Assembly (NCBI GenBank): GCA_903906315.1
Contig: CAIVJW010000216.1
Span: 1-64,000, forward strand
From: an uncultured delta proteobacterium
GTDB lineage: Bacteria; Myxococcota_A; Polyangia; Polyangiales; Polyangiaceae
Direction of reading: 5' to 3'
Length of the DNA: 64,000 nt
In this document: one piece after another, positions 1 to 64,000 of the stretch
How the letters are laid out: each line of letters begins with the position of its first letter
Position numbering within the stretch: position 1 is the stretch's first letter
Notes under the pieces: model-generated
Seen by the model: only the letters and a program-made list of their open reading frames with translations
Databases searched by the model: none
Told to the model about the DNA's origin: nothing
Position numbers and translations under genes: made by a program

Positions 1-179
1 CCGATCTCGGCCCCGCCGCCCGCGGGCGCCGCGGGGGCGGCCGCAGCCGGCGCCGGCGCGGCGGGAGCACCGGAGCCAGCGGCCTTGGGAGCGGGGGGGG
101 GCGGCGCGTCATCGCCGCAAGCAGTGAGCCCGACGGCCGCCGAAGCGATCGCAAGGACGAAGGCGAAACGAAGCGACAT
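1..179 (-). CDS. pilP: PilP, type IV pilus lipoprotein (5' part, cut by window edge)
   Basis: Only the first 59 codons are visible. They encode a lipoprotein signal peptide with lipobox LTAC (Cys near residue 20) and then a Pro/Ala-rich linker, which is how PilP begins. PilP is the inner-membrane-anchored periplasmic lipoprotein that links the PilMNO platform to the PilQ secretin. The ATG lies 2 bases after the pilO stop, and the Shine-Dalgarno GGGAGG overlaps the end of pilO, so the genes are translationally coupled. The name rests on gene order and the N-terminus; the diagnostic beta domain lies outside the window. Confidence 0.8.
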   Translation of the reverse strand, partial: MSLRFAFVLAIASAAVGLTACGDDAPPPPAPKAAGSGAPAAPAPAAAAPAAPAGGGAEI

Positions 180-181
180 GG

Positions 182-808
182 CTACCTCCCGGTCCCGCGG
201 CGCTTGGTCGCGTCGCTCGCTCGGACGGCCCGGAACGCCGTCGCGAGGCAGTCGACGACGATGTCGACCTCGTCTGCGTTCTTGGCCGCGACCGCCGCGA
301 CCTTGGCTTGAATGTTCTCGATGTTGATGATGCGGTCGAGCTGACCGACGCCATGGAAGAACTTGGCCACCTGGTGAAACTTGCCCGCGAGGGTGAGCTT
401 CATCGGCACCTTCGCGTAGAACTCGCCGACCGACTCGTCGAGCGGGCTCCACGACGTGAGGTTCACGCCTGCGATGGTGGCCACCGCCTGAATCGACGAG
501 AGGAAGGCGGGCGTCTCGGAGTCGTCCGGCAGGATCTTCTTCTGCTCGCGAGCCAGCTGCTCGCGCCGGGTCTTCTCCTCGAGGTCCTTCTGGTAGGCGT
601 CTCGCGACGTCTTGGCCTGCGCGAGCTCGTTCTGCAGCGCGCTCTCCTGCTGCTTCGCCGACGCGATCTGCGAGTCGATGTCCGAGTAGAACACGACGAA
701 GTAGACCACCCCGACGAGCGCGAGCAGCAGCGTACCGATGCCGATCTTCGCCGGCAGGTTGAGGCGGTCGAGCGAAGAGCCGCCCGCGGCGGGGGACTTG
801 GCGGCCAT
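182..808 (-). CDS. pilO: PilO, type IV pilus inner-membrane alignment protein
   Basis: 208 residues: a short cytoplasmic tail, one transmembrane helix (about 24-42), a coiled coil (about 45-95, rich in Gln, Glu, Lys) and a C-terminal alpha/beta ferredoxin-like domain with the conserved stretch around GKFHQVAKFF. This is the normal size and order for PilO, which pairs with PilN in the inner membrane and spans the periplasm toward PilP/PilQ. It sits one base after pilN and two bases before pilP, in the canonical pilMNOP order. Function is inferred from family and synteny. Confidence 0.93.
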   Translation of the reverse strand: MAAKSPAAGGSSLDRLNLPAKIGIGTLLLALVGVVYFVVFYSDIDSQIASAKQQESALQNELAQAKTSRDAYQKDLEEKTRREQLAREQKKILPDDSETPAFLSSIQAVATIAGVNLTSWSPLDESVGEFYAKVPMKLTLAGKFHQVAKFFHGVGQLDRIINIENIQAKVAAVAAKNADEVDIVVDCLATAFRAVRASDATKRRGTGR

Positions 809-809
809 C

Positions 810-1460
810 TCAGTACCTCACCTTCATCTGGAGCGCGAACGTCGCGAGCTCCATGCTCGTCTGGCCCGCCTGCTTGCGGCCGGGCAGGAGCTGCACGTCG
901 TAGAAGTACGGCGAGAGCTTGAAGCGCTGGGCGACCTCGTAGACGTCGCTCGCGTCACGCGCGAGCCCTTCCATGCGCACGGTGCGCTCGGACTCGACGT
1001 AGCTGAGGAGCCACAGCCGCCGGCTATCCCAGCCGGGGTTGTAGACGGACAGCGGGTTTTCCTTTTTCTTCTGCTCGTAGACGTCCTTATCGATCGTGGG
1101 CCCACGACCTGGCGTCAGGAGCTGCGAGACCTCGAGGAGCACGGCCGTCGGGCCGGCCCGCCCGGACTGCAGCTTCGAGATCGCGTCCTCGCGAGCGCGG
1201 AGCACGACCAGGGCCTTCTTCACCTCGTCGTGGGAGGCGACGAGCTTCTTGATGTCCTCGATCTGGCTCTGGACCTGCTGGTTGCGCTTGGTCTGCTCGT
1301 CGAGCTCTTCCACCTTGGTCTGGTGGAAGAGGAACAGCAGCACGATCTCGACGACGAGGACGCCGAGCACGGCGAGCAGCCACTTCTGGCTGGTCTGCGG
1401 CCCCGCGGCCCCGGTGCCGCGCCCGGTGCGCTTCTGGGGGAGGAGGTTGACCCTGATCAC
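810..1460 (-). CDS. pilN: PilN, type IV pilus inner-membrane assembly protein
   Basis: 216 residues. It opens with the PilN signature MIRVNLLPQ, the short cytoplasmic peptide that docks into PilM. A transmembrane helix follows (about 28-47), then a coiled coil (about 48-90) and a periplasmic domain ending near residue 216. The start overlaps the pilM stop by 4 bases (ATGA), indicating translational coupling. Family knowledge puts PilN in a heterodimer with PilO that transmits motor movement to the pilus base. Confidence 0.95.
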   Translation of the reverse strand: MIRVNLLPQKRTGRGTGAAGPQTSQKWLLAVLGVLVVEIVLLFLFHQTKVEELDEQTKRNQQVQSQIEDIKKLVASHDEVKKALVVLRAREDAISKLQSGRAGPTAVLLEVSQLLTPGRGPTIDKDVYEQKKKENPLSVYNPGWDSRRLWLLSYVESERTVRMEGLARDASDVYEVAQRFKLSPYFYDVQLLPGRKQAGQTSMELATFALQMKVRY

Positions 1461-2518
1461 AAGCGTTTCTCCCGGTCCTTACGCATGCCCAGGCCGAGCG
1501 CGACGCAGAATTGCGCAGCGCGAGTCTGGATGAGCTGCGGATTGACCTCCTTCGCGTCGATGGAGATCTTCTCCATGGGCTGGATGACCTCGACGGCCAC
1601 GCGGCTCCGACGCCCGACGGCGGCCGCGAGCGAGGGCAGCATCGACGTGCCACCCGTCAGGAAGATGCGGTCCATCTCGGCCTCGCCGCTGGTCGCGAGG
1701 AAGAAGTCGAGCGAGCGCTGGATCTCGCCGGCGATCGAGTCGCAGACGGCGTCGATGACCTGAGGAACGAGGGCCGGAACGCTGCCGGGGCCCCCGGTCG
1801 CGCTCGCGCACTTGAACTCCTCGGCCTGCTCGAACGGCACCCCGAGCTGCTTCTGGATCTGCTCGGTGATGTAGTTGCCGCCGTTCGCGATGTCGCGCGT
1901 GAACGCGCTCGCTCCGCGCGAGACGATGTTGATCGACGCCAGGCTCGCCCCGACGTTGATGATGGCGAACGTCTGATCCGGCGGAATCCCGCGGTTCATC
2001 TCGAACAGGTTCTGCACCGTGAACGCATCGATGTCGACGACGAGCGGCTTGAGCTTGGCGCTCTTCGCTATCTGCGTGTAGTCGTTGATCTCGTCGCGCT
2101 TCGCCGCGACGAGCAAGAGGTCCATCTGCCCGGCCTCGGGCCGGCGTCGCAGGACCTCGTAGTCGACGTGCACATCCTTGATGTCGAAGGGGATGTGCTG
2201 CTCCGCCTCCCACTGGATCTGCTCGTCGAGCTCGGCCGCGGTCATCATCGGGACCGTGATCTTGCGGATGATGACGGCCTGCCCGCTGATGCTGAGCGCG
2301 ACCTCCTTCTGCTTGATCTTGGCCTCGGCGAAGAGCCGGTTCAGCCCCTCGATGACCGCCTGCGAGTTCATCACGTGGCCGTCGACGATGGTCTGGGGAG
2401 GCAGCGGCGCGTAGCCGAGCCGTACCAGACCGTAGCCTTTGCGGCCCTCCTTGAGCTGACAGACCTTGATCGAGCTCGAACCGATGTCGACGCCGACCAG
2501 GTTCTTCCCTTCTGACAT
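1457..2518 (-). CDS. pilM: PilM, actin-like cytoplasmic type IV pilus protein
   Basis: 353 residues with the ASKHA actin-like fold. The phosphate 1 motif VGVDIGSSSIK is near residue 8, and a later glycine-rich segment FLTGGTSMLPSL corresponds to the adenosine-binding motif. PilM is cytoplasmic and binds the PilN N-terminal peptide. It is the first gene of the visible pilMNOP operon. The 285-base gap to the divergent gene at 2804 should hold the operon promoter, but no convincing -35/-10 pair was found there. Confidence 0.95.
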   Translation of the reverse strand: MSEGKNLVGVDIGSSSIKVCQLKEGRKGYGLVRLGYAPLPPQTIVDGHVMNSQAVIEGLNRLFAEAKIKQKEVALSISGQAVIIRKITVPMMTAAELDEQIQWEAEQHIPFDIKDVHVDYEVLRRRPEAGQMDLLLVAAKRDEINDYTQIAKSAKLKPLVVDIDAFTVQNLFEMNRGIPPDQTFAIINVGASLASINIVSRGASAFTRDIANGGNYITEQIQKQLGVPFEQAEEFKCASATGGPGSVPALVPQVIDAVCDSIAGEIQRSLDFFLATSGEAEMDRIFLTGGTSMLPSLAAAVGRRSRVAVEVIQPMEKISIDAKEVNPQLIQTRAAQFCVALGLGMRKDREKRL

Positions 2519-2803
2519 CGCCTGCTTCCTTCGCCTTGGTGCCCGTTAGAGGCGCGCGCCGCCGCGGGCGCCGTCGCATTGGGTGATCTCGCGCCTGCCC
2601 GCTGGGGCCAGCTTCGCATCGAGCCGAGGTCGCGGCCAAAAATCCGCTTTACGCATTCGAACGGCCCGCGTACGACCGGCAGGCCAAGCGAGCCGCCCGA
2701 TCGCGAGAAACCGCGGCATTTGAAGCGTGCGGCGCCCACCGAGCACGGCCTGGCAGGTCCAACGAGCCGCCCCATTCCTCTGCCGCCGCACCGCTCGTCG
2801 CCC

Positions 2804-3991
2804 ATGCCCCCCCGGCCTCGCCTCGATTCCTCCACCCCGGCGCGGCCCGTGCCCGAGGCCTCGCCGAGGCGCCGCTCGTCCCCGGCCGCCCGACTGCGCC
2901 GGCTCGCGAGGCCCCGGTACCTTGCGGCAGCGATCGCGGCGCTCTGCGCGATCGGGCTCCCATCCTATGCCCCGGCGGCGGACGACGTGCACGTCGTCGT
3001 CAAGGGCCAGACGCTCAAGGGCATCGCGAAGCGCTACCGCATCCCGATCGACACGCTCCGCGGGGTGAACGGGCTGAAGCCCGGCGACCGCATTCACCCC
3101 GGCCTCGCGCTCGTCCTGCCGGAGAAGGGCCGGGAAGCCGAAGCCACCCGGAAGGCGGGCGAGCTCCGCGCCGCCGACGAGAGGGAGCGCGACAAGACGC
3201 GACGCATCAAGGAGCGGGAGCTCGGCGCGCGCGACGCAGGCCGGGGGGCGCGGCGCGACGGCAAGGGCGGCGGGGCGGCGAAGACCGACGATCGAGCCGG
3301 CGGGCCGGAGGCCGGCTACGCGGCGAAGCCGAAGCGCCCGGGGCGCGTGCGGTTCGTGCGCGGGAGCGAGCACGCGGACGTGCAGCTGCTCAGCCGTCAT
3401 GGTCGCCTCGTGCCAGCCGGGCTCGCCACCGTGAGCCGGATGCTCCGCTTCTACCCGACGGGGGCCAAGATCCCGGTCGACCCCCGCCTCGCGACCCTCA
3501 TCGGCCTGGTGAGCGACCACTTCGGCGGGCGATCGCTGCACGTCGTGAGCGGCTTCCGCCCCTTCTCACCGAAGCAGTACACCCGTCACTCGAACCACAA
3601 TGTCGGCCGCGCGTTCGACTTCTCGGTCGAAGGGGTGCCGAACACCGTGGTCCGCGACTTCTGCCGAACCATCCACAACGCGGGCGTGGGCTTCTACCCG
3701 AGCGGTACGTTCGTTCACCTAGACGTTCGTACCGAAAAAGCGTACTGGGTCGATTACTCGCGCTCGGGGGAGGCGCCTCGGTACAGCTCACCGGTCGACC
3801 AGGCCGCAGCCGACGAATCGGCCAGCGACGTCGACGTGAGCGCCGCCGGACAGGCTCCACAAGGGTCCCACGGGACCCTCCACCCCACCGATCAACCTCT
3901 TGATTCTTTTAGGGGAAATCTCGACACCCCGGGTGATGCGACTGATAGCGCGGGAAAGCGGGGCCCGAACGACCCCCCTCCCGCGCCCTGA
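2804..3991 (+). CDS. Secreted LysM protein with YcbK/DUF882-type peptidase-like domain
   Basis: 395 residues from the ATG at 2804; an upstream extension in the same frame reads as non-coding Arg/Pro sequence. An Arg-rich N-region and hydrophobic segment (about 45-65, ending AAD) form a signal peptide. A LysM domain follows (VVKGQTLKGIAKRYRI, about 70-113), then a charged linker. The C-terminal domain contains VVSGFRP, RHSNHNVGRAFDFSV and FVHLDVR, the arrangement of the metal-binding His/Asp residues of YcbK/DUF882 murein hydrolase-like proteins. The likely role is cell wall binding and cleavage in the periplasm. The tail after about residue 340 is low complexity. Substrate and activity are not known. 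Confidence 0.8.
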   Translation: MPPRPRLDSSTPARPVPEASPRRRSSPAARLRRLARPRYLAAAIAALCAIGLPSYAPAADDVHVVVKGQTLKGIAKRYRIPIDTLRGVNGLKPGDRIHPGLALVLPEKGREAEATRKAGELRAADERERDKTRRIKERELGARDAGRGARRDGKGGGAAKTDDRAGGPEAGYAAKPKRPGRVRFVRGSEHADVQLLSRHGRLVPAGLATVSRMLRFYPTGAKIPVDPRLATLIGLVSDHFGGRSLHVVSGFRPFSPKQYTRHSNHNVGRAFDFSVEGVPNTVVRDFCRTIHNAGVGFYPSGTFVHLDVRTEKAYWVDYSRSGEAPRYSSPVDQAAADESASDVDVSAAGQAPQGSHGTLHPTDQPLDSFRGNLDTPGDATDSAGKRGPNDPPPAP

Positions 3992-4512
3992 GGTTGCCCG
4001 GCTCGGCGACCACGCCAGGGGCGGTCGTTCCCCGAGGAGCCGCCCTCGCCCACAGGCAAGGGCGGAGCGGACATCAGGCCCGAGGGCGCCCCGCGGGCTG
4101 GACGTCAGCCCAGTGGTCGTGGCGGAGATCGGAAGCGAGCGCCCCCTCGGGCGCGAGGTCGTGGCGCCCCAAGGATCGCACCTCCCCGCCGGCGTCGAAA
4201 AGGGCGCCCCGCGGTCGGCGGGCGTCCGCGGATCGTCGACTCGCTGCGCGGCCTGGGCACCCGGGCTTCGCACCGCGGCGGTCGACCTGGCAGAGACGAC
4301 GTCCGGGTCGCGGCGCGCGAGCCCTCCCTTCGAGCCCCGCGCTATCGAAAGCGCGTCGAGCGCGGCGCACGCCGACTGAACGGACCAGGGTGCGGCGGTT
4401 CAGCCCAGGACGAGGCAGAACAAGAGCCTTTGCGAATTAGCGCCCAGAAAAGCCGCGATCACCACGGAACGACGCAGGGTGCGGCGGTTCAGGCGACGGC
4501 CATCCGTTCACG
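3992..4512. other. 521-bp intergenic region without a supported gene
   Basis: This lies between two converging genes. Open frames exist on both strands but read as Arg/Gly/Pro-rich shadow translations with no domain and no Shine-Dalgarno. The only structure seen is an 18-base direct repeat near the right end (4386 and 4475). No clear terminator with a T-run was found. Confidence 0.5.
4386..4492. repeat. Pair of 18-bp direct repeats
   Basis: The sequence cagggtgcggcggttcag occurs at 4386-4403 and again at 4475-4492, 89 bases apart (start to start), in an otherwise non-coding gap. No other copy was noticed in the window. It could be a regulatory site pair or a short recombination scar. Confidence 0.6.
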
Positions 4513-7071
4513 TCACGGCAGCGCGACGACCCGCCCGGTGGCCGGCTGGTCGACCCCATACAGGGCGGTGACCTCGTAGCGCTGTGACGGCGGCGTGGCC
4601 GTGTCCGCTCGGTGCACGAACGAGGCCTGATGGGCCCCGCGGTCGAGCGCGACGACGCGGACGCAGCCGCGGTCGAGCAGCGCGCTCGTGGTCGCCTCGT
4701 CGCTGTCGAAGGTCGTGGTGGCCGTGAGGACGGTCCCGTCGGAGAGGACGCAGACCGCGACCCGGGTGCGCATGCCGCCGAGCTCGCGCGCCTCGGGACG
4801 AAGGCGCCCGTCCTCGGCGGTGAGCGGGAGCTCGGAGGCGTCGGCGTCGGGCGCCAGGGCTTTCGCGTCCTCCGAGCGGAGGATCGCGAGGCCGCCTGCG
4901 TCCGCGACGAGCAAGCCGCCCTCGGGCCGGATCGCCAGGCCCACGGCGCCCGAGGTGGCGAGCCCGCGAGCCGGGCGGCGCTTCGTCGTCTTGCCGATGC
5001 CGAGCCCGAAGGCGACGCCGACCCGCGCTTGCTCTTCGTCCGCGAGCGCGGCCGCAAACGGCGGCCCCACGCGCGCCGTCAGCTCCCGGCTGCCTCCGCG
5101 GATCCTCCAGCGGTAGCGGCCGGCGGCGAAGCTGTGCAGGTGGACCTGGGCGCCGCCGTTCGTGAGCGTCACCGTGTGCACCGCGGGCAGCCAGCCGGGC
5201 GGCGGTTGACGTCCGGCGTCCGGCACCCAGGCGAGCGCGTCGGGGAGCGGGACGTTGGGCCTCGGATCGCGGAAGGCCGCGTAGAATAGCTCGTCGGGCG
5301 ACGCAAGCGCGAGGCGCGCGGGCGCGACCGGCATCGCCGGATCGAGGAGCACGCCGAACGGATCCGGCTGGTCGGAAGGAAACCCGACGAACGCGAACGC
5401 TGGGCGACCGCCCATCGCGCCAAGCTCGTAGGCCAGATCACAATCGGCAAGCTCGATCGCCCTCGCGAGGACGGCCGGCGAGACGTCGTGACCGTAGGCA
5501 TAGACGAGGTGCCCGGCCCTCGCGCGCCCGATCGCGGCGCGATCGCCCGGATCGCCACCGACCGAGGCGAGGCGGGACACGCCGGGGGCGACCAGGGGGG
5601 CGGCCGCGGTTTGCCAGAGGGATCGAACAGAGACAGGGACGTCGGCGCCGAAGGACCAGGGTCCCATCGACACCGTATCGCGCCCGATGAGGACGCTGCC
5701 GGCCCCGGCGACCGGCGGGGCGAGGAGGCGGCCGCGCGCGATCGTGCCGCGAGCGTCCGCGTCGATCGGGCGCCCCCCGGAGAACACGGCGACCGCGCGG
5801 CGCCGCACGAGGTCCGGCACGGCGCCGGTGCCGTGCAGCGACGCGACCGGACGCGGACGGGACGTGCCGGCCTCGAGCCCGAGCTCCAGCTGCCTCAGAT
5901 CGAACGCCACGAGGCGAACCACCGCCTCCGGAACGGAGGCGTCGGGCCGGACGAACGCTTCGACCACGGCAGGCGGCGCCGCCTCGCCGATCCCTATCGG
6001 CCGGGGCGCGAACGGCGGCAGCGCCGCGGTCCAGACGCCTTCGCCTGCTCCGTCGAGCGGCCCGCGGACCGGGGCGGGCGGCCACCCGTCGAGCTGCGAC
6101 CCCGGAGGGAGCGGCGCGGCGACTGCCCACTCGCGCGGACGCGGGAGGGCAGGTTTGCGGCCGCCCCGGCGGAAGCGCGAAGACAGGGAATGCCCCCCGG
6201 CCACGAGCGCCCGGGTCGAGCGGGCAGCGAGGTCTCCGAACAGGGCGTGGACGATCTCGGGGGCGAGATCGCCCGCGCGCGGCGCGGGACGCGCGACCCG
6301 CTGGGCGCGGGCCCCGGTTGGGTTGCTCGGCCCGGTGTTGAGCGCGCCCGTGCGAAGGTCGAGCGCCGCCGGGAGCCCCTCCGGCCCGAGGGCGAGCACG
6401 AGCGCGCCGTCGGCGAGGTCGAGTCGGACCACCGCAGGCGGCGCGTCGAAGACGATCTCGGTCCGGCCCGCGCCGCGAGCAGAACCGGTTTCGAGCCAGG
6501 CTGCGAGGTCCGAGCCGAGCCGCTCGGAGCGTGTCCGCGCCTCGCGCGAGGAGGCATCGCCGGCGAGGTCGAGCACGGTGACGCCCTGCACGACCCCGGC
6601 CGCGACGGTGGCGAACGCCACGTAGCTGCCCCGCGCGACGAGGTCGCGCTCGTCGGCGAGGCTCGTGGCCGTGAGCTCGCGCAGCCAGCGCACGTCGATC
6701 GGGCGGCCGTCTCGCGTGAGCCGGACGCGCGCGCGCACGAGGTCGGCCGGCCCGCGCGGCCCGCCCGGAACCCTCGACCGGGCGGCGAGAAACAGGACGC
6801 TGCGGCCGAGGAACGTGTCCGAGAGCCACCCTCCGCGCTCCTCCCAGACGAAATCGTCGGGCCGCACCTCGCCTCCCGCAGCCGCGCCCAGCATCACCGC
6901 CACGGCCTCGACGCTGCGCGCAGGCGGCGACGGGCGCCCGACCGCGCCGGCCAGGGCTGCGAGCACGGCGAGGGCCGCGAGCAGCCATCGCGGACGCGCG
7001 TACGCGAGCGAGCGCTCTCGCAACCAGCGAAAACGCTCGCCGAGCACGCTCCTTCTGCGCAGGGGCCTCAC
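4513..7071 (-). CDS. Large single-pass membrane-anchored protein, possible NAGPA/DUF2233-like C-terminus
   Basis: 852 residues from a GTG start. An Arg-rich N-terminus is followed by one hydrophobic helix (about 28-46), so most of the chain should be periplasmic. The middle is Ala/Pro/Arg-rich without a recognised domain. The last ~200 residues (RTRVAVCVLSDGTVL, then ATTSALLDRGCVRVVALDRG) resemble phosphodiester glycosidase (NAGPA/DUF2233) proteins, where a conserved surface Asp follows a Cys-containing helix; this match is from memory and weak. Codon use (GC at third positions) supports real coding over the antisense frames. Neighbours give no functional hint. Confidence 0.65.
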   Translation of the reverse strand: MRPLRRRSVLGERFRWLRERSLAYARPRWLLAALAVLAALAGAVGRPSPPARSVEAVAVMLGAAAGGEVRPDDFVWEERGGWLSDTFLGRSVLFLAARSRVPGGPRGPADLVRARVRLTRDGRPIDVRWLRELTATSLADERDLVARGSYVAFATVAAGVVQGVTVLDLAGDASSREARTRSERLGSDLAAWLETGSARGAGRTEIVFDAPPAVVRLDLADGALVLALGPEGLPAALDLRTGALNTGPSNPTGARAQRVARPAPRAGDLAPEIVHALFGDLAARSTRALVAGGHSLSSRFRRGGRKPALPRPREWAVAAPLPPGSQLDGWPPAPVRGPLDGAGEGVWTAALPPFAPRPIGIGEAAPPAVVEAFVRPDASVPEAVVRLVAFDLRQLELGLEAGTSRPRPVASLHGTGAVPDLVRRRAVAVFSGGRPIDADARGTIARGRLLAPPVAGAGSVLIGRDTVSMGPWSFGADVPVSVRSLWQTAAAPLVAPGVSRLASVGGDPGDRAAIGRARAGHLVYAYGHDVSPAVLARAIELADCDLAYELGAMGGRPAFAFVGFPSDQPDPFGVLLDPAMPVAPARLALASPDELFYAAFRDPRPNVPLPDALAWVPDAGRQPPPGWLPAVHTVTLTNGGAQVHLHSFAAGRYRWRIRGGSRELTARVGPPFAAALADEEQARVGVAFGLGIGKTTKRRPARGLATSGAVGLAIRPEGGLLVADAGGLAILRSEDAKALAPDADASELPLTAEDGRLRPEARELGGMRTRVAVCVLSDGTVLTATTTFDSDEATTSALLDRGCVRVVALDRGAHQASFVHRADTATPPSQRYEVTALYGVDQPATGRVVALP

Positions 7072-7112
7072 GCGTCAGGGGCCGTCAGGGCGAGCTCGAG
7101 CGGCGGCCCGGC

Positions 7113-8438
7113 TCACGCGGTGATGCCGAGCAGCGAGCGGGCGCGCGACGGCTCGACGATCTCGCGACCGATGCCCCTCGCGTACTCGGCCGCGCGTGCG
7201 ACGAGCGGCGCGCTGCCCTCCGCGAGCACGCCCTTGTCGAGGTAGATGTTGTCCTCGAGGCCGACGCGCGCGTGGCCGCCGAGCCGCATCGCCAGCTCGG
7301 TCATCGGGCGCTGGTGGCGCCCCACCGCGGCGACGGCCCACGAGGCGCCCGCGGGGATCTGCGAGGCCATGAACCGCACGACATCCTCACGGGCGCCGAT
7401 GCCGCCCGGCACCCCGAGCACGAACTGGAAGTGCAGCGGGCTCGTGATGACGCCCTCCTTGACCAGCGCGTTCACCTCGTCGATGTGGCCGACCTCGTAG
7501 CACTCGAGCTCCATGACGCTGCCTGCCGCGCGGATGCGCTGGGCGAGGTCACGGATGAGCTTTCGCGAGTTCACGAAGACGTCGTCGCCAAAGTTGATGG
7601 TGCCGCAGTTGAGCGTGGCCATCTCCGGACGACACGCGAGCGGCTGAGCCCGCTCCTCGCCCGACATCCCGACCGCGCCGCCGGTCGTCACCTGGATGAC
7701 GCAGTCGGTCTTCGTGCGGATGGCCTCGATGACCTCGGCGAAGCGCTCGCGCGACTGGGTCGGCGAGCCGTCGGGGTTGCGGACGTGCAAGTGGATCACC
7801 GATGCGCCCGCCTCGCGGCAGCGCGCGGCCTCGTCGGCGATCTCCTGGGCCGTGATCGGCAGCCACTTGGTCTGCTGTCGCGTGGTCTCGGCGCCCACGA
7901 TCGCCGCCGTCAGGATGAGCTCCGAGCTCGGCGGGGTGACGATGATGTGGGGAGGCGGCGTGATGATCGGCCGAGGCTCCGGAAGCTGGGCGTGGCCGGG
8001 AGGCGGCGCGGACAGCGCCGGCAGCACGAGCCGCGGCTTACGCTGGAGGTCCTTCGGCACGACGCACGTGCCGACGGCGCGACACACGACGACGGGCTCG
8101 GCGAGCGCGTCGGCGGCGGAGACCGAGAGATCCGGCGACCGCAGGCTGGTCACCACCTTTCGCGCCTCGAAGGCCATCGCGCGCGAGCTCGCGCCCACCT
8201 TCGTGATGACGCCGGTGGCCTCGATGTAGTCGCCCGCGCGGACCGGAGCGAGAAACTCGATCGCCTCGTACGCGCGGAACAGGCCCTCGTCGCCGTCGAG
8301 CCGGATGAGCAGCTCCGTCGCGACATCGCCGAAGAGCGCCAGAAGACGGGCCCCGTCCACCAGCTCGCCCGCGTAGTGTGCGTCGTGCGCGCCCATGCGG
8401 ACCCGCAGCGTGACCGTAAGACCGATGCCGATGCTCAT
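7113..8438 (-). CDS. Fused 3-aminobutyryl-CoA ammonia-lyase / 3-keto-5-aminohexanoate cleavage enzyme (Kal-Kce)
   Basis: 441 residues. Residues about 8-135 form a hotdog domain closely resembling Kal of lysine fermentation ([39 protein letters not shown]). A Pro-rich linker (about 136-170) leads to a Kce/BKACE (DUF849) TIM barrel (about 172-441) with the zinc-binding HLHVR (His216, His218), TTGGAVGM and a C-terminal DNIYL. In lysine fermentation Kce uses acetyl-CoA to cleave 3-keto-5-aminohexanoate to acetoacetate and 3-aminobutyryl-CoA, and Kal deaminates the latter to crotonyl-CoA, so the fusion joins consecutive steps. None of the upstream lysine aminomutase or dehydrogenase genes is in the window. 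The start ATG at 8438 was chosen because upstream translation in the frame is low quality. BKACE proteins vary in substrate, so the exact keto acid is uncertain. Confidence 0.88.
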
Positions 8439-8591
8439 GGGCGGCAGCGTCGTGAGTCGCCCGGCCGCCGTCAACGGGAGATCCGCGGGGACCGCCTCCA
8501 CAACGGCCGCGCAAAGCGTTCGCCAGCGAGCCCGCCCGCCCGGCGCCGTTCCGTCCCCGAGCCGAGCCCGAGCAGTGGTAGGAGAGGCGCG

Positions 8592-9323
8592 ATGCAGCTC
8601 ATCGAAGGGCGCAACCTGCCCCGCCACGTCGGCATCATCATGGACGGCAACGGCCGCTGGGCCGAGCTGCGCGGCGAGCGGCGGGAGGCGGGGCACAAGG
8701 CCGGGAGCGCCGCGGTCCGCCGCATCGTCCGGGTGGGGCGGCGGCTCGGGCTCGACGCGCTGACACTGTACGCGTTCAGTGAGCAGAACTGGGCGCGCCC
8801 CCCGGGCGAGGTGGACGCGCTGATGGGCCTGCTCCGCGAGTACTTGGTCTCGGAATGGGACGAGATCATGGGTAACGGCATCCGGCTCGTCGCGATCGGC
8901 GACGTCTCGCGCCTGCCCGAGCCCGTGCGGGACGCGCTCGACCCGCTGCGGTCCGCGTCTTCGCACAACGGCGCGATGACGCTCGCGCTCGCCCTCTCGT
9001 ACGGCGGGCGCGAGGAGATCGCCACGGCCGCGCGCGAGCTCGCCGCAGAGGCGGTAGCGGGGCGCATCACCCCGGATCAAATCGACGTGGCGGCGCTTTC
9101 GGCCCGCATCCCGAGCCTGTCGGTCGGCGACCCGGACCTGATCATCCGCACCGGGGGCGAGCAGCGGATCTCGAACTTCCTGCTCTTCGGCGCGGCGTAC
9201 GCCGAGCTCGCGTTCACCGACCGGCTGTGGCCCGACTTCACGGAGGACGACCTCTTCGCCGCCATCGCGAGCTACCAGCGCCGCGAGCGTCGTTTCGGCC
9301 GCGTCGGGGTGAAAACCCCGTGA
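8592..9323 (+). CDS. uppS: Undecaprenyl diphosphate synthase
   Basis: 243 residues, typical length. The signature [13 protein letters not shown] (catalytic Asp18) and the C-terminal block [18 protein letters not shown] with [11 protein letters not shown] are all present. The enzyme condenses isopentenyl-PP onto farnesyl-PP to make the C55 lipid carrier for peptidoglycan and O-antigen synthesis. Shine-Dalgarno GGAGAGG lies 5-6 bases before the ATG; the same stretch contains TGGTAGGAG, an extended -10-like element 7 bases upstream. cdsA follows after 43 bases, the usual isoprenoid/phospholipid pairing. Confidence 0.97.
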
Positions 9324-9366
9324 CAAGTCAGGTCGATCCCGGTACGTCCGGGGCCGGGAACGAGAC

Positions 9367-10182
9367 GTGAAGTCGAACCTCGTCGTACGTCTGATCACGG
9401 CCCTGGTCGGGGCGCCGCTCATCCTCGCGCTCCTGTACGTGGGGCCCGCTTGGGGGTGGTTCGCGTTCGTGGCCACCGCCGCGGCGGTCGGCGCGTTCGA
9501 GCTCTTCGCGATGACCCACGCGGGCGACCGCGTCGCGCAGGCGGTCGGAGTGCTGCTCACCGAGGCCGTGATGGCGGTCCTCTACTTCCGCGGCGAGGAC
9601 GCCAAGGCGCTCCTGACCCTGCTGATCGCGCTCCCGATCGTGGCGATGCTGCTGGTCCTGTGGCGCCTCGGCGACATCACGACCGCCGCGACGCGGGTCG
9701 CCGCGACGGCGTTCGGCCCCCTCTACGTGGGCGGCGGCCTCGGCGCCATCGCGCTGCTTCGGCGGGACGGCGGCGCGGACGGGCCTGCGTTCGTGGTCCT
9801 CGCGCTCATGATGGCGTGGTTCAGCGACACCGGCGGCTACTTCGCCGGCCGCGCCTTCGGCAAGCACAAGCTCTACGAGGCCGTGAGCCCCAAGAAGACG
9901 GTCGAGGGCGCCGTCGGCGGGCTCGCGGGCGCTGCCGTCGGCGCGCTGCTCGCCCACTTCTGGTTCCTCCGATCCCTCCCCCTCGTCGACGGGCTCGTCC
10001 TCGCCATGGTCGGCGCCGCGCTCGGCCAGGCCGGCGACCTCGGGGAGTCCCTCCTCAAGCGGTCGTTCGGCATCAAGGACTCGGGTGGCATCGTGCCGGG
10101 GCACGGCGGCATCCTCGACCGCGCGGACGCGCTGATCGTGACGGGATCGATCTCGTTCGGTTACGTGCTCTGGCTGCGCTGA
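9367..10182 (+). CDS. cdsA: Phosphatidate cytidylyltransferase
   Basis: 271 residues from a GTG start, with about seven or eight hydrophobic helices. The CDP-diglyceride synthase signature is at the C-terminus ([11 protein letters not shown], then [14 protein letters not shown]), with Ala where Leu/Phe is usual in DRxD. Upstream, [16 protein letters not shown] and [12 protein letters not shown] are also family hallmarks. It makes CDP-diacylglycerol from phosphatidic acid and CTP in the inner membrane. It is the second gene of a uppS-cdsA operon; dxr and rseP, which often follow, are absent here. Confidence 0.96.
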
Positions 10183-10545
10183 CCGTTCGTCGACCGCGCC
10201 ACGCCGAGGTCGGGTAGCTCCGCCTGCCAGCACGAGCCTCGGAGTCCGCGCCGCCATCCGAGCCGGATCCAGCGGGCGCTCGCCTCCCGCGAAAGCCGGC
10301 AATCCGGATTGACCAGCTCCCGCCCTGCGCGGTCGAGGCCGCCCCGCCGCTCGGGGATGACGACGACTCGGGGGGGCGTCCTCGGCAGACACGCAATCCA
10401 TGCGCGAAATGGCGTCGGGGACTCGAGACCATGCGCCGGCGACGCAACGTCACGCGGCGCACTGGATTGACGCACTCGGTGGATACGCCTACCCTTCCCA
10501 GCACGTCCTCGCGCGCTTCGTCGCGAGTAGAGACAGGGGTGCCAC
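10183..10545. other. 363-bp intergenic region, promoter at its right end
   Basis: No coding sequence is supported. The right end carries a -35/-10 candidate for the lipoprotein gene at 10546. No T-run terminator for cdsA was recognised. Confidence 0.5.
10467..10495 (+). promoter_or_regulatory. Candidate sigma70-type promoter for the lipoprotein at 10546
   Basis: TTGACG (10467-10472), a 17-base spacer, then TACCCT (10490-10495). The -35 matches consensus in 5 of 6 positions, the -10 in 3 of 6. The start codon lies 50 bases after the -10, leaving room for a leader with the Shine-Dalgarno AGGGG. Confidence 0.45.
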
Positions 10546-12273
10546 ATGAACGGTCGAATGCTGGTCTGCGCGGCGATCGTCGCGCTGTCTACCTCGTGTG
10601 TCGTCACGGAGAAGAGCTCCGACGCCGATGGCGGCGCCGGAGGCAGCGCGGCGGGGCCGAGCTGCCTCGTCGCGTCGGCATGCTGCGCGCTCGCGCAGCA
10701 GCGCGGCACGGCGGACCCGCGCCAGGGGACGAGCGACTGCGACGGCAAGAACCTCGGCGGCAAGGAGTGGTGCGGCGCGGCCGCCGAGCTCGCGAAGAAG
10801 GCGCTGAACGCCCAGGAAGTCGAGGGTCAGTGCGTCCTCGGCCTGACGCCGAACACGGTCACGCGCGTGCCGATCGTGTGGGTGAACTCGACCAGCGAGA
10901 ACAAGGTCGCGCTCTTCGATTCGCCGACGGGCAACGAGATCCTGCGCGTCCCGACCTGGGGCAACTTCCCCAACCGCACGGCGGTGGCCAACGACGGCTC
11001 GGTGTGGATCACGAACCGCGACTCGTACCAGTACATCCACATCGGCCTCGACGGGAAGGTCCTCTGCGCGAGCGAGTACGGGCAGAACCAGCCCTCGGAC
11101 GACCCGGCGAAGGTCGGCTACACGCGCGCCGCCGCGATCGACACGGACGGCTTCGCGTGGATCGGCTTCAACGACACCGGAGAGCTCGTGAAGCTCGACC
11201 CGCGCGCGACCGACGGCAAGGTCACGCTCACCGATCCCGCCGACGGCACCACCCAGGAGGCGCCGAAGTGCAAGGAGGTGAAGCGGCTCAAGATGGGCAC
11301 GACGAGGCCCTACGGGCTCGCCGCCGACGGCGACGGAAACCTCTGGGTCGGCATCCTCGGCAGCGGCACGGTCGCCAAGATCGACGCGCGCAACGACACG
11401 ATCGTGGCCGAGTACGACCTCGCGCAGGACCCGTCCTTCCCCGCGGATGCCTGCCAGAGCTTCTACGGCATGGCGATCGACATGGAGGGGAACCCCTGGT
11501 ACGCGAACATGAGCTGCGGCAACGTGCTCAAGCTCGACAAGAACACGGGCAAGGTCATCGGCAACTACAAGGCGCCCGACGACAAGCCGATGTCGACCCC
11601 GCGCGCGATCGGCATCGATCGCGACGGGCACATGTGGGTCGCCGACAACGGCACGCAGTACGTGAACCAGTTCGACCTGAGCGGGACGTGGCTCAAGCGC
11701 GTGGACGTGAGCTGCGTCGAGAACGACACGTCCCCCGGTACGCTGGGGACGGGCTCGGACATCGACGGCGACATGTGGACCGTGAACCAGAATGAAGGCC
11801 TCGTGTCGAAGTACAAGACCGACGGCACGAAGCTCGGCTGCTATCCGAAGGTCGACCCCGCCGACCCGGATCCCGCGGCGAAGAAGCTCGCCTCTCCGTA
11901 CACCTACTCCGATCTCACCGGGTCGACGAACTCGCTCGTGACGAGCCAGCTCGGGCGCTGGCGCGCCGTGGTCGAGTCCGCGCAAGCCGTGACGTGGGCG
12001 CTCGTCAGCTACAAGGCGACGACGCCGGAAGGCACGTCGGTGTGCGTGCGCGTCCGATCGGCCGCGGGGAAGGCCGAGCTGCAAGTCGCGACATGGAGCA
12101 CCGCGCTCTGCGGGGCCGAGAAGGTCGGGCCGTACACGGTCCAGAACCTCGTGCCGGGCGGCAAGCCCCTCGTGCCGAAGGCGCAGTACCTCGAGATCGA
12201 GCTTCAGCTGAACTCGGCGAGCTCCGACTCGACTCCCACGGTGGGCGACCTCTCCGTCGCGGGCCTGAAGTAG
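10546..12273 (+). CDS. Lipoprotein with NHL/SMP-30-like beta-propeller
   Basis: 575 residues. The lipobox LSTSC puts the lipidated Cys near residue 18, followed by a Gly/Ala linker. A Cys-rich stretch (about 35-100) precedes repeated motifs of about 45-60 residues with the pattern DGxxWIxxxxxxxVxKxD (e.g. DTDGFAWIGFNDTGELVKLD, ADGDGNLWVGI, DRDGHMWVADNG). This is the pattern of NHL or virginiamycin-B-lyase-like propellers. A final ~120-residue region may be a separate beta domain. Such proteins in myxobacteria are outer-membrane or periplasmic and usually lack assigned function. Leader with Shine-Dalgarno AGGGG 7 bases from the ATG. Confidence 0.85.
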   Translation: MNGRMLVCAAIVALSTSCVVTEKSSDADGGAGGSAAGPSCLVASACCALAQQRGTADPRQGTSDCDGKNLGGKEWCGAAAELAKKALNAQEVEGQCVLGLTPNTVTRVPIVWVNSTSENKVALFDSPTGNEILRVPTWGNFPNRTAVANDGSVWITNRDSYQYIHIGLDGKVLCASEYGQNQPSDDPAKVGYTRAAAIDTDGFAWIGFNDTGELVKLDPRATDGKVTLTDPADGTTQEAPKCKEVKRLKMGTTRPYGLAADGDGNLWVGILGSGTVAKIDARNDTIVAEYDLAQDPSFPADACQSFYGMAIDMEGNPWYANMSCGNVLKLDKNTGKVIGNYKAPDDKPMSTPRAIGIDRDGHMWVADNGTQYVNQFDLSGTWLKRVDVSCVENDTSPGTLGTGSDIDGDMWTVNQNEGLVSKYKTDGTKLGCYPKVDPADPDPAAKKLASPYTYSDLTGSTNSLVTSQLGRWRAVVESAQAVTWALVSYKATTPEGTSVCVRVRSAAGKAELQVATWSTALCGAEKVGPYTVQNLVPGGKPLVPKAQYLEIELQLNSASSDSTPTVGDLSVAGLK

Positions 12274-12359
12274 CAGAGGGTTCCAGCCATGCGTCGCAAT
12301 CACGGCGACGCCGGGGCAGCAAGCGCAGGGATGCTACGGTATTCCGTGGAGGCCGACCG

Positions 12360-13421
12360 ATGCGACACCGCCCGCGACAGCATGGCTCGACACCGCGCGA
12401 GCCACGGAGGCCTCCGCCGATCGCTCCAGTGCCCGTCCGACTCCGCATGATGGCGCTCGTCGCCGCCCTCGCCTCGGCTGCGTGCCGGGGCGACGCCGGC
12501 GGGGCGGCAGGCGCGTCCGCCCAGCCCGCGGCCCCCTCGACCGGCACGTCGAGCCTCTCGCTCGCGCCCGCGGGAGCGAGCGCCGCGGGAGCGACGAGCG
12601 CGGGCGGTCCTCAGGTGAAGATCGATCCGGTGACGATGAAGCTCTACCGCGCCGACCTCTGCCTGTTCGCGAGTCTCGGCCTGCGACACCTGCGCGAGGC
12701 GTACCTCGGCAGCTTGCGCGGCGGGGAGCCGGGCCCCGGCCGCATCCCGAGCTTCGACAAGGCCCCGAACGTCGACCACGAGCGGCAGGCGCGCACGTGC
12801 GCGCAGGCGGCGGTGACCCGGGAGCCGGCCATCGCGTCGATCGACGCGCCGATGGCCTCGTTCGGCCCGCTCATGGCCCATCTCGCCGAGGAAATCGAGG
12901 AGGGCAGCGAGTACTACGTCCTCAAGCAGCACGAGCGCGACGCGTTCGCGAAGGGCAAGGCCACCCACAAGAAGCTCGTCGCTCTCTTCGCGAAGCTCGA
13001 CGAGGGCCAGAGCGCGCTCGCGGCAGGCATCGATGCGTACCGGGCCGCGCACCCCACCAACCTCGCCACGCTCGACGAGGGCGAGCGCGTCACCACGCTC
13101 GTGCTCGACGCGGGGCGAGCCCTCGTGCTCGCGCTCGTCGGCAACGCACCGGAGAAGGTCCTCGCTGCGCTGCTCGGCGCGACCGAAATCGCCTCGACGC
13201 GCGCCGCGGAGCGGGCCAAGGAGCACCCGGACGATCCGTGGAGCCGCGCCGCCGTGGGGGTCGGGGCGTTCCGACAGGCGGCGACCTCGGCCACCGCGAA
13301 GGGCGCCGGCGCCGATGCGCGGCTCACGGCGACGACGTCGTTCGCGCGGCTGGTCGAGGTCGCGCACCTCGCGCGCGCGTCTGCGTTGCTCGAGCGCGAG
13401 AAGGCGAAGCCGGGACCGTAG
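12360..13421 (+). CDS. DUF3829-like (YiiG-type) lipoprotein
   Basis: 353 residues from the ATG at 12360, chosen because GTGGAGG precedes it; ATGs at 12447 and 12450 lack a Shine-Dalgarno but would give a shorter N-region. The lipobox LASAAC lies near residue 42. After a Ser/Ala linker, the mature domain is all-helical and begins with Cys-containing KLYRADLCLFASLGLRHLRE. It fits my recollection of DUF3829 lipoproteins, whose function is unknown. An extended -10 (TGCTACGGT, hexamer 12335-12340) is 19 bases before the start. It converges with the next gene with zero spacing. Confidence 0.75.
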   Translation: MRHRPRQHGSTPREPRRPPPIAPVPVRLRMMALVAALASAACRGDAGGAAGASAQPAAPSTGTSSLSLAPAGASAAGATSAGGPQVKIDPVTMKLYRADLCLFASLGLRHLREAYLGSLRGGEPGPGRIPSFDKAPNVDHERQARTCAQAAVTREPAIASIDAPMASFGPLMAHLAEEIEEGSEYYVLKQHERDAFAKGKATHKKLVALFAKLDEGQSALAAGIDAYRAAHPTNLATLDEGERVTTLVLDAGRALVLALVGNAPEKVLAALLGATEIASTRAAERAKEHPDDPWSRAAVGVGAFRQAATSATAKGAGADARLTATTSFARLVEVAHLARASALLEREKAKPGP

Positions 13422-14336
13422 TCAGGCCACGCGCGCGGAGCGGCCATCGATGACGACGTCGACACCGCTCACGGCGTGCTTCCACTTCACGTAGCCGAGC
13501 GCGACCACGCCGCCCTCGGGGCCCGGCGCGCGGCTCGTCACCTGGCCGACGCTGGCGCCGTCGAGCAGGGTGATCGGCGCCCCCACGGGCACGTCCGCCT
13601 CGCCCTGGACCACGAGACGAACGAGGCGCTTCTTCGCGTGACCGCGCTTCTCGAGCATGAAGACGGCTTCTTGCCCGAGATAGCAGCCCTTGGAGAACGA
13701 GACGCACGCGCGCTCGAGCGAGGCCTCCTGCGGGTAGTTGTCCTCGTCGAAATCGACGCCGAACCGCCCGATCCCCTCCTCGATCCGGAGCGCCTCCCAC
13801 CCGTCGGCCGTCGCGACGACAGCGCGCTCCGCGAGGCGCGTGCGGATCGCCGCCACGACGGCGTCGCGAGCCCCGACGCTCGTGACGACGGCAGCCCCGC
13901 CGCGCCCGGTACGGTCGATCGGCGCGGTGAGGGCGCCGGCCTCGCGGGCCGCGAGGGCCGCTTCGGGCGCGGCGGGGCCGTGGAGGAGGAGCCATGCGTG
14001 ATCCGCCGAGGCGTCGACGATGACGGCGTCTTCCATGATCAGGTGCCGGTCGAGGTGCTCCTGCATCGGCGCGGCGCGGTCCCGGGGCACGGCGACGTAG
14101 AGCGCGTCGTCGGCCGCGACGACCACCAGCTCCGCGAGCAGCTTGCCCGACTTCGCGACGGCCAGGCCCAGCGCGCCATCCCCGGCGCGGAGCGGGGCGA
14201 CGTCGCAGGTGACCATCCCGTTCAGCCAGGTCGCGCGGTCCGCGCCCGTCGTCACGAGCGTGCCGAGGTCGGTCGCGTCGAGCACCAGCGCGCCCTCGCG
14301 GAGCGCAGCGCGCTGCCTTGCCACGTCGTCGCTCAT
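13422..14336 (-). CDS. ygfZ: YgfZ/GcvT-like folate-binding protein (Fe-S cluster maintenance)
   Basis: 304 residues from the ATG at 14336 (an in-frame TTG at 14372 would add 12). The hallmark KGCYLGQEAVFMLEKRGHAKKRL contains the YgfZ KGCYxGQE motif with its functional Cys. The N-terminal half has the GcvT-like block DLGTLVTTGADRATWLNGMVTCDV. YgfZ proteins use tetrahydrofolate to support repair or assembly of certain Fe-S enzymes in the cytoplasm. It stands alone between a lipoprotein gene and a hotdog gene, so context adds nothing. Confidence 0.9.
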   Translation of the reverse strand: MSDDVARQRAALREGALVLDATDLGTLVTTGADRATWLNGMVTCDVAPLRAGDGALGLAVAKSGKLLAELVVVAADDALYVAVPRDRAAPMQEHLDRHLIMEDAVIVDASADHAWLLLHGPAAPEAALAAREAGALTAPIDRTGRGGAAVVTSVGARDAVVAAIRTRLAERAVVATADGWEALRIEEGIGRFGVDFDEDNYPQEASLERACVSFSKGCYLGQEAVFMLEKRGHAKKRLVRLVVQGEADVPVGAPITLLDGASVGQVTSRAPGPEGGVVALGYVKWKHAVSGVDVVIDGRSARVA

Positions 14337-14390
14337 CGGCGCGATCCTGGTGCCCGTCGGGTGCTTTCGCAAGCGCCGTCTGACGCCCGG

Positions 14391-14906
14391 CTAGGCACCG
14401 GCGACCGCTGCGGGCGCGCTGCCGGCGAGCATCCAGACGGCCGTCTGGTCGCCCTCGTAGCAGACGGCGCCGTCGTGACGAAACTCGAGCCGGTAGCGCA
14501 CGAAGTGGCGCGTCTTGCCGAGCCGCACGCGCGTCGCCTCGCAGGTCGCGAGGATCGGCGCGCCCGGCTCGACGAGCTTGCGGAAGACGCCGCGATGGAT
14601 GTGCGTGCCGTAGCCGATCCAGCCCTCGTGATGCCGGAGCCCGAGGACGTAGTAGGCGTGAACGAAGCCAATCATCCCCGTCGCGTGGATGATCGCGCCG
14701 CCCGCGACGTGCCGCGGGTGGCGCGCCGGATCCGCGCGTTGCGAGGTGGTGAAGGGCATCGGCCGGTCGGTCGGCATCCGGCAGGCGACGAGGCTGTTCG
14801 CGACGTCGACGGAGACGAGCTCATCGAAGAGCAGGACCTCCGGATCGTAGGGGAGGTCCGCGAGGAAGGCGGCCTCGAAGGGCCCCGGAAACGTGGGCAG
14901 AGCCAT
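14391..14906 (-). CDS. Hotdog-fold thioesterase/dehydratase-like protein
   Basis: 171 residues from the ATG at 14906; in-frame sequence upstream is Arg/Pro-rich and non-coding. The layout (LVSVDVANSLVACRMP, HVAGGAIIHATGMIGFVHAYYVLG, GTHIHRGVFRKLVEPGAPI, RLGKTRHFVRYRLEF) is a single hotdog domain of the FabZ/acyl-CoA thioesterase type. The His in RHVAGG and the following helix are the expected active-site region. Substrate unknown. It is divergent from the kinase gene at 14986 across 79 bases, and both have -10-like boxes very close to their starts. Confidence 0.75.
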   Translation of the reverse strand: MALPTFPGPFEAAFLADLPYDPEVLLFDELVSVDVANSLVACRMPTDRPMPFTTSQRADPARHPRHVAGGAIIHATGMIGFVHAYYVLGLRHHEGWIGYGTHIHRGVFRKLVEPGAPILATCEATRVRLGKTRHFVRYRLEFRHDGAVCYEGDQTAVWMLAGSAPAAVAGA

Positions 14907-14914
14907 CGGCCGCG

Positions 14915-14920
14915 CGTCTA
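14915..14920 (-). promoter_or_regulatory. Extended -10 box just upstream of the hotdog gene
   Basis: Minus strand TGC-TAGACG, ending 8 bases before the ATG at 14906, with no Shine-Dalgarno between. Fits a leaderless or very short leader transcript. Confidence 0.5.
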
Positions 14921-14969
14921 GCAGCCCGCGCGCGCGCCGGCAACGCGCGCGAACGCAAGGCGACGGTGC

Positions 14970-14975
14970 TAGGCT
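14970..14975 (+). promoter_or_regulatory. Extended -10 box just upstream of the kinase at 14986
   Basis: TGC-TAGGCT, 10 bases before the GTG start, no Shine-Dalgarno. Part of a recurring pattern in the window. Confidence 0.5.
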
Positions 14976-14985
14976 CCTTCGTCCC

Positions 14986-16062
14986 GTGACGATTTGCCCC
15001 ATCTGCCGTGAGGCGCACTCCGACGGGGACCGCGTCTGCGCCCCCTCCGAGTCCGTGGGCCTCGGCGGCGCGGCGCCCGCACCGCCCTGCGCGCCCCCCG
15101 GCGAGCCGGATCCGCGGATCGGCACGAGCCTGTGCGAGGGTCGCTACCGCGTGCTCGAGGAGGTGGGGCACGGCGGCGTCGCGCGCGTCTACAAGGCCAC
15201 GGACGTCAGCACGGGGCGCACGGTCGCGTTGAAGATCTTGCACCCCGCGTATGCGAGCCAGAGCGTGGTGGTCGAGCGCTTCTGGCGCGAGTACCGCTTC
15301 TCGTCGCTCGTGAAGCACGCGAACCTCATCGACGTCGTCGCGTTCCGTCGCGCCGAGGACGGCGTCCTCGCGCTCGTCATGGAGTACCTCGAGGGCGAGA
15401 CGGTGTTCGCGGTGCTGGCGCGCGAGCGGACGATGTCGCCCGCGCGCGTGGTGCCCATCGTCAGCCAGATCGCGCTCGGGCTCGCGACCGCGCACGCAAA
15501 GCAGCTCGTGCACCGGGATCTGAAGCCGGGCAACGTGTTCCTCTGCACGGCGAGCGATTCGCCACGGCGCGACGTCGTCAAGCTGCTCGACTTCGGCGTC
15601 GCCCGGGACAACTCCGCCCACGCGGCGCAGCTCACGGCGACGGGCGCGGTGATCGGCACGCCTTCGTACATGTCGCCGGAGCAGATCCGGGGCGTGCGCG
15701 AGCTCGACCACCGCACGGACGTCTGGTCGCTCGGCGTGCTCGTGTACGAGTGCCTCACTGGCAAGCTGCCGTTCAGCGGCAAGTCGTACCAGGCGGCGCT
15801 CGGCGGGATCCTCGGCGAGGCGCCGCCGGCGCCTAGTACGCTCGACGTACCGATACCGCTCCCTGCGCCGCTCGACGCATGGCTAGACCGCGCGCTCGCG
15901 AAGCGGCCCGAGGACCGCTTCGACTCCGTGGGCGAGCTGGCCGACTCGCTCGGGCACGCCTTCGGCCTGCTAGGCGATCACACGCGCTGGGCCGCCGCGG
16001 CGCGAGACGAGCTCGGCTCGCGACTCGCATCCTCGGCGACGTTCGCAGGCGACGGGATCTGA
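14986..16062 (+). CDS. Ser/Thr protein kinase with short N-terminal zinc-finger-like segment
   Basis: 358 residues from the GTG at 14986. The first 20 residues contain CPIC and a third Cys (Cys18), a reduced version of the zinc ribbons seen on myxobacterial kinases. The Hanks kinase domain runs from about 53 to 335: glycine loop GHGGVA, VALK (Lys83), HRDLKPGN (Asp178), DFG (202-204) and SPEQ, so it should be active. There is no transmembrane helix and no obvious sensor domain. It converges with the large kinase-ATPase gene at 16079, 16 bases apart. Target unknown. Confidence 0.93.
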   Translation: MTICPICREAHSDGDRVCAPSESVGLGGAAPAPPCAPPGEPDPRIGTSLCEGRYRVLEEVGHGGVARVYKATDVSTGRTVALKILHPAYASQSVVVERFWREYRFSSLVKHANLIDVVAFRRAEDGVLALVMEYLEGETVFAVLARERTMSPARVVPIVSQIALGLATAHAKQLVHRDLKPGNVFLCTASDSPRRDVVKLLDFGVARDNSAHAAQLTATGAVIGTPSYMSPEQIRGVRELDHRTDVWSLGVLVYECLTGKLPFSGKSYQAALGGILGEAPPAPSTLDVPIPLPAPLDAWLDRALAKRPEDRFDSVGELADSLGHAFGLLGDHTRWAAAARDELGSRLASSATFAGDGI

Positions 16063-16078
16063 CGGACCTCGCGCAGGC

Positions 16079-20209
<4,131 letters not shown>

Positions 20210-20280
20210 GAGAGGAAGTATCTGCGCCGCCTCTGAGCTAGTCTACCCCCATCCGCCCCGAGGGCCGCAGGCCGCACACC

Positions 20281-21015
20281 TTGTCCACGGACACCCCCGC
20301 CCCGCCCGATCGCATCCTCGTCGTCGACGACGTCGCGCAGAATCGTCTGCTCGTCGAGGCGCACCTCGCCGCCGCGGGCTACGCGGTCTCGATGGCCGAG
20401 GGCGGCGAGAGCGCGCTCGCCCTCTTCCGCGATCAGGCGCCGGAGCTCGTCTTGCTCGACATCCTGATGCCGAAAATGGACGGCTTCGAGACCTGCCGGA
20501 TGCTGCGTACGCTTCCGGGCGGGGTCGACACGCCGATCGTCTTCCTCACCGCGCTCTGCGATCTCGGCACGCACCAGGCGGCGCTCGAGGCGGGCGCCGA
20601 CGACTTCCTCACGAAGCCCATCAACCGCACCGAGCTCCTCTTGCGCGTGCGATCGCTCCTGCGCATCCGGCACCTGACGCGCGACCTCGCGTCGACCTTC
20701 GAGCGGCTCCGCGACCAGGCCGACGAGCTCGAACGAGCGCGGCTGCGCCAGGCCGAGCTCCTCGGGGAGCTTCAGCGCGAGGTCGAGGCGCCGCTCGCGC
20801 GGATGGCGCACGCGATCGAGGCCGCTGCGCAGCCCGGGGGCGGCGAGCCGGTCGAGATCGAGCGTGCGCACGTGGACGCGGCGCGAGCGGCCCGCGCGCT
20901 CGAACGCCTCGTCGCGGCCCACCGCCGCGCCGAGGAGTCCACCGCCGTGCGCCGGATCGCGCCGGCCACGGTGGGCGAGGCGTCGCGCGAGGCGACCGCC
21001 GACGTCGCCCGCTGA
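20281..21015 (+). CDS. Response regulator receiver protein with coiled-coil tail
   Basis: 244 residues from a TTG start. The receiver domain (about 10-130) is complete: acidic pair VVDD, phospho-acceptor Asp60 in LLDILMPKMDGFE, and Lys in DFLTKPIN. The rest is a charged helical/coiled-coil region (about 140-215) with no DNA-binding or enzymatic domain, resembling a histidine kinase dimerisation helix without a catalytic part. It ends 3 bases before the convergent receiver-histidine kinase gene, a likely partner. TAGTCT at 20239-20244 may be its -10, about 36 bases upstream. Confidence 0.85.
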   Translation: MSTDTPAPPDRILVVDDVAQNRLLVEAHLAAAGYAVSMAEGGESALALFRDQAPELVLLDILMPKMDGFETCRMLRTLPGGVDTPIVFLTALCDLGTHQAALEAGADDFLTKPINRTELLLRVRSLLRIRHLTRDLASTFERLRDQADELERARLRQAELLGELQREVEAPLARMAHAIEAAAQPGGGEPVEIERAHVDAARAARALERLVAAHRRAEESTAVRRIAPATVGEASREATADVAR

Positions 21016-21018
21016 CAC

Positions 21019-22221
<1,203 letters not shown>

Positions 22222-22228
22222 GGAGCTT

Positions 22229-22234
22229 TGATTA
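22229..22234 (-). promoter_or_regulatory. Extended -10 box just upstream of the receiver-histidine kinase
   Basis: Minus strand TGC-TAATCA, 7 bases before the ATG at 22221; no Shine-Dalgarno between. Confidence 0.5.
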
Positions 22235-22349
22235 GCACACTGGAGGCGGTCGCCGTCGGGTCGCGAAGGCCTGGCGCGCGAACCGTCCCGACCGGACGCC
22301 GAGCCGCCACTGCGCCCACCGCGCCCCGTGCGCCGCCCTTCCCAGCCAT

Positions 22350-22378
22350 TTGACGCACCCGCCCGCGGGGCGTAAGCC
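22350..22378 (+). promoter_or_regulatory. Promoter abutting the VKOR-thioredoxin start codon
   Basis: TTGACG (22350-22355), a 17-base spacer, TAAGCC (22373-22378), then only 6 bases to the ATG at 22385. The -35 and spacing are near-ideal, and the expected transcription start falls at or next to the A of the ATG. This is the clearest leaderless promoter in the window. Confidence 0.65.
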
Positions 22379-22384
22379 CTCGCC

Positions 22385-23695
22385 ATGTCGAAGCCCCGGA
22401 GCGCGTGGTGGCCGTCGGCGCTCGCCTTCGTCGCCTCGGTCGCCGGCCTCGTTTTCGCGGCGCTCTCGACCTGGGACTACGCGCAGCACCTTGACCGCCA
22501 GATCCACGACGTCCACTGCAGCTTCATCCCCGGGATGCCGGCGGAGAAGGCCGCGGAGAACGCGTGCAAGGTGGCCATGTACAGCCCGTACGCCGCGATC
22601 CTGCGCGACCGGTACTGGGGCGGCGTGCCGATCGCGCTCTTCGCCGTGGGCGCATTCGCGTTCTTCACGGCGTTCTCGGCGTACGCGCTCCTCGGCGGCT
22701 GGCAGCGGCCGCGGCGAGCCGCTCAATTCCTCGCCGCGATCAGCCTGACGCCCGTCGCGGCCTCGGCCGTGATGGCCTTCCTCTCGGCCACGCGCCTCGG
22801 CCATTTCTGCAAGACCTGCGTCGGAATCTACGCCTCCTCGGCGCTGCTCGCCGGCGCCGCGATCGCGATGGTCCTCGTCGAGGGCCGCGAGATCCGCCTC
22901 GCGCTCGCCGCGACGCGCACGGACGCGCCTCGAACCGGGCCGAGCGGCGTCCCGGCCACGATCGTCGACCTCGCCCTCGACGAAACCCCGCCCCCGCGGG
23001 CGCCCGGCGGCTGGCTCCTCGTGCCGACGTGGCTCACCGTGCTGGCCCTCTGCGCGGCCACACCGGTGCTCGTCTATGCGAGCGCGATGCCGTCGTACGC
23101 CAGCCACGTCAACGCCTGCGGCAAGCTCGAGTCACCCAAGGAGACGACGGGCGCGCTGCTCCGCGTCACCCCGGCCGGCGCGACGCAGCCCGCCACGCTC
23201 TTCGTCGATCCGCTCTGCCCGACCTGCAAGGCGCTGCACCAGCGCCTCGTCGCCGAGGGCATGTACGACGGGCTCGACACCACGCTCGTGCTCTTCCCCC
23301 TCGACAACGAGTGCAACTGGATGCTCGACCGCGCGGTGCACCCGGGCTCGTGCATGGTGTCGAAGGCCGTGATCTGCGCCGACTCCAAGGCGCGCAGCGT
23401 GCTCGAGTGGGCCTACGACAACCAGGAGAAGCTCCTCGGCCTCGCGAAGGGCGGCGACCTGCCCGGAGCGCGGGCGATGGTCAAGGCACGCTTTCCGGAG
23501 GTCGACGCCTGCATCGACGCGAAGGAGACGAACCAGCGCCTGATCCGGATGCTGCGGTTCATCGTGAAGAATCACCTGCCGGTGTCGACGCCGCAAATCT
23601 ACCTCGGCGAGACCCGGCTCTGCGACGAGGACACCGACATGGGCCTGCCCTACGCGATGGGCAAGCTCGCGCCCGGGCTGGTCGCCGCGAAGTGA
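22385..23695 (+). CDS. VKOR-thioredoxin fusion, periplasmic disulfide-bond formation
   Basis: 436 residues. The N-terminal VKOR-like membrane domain (four or five helices, about 10-170) has the loop cysteines Cys45 and Cys61 and the catalytic CKTC (142-145). A further helix (about 213-230) leads to a periplasmic thioredoxin/DsbA-like domain with CPTC (278-281) after FVDPL. Bacterial VKOR homologues replace DsbB: they reoxidise the DsbA-like domain and pass electrons to quinone. It heads a three-gene operon with an OmpA-like protein and a TlpA-like lipoprotein. The VKOR residues needed for activity all appear present. Confidence 0.93.
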
Positions 23696-23717
23696 CGGAC
23701 GGCTCGAGGAGGTCTTC

Positions 23718-24419
23718 GTGAAGGGAGCGGGCGTCGTCGGGGTCGTCATCGGGTGCGCGCTGTTGGCCGCGTCCGCGATCGCCGTTCAAGGTCAGGTGGC
23801 GGACGCCTCGGAGCGCCTGAAGAAGGGGCCCGATCCGAACGCGGCCAAGCCGGCGATCGCGGTCGCCGACGACGCCGAGCTCGCCTACTGCACGCCGGCC
23901 TTCAAGCAGGTCCTGCAGCGCACGCTCAACGCCTGCGGGCTCATCGGTCAGGACGCTCGCCGCGGCTGCCAGCCTGCGGACGTCAAGACGCTCGCCGCGA
24001 TCAGCGACGAGGACTTCAACGCCCTCTTCACGCCCCTCAAGGACCGCGGCGCCGTCATCCAGTTCGACGACGGGTCCGACAAGCTCGACGACGACGGCAA
24101 GAAGATCATCGAGGAGCTCTGGCAGGACCGCCGCGGCGCCCGGTACTTCTTCATCGTCGCGCGCGCGTCGAAGACGGGAGGCGCCGACCTCAACCGCGCG
24201 CTGTCGCACAAGCGGGCGAATTCGGTGCTGTTCGACCTGACCGACAAGTTCCACGACCCCGATCTCGACAAGCAGGTCGGCCTCTTGTGGCTGGGCAACG
24301 AGTTCGCGCAGCTCGGCCCGGAGTACTGCCAGTGGAACATTTCGCGGAAGGGTAAGCCGTGCACCGCAGAGGCCATCAACCGGAGCGCGTTCGTCTCGTG
24401 GGTCGACTGCCAGCTCTGA
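23718..24419 (+). CDS. OmpA-like domain protein in the thiol-redox operon
   Basis: 233 residues from a GTG start, with Shine-Dalgarno-like GAGGAGG upstream. An N-terminal hydrophobic segment (about 5-22) is a signal peptide or anchor. The middle (about 50-95) has several Cys. Residues about 110-180 read as an OmpA-like peptidoglycan-binding domain (VIQFDDGSDKLDDDGKKIIEELW, then NRALSHKRANSVLFDL). Three to four Cys in the C-terminal part suggest disulfides, fitting its place 22 bases behind the VKOR-thioredoxin gene: it may be a substrate of that system. Confidence 0.75.
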   Translation: MKGAGVVGVVIGCALLAASAIAVQGQVADASERLKKGPDPNAAKPAIAVADDAELAYCTPAFKQVLQRTLNACGLIGQDARRGCQPADVKTLAAISDEDFNALFTPLKDRGAVIQFDDGSDKLDDDGKKIIEELWQDRRGARYFFIVARASKTGGADLNRALSHKRANSVLFDLTDKFHDPDLDKQVGLLWLGNEFAQLGPEYCQWNISRKGKPCTAEAINRSAFVSWVDCQL

Positions 24420-25078
24420 TCGCAGCCGGGATCGCGCTCCTCGCCTCGGTCGCCGCGTGCGACGGCAAGAAGGGCGCCCCTCCCCCTCCCCCGCCCAGCG
24501 GCGGCCGCAGCGAAGCCGTCGTCGCGAAGTCCGCGCCACGCCCCGCGCCCACCGCCACCGCGCACGCCGCGCCCGTCGCCCAAGCCCCGCGCGCCCTCTG
24601 CGTCGGCCAGGAGGCGCGGCCCGCCCCGCGCGGCGCGATCAAGACCGAGGCCGCGCCCGGCGCGCAGCCGCTCGCCACGCCCCCGCCGTTCGGCGTCGGC
24701 AAGTGGATGTGGGTCAACCTCTGGGCCGCGTGGTGCGGCCCCTGCAAGGAGGAGATGCCGCGCCTGCGCGCCTGGCAGAACAAGCTCTCCGCCTCCGGCG
24801 TCCTGATCGACCTCGCGTTCGTCTCCCTCGACGACGACGAGCGCCAGCTGCAGCGGTTCCTCGAGGCGCAGCCGCCCACCGGGGTGCGCGCGTCGTACTG
24901 GCTTCCCGACGGCTCGCAGCGCACGTCGTGGCTCGCCGCCTTGGGCGTGAAGGACAGCCCGGAGCTGCCGGTGCACGCGCTCGTCGCTCCGAGCGGCCAG
25001 ATCACCTGCGTGATCCACGGCGCCGTCGAGGAGCGCGACTACGCCACCATCGCCGCGTTCGTCGGCGCCCGCAAATAG
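24359..25078 (+). CDS. TlpA-like thioredoxin lipoprotein
   Basis: 239 residues from the GTG at 24359, which has GGAAGGG about 6 bases upstream; GTG at 24398 is an alternative. Either start overlaps the OmpA-like gene (61 or 22 bases). Lipobox SVAAC (Cys34), then a Pro/Ala linker, then a thioredoxin-fold domain with WCGPCKEEMP (CGPC at 126-129 counting from 24359) and the TlpA-style block LPVHALVAPSGQI. It should be membrane-anchored in the periplasm and act as a thiol reductant or oxidant next to the VKOR-thioredoxin enzyme. Confidence 0.9.
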   Translation: MHRRGHQPERVRLVGRLPALIAAGIALLASVAACDGKKGAPPPPPPSGGRSEAVVAKSAPRPAPTATAHAAPVAQAPRALCVGQEARPAPRGAIKTEAAPGAQPLATPPPFGVGKWMWVNLWAAWCGPCKEEMPRLRAWQNKLSASGVLIDLAFVSLDDDERQLQRFLEAQPPTGVRASYWLPDGSQRTSWLAALGVKDSPELPVHALVAPSGQITCVIHGAVEERDYATIAAFVGARK

Positions 25079-25085
25079 CGGCCCC

Positions 25086-25715
25086 TCACCCGTCGCGGTA
25101 GCCGAGCGTGTCCTCGCGCGCCGCGAGGCACGCCTCGCTGCCGGTCACGAACGCGCGGCAGTTGTCGGGCCGAGCGTCGTAGACCGCGCATTTTCGCGTG
25201 CGCCCGAGGTGCCGGCACCTGCCGTTCGGCAAGAACGTCAGCGTGACGACGCCGCCCGCGCGTCGGACGTACGGGGGCCGCGCGAGCTCGGGCCGCCCGA
25301 TCGCGCGAAAGCGGGCGAAATCAGGCTCTTCCACGACGACGTTCGCCTCGTGGCAGCAGGCCGCGCAGGCGAGGCAGTCGAGCGCCATCGCGCGCGTCGG
25401 GCCCTCGTGCACCGCGTCGCGCTCGCACCAGTCGAGCACCACCGGCGTGAAGTCGACGCTCGCTCGCGCCGTGGCGAGCCCGCTCGCGGGGCCGAGCTTC
25501 ACCCGACGCCAGCGCTTCTGCTCGATCGCGAGCAGCGCCCAGAGGCCGAGCTCGGTGATGCGGCCGGTCGCGTCGACCCCGAACAGCAGCTCCACATGCC
25601 GCGCACCATGCACGACCGCGGCGTGACCGCCGGCGCGCACGTGCGCGACCGCTCGCGCGTGGAAGCGCGGATCGAAGCGACGCCAGATGGGCCTTTCGAC
25701 GACGGTGACGCTCAC
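25086..25715 (-). CDS. YkgJ-family CxxCxxCC metal-binding protein
   Basis: 209 residues from a GTG start. The C-terminal half holds CLACAACC (Cys114, 117, 120, 121), RCRHL, CAVYDARPDNCRAF and a further Cys, the full cysteine pattern of the YkgJ (UPF0153) family, thought to bind zinc or iron. The first ~100 residues are an additional domain not present in the short family members. It converges with the TlpA-like gene and is divergent from the amidotransferase across 66 bases. Confidence 0.85.
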   Translation of the reverse strand: MSVTVVERPIWRRFDPRFHARAVAHVRAGGHAAVVHGARHVELLFGVDATGRITELGLWALLAIEQKRWRRVKLGPASGLATARASVDFTPVVLDWCERDAVHEGPTRAMALDCLACAACCHEANVVVEEPDFARFRAIGRPELARPPYVRRAGGVVTLTFLPNGRCRHLGRTRKCAVYDARPDNCRAFVTGSEACLAAREDTLGYRDG

Positions 25716-25721
25716 GGGCCC

Positions 25722-25727
25722 CTTCTA
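25722..25727 (-). promoter_or_regulatory. Extended -10 box just upstream of the YkgJ-like gene
   Basis: Minus strand TGG-TAGAAG, 6 bases before the GTG at 25715. Confidence 0.5.
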
Positions 25728-25769
25728 CCACCGTCCGCGCCCGCGCTCGAACGCCCGCGCACGCGGTGC

Positions 25770-25775
25770 TAGACC
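25770..25775 (+). promoter_or_regulatory. Extended -10 box just upstream of the amidotransferase
   Basis: TGC-TAGACC, 6 bases before the GTG at 25782. With the minus-strand box at 25722 it makes a 66-base divergent promoter region. Confidence 0.5.
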
Positions 25776-25781
25776 CGCGCC

Positions 25782-26513
25782 GTGCCCACGCCGCCCGCCC
25801 GCCGCGATCGCGACCTCGTCATCGTTCAGACCGGCGACCCGGTCCCGTCCGTCGCGGGGGCCCGCGGCGACTTCGCCCGCATGATCCGCGAGGCCATCGG
25901 CGACGCCTGGGGCGGCGGCTACGCCGTGGTCGACGTCCGCGTCGCGCCCCACCCCGACCCGCGCGACGCGGCCGCGTTCGTCATCACCGGCTCGGCCTCG
26001 AGCGTGCCGGACCGCGACCCGTGGGTCCTCGCCACCGAGGCGTGGCTCCGCGAGGTCGTCGGCGCCGCGACGCCCGTCTTCGGGATCTGCTTCGGGCACC
26101 AGCTCCTCGCCCAGGCGCTCGGCGGCGAGGTGCGGCGCAACCTGCGCGGCCGCGAGATCGGCACCGTGCTGGTCCTGCGCCGCGCCGACGACCCGATCTT
26201 CGACGGCGTGCCGGAGGCGTTCTCGGCGAGCGCCACGCACGTCGACACCGTCGGCGCGCTCCCGCCCGGCGCCACCTCGCTCGCGCGATCCAGCGGCGAC
26301 GATCACCACGCCATCCGCTTCGCCGAGGCCTGCTACGGCGTGCAGTTTCACCCCGAGTTCGACGCCGGCATCATGCGCGGCTACCTCGAGGCACGCCGCG
26401 AGGTCGTCCTCGGCGAGGGCCTCGACGCCGACGGCTTGATCGCTTCGGTGCGCGAGACGTCCTCGAGCCGGCGCATCCTGCAGAACTTCGTGCGCCGCTT
26501 CGTTCGCGACTGA
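25782..26513 (+). CDS. Class I glutamine amidotransferase domain protein
   Basis: 243 residues from a GTG start. The triad is visible: Cys103 in FGICFGHQLLAQALGG, and His190 and Glu192 in YGVQFHPEFD. It is a stand-alone GATase1 domain of the GuaA-N/YfeJ-like type, hydrolysing glutamine or a gamma-glutamyl compound in the cytoplasm. No synthetase partner is nearby, so the acceptor is unknown; gamma-glutamyl peptide hydrolysis is an alternative. Confidence 0.92.
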   Translation: MPTPPARRDRDLVIVQTGDPVPSVAGARGDFARMIREAIGDAWGGGYAVVDVRVAPHPDPRDAAAFVITGSASSVPDRDPWVLATEAWLREVVGAATPVFGICFGHQLLAQALGGEVRRNLRGREIGTVLVLRRADDPIFDGVPEAFSASATHVDTVGALPPGATSLARSSGDDHHAIRFAEACYGVQFHPEFDAGIMRGYLEARREVVLGEGLDADGLIASVRETSSSRRILQNFVRRFVRD

Positions 26514-26521
26514 CTTGCGAG

Positions 26522-27166
26522 TCAGCTCCGCCGGACGGGCCTGCGCCGCTTCGCTACGCGCTCCTCGCCGAGCGCGCGGGCCTCGCCCGGCAGGACGCGC
26601 AGGTAGCCCCGCTCGAGGAACCCGAACAGCGCCGTGACGATCTCCTCGCGGGGCCGGACGCGCCGGGCGAGCGCGCTCTCGAGGAAGATCTCCTTCAGCG
26701 CCCCGATCGTGAAGGTCGCGTACAGATCGGGGTCGCCCTCGGCCACGATCCCGAGCCGCTGCCCCTCGGTCAGGCTCTCCTCGAGCAGGCGCTTCACGCC
26801 CTCGTAGAACGAGCCGATCTTCTTCGCGAAGGCCGGATCCAGCCCCGCGGCGAAGGACATGAGCATCTGGGTGACCGCCGGGTCATCGAGCAGGACGGCC
26901 ACGATCGCGCGGATGTTGTGCTTCACCTGCGCCTCGACGTCCTCGGCCGGGTCGACCTGCAAGATGGCCGCGCCGAGCTTGGCGAAGAGGCCGTCGACGA
27001 GCTCCTCGAAGACCGAACGCTTGTCGGGGAAGTACAGGTAGAACGTCCCCTTGGCGACCTTCGCGGCGGCCACGATGTCGTCGATCTTCGCGTCGTGGTA
27101 GCCCTTCGTCGCGAAGACGTCACGCGCCGCGCGCAAGAGCTCGAGGCGGCGCTCGGTCTTGTCCAT
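26522..27166 (-). CDS. TetR-family transcriptional regulator
   Basis: 214 residues. The N-terminal helix-turn-helix (about 8-55) is clear: RRLELLRAARDVFATKGYHDAKIDDIVAAAKVAKGTFYLYFPDK, split here only as family hallmark positions GYHDAKI and GTFYLYF. The C-terminal ligand domain is of the TetR_C type found with fatty-acid or acyl-CoA regulators. It is divergent from the activase/dehydratase genes across 185 bases that contain a palindrome (27298-27313) right after a promoter, so it very likely represses that operon and perhaps itself. The effector may be an acyl-CoA; that is inference. Confidence 0.93.
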   Translation of the reverse strand: MDKTERRLELLRAARDVFATKGYHDAKIDDIVAAAKVAKGTFYLYFPDKRSVFEELVDGLFAKLGAAILQVDPAEDVEAQVKHNIRAIVAVLLDDPAVTQMLMSFAAGLDPAFAKKIGSFYEGVKRLLEESLTEGQRLGIVAEGDPDLYATFTIGALKEIFLESALARRVRPREEIVTALFGFLERGYLRVLPGEARALGEERVAKRRRPVRRS

Positions 27167-27191
27167 AGACGCCTCGTATCACTCCGACGCA

Positions 27192-27235
27192 CGCGGGGGG
27201 ACGCTCGAGTTCGACCCCCGCGGGGGCCAGCCCCC
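27192..27235. repeat. Overlapping GC-rich inverted repeats between TetR and activase genes
   Basis: CGCGGGGG (27192-27199) pairs with CCCCCGCG (27215-27222). The next stretch GGGGG (27222-27226) can pair instead with CCCCC (27231-27235). The two hairpins share bases and are mutually exclusive, close to the presumed TetR-gene promoter. Confidence 0.5.
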
Positions 27236-27260
27236 GGATGACGTTACGTCGCAACAGTAG

Positions 27261-27289
27261 TTGCGCGGACGACGTCGCCACGATATCCC
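27261..27289 (+). promoter_or_regulatory. Candidate promoter of the activase/dehydratase operon
   Basis: TTGCGC (27261-27266), 17-base spacer, TATCCC (27284-27289). A perfect 6-bp inverted repeat CGCAAC-AGTA-GTTGCG (27250-27265) overlaps the -35. The start codon at 27352 lies 62 bases on, with Shine-Dalgarno GAGAGGGA. Confidence 0.5.
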
Positions 27290-27297
27290 TCTCCACT

Positions 27298-27313
27298 GAC
27301 CGACCAGTCAGTC
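27298..27313. promoter_or_regulatory. Probable TetR operator
   Basis: GACCGACCAGTCAGTC matches its own reverse complement at 12 of 16 positions and resembles the GAC(C/T)GAC(C/T) half-site style of many TetR operators. It begins 9 bases after the -10, so a bound repressor would cover the transcription start. The adjacent divergent regulator gene supports this reading. Confidence 0.65.
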
Positions 27314-27351
27314 GGCGTCCTCCGGGCGCCGAGCTCGAGCGAGAGGGACCG

Positions 27352-30957
<3,606 letters not shown>

Positions 30958-30969
30958 GGGAGGACACGG

Positions 30970-32907
<1,938 letters not shown>

Positions 32908-33350
32908 CGGACGGCGCCGACGCGGGCGCCCCGGCGCGGGCCGAGCGGTGTCCCAGGGGAGCCATCGCCCCTATTTGGGCCACGGCGGCCCGAATCCAGA
33001 CGCGCGGAAACTCTCGACGGGACCCCCGGGCTCGATTATCGAGGGCGCAGCGGTCGCTTCGGCGAGCGCTCGGACCGTGGCGATTCCGTCGCGATTCGGT
33101 GAGCCGGCAACGGGGTCCCAGGCGTCTAGTCGTCGTGCGGGCCGTCCGCCCGCGCTCGTTGAGGATGCACGATGGGGCCGACGGCGGCCCCGGGACCGCG
33201 CACCGCCGAAGGGCAGGTCGCGGCGGGGAGCCGATCTGGCTCCCAGGTTCCCGAGCCCAGTCGGGCGGTGCCGAGACCTGTGTCGCGGACGTTGCCCTTT
33301 CGATGAAAGTCCGCTATCCACGCGGACCGCAGCTACCCAGGAGACCAAGC
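32908..33350. other. 443-bp intergenic region, promoter at its right end
   Basis: No coding frame is supported; frames here read as Arg/Pro/Gly-rich shadow translation. The right end holds the promoter candidate of the lipoprotein gene at 33351. Confidence 0.5.
33292..33320 (+). promoter_or_regulatory. Candidate promoter of the Lys-rich lipoprotein
   Basis: TTGCCC (33292-33297), 17-base spacer, TATCCA (33315-33320), 30 bases before the ATG at 33351. The leader contains the Shine-Dalgarno AGGAG. Four of six matches at the -35 and at the -10. Confidence 0.5.
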
Positions 33351-33944
33351 ATGAACATTCGGCGGTTGTCGTTCGGACTGATCCTCTCCCTCAGCAGCGC
33401 GTTCGTGGTCGCTTGCGGTGAGCCCGCGCCCGCCGAGACGCCGCCGCAGCCGTCGGCCGAGCCGGCCACTTCGGCCGCCCCCGCCACGACGGCCGAGGCC
33501 GCGCCGCCTGCCCCGACCGCGAGCGCCGCCGTCGAGGCGCCCCCGCCGCCGCCGCCCGAGAAGAAGGCCGCCGACAAGGTGGTCGGCAAGTGGGCGCAGG
33601 CCATGGACAAGGACGCCATGGGCGCTCTCGAGAAGAAGCTCGAGAAGGACAAGGCCAAGGACAAGAAGATCGCGGCCGAGGTCGAGAAGCTCAAGGAGCA
33701 CACGCTCGAGCTCACGGCGGACACGCTCACGCAGTCGAAGAAGGGCAAGGCCGTCAGCACCTTCAAGTTCAAGGCCACGAAGAACGAGGCCACCTCGCTC
33801 ACGATCCACGGCGAGGGCAAGGACGGCAAGAAGGACGCCCCGAAGGAGATCACGATCACCTTCACGGACGACAGCACCTTCACGGTCAAGGACTGGACGG
33901 CGAAGGACGCGGCGAAGGCGGCGACCTGGACGTTCAAGAAGTAG
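33351..33944 (+). CDS. Small Lys-rich lipoprotein
   Basis: 197 residues. Signal peptide with lipobox VVAC (Cys near 22), a Pro/Ala/Thr/Glu linker (about 25-72), then a domain with VVGKWAQAMDKDAM, a Lys-rich helix and beta-strand repeats to TWTFKK. The C-terminal half looks like a small beta domain of the kind seen in lipocalin-like or DUF4923-like proteins, but I cannot name it. Codon use and a clean promoter, Shine-Dalgarno and terminator argue for strong, independent expression. It is followed by an intrinsic terminator. Confidence 0.85.
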   Translation: MNIRRLSFGLILSLSSAFVVACGEPAPAETPPQPSAEPATSAAPATTAEAAPPAPTASAAVEAPPPPPPEKKAADKVVGKWAQAMDKDAMGALEKKLEKDKAKDKKIAAEVEKLKEHTLELTADTLTQSKKGKAVSTFKFKATKNEATSLTIHGEGKDGKKDAPKEITITFTDDSTFTVKDWTAKDAAKAATWTFKK

Positions 33945-33979
33945 CTCGTCCGGCTGCGCTTCGGCGCGGCGCGTGATCG

Positions 33980-34018
33980 ACCGCCGAGGCGCCGCGAGGC
34001 CCTCGGCGGTTCGCTTTT
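33980..34018 (+). terminator. Intrinsic terminator after the Lys-rich lipoprotein gene
   Basis: Perfect 10-bp stem ACCGCCGAGG (33980-33989) / CCTCGGCGGT (34001-34010), 11-base loop, followed by TCGCTTTT. It may also serve the converging operon that ends at 34051, though on that strand no T-run follows. Confidence 0.8.
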
Positions 34019-34050
34019 GTGCGCCGACGGAAGGGCGCCGTGACCGCCGA

Positions 34051-34659
34051 TCAGCGAGCGGTCGGCAGCAGCCCGTCGCGCCGCTCGATCTCCCGCAGGG
34101 CGCGCTCGATCTCGGCCGGCTCGCAGAGGCCGACGCGGCGCCAGGCCTCCCTGCCCTCGCGGTCGAGGATGACGACGCTCGGCACATGGTGCAGGCCGCC
34201 GAACGGACCGTTGCCCGCGATCGTCGCGGCGTCGGCCATCGCGGCGGGGAACGGGAGCGCCACGGTGTAGAGGAACGACTCGACGAGGGGTTGGTTCTCG
34301 GCCGCCTCCAGGAAGAGGAGGGCGACGTTGATGCGCGGCACGTGCTTGCGCGCGACGTTGGCGAGGATGCGCGCCTCGGCCTGCGAGGCCATGTCGTAGG
34401 TGGCGAGGAAGGCCACGACGCTGACGCGGTCGGCGAGCGTCGCGGTGGAGATGCGCTTGCCATCGAGGCCGATCGCCTCGAAGTCGATGCGCGGGCCACG
34501 CGCGACGACCGCGGGCGCCGGCTCCTCGGCGGGCTTGTCGGGGACGCACGACGCGCCGAACGCAGCGATCAGGGCGATCGCGAGCGATCGAGCGAGCGCG
34601 AGGGGCTCGGCGACGCGCTCGCGCGAGCCTTCAGGACGCGAGGTCGTCGACGTGCGCAT
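34051..34659 (-). CDS. TlpA/redoxin-fold lipoprotein lacking the CxxC motif
   Basis: 202 residues. Lipobox FGASC near residue 38, then a thioredoxin-fold domain: DFEAIGLDGKRIST, VSVVAFLATYDMASQAEARIL, GGLHHVPSVVILDREGREAWRRVG. At the place where TlpA proteins have WCxxC the sequence is TYDMAS, and the only other Cys is near the C-terminus, so the usual redox centre is missing. The start overlaps the upstream gene by 29 bases; a nearby GTG would shorten it. Third gene of a three-gene operon. A structural or metallochaperone-like (SCO-type) role is possible, though SCO's CxxxC is absent too. Confidence 0.8.
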   Translation of the reverse strand: MRTSTTSRPEGSRERVAEPLALARSLAIALIAAFGASCVPDKPAEEPAPAVVARGPRIDFEAIGLDGKRISTATLADRVSVVAFLATYDMASQAEARILANVARKHVPRINVALLFLEAAENQPLVESFLYTVALPFPAAMADAATIAGNGPFGGLHHVPSVVILDREGREAWRRVGLCEPAEIERALREIERRDGLLPTAR

Positions 34660-35299
34660 CGAAGAGGTCGGCGAAGAGCAGCAGCGCCTCCGGCAGCGCG
34701 AGACGGCGGCGGCCCTGCGCCAGGATGGCGTGCGCGAGCTCCTCGATCACCGGCTTGAGCGGCGTCACCTCGAGGCGGACGCCATCGAGCGAGGCGCCGT
34801 CCGAGGGAGCGTCGGCGTCGCGCAGTATCGCGTCCTGTCGGGCCCAGGCGAAGCCCTCGTGCGGCTCGTAGCGGCAGGTCAGGACCCGCACGAACTGGAG
34901 ATAGAGCGGCGCGACGAGCACGGCGACGTGGTCGCCCTCCGGGCTGACGCCTCGAAGCGCGCGGACGGGCGGCGGCGGCGCGGACGAGAGCTGGGCCGCG
35001 AGGAGCAGCTCGATGCGCTCGCGGCGGTCCGGATCGGCCTCGACCGCGAGCAGCGGAGCGTAGATCGCCACGAGCGGAATCTCGAGCTTCGGCGCGTCCT
35101 CGACGAGCGCGGCGAGCCAGGCCTCGCGCGCGTCCGGCTCGAGCTCGCCGTAGACGTGCGCCGCGGCGATCGCTGCCTCCGGGTCGACGGCGAGCGCCGA
35201 GAGCCACTCGCGCCACGCCGCGAGCATGCGCGGCTCGACGTGCGGGATCACGGGCGCAATCTGGTCCTCGCCGTCTTCGCTCGTGCGATCGTCAGACAT
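34631..35299 (-). CDS. Conserved-looking protein of unknown function
   Basis: 222 residues, largely helical, acidic at the N-terminus, with no signal peptide, membrane helix or recognised motif. The pattern HVEPRMLAAWREWLSALAVDPEAAIAAAHVYGELEP and a C-terminal ALPEALLLFADLFDAHVDDLAS suggest helical repeats. It overlaps both neighbours (8 bases upstream, 29 downstream), so the three genes are probably one translationally coupled operon. I do not recognise a family. Confidence 0.75.
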   Translation of the reverse strand: MSDDRTSEDGEDQIAPVIPHVEPRMLAAWREWLSALAVDPEAAIAAAHVYGELEPDAREAWLAALVEDAPKLEIPLVAIYAPLLAVEADPDRRERIELLLAAQLSSAPPPPVRALRGVSPEGDHVAVLVAPLYLQFVRVLTCRYEPHEGFAWARQDAILRDADAPSDGASLDGVRLEVTPLKPVIEELAHAILAQGRRRLALPEALLLFADLFDAHVDDLAS

Positions 35300-35678
35300 C
35301 GGCTCGGTAGGGCCCAGGGGATCCCGCTCCGAGCGGGACGACGGCGGAGGGGGCGTCGTCGATCACGACCGCGCCGACGTCGCGCGCGAGGTCGGCCAGC
35401 AGCTCCGCGAGGTCGGCGCCGCGCTCGTGCGGCGACGCGATGGAGAGATCGCCACCGTGGTCGGCGAACATCGCGGCGAGCCCCTCGCTCGCCTCGAGCA
35501 CGCCCTTGACGAAGACCACGTCCGCGGGCGCGACGCGCACGCGACGAACGAGCATGCCGGCGACCGATTGACCGATCGAGAGCGGGGCGACGCGCGGCCC
35601 GGCGTCGACCGCGACGCGGCGCCCGTTCGTTCGGCGAGGAAGGCGCGCGGGCGGCAACACGTGGGCGCAACTAAGCAC
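35292..35678 (-). CDS. Small DUF4911-like protein
   Basis: 128 residues from a GTG at 35678 without a Shine-Dalgarno; ATG at 35555 would start at MLVRRVRVAPADVV, directly at the domain, and may be the true start. The block APADVVFVKGVLEASEGLAAMF and AELLADLARDVGA resembles DUF4911, a small domain in deltaproteobacterial proteins, by memory. First gene of the three-gene operon running down to 34051. Function unknown. Confidence 0.65.
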   Translation of the reverse strand: MLSCAHVLPPARLPRRTNGRRVAVDAGPRVAPLSIGQSVAGMLVRRVRVAPADVVFVKGVLEASEGLAAMFADHGGDLSIASPHERGADLAELLADLARDVGAVVIDDAPSAVVPLGAGSPGPYRADV

Positions 35679-35850
35679 CGCTCGCGCTGGAGATCCAGCC
35701 GCCCCGCGCGGCGGAATGGGGCGGGCGGATCCGGCGTCAATGGGTGCGCCGGAGGGCGCGCACGCGCCGCCACGCGCGGGTGAAGCACCGCGGGTCGCCG
35801 TCGTCGGGGAGGCGGCGGTCTGCGGCGCGTGCCGGGGCCACGAGAAGCGC

Positions 35851-35856
35851 TACATT
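35851..35856 (+). promoter_or_regulatory. -10-like box just upstream of the acidic propeller protein
   Basis: GC-TACATT, 8 bases before the ATG at 35865, no Shine-Dalgarno. Identical hexamer TACATT precedes the gene at 42137. Confidence 0.45.
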
Positions 35857-35864
35857 CCCCGCGC

Positions 35865-37436
35865 ATGTCGACGCCCGATGGACTCCCGCCCGACGACGCG
35901 GTCGCGCCCGCCGGGCACGCGCCCGTTCGAACCGTGAACGGGACCGCGCACGCGCCGCACGGTGACCCCGCGGCCGCTGGCGGACCGACCCGAACGGAGC
36001 CCGCGATCGCGAGCGAAGAGGACGACGACGAGATCGAGCTTCCGCCGCTCGACGACGACGGCGAAGGCGACGACGAGACGACGGGGCCGGACGAGGAAGA
36101 GGCGCCCGCGTCGCTCGACGTGCCGGAGGAGGAGCCCGACCCGTACGACGACGCGAACGCCGACGAGCTCTCGGTCGACGAGGTCGACGCGGTCCCCGAT
36201 GACGAAGCCGGCGCGGACGACGAGAGCGAGCTCGACGTAGGCCCGCTGACCGACGGGATCGACACCGCGGACGACGAGGACCCGCGCGAGGACGCCGAGG
36301 GGCTCGCAACGGCGGAGGACGCGGAGATCGACGGAGCCGACGACGGCAGCGAGGACGACGGCGGCGCAGAGGGGACGAGCGAGGCGATCGAGGACGACGT
36401 CGACGAGAGCGCGCTGCCCGAGCTCGACGCGGATGAAGAGGGGGAGTTCGAGGACCCGGAGCTCCTCGCGGCCGTCGGCGCGGAGGATGCGCCGCTGCCG
36501 CCGTGGGCGAGCGCGCGCTGGCAGGCGCGCGAAGGCGCAGGCGCCGCGCTGCCGTGCGTCTCGGTCGCGGTCGATCGGGGGCGCGTGGTCGCCGCGGGCG
36601 ACGTCCTGCTCGTCGTCGACGAGGGCGCGCACGCGGCGCGACAGAGCGGCGCGACCCGCGCCGGGGTGTCGGTCGCCGCCAACGCCGACGCGGCGTACGT
36701 GGCGACGCGGCGCGGGGCCATCGTGGCGGTTCGCGGCGAGCAGGCGACGCCGACGCCGCTCCCCGGTTGGCGCGCGCGTGGCGAGCTCGAGCTCGCGACG
36801 ACCTCGGGGCGGCTCTGGGTGCGCTGCGACGACGCGCTCTGGTGCGCGGCGACGGCGGCGGACGACGGGCCGGAGATCGCCCCCGAGGCGGTGCGCACGC
36901 GCGGCGTCCGCGCCCTCGCCGCGACGGGCGGTGTGGTGCTCGCCCTGACCCTCGACCACGGCGTGCCGAGCGTCGAGCGGCGCCGCAGCGACGACGAGGG
37001 CTGGCACGGCGAGGTGGTCCGCGGCGGCGCGGGGCGCGCGGCGCTCGATCCGTCCGCGCGCCTCTGCGCGGCGGCCTCCGGACGCTCGCTCGCGATCCTC
37101 GGCGAGCAGCTCGTATGCGTGTCGCGTGACGCCGGCGCGTCGTATCTCGTCGTCGAGCTACCGTGCTCCGCCGCGGCGGCGTTCGCGGGCGACGCGGTCG
37201 ACGCGCCGCTGCTCGTGCTGGTCGGGCGCCCGGGGCACGAGGCCGGCTACCTCGTCGAGATCGCGGCCACCGGCGACGCGCTGGTCCTCGCTGCGCTCGC
37301 GGGCGCGTTCCCCGAGGCGAGCGACGACGGACCGCTCCCCGGCTCGGGCGCGGTCGCCTGGGACGGCGCGCGCGAGGTCGCGTGGGTCGCATCGGGCGCT
37401 GGGCTGGTGGCGATCGGACACACTCGCCGGCACTGA
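35865..37436 (+). CDS. Protein with long Asp/Glu-rich N-terminus and propeller-like C-terminus
   Basis: 523 residues from the ATG at 35865. Residues about 45-200 are extremely acidic (runs such as [15 protein letters not shown]), probably disordered. From about 205 a beta-rich domain begins ([14 protein letters not shown]) with recurring blade-like segments ([61 protein letters not shown]). The last motif resembles WD/BNR-type propellers. No signal peptide is visible. The acidic arm could bind basic partners or calcium. It converges on aspartokinase, 8 bases apart. Function unknown. Confidence 0.75.
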
Positions 37437-37444
37437 CCGACGGG

Positions 37445-38671
37445 TCAGGTCGCGACGAACGCGCGGTGCAACGCGGACTGGACGCGCGCGGCGTCCGCCG
37501 TGTCGATCACGGCGCCGAGCCGCAGCGGCGTCGCCGTGACGGCGTGCGGCGTCACGCCCTCGGCGCGGAGCACGGCGAGGAGCCGCCCGAGCGGCTCGAC
37601 GGTCGCGCAGAAGCCGTCGCCGACGACGCTGACGACCGAGGCGCCCTCGACGAGCTCGAGCGACGGCACGGCGGCAAGCAGCGCGCGCCTGGCCGCGCCC
37701 CAGTCGGGCACGTTGAGGAGCGACACGATCGCGGTGCCGGCCGTCGGGCCGACCGCCAGGTCCTTGAACGCGACGCCGGCGTCGGCGGCGGCGCGCAGCA
37801 GGTCGTCCACGACGGCGTGACCTGGCGACGGGGGCAGGCGCACGAGCACGACGTTCCCCTCGGCGACGATCGCGCGCGCGGTGAGGTGCTCGCGATCGTG
37901 GCGCGTGCGCACGACCGTCTGCCGGGGCGCAGGGCCGTCGTCGAAGGTCGATCGCGCGTAGATCGCGATCCCCGCGCGGCGCGCCCATTCGACGGCCTGC
38001 GCGCACACCACCTTGGCGCCGCACTCGGCCATCTCCTGCAGCATCGCGTGATCGAGCTCGGGGAGGTGCGTCGCCTCGGGCACGGCGCGCGGATCGGCCG
38101 AGTAGACGCCGTCGACGTCGCTGTAGATCTCGCAGCGCTCGGCCGAAAGCGCGGCGGCGAGCGCGACCGCGGTCGTGTCGGATCCCCCGCGCCCGAGCGT
38201 GGTGATCTCGCGCTTGTAGCTCATGCCCTGATAGCCCGCGACGATCACGATCTTGCCGCGCGCGAGCTCGTCCTCGATGCGGTGCGGGCGCACCTCGATG
38301 ATGCGAGCATCGAAGTGGCGGTCGTTCGTGAGGATGCCGCACTGCGATCCGGTGAACGAGATCGCCTCGAAGCCGCGCGCCTGGATGGCGATCGACAAGA
38401 GCGACATCGTCACGCGCTCGCCCGTCGAGAGGAGCATGTCGAGCTCGCGGCGAGGGGGATCGGCAGCGCCGGCCGGCACGACGGCGACCTGCCGCGCGAG
38501 CGCAAGGAGCCCGTCGGTGGTCTTGCCCATGGCGCTGACCACGACGACGACGTCGTTGCCGGCCTTGCGCGCGGCGACGACCTTGTCGGCCACGCGCCCC
38601 AGCTTTTCGACGTCGGCCAGCGAGGATCCGCCGTACTTCTGGACGATGATCGGGCGCGGGTGCTGCGTCAT
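37445..38671 (-). CDS. lysC: Aspartokinase
   Basis: 408 residues, the normal length of monofunctional aspartokinase. The N-terminal amino acid kinase domain has [34 protein letters not shown] and [13 protein letters not shown] (substrate and ATP binding). Two ACT domains occupy about 265-408, implying feedback control by lysine and/or threonine. It catalyses the first step to lysine, threonine, methionine and diaminopimelate. Stands alone; no asd or dap genes nearby. Confidence 0.97.
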
Positions 38672-38764
38672 GGCCGGACCTCGAAGGAGCGCGCTGGTGC
38701 GCCTGCCCGGTTCGGTATCACGCCGCGCGAGGCAGGGCCAAGCGGCTCGTCCGCGGCGCCTCGG

Positions 38765-41152
38765 CTACATCGCGGCCATCAGCTCGTACAGCTCGGCCTC
38801 GGATGCGCGGCCCGCGGCCCGTGCGGAGGCCTCGAGCCGCAGGAGCACGACGCGGCGACGCGGCGCCATCACCTCGCGCACCTCGTCATCGCCCTCCTCC
38901 ATCCGCGCGGAGAGCAGCGACAGGAGGTCGAGGTCGCGACCGAGGCGGTCGAGGAGATCTGCGAGAGCGAGGGCGATCCGCAGGTCGTCGGGGTCGGCGC
39001 GCAGGCGCTCGGTCAGCCGCTGCACCTCGGCTTCGTCGGCGGCGGACACGGTCGCCTCCTCCGCCAGCTCGAACGAGATGTCGGCGCGCGGTGCTCCGCT
39101 GGACGGCGGTGCGGACGCAGGCTCCGAGGGCGGCGCGGAGTCGGCCGCGACCTCGGCGGGCGGAGCCCAGTCGGCTCGCTGCGAAGCGGTCGACGCCGGA
39201 TCGCCGTCCGGAGCGGCGGCTTCGGACGGGCGGACGGGCGCCGCGAGGCGCGCACGGCCCACGACGGCGCCGGCGACGCGCCGGAACGCGGCGGCGATCC
39301 CCCGATCGCGCGGCCGCAAGCGCAGCGCGAGGCCGAGGTACCGCTCCGCCGAGACGAGGTCCTCGCGCTCGACCTCCTCGACGGTTGCGGCCTCCGCGAG
39401 CAGCGTCGCGACGTGGGCCGCGGCATCGCCAGCGAGCGTGGGCGCGGCCTCGACCGCGTCGGCGAGCCGCCCGAACGCGAGCGCCGCCCCCGCGAGGTCG
39501 CCGATCTCCGCGCGCCACCGCCCCTCGAGCGCACGGGCCTCGAACACCTCCGGCCGGCCCGGCGGAATGGCCCGGACCCGCGCGATCGCCGCCGGCCGAT
39601 CGCCGGCGATCTCGGCGAGACCGCGCGCGAGATCGAGATCGATCGCGGCCGCGACGCCGCCGGATCGCGCCGCGATCGCGGCCGCGCGCGCGAGGAGGTC
39701 GAGGGCGCGCCGGTCCTGCCCCGCCGCACGCAGGGATCGCGCGAGGCCGGCGACCGCCTCGACGCTCTCGGGGGCATAGCGCAGCGAACGCTCGAAGGCC
39801 GCGCTCGCCTCGGCGACGAAGCCGCGATCGAGCATGGCGTCCGCGACGCGACGCCACACGGCGTGACGCGCGTGGGCGCCGCTCACCGCGGCCTCGAGGT
39901 GATCGGCGTCGGCGCGGGCGCCGCGGAGGTCCCCCGCGTCGAGGCGCGTGTCGAGCCGCGCCCCGCGCGCCGCCTCGAGCGACGGAGCACGGGCGATCGC
40001 GCGGTCCAGCGCGTCGACACGCGCCGCGGGATCGGAGGCGAGCTCGGCGACACGCAGCCAAGCGAGCGCCGCGAGCGGACCGTACGGCTCGTCGACCGCG
40101 CCGCGCGCGTGCGCCGCGACCGCGCCGTCGCGGTCGCCCGTCGCCGCGAGCAGCTCACCGCCGAGCAGGCCCGCGTCCGTCGCCGACGTCACGTCCACGA
40201 TGGTCGAGAGCGCTCCCTCCGCGCGCCCTCCGACGCTCGCGTCGAGCCACGCGAGGCGCCGCGCGATCTCGGGGTGGCGCGGCGCACGCTCGAGCGCGGC
40301 GAGGTAGAGCCGCCGCGCCCCCTCGAGGTCGCCGGCGTACGCTGCCTCGTCGGCGTCGCCCGCGAGCTCGGCGAGCTCCAGCGCCGCGATCGCGCGGTCG
40401 CCGAGCGCAGGGGGAGCCGCGCCCATCTCCGCGACGAAGGTCGTCTGCGCGACGCCGGCGGTGGGCGCCTCCCACCGAACCTGCGCCGTCGACGGCGCGC
40501 GGGCGCCAGCGGCCGGGAGCAGCTCGCGCGCGACGCGCCCCGCCGCGTCGGCAAGGACGAGCGCCCCGTGCGCGATCCGGCCCTCACCGCGCGCGGCGGC
40601 GGCGAGGACGCGCATCGCGAGCACGTGCGGGGCGACGCCGAGCCCGAGCCCGCGCTCGCGCTCCGGCACGAGGCGCAGATCGCCCTCCACCGGCGCGATC
40701 ACGACCTCGAACGCGAGCGCAGCGGAGCCTGCGCGAAGGCCGATCACGGCCCCGAAGTCACCGGGCGCGACCACGACCTCGGGCGTGACCTCGCCCAGAA
40801 TGCCGCGCAGGCGCGGGGCGAGCCACCGCGCGAGGTCCGCGCTCCGAACCTCGAGCGCGATGCGGATCAGCGCGCCGCGCCGGTGCCGGAAGCGCGCGAC
40901 GCCGCCGGAGAGGTCCACCGGAAACCGCACCCCCGCGAGGCTGACCGAGAGGTCATCGACGACCACCGGACCGATCGCGAAGGGAGCGTCCAGCTCGATC
41001 GAAAGCGCCCCCCTCGCCACCGCGAGGCGGAGCGCTGGGCGGTCCGTGGGGGCGCGATCCGGCTTCGCCGCAGGCGTCCCCACCGGCAGGCGCGGGGACG
41101 CTTCGCGCGCCACTGCGCGGCGTCGGTCCCGCCGATCCTGCCCGATGCCCAT
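38765..41152 (-). CDS. TPR-repeat protein with N-terminal beta domain
   Basis: 795 residues from the ATG at 41152, which has a -10-like box 8 bases upstream. No signal peptide. Residues about 40-260 form a beta-rich region ([33 protein letters not shown]) of unknown family. From about 285 to 640 are TPR-like helical pairs ([34 protein letters not shown] and similar). An Ala/Pro/Ser linker leads to a short final helical repeat. Probably a cytoplasmic scaffold. Its antisense strand has a 1334-codon open frame, a GC-skew artefact. Confidence 0.8.
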
Positions 41153-41160
41153 CGGTGGAC

Positions 41161-41166
41161 AGGCTA
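41161..41166 (-). promoter_or_regulatory. Extended -10 box just upstream of the TPR protein
   Basis: Minus strand TGC-TAGCCT, 8 bases before the ATG at 41152. Confidence 0.5.
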
Positions 41167-41293
41167 GCAACCCGCGCGCGATCGCACGAAGTCCTTGGTA
41201 GACAGGGCTCCCGGCCGACGCGCGCCCCGAACACGACCGCGGCCCGCCGACGTCGCCGGCAGGCCGCGTGTCCAACCGCCTTGCGGCGGTCGG

Positions 41294-41905
41294 TCAGCGC
41301 ACGTCGCCCTTGGCGATCTTGTCCTTCATCTTCTGGATCAGGGCCGGGAAGCCGTCCTTCTTGATGATCTTCGTGAACTGGGACCGGTAGCTCGAGACCA
41401 GGCTCACGCCCTCGGTGACGATGTCCTGAACCCTCCAGGTCGCGTCCTTCTGGCCCACCTTGAAGGCGATCTCGAGCGGCTCGTCGCGCGCGTCCGGCGA
41501 CTTGGCCATCGCCTTGGTCTTCACCATGACGGCGCCGTCGACGGTCTCCTCACCGAGGTACTCGATGGTGAAGTTCAGCGTCTGCTTGAGGTTGCGCTCC
41601 CACGCCTTTCGCACGAGCTGCTTCAGGAGGTCGGAGAACTGCCCCTTCTCGGCGTCCGTTCGAGCGGCCCACTCACCGCCGAGCGACGCCTGCGCGAGCG
41701 ATCCGTAGTCGAGCATCTCGTCGAAGATGCCCTGCAGCTTGGCGTCGTTCGCCGGCGATGACTGCTTGAGCAGCTCGAACATCGCCGTCTGCTTGCCCTT
41801 GACGACGTCCGTCGCCGCGCCGGCGTACGCAGGGGTCGCGCGCCCGAGGGCGAGCCCGAGGACCGCAACCATCGCCATCATCAGCACAACCGCTCGTCGT
41901 TTCAC
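41294..41905 (-). CDS. mlaC: MlaC-like phospholipid-binding protein
   Basis: 203 residues from the GTG at 41905, chosen because AAGGAG sits 8 bases upstream; an earlier start would add 18 Arg-rich residues. Signal peptide to about residue 28 (TPAYA). The mature part is the MlaC/Ttg2D fold: FDEMLDYGSLAQASLGGEWAARTDAEKGQFSDLLKQLV, DGAVMVKTKA, WRVQDIVTEGVSLVSSYRSQFTKIIKKDGFPALIQKMKDK, quoted only as consecutive family blocks. MlaC ferries phospholipids between the outer membrane and the MlaFEDB transporter. No mlaFEDB or mlaA in the window. A short hairpin (41275-41290) follows the stop but lacks a T-run. Confidence 0.92.
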   Translation of the reverse strand: MKRRAVVLMMAMVAVLGLALGRATPAYAGAATDVVKGKQTAMFELLKQSSPANDAKLQGIFDEMLDYGSLAQASLGGEWAARTDAEKGQFSDLLKQLVRKAWERNLKQTLNFTIEYLGEETVDGAVMVKTKAMAKSPDARDEPLEIAFKVGQKDATWRVQDIVTEGVSLVSSYRSQFTKIIKKDGFPALIQKMKDKIAKGDVR

Positions 41906-42124
41906 GTCGCTCGCTCCTTCGTCCGGTTCCCTGCGCGGCCCGAACCTTCTCGACCGCACGGGTGGTTTAGCAAGACCGCGACCACCGCGGAAAGGGCGCG
42001 CCGAACGCTCGCCCGATTCCGCCCTCGTGAAGGAAGACGGCCGTCGGCGGCGCCCTATTCACGCGGCGCGGCGCAGGACGCAAGCGCCCCTGCGGCCGCC
42101 CGCCCTGGCGCGTGAACCATGGGC

Positions 42125-42130
42125 TACATT
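42125..42130 (+). promoter_or_regulatory. -10-like box just upstream of the small membrane protein
   Basis: GC-TACATT, 6 bases before the GTG at 42137. It lies inside the longer open frame that begins with ATG at 42119, so if it is the promoter the protein must start at 42137. Confidence 0.4.
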
Positions 42131-42136
42131 CCCACC

Positions 42137-42439
42137 GTGTCGAGCCGTCCCCACGGCGCCCCCGCGGGCGCGCAGCGCTGGCCGATCGTCGCAGGCATCG
42201 CGTTCGGGTGCTTCGTCGCCGGGGTCGCGGCGACGGAGCTCGTGCACCGCCGAGGGATGTGGCCGGACCAGGCGGTCGGCGCCCGGCCGGCGACCGCGGC
42301 GTCGACGTCACGCACCGGGGCCGGGAGTCCGCCCGGTCCGGAGCCGCGGATCGTGTTCGACGCGGCGTCCATCGACCTCCTGCCGGACGCTTCGCTCACG
42401 CTGGAGCTGCCGCGCGGGTTCGACGCCGGCACGCGCTGA
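42137..42439 (+). CDS. Small single-pass membrane protein
   Basis: 100 residues from the GTG at 42137 (106 from ATG 42119). One transmembrane helix (about 17-33, IVAGIAFGCFVAGVAATEL), then a Pro/Gly linker and a C-terminal segment RIVFDAASIDLLPDASLTLELP. No Shine-Dalgarno before either start; the promoter box favours GTG 42137. It lies between mlaC and pilS, facing pilS, where other myxobacteria have pilR/pilA. Function unknown. Confidence 0.65.
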   Translation: MSSRPHGAPAGAQRWPIVAGIAFGCFVAGVAATELVHRRGMWPDQAVGARPATAASTSRTGAGSPPGPEPRIVFDAASIDLLPDASLTLELPRGFDAGTR

Positions 42440-42492
42440 CCGGGCTCGCCGACCGCTGCGGGTCCAACCCAGCCGTCGCCTGTCGAGACCGC

Positions 42493-43857
42493 TCACCTCG
42501 CCGGGAGCGCGTCGCTCACGGGCGCGGGCGCGACGTCCTCGTCGTCACGGAGCGCGCGCGGCACGACCACGCGGAAGGTCGTGCCACGTGCCTCCGCGCT
42601 GTCGACCTCGACCGCGAAGCCGTGGTCGTCGACGATTCGCTTGACCACGGCGAGGCCGATGCCGACCCCCTGCGATCGCGTCGTGAAGAACGCGTCGAAC
42701 AGGCGATCGCGCGCCTCCGGCGCCACGCCCGCGCCGCGGTCGACGATCTCGAGCGCGACGGACTCGTCCTCCCGCAGGGTGACGCGCACGACGACCTCCT
42801 CGCCGGCGGAGCTCGCGAGGACCGCATTGCGGACGAGGTTCCAGACGACCTGACGCATCTGCGCCATGTCGGCGAGCACGTCGACCCGCTCGGGCCCCTC
42901 GAAGCGGACGAGCACGTCGCTGCCGCGGCCGGACCGAGCGGCGAGCGCCACGACCTCGCGGCTGATGGAGCAGAGGTCGACACGATCCTTGGCCGGCGCA
43001 CGGGGCTTCGAGAGCGACAGCATGTCGCCGACGAGATCGTTGAGGCGCGCGGTTTCGCGCTCGATGAGCTCGCAGAGCTTCACGTCCTCGGGCGGAAGCG
43101 TGCCGCCCGTGCGCAGGAGCTCGATCGATCCGGCGATCGCGCCGAGCGGGTTGCGGATCTCGTGCGCGAGGCCCGCGGCGATGCGCCCGAGGAGCGCGAG
43201 CCGCTCGGCCTGCTCGGCGCGCGCGGTCGCCTCCTCGGCGACGGCACGGACCTCGACGAGCTCGCCACCGGTCCGGCGCAGGCGCTCGGCCAGGTAGCCG
43301 GCGAGGAGCGTGACGACGAAGATGGCGAACAGATTGACGAAGAGCGGGTACGCGACGTCGCCCCACTTCGTCGCGTAGGTGCCGAGCGGCTGGTCGGGCG
43401 GCGGGACGAGAAGGCCCGCGACGAACCCGGCGCAGAGCAGGGCGAACGAGCAGAAGCCCCAGAGCGCGGCGACGAACGCGCCTCGCATGCCGAGCAGGAT
43501 CGCGCCCGACATGCACGTGAGCATGTAGAGCGAGGCCGCACCGCTCGTCGCGCCGCCCGAGATGTACGCGATGGCCGTCCAGACGATCTGGTCGGTGACC
43601 AGCTGCACGAGCGACACCGAGTCGAGCGCGCGGCCGATGCGCAGGAGCGCGGCGTAGACGGCCGCGAGCAGGTACGCGCCGCCGATCGTGGCGAACGCGA
43701 CGTTGCTCGAGAAGCCCCCTGGCGGGAAGCCCCCCGCGTAGACGGTGGTGGTGACGACGAGGAAGAGGGTGACGACGGCCAGGCGCAGGCCCGTGAGCCA
43801 CGCGAGCCGGACGGCCAGCGGGCTCTCGGCCCCAGCGCGGATGCCCAGCGGGATCAC
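42493..43857 (-). CDS. pilS: PilS-like membrane histidine kinase
   Basis: 454 residues from a GTG start. Six hydrophobic helices in the first ~190 residues (PilS-type N-terminal sensor, no large periplasmic loop), a coiled linker, HisKA with AHEIRNPLGAIAGS (His232), and HATPase_c with NLVRNAVLAS, DRGAGV and GVGIGLAVVKRIV. It follows pilC by 72 bases, as in the pilB-pilT-pilC-pilS-pilR order of myxobacteria, which supports the PilS name. The cognate pilR is not downstream here. In the family, PilS controls pilin gene transcription. Confidence 0.87.
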   Translation of the reverse strand: MIPLGIRAGAESPLAVRLAWLTGLRLAVVTLFLVVTTTVYAGGFPPGGFSSNVAFATIGGAYLLAAVYAALLRIGRALDSVSLVQLVTDQIVWTAIAYISGGATSGAASLYMLTCMSGAILLGMRGAFVAALWGFCSFALLCAGFVAGLLVPPPDQPLGTYATKWGDVAYPLFVNLFAIFVVTLLAGYLAERLRRTGGELVEVRAVAEEATARAEQAERLALLGRIAAGLAHEIRNPLGAIAGSIELLRTGGTLPPEDVKLCELIERETARLNDLVGDMLSLSKPRAPAKDRVDLCSISREVVALAARSGRGSDVLVRFEGPERVDVLADMAQMRQVVWNLVRNAVLASSAGEEVVVRVTLREDESVALEIVDRGAGVAPEARDRLFDAFFTTRSQGVGIGLAVVKRIVDDHGFAVEVDSAEARGTTFRVVVPRALRDDEDVAPAPVSDALPAR

Positions 43858-43929
43858 GCTGCGAACGCTCTCTCGGGCGCCGCGCGAGCCCGCGCCTCGA
43901 ACGGCACGGGCTCGGCGAGCCGCGTCACG

Positions 43930-45147
43930 TCACTCGCTCTTGATGGCGCCGGCGAGCGAGAAGATGGGCAGGTACATCGAGACGAGCACCGTGCCGACGA
44001 CGCCGCCGATGATGAGCATCATGAGAGGCTCGAGCATCGAGGTCATGGAGGCGACCGCGACGTCGACCTCGTCCTCGTAGAAGTCGGCGATCTTGCTGAG
44101 CATGGTGTCGAGGGCGCCCGTCTGCTCGCCGACGGCCACCATCTGCACGACCATGCCGGGGAAGATTTTGATCTCCTCGAGCGGCTCGGCCATGTTCTTG
44201 CCCTCGGAGATGCGAGCCCGGGCGTACATGAGGCCCTCCTCGACGACGACGTTGCCGGCCGTCTTGGCGACGATCTCGAGGGCGTCGAGGATCGGCACGC
44301 CCGAGGCGAGCAAGGTACCGAGCGTGCGGGTGAAGCGGGCGACCGCGATCTTGCGCATGACGGGCCCCAGGATGGGGATGTTGAGCATGATCCGGTGGAC
44401 GATCTTCTTCCCGAACGGCGCGCGGTAGAAGTACGTGAAGCCCACCGCGCCGCCGATGCCGAGGATGACCATCAACGGCAGGTAGCTGACGAAGTTTCTC
44501 GAGATCGCGATGACGACCTTCGTGATCCCGGGCAGCGCGTCCTTGGCGCCGAACTCGGCGAACATGTTCTCGAACGCCGGGATGACGAAGGTCAGCAGCA
44601 CCGTGATCACGATGACCATGATGCCCATGACCGTGATCGGGTAGCTCATCGCGCCGCGCACCTGGCGCATGAGCTTGACGTTCTTCTCGATGTAGACGGC
44701 GAGGCGGTTGAGGATGCTGTCGAGGATGCCGCCGACCTCGCCGGCCTGGACGAGGTTCGTGAACAGGTCGTTGAAGATCTTCGGGTGGCGCCGGAGCGCG
44801 TCGCTGAAGGTCGCGCCCTGCTCGACGGTGCTCTTGATGTCCTTCAGCGCCGCCTGGAAGAACTTGTTCGGCTCCTGCGCGCCGAGGATGTCGAGGCACT
44901 GCACGAGCGGCAGGCCGGCGTCGATCATCGTCGAGAACTGGCGGATGAACTTGACGAGGTCCTTCGGGTCGACGCTGCCGCCGAACTCCGGCAGCTTGAA
45001 GCGGAACTTCGCCTTGAGCTTGACCTTGGTCGGGTTCAGCTGCTGGGAACGAAGGCGGCTCTGCACCGCGGCCTCGTTCTCGGCTTCCATGACGCCCTTC
45101 TTGACGTCTCCGGCCCGACCACGCGCTTCCCAAACGAACTCCGCCAT
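43930..45147 (-). CDS. pilC: PilC, type IV pilus inner-membrane platform protein
   Basis: 405 residues from the ATG at 45147 (AGAGG 5 bases upstream). It begins MAEFVWEARGRAGDVKKGVMEAEN as PilC proteins do and has two T2SF domains, each with FTRTLGTLLASGVPILDAL-like blocks (first: FIRQFSTMIDAGLPLVQCLDIL; second: RFTRTLGTLLASG), plus three membrane helices. PilC couples the PilB/PilT motors to pilus assembly. Neither motor gene is in the window; upstream is a divergent serine hydrolase. Confidence 0.96.
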   Translation of the reverse strand: MAEFVWEARGRAGDVKKGVMEAENEAAVQSRLRSQQLNPTKVKLKAKFRFKLPEFGGSVDPKDLVKFIRQFSTMIDAGLPLVQCLDILGAQEPNKFFQAALKDIKSTVEQGATFSDALRRHPKIFNDLFTNLVQAGEVGGILDSILNRLAVYIEKNVKLMRQVRGAMSYPITVMGIMVIVITVLLTFVIPAFENMFAEFGAKDALPGITKVVIAISRNFVSYLPLMVILGIGGAVGFTYFYRAPFGKKIVHRIMLNIPILGPVMRKIAVARFTRTLGTLLASGVPILDALEIVAKTAGNVVVEEGLMYARARISEGKNMAEPLEEIKIFPGMVVQMVAVGEQTGALDTMLSKIADFYEDEVDVAVASMTSMLEPLMMLIIGGVVGTVLVSMYLPIFSLAGAIKSE

Positions 45148-45290
45148 AAACCTCTGGGCGCCCGGGGCGGGGCGCGCGGTGCAGGATACGGCCGGTCGCG
45201 ACGACGGGTCAAAGACTGCGGAGGCGCCCGCCCCCGCCGCGGCTCCGGGAAGCGTTGTAGCAGGAGCCTGCGCCTGACATCCTCGGCTCC

Positions 45291-46442
45291 GTGGTCGACC
45301 TCGCCGGTGTCCTCTGCCGCCCCTGCTCCCCCTCGGAAGCCCAGGATCTCGCCGAGATCGCCGAGATCGTCGTCGCGCGCTTCGGCGCCGCGCCCTGCGC
45401 CGTCGTGGCCGCGGCGCGGCGCGACGGCGCGGACTTCCGGTTCGGGGTGGGCGCCGCCGGCAGGCTCTGGCCGGCGGCCGACGCTCCGCCGGCGCGGCCC
45501 GACACACCGTTCGATCTCGCGTCGCTGACGAAGCCGGTCACCGCCCTGGCGCTCGCGCGGCTCGAACGCGCGCGCGCCATCTCGCGCTCCGAGCCGCTCG
45601 CCGACGTGCTCCCGGCGCTGCTCGGCACCGCCTCGGCGCGGACCTCGATCGACCTCCTCTCGGCGCACCGCGGAGGGCTCGACGGTCACCGGCCCCTCTA
45701 CGCGCCGCTGCTCGAGGGGCGGGCGGTCGACGCGACGGCCGCGCTGCGCGAGGCGGCCGAGGCGCGGCGCGACGACGCGCGAGGCCCCGCGCCGAAGGAG
45801 GGCTTTCCCCCCGTCTACAGCGATCTCGGGTACCTCCTCGTCGGGGCCGCGATCGCCGCGCGCGGAGGCGACGACGTCGACCGCGTGATGCACCGCGAGG
45901 TCGTCGGCCCGCTCGGCCTCGCCGTCGGGTCGGCGCGCGCGCTGCGGGCGCGCGACCCACGGTTCGACGATCGCGTCGCCCCGACGGAGGTGGTGCCATG
46001 GCGCGGCGGGACCCTTCGCGGCGCGGTCCACGACGAGAACGCCTTCGCGATCGCGAGCGACGCGGCCGCGGGGCACGCGGGCCTCTTCGGCGACGCGCTG
46101 TCCGTCGCGGCCCTCGGCGCGACGATCCTCCGCGCGCTCGCGGGCGAGACCCCGGGGTGGCTCGAGCCCGACGACCTCGCGCCCCTCGTTCGCGACCGCC
46201 CCGGCGGCTCGCTCCTCGCGGGCTTCGACCGGCGCAGCGGCGACTCGCCGAGCTCCGGCTCGCGCTTCGGGCCTCGGACCTTCGGACACCTCGGTTTCAC
46301 GGGCACCAGCGTGTGGATGGACCCGGACGCCGGGCTCGTCGGCGTGCTGCTCACGAACCGGGTCCACCCGACGCGCGCGGCCGACGCGATCCGGCGGGCG
46401 CGCCCCGCCGCGTACGACGCCATCGCCGAGCGGATGCGCTGA
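45291..46442 (+). CDS. Serine hydrolase, beta-lactamase class C/EstB-like
   Basis: 383 residues from a GTG start, no signal peptide. SxxK motif SLTK (Ser78, Lys81), the second motif YSDLGYLL (Tyr-x-Asp/Asn) and a C-terminal HLGFTGTSVWMDPDAGL in the place of the KTG box (HxG). This is the esterase/peptidase branch of the family. Without a signal peptide it should be cytoplasmic, so antibiotic resistance is unlikely. Substrate unknown. UbiB-like kinase gene follows after 59 bases. Confidence 0.85.
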   Translation: MVDLAGVLCRPCSPSEAQDLAEIAEIVVARFGAAPCAVVAAARRDGADFRFGVGAAGRLWPAADAPPARPDTPFDLASLTKPVTALALARLERARAISRSEPLADVLPALLGTASARTSIDLLSAHRGGLDGHRPLYAPLLEGRAVDATAALREAAEARRDDARGPAPKEGFPPVYSDLGYLLVGAAIAARGGDDVDRVMHREVVGPLGLAVGSARALRARDPRFDDRVAPTEVVPWRGGTLRGAVHDENAFAIASDAAAGHAGLFGDALSVAALGATILRALAGETPGWLEPDDLAPLVRDRPGGSLLAGFDRRSGDSPSSGSRFGPRTFGHLGFTGTSVWMDPDAGLVGVLLTNRVHPTRAADAIRRARPAAYDAIAERMR

Positions 46443-46489
46443 CCGGACGCGCCCTCGTCGCCTGTTCGTACCGCGCGATCCGCGGGTGC

Positions 46490-46495
46490 TAGCAT
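46490..46495 (+). promoter_or_regulatory. Extended -10 box just upstream of the UbiB-like kinase
   Basis: TGC-TAGCAT, 6 bases before the GTG at 46502; no Shine-Dalgarno. Confidence 0.5.
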
Positions 46496-46501
46496 CGACC
46501 C

Positions 46502-48322
46502 GTGGCGAGCGCTGCGCGACCATCGACGGGCGTACCCGAGCCCGGGAAGCCGCCGGCCGCTGCGCGCCCGGAGGCGCGATCGAACGAAGGGGCGACCGCC
46601 CCCGCTGCCCGCGCATCGGCCCCCCCCCGCCCCTCGATCTCGGCGCCGCGCCGCGATCGCGCCGAGCGCGGCCGCACCACGCACTACAGCTACCGCTTCG
46701 TCCGCGCGTACACGACGACGTTCCTCGTCATCGGCAGCTACGTCTGGTTCCACTTCGTCACGCGCCTGCTCGGGAGCGGCTACGCGGAGTCGCGCACCGC
46801 GGAGCTGCACCTGCGCAACGCCCGGCGCGTCGAGCGCACGCTGCTCGAGCTCGGCGGACTGTTCATCAAGGTCGGCCAGATGCTCTCGAGCATGGCGAAC
46901 TTCCTGCCTGCGCAGTTCCGCGCGGGGCTCGAGGCGATGCAGGATCAGGTCCCGCCGCGCCCCTACGGCGAGATCGCCGACCGCATCGAGGCGGAGCTCG
47001 GCCGGCCGATCGAGGAGGTCTTCGCGGAGCTGCGCGAGACGCCGCTCGCGAGCGCGTCGCTCGGGCAGGTGCACGAGGCGCTCCTGAAAGATGGCACGCG
47101 CGTCGTCGTCAAGGTGCAGCACCGCGACATCGACGAGATCGTGCGGCTCGATCTCACGACGATCCGCCGCATCATGGGGATCGTCTCGTGCTTCGTGCCC
47201 GTGAAGGGCCTCGACGCCTACTACCACCAGATCCGCGCGATGATCTCGGAGGAGCTCGACTTCCTCCGCGAGGCCGGCAACATCCGCCGCATCATGGCGA
47301 ACTTCCGCGACCAGCCGGAGGTGCGCTTCCCGCTGCCCATCGAAGGGCTCTGCACGCGGCGCGTGATGACCGCGACGTTCTGCGAGGGCGTGAAGGTCGG
47401 GGATCTCGCGGCGCTCGACGCGCGCGGCGTCGACCGCGGCGCCCTCGCGCGCAAGCTCGTCACCGTCTTCTGCCAGATGATCTTCGTCGACGGCGTCTAC
47501 CACGCCGATCCGCACCCCGGGAACCTGCTCGTCGGCCCGGCCGGCGAGCTCGTGCTGCTCGACTTCGGCGCGGTGGCCGAGCTGTCGCCGCAGATGCGCG
47601 AGGGCATCCCCGAGTTTCTCGAGGGCGTGATCCGGCGCGACAGCGATCGCGTCATCCGGTCGATGAAGACGATGGGCTTCCTCGCGCGGACGGAGAGCGT
47701 CGAGGTCAGCGAGAAGGTGATCGAGTTCTTCCACGCGCGCTTCCACGAGGAGGTCAAGCTCGAGAGCTTCAACCTCAAGGACATCAAGCTCGACCCGCAG
47801 AAGGGCATCGAGAGCCTCGTCGACCTCCGGCGCATGAACGTCGGCCTGAAGGAGCTGTCGGGCGCCTTCCACGTCCCGCGCGACTGGGTGCTGCTCGAGC
47901 GCACGCTCCTGCTCCTGACGGGCGTGTGCACGCAGCTCGACCCCGACATGAGCCCGATGGACGTGGTCCGGCCGTACCTGACCAAGTTCGTCCTCGGCAA
48001 CCGCGACTGGGCGCAGATCGCGCTCGAGGCGGCGAAGGACACCGCGCTCCAGGCGCTCACGCTGCCCGCCGACCTGCGCAAGTTCCTCGTCCGCGCCAAC
48101 CGCGGCGAGTCGGAGGTGCGCGTCCGCGGCCTCGGGCAGGCGGCGAGTCTGCTGTACTCGGGCATCCGGCAGCTCATCTACACGGCCCTCGCAATCGCGA
48201 GCGGCGTGTGCGCCCTGCAGCTCTCGCTCGCCGGTCACGCGAGCGCCGCTCGCGCGTGCGGCTGGGGTGCGGGCGCGGCGCTGACGCTGCTCGTTCTGAG
48301 CCTGCTCACGACCCGGCGCTGA
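46502..48322 (+). CDS. ABC1/UbiB/AarF-family atypical kinase
   Basis: 606 residues from a GTG start. A Pro/Ala-rich tail (1-55) and a hydrophobic segment precede the core: KxGQ motif (FIKVGQ, 123-126), the Ala-rich loop SASLGQVHEA, VVVKVQH, EELDFLREA, HADPHPGNLL and LLDFGAVAEL. Two hydrophobic helices close the protein (about 560-600), as in membrane-bound UbiB. The family supports ubiquinone or other quinone-lipid metabolism; the precise role here is unknown. Confidence 0.93.
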   Translation: MASAARPSTGVPEPGKPPAAARPEARSNEGATAPAARASAPPRPSISAPRRDRAERGRTTHYSYRFVRAYTTTFLVIGSYVWFHFVTRLLGSGYAESRTAELHLRNARRVERTLLELGGLFIKVGQMLSSMANFLPAQFRAGLEAMQDQVPPRPYGEIADRIEAELGRPIEEVFAELRETPLASASLGQVHEALLKDGTRVVVKVQHRDIDEIVRLDLTTIRRIMGIVSCFVPVKGLDAYYHQIRAMISEELDFLREAGNIRRIMANFRDQPEVRFPLPIEGLCTRRVMTATFCEGVKVGDLAALDARGVDRGALARKLVTVFCQMIFVDGVYHADPHPGNLLVGPAGELVLLDFGAVAELSPQMREGIPEFLEGVIRRDSDRVIRSMKTMGFLARTESVEVSEKVIEFFHARFHEEVKLESFNLKDIKLDPQKGIESLVDLRRMNVGLKELSGAFHVPRDWVLLERTLLLLTGVCTQLDPDMSPMDVVRPYLTKFVLGNRDWAQIALEAAKDTALQALTLPADLRKFLVRANRGESEVRVRGLGQAASLLYSGIRQLIYTALAIASGVCALQLSLAGHASAARACGWGAGAALTLLVLSLLTTRR

Positions 48323-48329
48323 TCTGCGC

Positions 48330-48335
48330 TAAGGT
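48330..48335 (+). promoter_or_regulatory. -10-like box just upstream of the 172-residue protein
   Basis: GC-TAAGGT, 8 bases before the ATG at 48344, just after the upstream stop codon. Confidence 0.4.
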
Positions 48336-48343
48336 CCACGGCG

Positions 48344-48862
48344 ATGACCGCCGACGAACGAGCCCGCCTCGAGGCCGATCTCGCCCACGCCGAGGCCGAC
48401 CTCGAGCGCGTGCGCGCCGAGAACACCACGCTGGGCGAAGATTTCCGCGAAGGTCCGACCGCGGCGAAGCGCGAAGGCCTGCGCCGCGCCGCCGAGGCCC
48501 TGTCGGCCGCGCGCGACCACGCGCTCGCCGCCGCGGCCGCGCTGCGGATCTTCGAGCGGACGGGCTCGGCCTACGGGCTCATCGCCGAGAACGGCACGAT
48601 CACCGGCGCGATCGCGGTGAACGTGCCGCCGGGCACGACCAAGGAGGCGCGCGAGCAGGCCATCGAGGACGAGCTCACGCGGAGCCTCGGGGAGGCCGCG
48701 GAGACGATCGGCGTCGTCCTCGCCGCGACGCCCACCCGCTTCACGCGCGAGCGTCCGGGGCGCGACGCCGAGGGCCGCACGGTGCTCGACGTCTCGGGTC
48801 GCGTCGAGGGCGACCGCCTCGTTCCCGCCGTCTCGAAGACCGCGAAGCACCGCCGCAACTGA
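48344..48862 (+). CDS. Small protein with N-terminal coiled coil, unknown function
   Basis: 172 residues. Residues 1-75 are a charged helix (ARLEADLAHAEADLERVRAEN) suited to a coiled coil. The C-terminal part is alpha/beta (SAYGLIAENGTITGAIAVNVPPG, GRTVLDVSGRVEG). No signal peptide, membrane helix or known motif. It follows the UbiB-like gene closely but has its own -10-like box. I do not recognise the family. Confidence 0.7.
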   Translation: MTADERARLEADLAHAEADLERVRAENTTLGEDFREGPTAAKREGLRRAAEALSAARDHALAAAAALRIFERTGSAYGLIAENGTITGAIAVNVPPGTTKEAREQAIEDELTRSLGEAAETIGVVLAATPTRFTRERPGRDAEGRTVLDVSGRVEGDRLVPAVSKTAKHRRN

Positions 48863-48888
48863 TCGGGCCGCTCGCGGCCCCCTCGCGG

Positions 48889-50400
48889 CTAGGCCACGAC
48901 GCGCAGCTCCACGGGCTCGTCGTCGTCGAGGTCCACCTTCGGGGCGTCCGGGTCGGTGAACCCGACGCCGTGCCGCACGAAGTCTCGGCCGAGCTCACGG
49001 CCGCGCACGCTACGGATCTCGCGCACCGTCTCGCGGAACGAGATCTCCTCGATTTCCTCGCGGAAGAAGTACTTCATCGGCGAGCCCCCCATCACGCGCC
49101 GCGCGGCGTCGCCGGGCTGGAAGAGGTGGAACGAGACGTGCGGGTACATCGCCTTGAGCGTCGGCACGGCCTTGTCGAAGCGGCCGTTGATGAGCTGCTT
49201 GAGGCCCTGCATCGCGGTGAAGATCGCGCCCCGCTCGGCGACGTGGCCGGGCTTCGGGCTGTGCACGGGCACGAGCGGATCGACGAGCAGCACGAGCGTC
49301 GCGCCCTCCTGCGCGGCGACGCGCATGTTGGTCGTGCGCGTGAAACCGCCGTCGATGTAGTAGCGGTCGCCGATCTTCTCGGGCGCGTAGAAGGGCGCGA
49401 GCGCGGTCGAAGCGCGGATCGCCTGGTGGATGGGGACCTTCGGAGCGCCGGGTGAGCCGAAGAGCACGTGCTCGCTCGTGTCCTGGTCGGTGGCGCCGAT
49501 GAAGAGCTTGCGAGGCAAGTCCTCGAAGCGATTGGTCATGCCCGGCATCGTGAGCTGCTCCTCGAGCCAGCGGCCGAGGCGCGCGCCCGAGAACATGCCC
49601 GCCGGCGGCAGCCGGAAGAGCGCGGAGAGCGGAGAGCGGCGGCCGCGGGCCACGTCCCACGAGAGCGAGGCGGCGCGGCGCGCGAGCGCCCCGATCGCAG
49701 GGTCGAAGAGGTCCGACCTGCGGATCGGGTTGATGCGGTTGGTCTTGCCGCGGAGGCCCTGCTCGATGTCGACGGGGCCGAGGCCATTCGCGAGCAGGCC
49801 CGCGAGCACCGCGCCGGCGGAGATCCCGCAGATGATGTCGGCCTGGGCGAGGCTGTAGCCCGGCAAGAAGCGCTGGATCGCGCGGAGCGCACCGAGCTCG
49901 TAGAAGAGCCCCTCGATCCCGCCGCCGGCGAGGCAGATGGCGATCTTGCCGCCGCGCTTGCGCGAAACGGTGGACACGATGCGCTCCCAGATGCCGTCCC
50001 AGAGCTCGGGCTCGCGCTCGGCCGACACGACGCCCGCGAGGCGCGCCCGCCCGGCCTCGAACGAGAGCGCCATGCCGCGCTCGTCGGCGTCGACGACGAG
50101 CCAGGTTCGGTCGCGCGCGATGACGCCGGCGACCTCGTGGTCGTCGAAGAGCGCGCGGAGGAGGCCGACGACGCTGCTCTCGTCGACGCTCCCGAGCTCG
50201 CCGCGCGCGTCGATGACGAGCGCGTCGGTGCCGCCGCTGCGGAGCTTCGCGAGGGTGCGGACGACGCTGGTCTCGTAGCCCACGCGCACCTGGCGCGCGC
50301 GGATCGGAGAAAGGCGGCGCGCGGCGGCGTCGAGGGACTCCTCGCTCTTGCGGAGGGCGGCGCGCGCGGGGTTCGCGACGTAGTAAAGGACCTGGTCCAT
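48889..50400 (-). CDS. Patatin-like phospholipase with extra N-terminal domain
   Basis: 503 residues. The C-terminal patatin domain (about 152-430) has the oxyanion loop GGGIEG (159-164), nucleophile elbow GISAG (Ser194) and the catalytic Asp in YYIDGGFTR. Residues 1-148 precede it and resemble a receiver-like or ligand-binding alpha/beta domain (VIDARGELGSVDESSVVGLLRALFDDHEVAGVIARD). No signal peptide. Lipid acyl hydrolase in the cytoplasm or at the inner membrane is likely. The N-terminal domain may regulate it. GAGGA Shine-Dalgarno-like sequence precedes the ATG. Confidence 0.9.
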   Translation of the reverse strand: MDQVLYYVANPARAALRKSEESLDAAARRLSPIRARQVRVGYETSVVRTLAKLRSGGTDALVIDARGELGSVDESSVVGLLRALFDDHEVAGVIARDRTWLVVDADERGMALSFEAGRARLAGVVSAEREPELWDGIWERIVSTVSRKRGGKIAICLAGGGIEGLFYELGALRAIQRFLPGYSLAQADIICGISAGAVLAGLLANGLGPVDIEQGLRGKTNRINPIRRSDLFDPAIGALARRAASLSWDVARGRRSPLSALFRLPPAGMFSGARLGRWLEEQLTMPGMTNRFEDLPRKLFIGATDQDTSEHVLFGSPGAPKVPIHQAIRASTALAPFYAPEKIGDRYYIDGGFTRTTNMRVAAQEGATLVLLVDPLVPVHSPKPGHVAERGAIFTAMQGLKQLINGRFDKAVPTLKAMYPHVSFHLFQPGDAARRVMGGSPMKYFFREEIEEISFRETVREIRSVRGRELGRDFVRHGVGFTDPDAPKVDLDDDEPVELRVVA

Positions 50401-50591
50401 CGTGTCCTCGGCCCCCCGGCTCTGCCACCCGAGCGCCCGCCCCGAGGGTGCCCGGGGCCGTGCGTGACGGCAGCCGCGGATCTTGCCCCATTTCTCGACG
50501 CCGGGCTGCCCGGAAACGAGCCCGAGGCGATTCGGAGGCCGTCGACACGTCTCCGTGCGACCCGACGTTGCGTTCCCCGGAGGGGAATCGG

Positions 50592-50597
50592 TAGAGT
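50592..50597 (+). promoter_or_regulatory. -10-like box upstream of the double-FHA protein
   Basis: TAGAGT, 10 bases before the ATG at 50608; no Shine-Dalgarno. Confidence 0.35.
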
Positions 50598-50607
50598 AGG
50601 CGGGCCC

Positions 50608-52149
50608 ATGGCGTCGGGGCTGGCTCCTTCGAGCCGGGCCCCGCGCACTTCGGCCCCCCCGCGTATGTGGAAGCTATCGATCGAGGACGACGAGGGGAAT
50701 GTCACCTCGCTGCCTCTTCACCACGACGAGTACGGGCTCGGGCGCGCGGAAGCCAACTCGATCCGCCTGACCGACCGCAACATCTCGCGCAAGCACGCGA
50801 AGCTGCGGCGTGGCCCGGAGGGGTGGCTGATCGCGGACCTCACGAGCTACAACGGCACGTACGTCAACGGCGTACGGGTCGCGTCCGAGCAGCTGCTGCA
50901 GCCGACGGACATCATCCAGCTCGGCGACTACCGCATCGAGCTGCTCGATGAGGTCGCGGCTCAACCGGCGGCGCCGGGGGCTGCGGCCTCGGCGAGCGCG
51001 GCCGCGCCGGTCCCCGGCCACCACCGCCCCGACCGGCTCGTCGTGGTCGTGGGCCCGACGCCGGGCGCCGAGTTCCCCCTCGATCGCGAGCTCCTGCTCA
51101 TCGGCCGCGCCGAGGACGCGAACGTCTCGATCAACCACAGCTCCGTCAGCCGGCTCCACGCCGAGCTCGTCGCGCTCGGCAACGGGCGCTACGAGGTCGT
51201 CGACAAGGCCAGCGCCAACGGGATCCGCATCAACGGCGTCGAGCTGAAGCGCGGCATCCTCGAGGCCGGCGACGCGCTCGAGCTCGGCGACGTGCGCCTG
51301 CGCTTCGTCGGCGCGGGCAAGACCTTCCGCAGCGTGGTCGATCCGAGCCACGTCCTCGCGGGCGGCTTCGACGGCAGCGCGGCGTCGGTTCGTCCCGGGA
51401 CGAAGCCGGCGGGCGCCAACGCGACGCGCCTCATCGCGGTGTGCGTCGGCATCGTCGTGGTCGCCGCGATCCTCGGCGTGGTGGCGCTGCGAGGGTCGAG
51501 CGCGACGCCGCAGGGCGACCCGGGCGGCCCGACCAAGGTCGTCGTCCCCGCCGACGAGGCGAGCGCGAAGCTGCTCAAGGAAGCCAGCGACCTCACGGAC
51601 AAGCAGGACTTCGAGGGCGCGCACGCGAAGGTGCTTCGGATCGCCGAGAACTCCGCCGCGCGCGAGGACGACGTCTTCAAGAAGGTCGAGGGTGCGTGGG
51701 CGGATTCGCTCTTCGCCAGGGCCGAGAAGGGGACGGATCCCGAGGAGAAGCGCAGGGTGCTCACGCAGATCACGTCGACGGGCACGGTCGACGGACAGCG
51801 GCGCGCGAAGGCGCTCGAGCTCATCAACCAGCTCGACGCGGTGAGCCCGCCGCCGACCGCGAGGCCGGTCTTCGCGGGCGGTCCGGCGCCCGCCGGCACG
51901 GGAGCGGTCGCCGCCGCTCCGACCGTCGCGAAGACCGCGGATCCGGCGCCGGGCCCGATCACGCCGCCGAGCGCGCCCGGCGCGCCGGACGAGGCTGCGA
52001 TCCGCAGGTCGCTCGAGCCGAAGGTCTGGGCGGGCAAGGGCAGCGTCGGGGACATCAAGATGCTGAAGGCCATCTGCTCTCACATGGGTGACCGCGCGTG
52101 CCGCGAGCGCGCGAACGCCATGCTGAAAGCGAAGATGGAGAACCCTTGA
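50608..52149 (+). CDS. Double FHA-domain membrane protein
   Basis: 513 residues from the ATG at 50608 (an internal ATG at 50665 begins at the first FHA). FHA1 about 20-112: GR at 45-46, NISRKH, NGTYVNG. FHA2 about 142-235: GR at 166-167, SVSRLH, ANGIRING. Then one transmembrane helix (about 274-294) and an ~220-residue periplasmic region with TPR-like helices and a Pro/Ala linker. FHA domains bind phosphothreonine, so it probably reads signals from Ser/Thr kinases and passes them outward. It is coupled to the SGNH hydrolase gene by a TTGA overlap. Confidence 0.9.
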   Translation: MASGLAPSSRAPRTSAPPRMWKLSIEDDEGNVTSLPLHHDEYGLGRAEANSIRLTDRNISRKHAKLRRGPEGWLIADLTSYNGTYVNGVRVASEQLLQPTDIIQLGDYRIELLDEVAAQPAAPGAAASASAAAPVPGHHRPDRLVVVVGPTPGAEFPLDRELLLIGRAEDANVSINHSSVSRLHAELVALGNGRYEVVDKASANGIRINGVELKRGILEAGDALELGDVRLRFVGAGKTFRSVVDPSHVLAGGFDGSAASVRPGTKPAGANATRLIAVCVGIVVVAAILGVVALRGSSATPQGDPGGPTKVVVPADEASAKLLKEASDLTDKQDFEGAHAKVLRIAENSAAREDDVFKKVEGAWADSLFARAEKGTDPEEKRRVLTQITSTGTVDGQRRAKALELINQLDAVSPPPTARPVFAGGPAPAGTGAVAAAPTVAKTADPAPGPITPPSAPGAPDEAAIRRSLEPKVWAGKGSVGDIKMLKAICSHMGDRACRERANAMLKAKMENP

Positions 52150-53642
52150 CCGAGGCGGCGGGCGCGGGCCGCGACGGCGTCGCGACCCGCAGCCCGCGCG
52201 CGGAGTCGGCGGCGGGGCTCCGGCACGCGGCCGTCACGGTGGCGACGCTCGGCGCCCTGCTGGCGCTGCCGTACGCGACGCCCTCGCTCGCGCGCTTGCG
52301 CTTGTTTCAGCCGCTGCCGGAGGGCGTCGGGATCGCAGCCGCAGCGAGGCCGGCCGCAGCGGCCGCGCCGGCGGCGACCGTGGGCGAGGCGACTCTCGTC
52401 CTCGAGACCCACGAGCAGGCCGACCTGCGGCAGCCCGAGGAGGTCGTGCTCCCGGCGGCCGCGGCCTCGGCGGCGAGCCGCGAACGGGCACCGCGGTCGA
52501 TCGAGGACGCCTCGGGGCGCGCGCTCGATGCGTTCTACGCGCGGCTCGCGGCGGTCGATCGCAAGGAGGCCGCGAGCGTCGCGCGCATCTCGTACTGGGG
52601 CGACTCGATCGTGGCGAGCGACTACGTGACGGCGACGCTCCGGCGCAAGCTGCAGAAGCGCTTCGGCGACGCCGGCCACGGCTTCATGCTGCTCGCGAAC
52701 GCCTGGCCCGGGTACTTCCACAACGACGTGACGCGCTTCGCGGTGCCCGGATGGCAGGTGAGCCGCGTCGTCGGCCCGTTCGCGAAGGACGGCCTCTACG
52801 GCCTCGGCGGCGTGTCGTTCCGCGCCGAGGGGCCGGGGCTCTTCTCGCGCTTCGGCACGGCGAAGACCGGGTCGTTCGGCCGCGCGGTGTCGCGCTTCGT
52901 GCTCGACTACCTCGCGCACCCCGGGGGCGGAAAGTTCGAGATCTCGGTCGACGGCGAGCGTCGGGACACGATCGACACGAAGGCCGACCAGGCCCGGTCC
53001 GCGACCAAGACGTACGAGGTCCCCGACGGCCCGCACGAGCTCGAGGTGCGCGCCCTGACGGCCGGCGCGCGCGCGTTCGGCGTGTGGATGGAGCGCGACA
53101 CGCCGGGCGTCGTGCTGGACGCGCTCGGCATCCAGGGCTGCCGCATCCGGTTCCTCGATCAGACCGACGACGCCCACTTCGCCGAGCAGCTCCGGCTGCG
53201 CGATCCGTCGCTCGCCGTCTTCGAGTACGGCATGAACGAGAGCGAGGACGGCGAGCTCTACCCCCTCGACCAGTACGAGGCGACGATGAAGGCCGTGCTC
53301 GCGCAGGTCCGCGCGGCGTTGCCGAGCGGGTCCTGTCTGCTCGTCGGGCCGATGGATCGCGCCGACAAGAAGGGCAATGTCTACACGAGCCGCCCCGTGA
53401 TCCCGAAGCTCGCGGCCATCCAGCGCCGCGTCGCGGGGGAGGTCGGCTGCGGCTACTTCGACACGTTCGGCGCGATGGGCGGCACGGGATCGATGGGCGT
53501 GTGGGCGCAGCGCGGGCTCGGAGGCGCCGATCTCGCGCACCCGTCCGGGGTGGGCGCCGACGTGATCGGCACGTGGGTGTACCTCGCGCTGATGGAGGGC
53601 TACGACGCCTACGTAGCCCGCGCGGCCGCGCGTCGACCCTGA
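52146..53642 (+). CDS. Membrane-anchored SGNH/GDSL hydrolase
   Basis: 498 residues from the TTG at 52146, which overlaps the FHA gene's TGA (TTGA); GGAG lies 9 bases upstream. A hydrophobic segment about 28-50 is a signal anchor. The SGNH domain starts at about 145: block I ISYWGDSIVASDYV (Ser154), an FEYGMNES block with the Asn, and the terminal DLAHPSGVG with Asp/His. Insertions between blocks carry a beta domain. Proteins of this type often deacetylate or esterify exported polysaccharides. Coupling to the FHA protein suggests phospho-regulated envelope work; this is inference. Confidence 0.85.
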   Translation: MTEAAGAGRDGVATRSPRAESAAGLRHAAVTVATLGALLALPYATPSLARLRLFQPLPEGVGIAAAARPAAAAAPAATVGEATLVLETHEQADLRQPEEVVLPAAAASAASRERAPRSIEDASGRALDAFYARLAAVDRKEAASVARISYWGDSIVASDYVTATLRRKLQKRFGDAGHGFMLLANAWPGYFHNDVTRFAVPGWQVSRVVGPFAKDGLYGLGGVSFRAEGPGLFSRFGTAKTGSFGRAVSRFVLDYLAHPGGGKFEISVDGERRDTIDTKADQARSATKTYEVPDGPHELEVRALTAGARAFGVWMERDTPGVVLDALGIQGCRIRFLDQTDDAHFAEQLRLRDPSLAVFEYGMNESEDGELYPLDQYEATMKAVLAQVRAALPSGSCLLVGPMDRADKKGNVYTSRPVIPKLAAIQRRVAGEVGCGYFDTFGAMGGTGSMGVWAQRGLGGADLAHPSGVGADVIGTWVYLALMEGYDAYVARAAARRP

Positions 53643-53721
53643 CGCCTCGGCGCGAGAAAGCCTCCCGCTCGGCGGCGGCGCGCGCGATACTGAAAGCGCG
53701 CTCCCCGCGTGCGGAGGTGCC

Positions 53722-54798
53722 GTGTCGTCGCTCCCCGGCAAGAAACCGCTCGTGATCGCGGCCCTCGCGGCCGCGCTCGCAGCCTACGCGCTCGGCCGCG
53801 CGGAGCCTGTCGACGCACACCGCGCCGGACGCCCCGCCGGGCACCGCGTTCGCTCGCAAGGCAAGCCCGCGCGAACCGCGCCTGCACCTCGCGCTGCGGG
53901 CGATCGGCGCGCCGCAGCGCCGCGGCCGCGTGGCGAGGTCGTCGCGCGCGCGCCGTGGGGCAGCGGGCCCGGGGCCGTCGGGCGCGTCGTGCCCACCTCG
54001 GGCGCGCCCGAGGGCCCCGCGTCGTTCGACGTCGACGCGCAGGGCCGCGTGCACGTCCTCGACCCGGTCAACGGCCGCCTCACGATCTTCGAGAAAGGCG
54101 CGGCGCCGAGGGCGATCGCGCTGCCTGGGGAGACCTACCGAGATTTCGCGCTCGACGGACACGGTGGCGCCGTGGCGATGGACTCGCTCGCCACGGGGAC
54201 GCTGACCTTCGTCGACGCGACGGGCCGCGTGACCCACACGATCGGCCTCGCAGGCGCGGGCATCCCCGAGACCGGCGCGGCGACGGCGCTATTCGCGCGC
54301 GACGACGGGGTCTGGGTCGAGGTCGAGCACGGCGCGCTCGTGCGCGTGTCCGACGCGAGCGGGGCCCCCGATCCGGCGCGGACGGCGGTCGCGGGGCGCT
54401 TTTCGCGCGACGGCAAGCGGCTGCTCCGCGCCGCGCTCGCGGGACCGGCCGCCGCGAGGGTCAGCGCGACGGCGCTCGCGGGTGGGCGCGGCTTCGAGAC
54501 CCGGGTGGATTTCCCGCTCCCGCTGCTCGCCCTGCACGAGGTCGCGTCGGACGACGCCGGCCGCACCTACCTCGCCGCAGCGACGGTCCGCGAAGATCCG
54601 GCGACGTTCGAGGTCGTCGAGGAGCACGAGACGGTCGTGGTGCTGGGCGAAGGCGGGGCCGAGCTCGGCCGCGTCGAGATCGCGGCGCACGACGGGCCCG
54701 AGGATCCGGCGCACCTCGTCCGCGTCGGCGCGGACGGGGCGATCTACGAGCTCGTCCTGGGGGACGACGGACTCACGATCGAGAGGTTCTCGCGATGA
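53722..54798 (+). CDS. Secreted propeller-like protein coupled to the NlpC/P60 gene
   Basis: 358 residues from a GTG start with GGAGG upstream. Signal anchor about 9-25, Arg/Ala/Pro linker, then blade-like repeats (GPASFDVDAQGRVHVLDPVNGRLTIFEKG, DFALDGHGGAVAMDSLATGTLTFVD). The pattern is NHL-like. The last codons overlap the next gene by 4 bases (ATGA), so both are made together. Function unknown; a surface partner of the peptidase is a reasonable guess. Confidence 0.8.
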   Translation: MSSLPGKKPLVIAALAAALAAYALGRAEPVDAHRAGRPAGHRVRSQGKPARTAPAPRAAGDRRAAAPRPRGEVVARAPWGSGPGAVGRVVPTSGAPEGPASFDVDAQGRVHVLDPVNGRLTIFEKGAAPRAIALPGETYRDFALDGHGGAVAMDSLATGTLTFVDATGRVTHTIGLAGAGIPETGAATALFARDDGVWVEVEHGALVRVSDASGAPDPARTAVAGRFSRDGKRLLRAALAGPAAARVSATALAGGRGFETRVDFPLPLLALHEVASDDAGRTYLAAATVREDPATFEVVEEHETVVVLGEGGAELGRVEIAAHDGPEDPAHLVRVGADGAIYELVLGDDGLTIERFSR

Positions 54799-56423
54799 TG
54801 ACACTCCGACTCCGCTCCTTGCGGCTCACCGCCACCGCAGCCGTGATGGGGACGCTGGTCGCCCCGGTCGCGCACGCGAGCCCACAGCCCATGACCCGCG
54901 ACGCCGTCATCGCGCGCGCGGCGGACGCGGTGGGCTACTCGTACTGGTGGGGGCACGGCCGCTGGCGAACCGATGGGAAGAGCCACGGATCGTGCTCCGG
55001 ATCGTGCCCCGGGTGCTCGCACGGCGGGTCGTATGGCGCCGACTGCTCGGGCCTCGTCGGCAAGGCCTGGGCCGTCCCCTCCCCCATCGCGATCACGACC
55101 GACGCGCACCCCTACTCCACGGTCGACTTCAAGAACGGATCGCAGCACTGGAGCTCCATCAGCAAGAGCTCGGTCAAGAAGGCCGACGCGCTCGTTTACA
55201 ACTCCAATGGTCACGGGCACACGTTCCTCTTCGAGAAGGGGGATCCGTGGGGCAGCGCCTGGGTCTACGAGTGCTCGGGGTGTGCGATCGGCTGCATTCA
55301 CCACGTCCGCGGGATCTCGTCGGTCTACGTCGCTCGACGGCGCGACCTCATCCAGGACCAAGCGGACAAGGACGGCGACGGCGTCCCCGACGCGAAGGAC
55401 AACTGCCCGGCGAACAAGAACGCGAAGCAAGAGGACGCCGACAAGGACGGCAAGGGCGACGCTTGCGACCCGGACGACGACGACGACGGCGTCCCCGACG
55501 AAAAGGACGACTGCCCGACGAAGGCCGACAAGGACCAGGTCGACAGCGACGAGGACGGCAAGGGCGACGTCTGCGACCCCGACGACGACAACGACGGGGT
55601 CGAGGACGGCAAGGACAACTGCCCTCGTGCAGCCAACAAGGGCCAGGCGGACACCGACGGGGACGGCCAGGGCGACGCCTGCGACGCGGACGACGACGAC
55701 GACGGCAAGGCCGACGCCGAGGACAACTGTCGCACGGTGAAGAACCCGGACCAGGCGGACACGAACGGCGACGGCAAGGGCGACGCATGCCAGGACGACG
55801 ATGACGACGACGGCGTGGTCGACGACAAGGATATCTGTCCGAAGGTCGCCGACCCCGATCAGGCGGACACCGACCATGACGGGATCGGGGACGCCTGCGA
55901 TCCGGACCTCGACGGCGACGGCGCGCCGAACGAGAAGGACAATTGCCCGGAGCAGGCCAATCCGACCCAGCAGGACTCCGACGGGGACGGGATCGGCGAC
56001 GCCTGCGACGAGGACCCGGACGGCGACGGGGTGCCGACCGTGGGGGAAGACGGCGAGTCGGACCTGTGCCCGATCGTGAGCGATCCGGAGCAGGACGATG
56101 CGGACGGCGACGGGATCGGCGACGCCTGCGACGACGACCTGGACGGCGACGGGGTCCCGAACGCGGCGGACGATTGCCCGACGATCGCCGACGCCGACCA
56201 GGCGGACCAGGACGGCGACGGGGTGGGCGATGCGTGCGACTCCGGCGACTCCGGGGATCAAGGCTTGCCCGACAATCCGGAGGCCGCGCAGGAGGAGCAC
56301 GCGATGACGGGATCGGCGTGCGGGCACCGACCGCCGGTCGAGGGCGAAGGCACCGGCGGCGCGGCGATCGTCCTCGCTGCTGCGGCGATCGGGCTGTCAC
56401 GTCGGCGCCGCGCTGGCCGCTGA
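54795..56423 (+). CDS. NlpC/P60-like peptidase with thrombospondin type 3 repeats and MYXO-CTERM-like tail
   Basis: 542 residues. Signal peptide 1-29 (VAHA). An NlpC/P60-like domain (about 32-180) has the nucleophile in GADCSGLVGKA (Cys84) and the His in GHGHTFLFEKG (His142), with many extra Cys. Residues about 188-490 are tandem calcium-binding thrombospondin type 3 repeats (DxDGDGxxDxxDNCP). The last 36 residues carry a single Cys (509), a Gly/Ala hydrophobic helix and RRRR, the MYXO-CTERM sorting layout. The protein should be exported, processed and held at the cell surface, where it may cut peptidoglycan-like peptides. Confidence 0.92.
   Translation: MMTLRLRSLRLTATAAVMGTLVAPVAHASPQPMTRDAVIARAADAVGYSYWWGHGRWRTDGKSHGSCSGSCPGCSHGGSYGADCSGLVGKAWAVPSPIAITTDAHPYSTVDFKNGSQHWSSISKSSVKKADALVYNSNGHGHTFLFEKGDPWGSAWVYECSGCAIGCIHHVRGISSVYVARRRDLIQDQADKDGDGVPDAKDNCPANKNAKQEDADKDGKGDACDPDDDDDGVPDEKDDCPTKADKDQVDSDEDGKGDVCDPDDDNDGVEDGKDNCPRAANKGQADTDGDGQGDACDADDDDDGKADAEDNCRTVKNPDQADTNGDGKGDACQDDDDDDGVVDDKDICPKVADPDQADTDHDGIGDACDPDLDGDGAPNEKDNCPEQANPTQQDSDGDGIGDACDEDPDGDGVPTVGEDGESDLCPIVSDPEQDDADGDGIGDACDDDLDGDGVPNAADDCPTIADADQADQDGDGVGDACDSGDSGDQGLPDNPEAAQEEHAMTGSACGHRPPVEGEGTGGAAIVLAAAAIGLSRRRRAGR
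55362..56255 (+). repeat. Coding tandem repeats (thrombospondin type 3)
   Basis: About a dozen imperfect repeats of 36-70 bases encode the DxDGDG...DNCP calcium-binding units of the surface protein at 54795. They diverge at the DNA level, so they are protein-level repeats and not a CRISPR or satellite. Confidence 0.85.
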
Positions 56424-56517
56424 GGGGGCGGGGCAGGAGGCCGCAGAGGCGCACGGCCCCGTCGCCGACATGGGGACCGTCAGGGAGGCGCGACTGCGCG
56501 TCGCCTGGTCGCGTTCG

Positions 56518-57081
56518 TCATTCGACGAGGCCGACGACCCGCTGCTGGCGCGCGAGCTCGACGGCCTCCTTCAGGCGACCGAAGATCTCCCGGGAGGCGG
56601 GCAGCCCGCGGAGCACGAGCTCCGGATCGGTTACGTCCTTGGTGAAGACGTGAATGCGCGCCACGCCGAGCATCCTCTCGATGAGGGACTGGTGGAAATC
56701 GAGGTCTCGCACCCGCCACAGCTGAAGCGTCTCGATGGTCTTCGAGAAGACGCCGACCTCGTAGTCGATCGTGCGGCTCGTGATGCGGTAGCGCGTGCTC
56801 ATCCGCACGAGGTGCAGCCGCGCGAGCCAGGGAAGGCCGACCAGGAAGAGGCTCGTGACGACCGCGCCGACGTAGGCCCAGAACCAGGCCTTCCAGCTCG
56901 GCGTGCCCTCGAAGATCACCTCGGCCGGGTGGGCCATGGGCGGCGCGCCGGCCGCCCGCGCGATCTCGCCGCCTCCGCCGCCCGACGCGTGCGACTGCGA
57001 TCCGTCGAGCATGCTGCCGCAGAAGCGGCACTTCAGCGCGGCGTCCTGGATCTGCTCGGCGCAGAACGGGCAGGCCTTCAT
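56518..57081 (-). CDS. Zinc-ribbon plus bacterial PH-domain (YdbT/DUF304-like) membrane protein
   Basis: 187 residues from the ATG at 57081. The N-terminus is a zinc ribbon CPFCAEQIQ...CRFCGSML (Cys4, 7 and a second pair near 19, 22). A Gly-rich linker leads to a hydrophobic helix (about 68-90), then a PH-like domain RYRITSRTIDYEVGVFSKTIETLQLWRVRDLDF. The order zinc ribbon, membrane segment, bPH2 is common in proteins of unknown membrane role. Convergent with the surface protein gene. Confidence 0.85.
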   Translation of the reverse strand: MKACPFCAEQIQDAALKCRFCGSMLDGSQSHASGGGGGEIARAAGAPPMAHPAEVIFEGTPSWKAWFWAYVGAVVTSLFLVGLPWLARLHLVRMSTRYRITSRTIDYEVGVFSKTIETLQLWRVRDLDFHQSLIERMLGVARIHVFTKDVTDPELVLRGLPASREIFGRLKEAVELARQQRVVGLVE

Positions 57082-57137
57082 GCGCGCGATGAGAGCCCAT
57101 CGCGGGGCCCTCCGCAACGCCGTCGAGCGGAACGAGG

Positions 57138-58286
57138 CTAGAGGCCGCGCACGCGCAGGTACTTCACGAGCGACGAGTAGAACGGCTTGTGGCGCCAGTC
57201 GTTGCCGAAGCCCGGGTCCTGGCCGAGGATCTGGCCGATTTCGTCGAGGTGGTCGGCGGGGATGCAGCCCCAGAACTCGCCCCAGCGCGCGTCCTTCGCC
57301 CGCACGAGCCCGTCGTTCGGGTACTGCGTCAGGCCCCCCGCGAGGATGGGCTGCGCGATCGCGAAGAAGGGATTGAGCGGGTCGAGCGTGCCTCCGTACT
57401 TCGCCACGAACTGCTGGGTGACGGTCGGCTTGCAATCGTCGCCGCCCTTCGACAGCTTGCTGCGACCGGCGATCGACGCGTAGAGCACGCCGGGCGCATC
57501 GGTGTACTTCTGGTTGAAGAGCGCGATCCCGGCGGTCGAGAACTGAGCGAGCGACTTCGTCACGCTGGTCGAGCTGCCGACCTGGTCCCAGATGGGCGCG
57601 CCGATGAGCTTCACGAGCTCGTCGATCACCCCCTGCGCATTGGGGTCGGAGACGACCTTGAGGACGACGTCGGAGACGGGTGAGCCGTGGTGCGGCGTGC
57701 CGACGGTCACGACCGAGGCGACGAGATCGGGGCGCAGGTGGGCGACGACGCGCGCGTCGAGGCCACCTTGCGAGTGGCCGACGAGGTTGACCTTGGCGTG
57801 ACCCGTCTCGGCGATCACCGAGAGGACGTGCTCGAGGAGCTGCTCGCCGCGCACGTCCGAGGAGTTGAAGGGATCGACCGTGGGCGTGAAGACGACCTCG
57901 CCCTCGGCCGCGAGGTGGTCCTTGAGCTCGAAGAAGTACGTCTCGAAGTCGAGGCCTGCGAACTGGTCGAACCCGAAGAAGCCGTGGGCGAAGACCACCG
58001 GATACGGCGGGCCGAGCGCGGGCTCGGCGCCCCCCGTACCGCCGGTGCCGCCTGCCCCGACTTCGGTGGTCGTCGTCGGGTGGTGGGTCGTCGTGTGCGT
58101 CGGGAGCGCGCCGCCTCCGCCATTGACCAGGCCGCCCGCGCCCTCGGTGCCTGCCGCGATCGCGCCCGTCTCGCCTGTCGATCCGCACGCCGCCGCGATC
58201 GCTACCGTCGCCGAGAGCAGGACCGCGAGCGGGAGCGCCGAGGCGCGTCCGGACCGCGCGTAGGACGAGGAGCGCGCTGGCTGCAT
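57138..58286 (-). CDS. Triacylglycerol lipase-like lipoprotein
   Basis: 382 residues from the ATG at 58286. Lipobox AIAAAC (Cys34), then a low-complexity Gly/Thr/His linker including PTHTTTHHPTTTTE, then an alpha/beta hydrolase: VVFAHGFFGFD (oxyanion HG, 101-102), nucleophile GHSQGG (Ser172), GTPHHGSP and a C-terminal catalytic His in PADHLDEI. This is the Pseudomonas-type family I lipase layout, usually secreted with a foldase; here it is lipid-anchored and no foldase gene is adjacent. Confidence 0.93.
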   Translation of the reverse strand: MQPARSSSYARSGRASALPLAVLLSATVAIAAACGSTGETGAIAAGTEGAGGLVNGGGGALPTHTTTHHPTTTTEVGAGGTGGTGGAEPALGPPYPVVFAHGFFGFDQFAGLDFETYFFELKDHLAAEGEVVFTPTVDPFNSSDVRGEQLLEHVLSVIAETGHAKVNLVGHSQGGLDARVVAHLRPDLVASVVTVGTPHHGSPVSDVVLKVVSDPNAQGVIDELVKLIGAPIWDQVGSSTSVTKSLAQFSTAGIALFNQKYTDAPGVLYASIAGRSKLSKGGDDCKPTVTQQFVAKYGGTLDPLNPFFAIAQPILAGGLTQYPNDGLVRAKDARWGEFWGCIPADHLDEIGQILGQDPGFGNDWRHKPFYSSLVKYLRVRGL

Positions 58287-58292
58287 GCGTGG

Positions 58293-58298
58293 AGGATA
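58293..58298 (-). promoter_or_regulatory. -10 box just upstream of the lipase
   Basis: Minus strand TATCCT, 6 bases before the ATG at 58286; the hexamer matches consensus in 4 of 6, without a Shine-Dalgarno. Confidence 0.55.
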
Positions 58299-58433
58299 TC
58301 GCAGGTCGGGCGCGCACCGGGCGACGACTCGCTCGGTGGAACACGAGCGGAATTCTGCGGCCACGACGTGAGGACACGCGAATTCGACCTGGGATCGGGC
58401 GCGTTTCGCGCTCTCCGGGGCCCCCGGGTCGGC

Positions 58434-58439
58434 TAGGGT
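58434..58439 (+). promoter_or_regulatory. -10-like box just upstream of the lipoprotein at 58448
   Basis: GC-TAGGGT, 8 bases before the ATG at 58448. Confidence 0.45.
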
Positions 58440-58447
58440 GGGCGGTC

Positions 58448-59206
58448 ATGCGCGCGCCGTCTCCCTCGTCGATCGGCCTCGCCGCCTCGTGCCTCGTCGC
58501 GATCGGCGGCTGCGTCTCGTCGCCTCCGCCGCCCGTGGCCGCACCGACCGAAGCGGTCGCTACCCCCGAGGTGCCGATCGCCCCGGAGGCCAAACCGGAG
58601 AGCGACGAGACGCGGGCGCTCCCCTCGGCGTGCGCGACGACGGGCGCGTCCAAGCTCTGCGTGCCTCCGCCCGCGTTCACGAAGCGGCTCTGCGGCGGCT
58701 CGTTTCCGACGGCGACGCTCCACCTGTTCCGCAAGGACTCGCCCTTCACGCGCGGCTGGGTGACCCGCACGGTCGAGGCGTGGAACGCATCGGGCGGCGC
58801 CGCCTCCAACGAGAAGCTCGAGCTCGACGAGGAGGTCGTCGTCGTCGTCCACCGCGCGGCCGAGGCCGGCGCGATGGTGGTCAGCGGCGCGAGCGGCGGC
58901 TACGACGTCCTGCGGTGGGACGGCTCGTGCGCGACCTTGATGGCGGAGGAGCTGACGCTGCGGCGCCCCCCGTCGCAGAAGGCGGCCAAGGTAGCCTGGA
59001 AATCGCTCGAGGACCCGGCGCAGGAGGCGATGCTGGCGGACGCCAAGGTCGCCGCGGCGGTGAGCGATCGCCGCAAGGAGTGCAAGGGCGCGACGATGGG
59101 CGACGTGTCGCTGAAGTGCGTGAAGGCCGACCAGAAGCTCGCGCGGGTGCTGGTCGACTACGTGAGGCAGGGCGGCGCGATCCCGCCCGCGAAGAAGCTG
59201 CCGTGA
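58448..59206 (+). CDS. Lipoprotein of unknown function
   Basis: 252 residues. Lipobox AIGGC (Cys22), Pro/Ala linker, then an alpha/beta domain with a Cys-containing start (KLCVPPPAFTKRLCGG) and a C-terminal KECKGATMGDVSLKCVKADQKLARVLVDYVR helix. Even Cys count suggests disulfides. This resembles lipoproteins found repeatedly in Polyangia; I cannot name a family. It leads a run of three lipoprotein genes. Confidence 0.8.
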   Translation: MRAPSPSSIGLAASCLVAIGGCVSSPPPPVAAPTEAVATPEVPIAPEAKPESDETRALPSACATTGASKLCVPPPAFTKRLCGGSFPTATLHLFRKDSPFTRGWVTRTVEAWNASGGAASNEKLELDEEVVVVVHRAAEAGAMVVSGASGGYDVLRWDGSCATLMAEELTLRRPPSQKAAKVAWKSLEDPAQEAMLADAKVAAAVSDRRKECKGATMGDVSLKCVKADQKLARVLVDYVRQGGAIPPAKKLP

Positions 59207-59253
59207 CCCCCCCGCGCGTGCACGCCGAGCGCATCCTCCGCGCCGCGCTCTGC

Positions 59254-59259
59254 TATACG
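59254..59259 (+). promoter_or_regulatory. Extended -10 box just upstream of the Cys-rich lipoprotein
   Basis: TGC-TATACG, 6 bases before the GTG at 59266; TATACG matches the consensus first four bases. Confidence 0.55.
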
Positions 59260-59265
59260 GGTCGG

Positions 59266-59703
59266 GTGAGGCTCAGTCGAACGAACACCGCTGCCGCGCT
59301 CGCCGTGGCAGTAGCCGCCGTGATCGCGGCGGCACCTGGCTGCAAGAGCGGCGCGGACCTGCGCGCGCTGTGCGACGGCGTCGAGCGCTGCATCGGCGGC
59401 AACGACCGCGACGTCGATGCGTGCGCCGACGAGGGTCGGTTGGGCGAAGAGACGGCGGACCTCAAGGGCTGCGGCGACGAGTTCGACGCGTACGCGAAGT
59501 GCGTGCTGGAGAACGGCGAGTGCACCGAGGCGCGAACGAGCACGTTCTGCTCGGCGGACGCCGATTGCACCGCGAAGGGGCTGCTCGCGTGCCGGACCAA
59601 CCAGTGCACGACGAAGAGCTACGGCCCGAAGGACGGCACCTGCGCGACGGAGAAGACAGCCTACGCGAAGTGCAACGGCGGCACGGGAGGCCTCCTGCGA
59701 TGA
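59266..59703 (+). CDS. Small Cys-rich lipoprotein (first of a paralogous pair)
   Basis: 145 residues from a GTG start. Signal with lipobox APGC (Cys near 26), then a Cys-rich mature part with spacing GCGDEFDAYAKCVLENGECTE and CSADADCTAKGLLACRTNQC. The next gene has the same layout (GCDDKWNAWADCAQAQGACVE), so the two are paralogues. Start overlaps: its TGA overlaps the next ATG by 4 bases. Likely disulfide-rich and periplasmic or outer-membrane. Function unknown. Confidence 0.75.
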   Translation: MRLSRTNTAAALAVAVAAVIAAAPGCKSGADLRALCDGVERCIGGNDRDVDACADEGRLGEETADLKGCGDEFDAYAKCVLENGECTEARTSTFCSADADCTAKGLLACRTNQCTTKSYGPKDGTCATEKTAYAKCNGGTGGLLR

Positions 59704-60290
59704 ACGCTCTCCCGAACCTCCGGCGCGCCGTCGGCGCCCTCCTCGCAGTCGCCACGCTCGGCCTCCTCGGGGCCGCGTGCAGCAAGTCCGTCCCGCAGGC
59801 GCTCTGCAGCACCATCTGCGACTGCGAGCACTGCGCGACGCAGACCGAGGACCTCACCTGCGCGGGCCTCGAAGCCCAGCTGCGCGTCGCGACCGACTAC
59901 GGCTGCGACGACAAGTGGAACGCATGGGCCGACTGCGCGCAGGCGCAGGGTGCGTGCGTCGAGACGAAGGCGACGTTCTCCACGATGCAGGCGGGCCACT
60001 GCACTCGGCTCTACGACATCGGGCTGCCGTGCGCGCAGACGAGCGAGTGCGGGGCGCTCGGCGTGAAGGGCGCGACGTGCATCTCCGGCCATTGCCAGAT
60101 GAAGCAGTGCGAGGAGAGCGGCCAGAGCTGCACCGTCGACGCGGAGTGCGTGACGGCGGAGGACAAGTGCGGACCCCAGGCGACTGACCTCGCCGCGTGC
60201 GAGGCGGCGGCGTCGGGGCACGCGAAGGCGGCCACCACCGGCGCCGCCCCGCCGAGCTCGCCAGGCGCGCCGTCCCCCGCGGGCGGCTGA
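59700..60290 (+). CDS. Small Cys-rich lipoprotein (second of a paralogous pair)
   Basis: 196 residues. Lipobox LGAAC (Cys27), then about eighteen Cys in CDCEHC, GCDDKWNAWADC, PCAQTSEC, ATCISGHC and SCTVDAEC patterns, and a Ser/Pro/Ala tail. The C-terminal Cys pairs look like the short disulfide repeats (EGF-like spacing) common on myxobacterial lipoproteins. Translationally coupled to its paralogue by ATGA. Confidence 0.8.
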   Translation: MNALPNLRRAVGALLAVATLGLLGAACSKSVPQALCSTICDCEHCATQTEDLTCAGLEAQLRVATDYGCDDKWNAWADCAQAQGACVETKATFSTMQAGHCTRLYDIGLPCAQTSECGALGVKGATCISGHCQMKQCEESGQSCTVDAECVTAEDKCGPQATDLAACEAAASGHAKAATTGAAPPSSPGAPSPAGG

Positions 60291-60309
60291 CGCAGCCGGC
60301 ACGGTCGCG

Positions 60310-61134
60310 ATGATCGGCGTCGAGCTCGGCTGCCTCGGGGTCATCGCGTTCTACCTCGGTGCACGCGCGATCCGCGGGGATCTCGCCGAGTTCGCCCGCA
60401 AGGCGGCGCTGCTCGCCTCGGCCGCCTGGCTCGGCGAGGACACCTGCATTCGACTGTACGGATTCTACTCGTACTCGCCGGCGTGGCACGGCGCGATCGA
60501 TCGGGTTCCGGTGCTCGTCGCGGTGATCTGGCCGCTCGTCATCCTGTCGGCGGACACGCTCGCGCGCGCGCTGCGACCGCGCGCGACGGCGGGCGCCCGC
60601 GCGACGCTCGCAGGCGCGCTCGTGGTGCTCGACGCCGCGTTCATCGAGCCTGCGAGCGTGCAAGCCGGGCTGTGGTCGTGGACGGTGCCCGGCGTGTTCG
60701 GGGTGCCACTGATTGGCATCCTCGGTTGGGGCCTGTTCGCGGGGTCCGCGCTGTATGCCCTCGAGCGGCTGCCCCGCCGCGCGGCCGCCGCGACGCTGGT
60801 GCTGGCGCCCCTCGCGACCCACGCGATGCTGATCGTCGGTTGGTGGGGCCTCTTGCGCTGGCTCCCGCGGCCACTGCCGGACCTGGGCGCGCTGGCCGTC
60901 GTGGCGCCCGCGTCCGCGGCGTTGACGTGGGTCATCACGAGGACGGGCGCGCGGGTGCCCATGGCCGAGATGGTCAGTCGGCTCGTCGCGGCCACGTTCT
61001 TCTTCGTGCTGCTCGGCGTCTACGCGCGGGAGGTCGGGGCGCTGGTGGCGTACGCGGCGGCCTTCGCGCCTCCCTACTTCACCTTGATGGTCGTCTCCTG
61101 GCGCCCGGCGCGCGCGACGCCGAGCGCGGCATAG
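60310..61134 (+). CDS. Multi-pass membrane protein, CruF/DUF422-like
   Basis: 274 residues, about seven hydrophobic helices. The blocks RLYGFYSYSPAWHGAIDRVPVLVAVIWPLVILSAD and EPASVQAGLWSWTVPGVFGVPLIGILGWGLFAG recall DUF422 carotenoid 1',2'-hydratases (CruF), where a Glu, a Tyr-rich loop and a WxW motif are conserved; the match is by memory and moderate. It converges with a UbiA prenyltransferase, which fits isoprenoid chemistry. No other carotenoid gene is seen. Confidence 0.7.
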   Translation: MIGVELGCLGVIAFYLGARAIRGDLAEFARKAALLASAAWLGEDTCIRLYGFYSYSPAWHGAIDRVPVLVAVIWPLVILSADTLARALRPRATAGARATLAGALVVLDAAFIEPASVQAGLWSWTVPGVFGVPLIGILGWGLFAGSALYALERLPRRAAAATLVLAPLATHAMLIVGWWGLLRWLPRPLPDLGALAVVAPASAALTWVITRTGARVPMAEMVSRLVAATFFFVLLGVYAREVGALVAYAAAFAPPYFTLMVVSWRPARATPSAA

Positions 61135-61141
61135 CGGCCGC

Positions 61142-62050
61142 TCACAGGCTCGCGCCGGGGAGCCCCAAGCCAATCCACGCGTTGTAGAGGCCGAGCAGCG
61201 CGGCCCCGACGAGCGTGAGCCGGATGCAGTCGGCGCTCGTGAGCCCGCGGCGCAGCGCGCGCTTGTAGTAGGCCACCTGGAGCGCCGGGGCGAGGATCAT
61301 CACGAAGTGCCCCCAGCGCAGCGCGCCGAGGGCATAGCCGACAGCGAGGACGAGCGCCGAGGCGGCGAGCAGCCCGTCGATGATGCGGACGGCGCCGCGC
61401 TCGCCATGGACGGCCGGGTAGGTCCGGATGCCCTCGCGCCGGTCGCCCTCGAGGTCGCGGAGATCGTAGATGACCTCGTAGCTCACCTCGAAGAGGAGGA
61501 AGAAGAGCGCCAGCGTGGCGGCCGTGGCGACGGGCACGGCCAGACCGCCGGCGACGGCGACTGGATAGGCGAAGAGGGTGATGACGAACCCGATCGCGGA
61601 GGCCGTGTTCTTCCAGAAGTAGAGCGCCTTGAGGCGAACGCGCCCGGGCAACAGCGGGTAGTTGTAGGCGAGCCCGAGCAGGTGGTACGCGACGCGAAAG
61701 GGGGTCAGCGCGGGCGCCCAGAAGGCCAGCCCGACGAGCGATCCGACGAGGAGCAGGAACGCGGCGGGCACGAGGACGCGCTTGTGCGCGGCCATGACCT
61801 CGGTGCCGGCAATGCCATTGACGCGATCCTCGGCGAGGTCGACGGCGCGATTGACGAAGTTGACGAGGAACCAGTCGAGCGCGCACACGAGCGCGACGGC
61901 GGGGAGCGCCCGACCGGTGAGGAACCGACCAAAGGTGAGGCAGCCGAGGGTCGCGATCGCGACGATGTGAAACCGCCCGAGGTGGACGATCTCGCCGAGG
62001 CGCAGCGGGGCGGGCGACGTCGGCGCGACGGGGGAGCTTTGCAGAGCCAC
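61142..62050 (-). CDS. UbiA-family prenyltransferase
   Basis: 302 residues from a GTG start, seven to nine helices. First Asp-rich motif NRAVDLAEDRVNG (a variant of NDxxDxxxD with Arg in place of the first Asp), second YDLRDLEGDRREGIRTYP. It transfers a prenyl group to an aromatic or other polar acceptor in the membrane; acceptor unknown. Its 3' end nearly meets the CruF-like gene. -10-like box 6 bases before the GTG. Confidence 0.88.
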   Translation of the reverse strand: MALQSSPVAPTSPAPLRLGEIVHLGRFHIVAIATLGCLTFGRFLTGRALPAVALVCALDWFLVNFVNRAVDLAEDRVNGIAGTEVMAAHKRVLVPAAFLLLVGSLVGLAFWAPALTPFRVAYHLLGLAYNYPLLPGRVRLKALYFWKNTASAIGFVITLFAYPVAVAGGLAVPVATAATLALFFLLFEVSYEVIYDLRDLEGDRREGIRTYPAVHGERGAVRIIDGLLAASALVLAVGYALGALRWGHFVMILAPALQVAYYKRALRRGLTSADCIRLTLVGAALLGLYNAWIGLGLPGASL

Positions 62051-62056
62051 GCGGGT

Positions 62057-62062
62057 CGACTA
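62057..62062 (-). promoter_or_regulatory. -10-like box just upstream of the UbiA-family gene
   Basis: Minus strand TAGTCG, 6 bases before the GTG at 62050. Confidence 0.35.
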
Positions 62063-62285
62063 CCCCTGCGCGGGCGAGGCGAGAACGACCTCGAGGCCCG
62101 ACGTCGGGGATCCCCCCCGATCCGGCGCGGATCCGGCCGGATCCACGCGCGGGCTCGACGACACCGCCGCGGGCGCGACGGCGGGTCGGCCGGGGCGCGG
62201 CCCCCCATGGCGCGTCGCGTGCTTGGCGCCGAGCCGGGCCGAGCGCGACGGCGCGGGGACGGGCTCGGGGAGAACCGACGTGGGC

Positions 62286-62705
62286 ATGAACGCCGAGCTC
62301 GTCCGCAGCTTCTACGAAGCCTGGAATCGACGCGCGTTCGCCGACCTCGGCGCGATGCTGTCGCCCGACGTCGAGTGGTACGACGTCGCGCGCGCCGAGG
62401 CGGTGCGGGGGCGCGAGGCCACGCGGAGCCTGCTCGGGAGCCTCGCGGAGGCCTTCCCGGCTGCCTGGGTCGAGCTCGGCGCCGTGCACGAGGTGGGGGA
62501 CGTCGTGGTCGCGGAGTGCACGTACACGCGCACCGCCGGCGGGCGCTGGCCGCGGCGACCGACGACGTGCGACGTGATCGAGCTGTCGGGCGGGCTCATC
62601 GTGCGGGGCCGCACGTACGCCGACGCGGTCCGCACCGCGCTCGACCTGGGCGCGGAGGCGCAGGCCGCGGACGCGCAGGCGAGGGTGGTCGCGCGGGTGG
62701 CGTGA
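62286..62705 (+). CDS. SnoaL/NTF2-like protein
   Basis: 139 residues from the ATG at 62286. It opens with the SnoaL pattern LVRSFYEAWNRRAFADLGAMLSPDVEWYDV, followed by AVRGREATRSLLGSL and a beta-sheet with VVAECTYTRTAGG. This is a single cone-shaped NTF2-like domain; in the family it may be an enzyme or a ligand-binding protein. The C-terminal tail is Ala-rich. Context gives no substrate. Confidence 0.85.
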   Translation: MNAELVRSFYEAWNRRAFADLGAMLSPDVEWYDVARAEAVRGREATRSLLGSLAEAFPAAWVELGAVHEVGDVVVAECTYTRTAGGRWPRRPTTCDVIELSGGLIVRGRTYADAVRTALDLGAEAQAADAQARVVARVA

Positions 62706-62735
62706 GGCGCGCGGGACCGGCCGGGCGCCGCCGCG

Positions 62736-63008
62736 TCAGGGCTTCTCGGGCACGTACTCGGGCGGCATCACCGCGCCTTCGCCGAAGAAGAACTTGTCGC
62801 ACTCGGTCATCCACACGCGCTGACCGACCTCGGACATCAGGTCGAGCCGGAACTCGTTGATGAGCATCGTCGAGTGCCGCTTCCAGAGCTCCCAGCCCTC
62901 CTTCGAGACGCTCTCGAAGAGCTTCTGGCCGAGCTCGCCCTTGAACGGCGGCTTCTCGAGCCCCTCGGCCTCGCGGCCGAGCTTCACGCACTGAACCATC
63001 CTGGGCAT
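62736..63008 (-). CDS. yggX: YggX, Fe(II)-trafficking/oxidative damage protection protein
   Basis: 90 residues, the exact size of the family. MPRMVQCVKLGREAEGL (Cys7, the conserved Cys), KGELGQKLFESVSKEGWELWKRHSTMLINEFRL and a C-terminal FFFGEGA are hallmarks. It protects Fe-S clusters and DNA from oxidation. GAGGAG lies just before the ATG. Confidence 0.95.
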   Translation of the reverse strand: MPRMVQCVKLGREAEGLEKPPFKGELGQKLFESVSKEGWELWKRHSTMLINEFRLDLMSEVGQRVWMTECDKFFFGEGAVMPPEYVPEKP

Positions 63009-63196
63009 CTCGGTGGGCTCCTCGTTGCGAAGCGCCGGCGCTGCCGGCTCGGGGTCGCGGCCTCGGTCCGCCGACCCGCCCGACGAAGCGCCGGGTGGTC
63101 GTACCGTGCTGCACGCCCGGGCCCCGCGTCAAGCCGGGCGAGGCGACGCCCGAACGGACGGAGCGCTCCGCGCGCCCGCGCCGAGCGAGATCGCGG

Positions 63197-63224
63197 TTGA
63201 CGGGGCCGCCCCGAGGCCTATGTT
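63197..63224 (+). promoter_or_regulatory. Promoter of ssrA
   Basis: TTGACG (63197-63202), 16-base spacer, TATGTT (63219-63224). Expected transcription start near 63231, giving a short 5' leader that RNase P would remove at 63245. Confidence 0.6.
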
Positions 63225-63244
63225 GTGCGCGTTCCGAGCTTCAC

Positions 63245-63590
<346 letters not shown>

Positions 63591-63611
63591 GAAATCCATC
63601 GAGCTACGTAG

Positions 63612-63657
63612 GGAAAACGCACTGCACCGGGCCGCGTTCGGGCCCCATGCAGTGCGT
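63612..63657 (-). terminator. Intrinsic terminator of the recombinase gene, overlapping its stop codon
   Basis: Perfect 10-bp inverted repeat ACGCACTGCA (63617-63626) / TGCAGTGCGT (63648-63657), with an inner GGGCC/GGCCC stem, followed on the minus strand by TTTT and CCC. The stem begins inside the stop codon of the recombinase at 63657, so the coding sequence ends in the hairpin. Confidence 0.75.
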
Positions 63658-64000
63658 CATCCCTCCCCTTCCGTGCCCGTCAGCGCGCGACCGCAGGAGG
63701 TCGCGGCCGTCGTGGGCGCTGGCTCGTCGAGCAGCTTCACGGCGTCGCGGCGGACGTCGGGCGAAAGGTGCGCGTAGCGCATCGTCATCTCGATCGTCGA
63801 GTGCCCCATGAGCTCCTGGATGGTGCGCAGGGGGACGCCGCGCATGACGAGGTGCGACGCGAACGTGTGCCGAAGGATGTGCCAGCCGACCCGGCGGAGA
63901 CCGGCCTTGCGGCAGGCCCTCCACAGCGGGTGACGGCACTCCCCGCGCGTGAGCATCGCGCCGCCCGGTCCGGGGAAGACGAGCTTGCCCTGCAGGCGCG
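63657..64000 (-). CDS. Tyrosine recombinase/integrase (3' part, cut by window edge)
   Basis: About 114 C-terminal residues are visible (frame continues past 64000). The catalytic end of the fold is clear: HILRHTFASHLVMRGVPLRTIQELMGHSTIEMTMRYAHLSP holds HxxR, the GHS His and the nucleophile Tyr, quoted as consecutive family hallmarks. It lies 66 bases from the tmRNA 3' end and points toward it, the standard position of an integrase that uses ssrA as attachment site. The element should extend to the right of the window. Confidence 0.9.
   Translation of the reverse strand, partial: RLQGKLVFPGPGGAMLTRGECRHPLWRACRKAGLRRVGWHILRHTFASHLVMRGVPLRTIQELMGHSTIEMTMRYAHLSPDVRRDAVKLLDEPAPTTAATSCGRALTGTEGEG

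Follow-up and report, generated by a model that had tools for sequence, protein, structure and literature searches.

Leaderless genes have been predicted in eight of 33 delta-proteobacterial genomes, with an average of 15.8% (5.7-20.6); the accessible text of that study contains no occurrence of Sorangium or Myxococcus (Zheng et al. 2011, PMC3160421). Among the matches listed, which represent a partial coverage of the journals and are no proof of absence, none treats leaderless genes in myxobacteria. For Deinococcus-Thermus, the available part of the source reports that a -10 element adjacent to the open reading frame drives leaderless mRNA and that a -35 element added at proper positions boosts transcription (PMC12340547). 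The SigA promoters P4rrnD and PB of Myxococcus xanthus are described, in the portion of the article at hand, as having a consensus -35 and differing -10 elements (PMC4182748). The locus described here lies in a 64,000-nt stretch of DNA (the window) from an uncultured member of the Polyangiaceae and carries a gene for a VKOR-thioredoxin-like membrane protein. The gene is probably leaderless. The case is ordinary in kind, but for one gene the support is unusually good. Since leaderless genes were already predicted in some delta-proteobacteria, it would be a well-supported addition to a known class.

Promoter, start codon and gene cluster

The region reads ..CAT TTGACG CACCCGCCCGCGGGGCG TAAGCC CTCGCC ATG (Table 1). 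The original prediction had given TTGACG, 17 nt, TAAGCC, 6 nt and the ATG at 22385, and every spacing is exact in the sequence; the A of this ATG is the seventh base past the -10 element and is preceded by C. The same prediction called the promoter near-ideal, which is incorrect, as TTGACG matches TTGACA at five of six positions and TAAGCC matches TATAAT at two of six (T1 and A2). The -35 is thus TTGACA-like, as in sigma70-type promoters; TAAGCC is not TATAAT-like in the sense of having both A2 and T6, T6 being missing. A strict sigma70 scan of positions 21800-23000 reported no site. Because of the poor TAAGCC and the negative strict scan, the promoter is labelled sigma70-like and not a canonical member. 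The window holds a single TTGACG-N15..19-TAAGCC, and none of 100 shuffles holds any. The looser arrangement TTGAC-N17..19-TA-N9..13-RTG, counted over the whole genome, gave 42 matches and its reversed-pattern control 28 (a GTR pattern control, with 20 matches, overlaps GTG and was not counted as clean); taken alone it is only mildly above chance, and it is the conservation in family upstreams that raises the promoter above that level. A hairpin GGGC-GTAA-GCCC at 22368-22379, a stem with a GNRA loop, was rejected as functional, because its position is upstream of the predicted 5' end and the Sorangium sequences do not keep it (CGCGTAATCC). No strong RNA structure was detected at the predicted 5' end, where 180 of 200 shuffles fold equally well or better (z 1.1).

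The start codon at 22385 is secure. The TAA of the -10 element is in frame with the ATG, so that no upstream start is possible, and going downstream the reading frame offers no other start codon before the ATG of residue 51, beyond the first membrane helix. The starts of 11 aligned family members align with that of the VKOR gene, an agreement that is partly built in, the script having picked starts near the family N-terminus. No SD (Shine-Dalgarno) sequence is present between the -10 element and the ATG. As the start codon is secure and an SD absent, a leader of between 0 and about 2 nt is predicted. The gene has two features expected of a leaderless gene: it combines absence of an SD with absence of an alternative start, and its -10 element ends 6 nt before the start codon (6-8 nt in near relatives), within the span of about 5-8 nt.

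The VKOR domain is recognized by PF07884 (E 3.4e-15) and is present in all 11 aligned family members, in which C142 and C145, as well as C278 and C281 of the C-terminal CxxC, are invariant; Thioredoxin_4 was found at E<0.01 in only three of the 11. No PDB chain matched the family profile at E 0.01. The VKOR, OmpA-like and TlpA-like genes occur in this order at 17/17 loci tested, these being the author's choice out of the listed 80. The third gene starts at 24359 or 24398, the latter being preceded by an SD-like tetramer. The intergenic region between the histidine kinase and VKOR genes measures 163 nt and holds two start-proximal boxes; because the kinase gene also carries a start-proximal extended -10 element, both genes of this divergent pair look leaderless. 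The kinase was rejected as a conserved partner, none of the 17 loci having matched at E 1e-4.

Table 1. Coordinates of the promoter elements and genes in the window
Feature	Position	Strand	Remarks
-35 element TTGACG, preceded by T	22350-22355	+	From the sequence; TTTGAC kept in near relatives
Spacer, 17 nt	22356-22372	+	Largely diverged in near relatives, save the CG adjoining the -10
-10 element TAAGCC	22373-22378	+	TAA invariant in 13/13 near relatives; also an in-frame stop
Discriminator CTCGCC, 6 nt, without SD sequence	22379-22384	+	
Predicted transcription start, A of ATG	22385	+	Suggested by sequence, genome pattern and conservation
VKOR-thioredoxin-like membrane protein gene, 436 aa	22385-23695	+	
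Second cluster gene, OmpA-like match under the Pfam cutoff	23718-24419	+	SD-like tetramer before GTG
Third cluster gene, TlpA/AhpC-type thioredoxin-fold protein	24398-25078	+	
Extended -10 box TGC-TAATCA	22229-22237	-	7 nt before the start (ATG 22221) of the histidine kinase gene, which is divergent

Conservation of the promoter and copies of the motif

The VKOR-thioredoxin protein was found in 33 of 59 relatives searched, and the scan of named genomes covered the best 80 of 110 loci. Of the 110 loci of the upstream set (L004-L113), nine had no usable start or N-terminus and a further 17 were removed as duplicates or as shorter than 75 nt, which left 84 distinct 75-nt upstreams; 14 of these, with a start more than two codons off the family N-terminus, were removed and 70 kept. 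TTGAC stands at -46..-34 of the start in 30/70 family upstreams (shuffle mean 0.5, maximum 4 in 500), farther up at -75..-47 (28 positions) in 10/70, and in the 29 positions closest to the start in 1/70. It is followed by TA at a spacer of 16-18 nt in 23/70 (shuffle mean 0.05, maximum 2). The remaining 40/70 have no TTGAC at -46..-34. SD-like tetramers occur in two of the 30 upstreams with the -35 versus 17 of the 40 without it (Fisher p 0.0009).

Thirteen distinct upstreams, belonging to proteins about 57% or more identical to that of the window, were treated as near relatives: four Polyangium, three Sorangium, one Minicystis, one Byssovorax, three further genomes and the window itself. This set was picked after the sequences were seen, and the unselected figures are the 30/70 and 23/70 given above. 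TTTGAC and CGTAA are invariant in 13/13, with exactly 17 nt between the hexamers, so that a sigma70-type spacing (16-18 nt) is kept despite divergence; across six representatives, each standing for a presumed genus, pairwise identity averages 0.44 for the spacer and 0.41 for the upstream DNA. The gap from the -10 element to the ATG is 6 nt in seven of the near relatives, 7 nt in three and 8 nt in three. Because this gap varies, the TAA is fixed relative to TTGAC and not to the reading frame; its retention as a stop codon was rejected, as it is out of frame with the ATG where the gap is 7 or 8 nt. The other 10 of the 23 upstreams keep TTGAC and TA, lack the CG, and have the TA 6-16 nt from the start. 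The family does not keep leaderlessness strictly, since 40/70 upstreams have no TTGAC at this place and some of the rest have their -10 at a distance of 10-16 nt from the start. The family members L047, L051, L064 and L065 show TTGACC followed by TGC-AACGCT or TGG-AAAGCT, which are possible -10 boxes with A for T at position 1 and a TGn extension. The family is also carried by MAG records titled Bifidobacterium breve (L077), Gemmatimonas phototrophica (L089) and Klebsiella pneumoniae (L097), titles that look wrong.

Copies of the motif elsewhere are few. TTGAC-N15..17-CGTAA has four matches in the window's genome (control 3), which is chance level, and TTTGAC-N15..17-CGTAA has nine in five relatives (control 6; 1-3 per relative), four of the nine being the VKOR gene. 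With counts at the level of the control or little above it, an ECF regulon was rejected. Nine of the 13 motif loci have a start 9-11 nt past CGTAA; five belong to the VKOR gene, in as many genomes, and the other four (L204, L211, L212 and L216) to different genes, whose start codon lies 9-10 nt past CGTAA. At L204, in the window's genome, a long open frame begins 9 nt past the motif. The remaining four motif loci are a tRNA copy and L205, L210 and L213, the last three without a fitting start. The tRNA copy, upstream of a tRNA-Phe gene in the window's genome, fits a housekeeping polymerase. Six tRNA upstreams were usable; L206, picked because it bore the motif, has a clear TTGACA-N16-TAACGT, and among the other five no TTGAC precedes a TA at promoter spacing (L137 shows just a loose TTGCC..TA). 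As these five lack it, the SigA assignment draws on one selected tRNA case and on the form of the promoter.

Start-proximal -10 boxes in the window's genome

A sample of 808 kb of the window's genome, window included, was used, in which 579 genes were called by a procedure that starts from a preset amino-acid composition and whose performance was assessed by eye in the window. The intergenic class (421 genes) is made up of those preceded by 50 nt or more of intergenic DNA, and 126 genes form the operon-internal class. TAnnnT begins at -17..-12 in 80/421 intergenic genes, and equal control windows hold 7 and 8; the counts by position are 27 at -12, 11 at -13, 17 at -14, 12 at -15, 8 at -16 and 5 at -17, with zero at -11..-6 and, at -60..-18, 0 to 5 per position (average about 1). 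In the operon-internal class the figure is 2/126 at -17..-12. Positions -12 and -15 are partly favoured through in-frame stops; the same excess is seen, however, at out-of-frame offsets and for TA[CT] boxes, none of which is a stop (30 vs 7 and 4). At the 130 sites with TA at -16..-12, TGn precedes (T 48%, G 75%) and T6 is found in 58%. SD-like tetramers are present in 4/80 TAnnnT genes, 115/341 other intergenic genes and 63/126 operon-internal genes. Together, the TAnnnT excess and the SD depletion are the trace that leaderless transcription would be expected to leave, and many further genes of this genome look built with a start-abutting promoter. Further genes of the window, at 14906 (-), 14986 (+), 25715 (-), 25782 (+) and 46502 (+), have TGn-TA boxes that begin 12-16 nt before the start codon; four of these five genes form two divergent pairs, each sharing a short intergenic region.

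By the 80/421 count, general use of leaderless genes is indicated for the window's genome (G000). The signature is strong there and weak in another genome of the Polyangiaceae, G031 (L217-L236), with 11/177 at -17..-12 (controls 2 and 5) and 1 at -11..-6. A crude pattern count over 114 genomes of the phylum, which mixes coding and intergenic DNA, shows an increase that is confined to certain families (239 vs 95 reversed in the window's genome). The leaderless mode may expand and shrink between genera.

The VKOR gene is an atypical member of its genome's class, with a good -35 (TTGAC at -47..-33 is found in only 11/421 intergenic genes) and a weak -10 that has neither TGn nor T6. The original prediction of leaderless initiation gains indirect support from the position of the -10 element, 6-8 nt from the ATG in 13/13 near relatives, and from the genome's sharp excess of start-proximal -10 boxes with depleted SD sequences. 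Its ranking of this gene as the strongest single case stands as far as conservation and the -35 are concerned and fails on the -10, which is poor and without a TGn extension.

Interpretation and comparison with known systems

TTGACG-N17-TAAGCC is very probably a real promoter. The reading that we consider likely is that of a housekeeping-type (sigma70/SigA-like) promoter, from which transcription would start on the A of ATG 22385 or no more than about two bases away from it. The mRNA of the VKOR / OmpA-like / TlpA-like cluster would then be leaderless at its first gene, because the predicted transcription start coincides with the ATG. The poor -10 would be offset by the good -35 and, in the absence of an SD, the ribosome would have to bind the AUG at the 5' end without such a guide, as it does in known cases of leaderless initiation; SD-like sites precede the later genes of the cluster.

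A real promoter with a start further up, or at several sites, would give a short SD-less leader of 3-10 nt. A TTGAC placed 42-46 nt before the start, as in some family members, would result in leaders of about 6-10 nt, and this, like the 8-nt gap from the -10 to the ATG in 3/13 near relatives, points in this direction. In the window, however, the -10 stops 6 nt before the ATG and the A is the seventh base, which is the usual distance of a transcription start from the -10, and the box count of the genome peaks at -12 (27/421) and is zero at -11..-6; such a leader is considered unlikely. Some ECF promoters have a CGTA-type -10 at a similar gap, and the 16-nt gap here, together with the CG that is invariant before TAA in the 13 near relatives, would suit an alternative-sigma (ECF-type) promoter or an operator TTTGAC..CGTAA, whose nearness to the ATG would be incidental. 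However, the 10 remaining family upstreams that have TTGAC and TA at promoter spacing lack the CG, the exact motif marks no regulon (four copies in the window's genome, 1-3 per relative), and one copy in the window's genome stands upstream of a tRNA gene, so that we hold this for improbable. A chance match, with the true promoter at another place within the 163 nt between the genes and an mRNA that has a leader but no SD, would accord with the 42 vs 28 count of the loose string before RTG and with a -10 of only 2/6; it is very improbable given that the boxes are invariant over diverged flanks in the 13 near relatives.

A wider reading can be put forward tentatively and with rather low confidence. 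In part of the Polyangiaceae, extended -10 promoters (TGn-TAnnnT) that abut the start would turn leaderless mRNA into a major mode of gene expression, used by roughly one in six of the promoter-proximal genes that were sampled from the window's genome, and the (near-)leaderless first gene of this disulphide-bond operon, retained and maybe selected, would predate the split of Polyangium, Sorangium and Minicystis. A first gene kept leaderless for so long suggests that leaderlessness itself may be selected; envelope redox genes, for example, may still be translated when SD-led initiation is limited. Should the leaderless reading be correct, annotation and expression work on this myxobacterium would have to expect a sizeable share of genes without a 5' leader or ribosome-binding site, and the VKOR gene would show how, at a genomic G+C content of about 72%, a near-consensus -35 can sustain a weak -10 next to the start codon. 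The VKOR gene is a conserved test case, with promoter, start codon and orthologues well defined.

The protein family agrees with known VKOR-thioredoxin disulphide oxidases in its VKOR domain and in the CxxC motifs of the VKOR and C-terminal parts, and differs in the weak recognition of Thioredoxin_4 (E<0.01 in 3/11 members). P4rrnD and PB share with the VKOR promoter a -35 of the SigA type combined with differing -10 elements; their spacer is 18 bp as compared with 17 here, and the available portion of the article does not describe their starts as falling on start codons (PMC4182748). The start-proximal -10 is common to Deinococcus-Thermus and the VKOR gene, whereas, going by the accessible part of that source, the class in the window's genome differs in being TGn-TAnnnT with a G+C-rich interior, and the VKOR gene in pairing a -35 with a weak -10 (PMC12340547). 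The bacterial leaderless genes of Mycobacterium, Deinococcus-Thermus and delta-proteobacteria resemble the VKOR gene in having a promoter that adjoins the start and no SD. Compared with the delta-proteobacterial predictions, as far as the available text goes, the present case is a single gene traced across genera and one with a near-consensus -35 (Zheng et al. 2011, PMC3160421).
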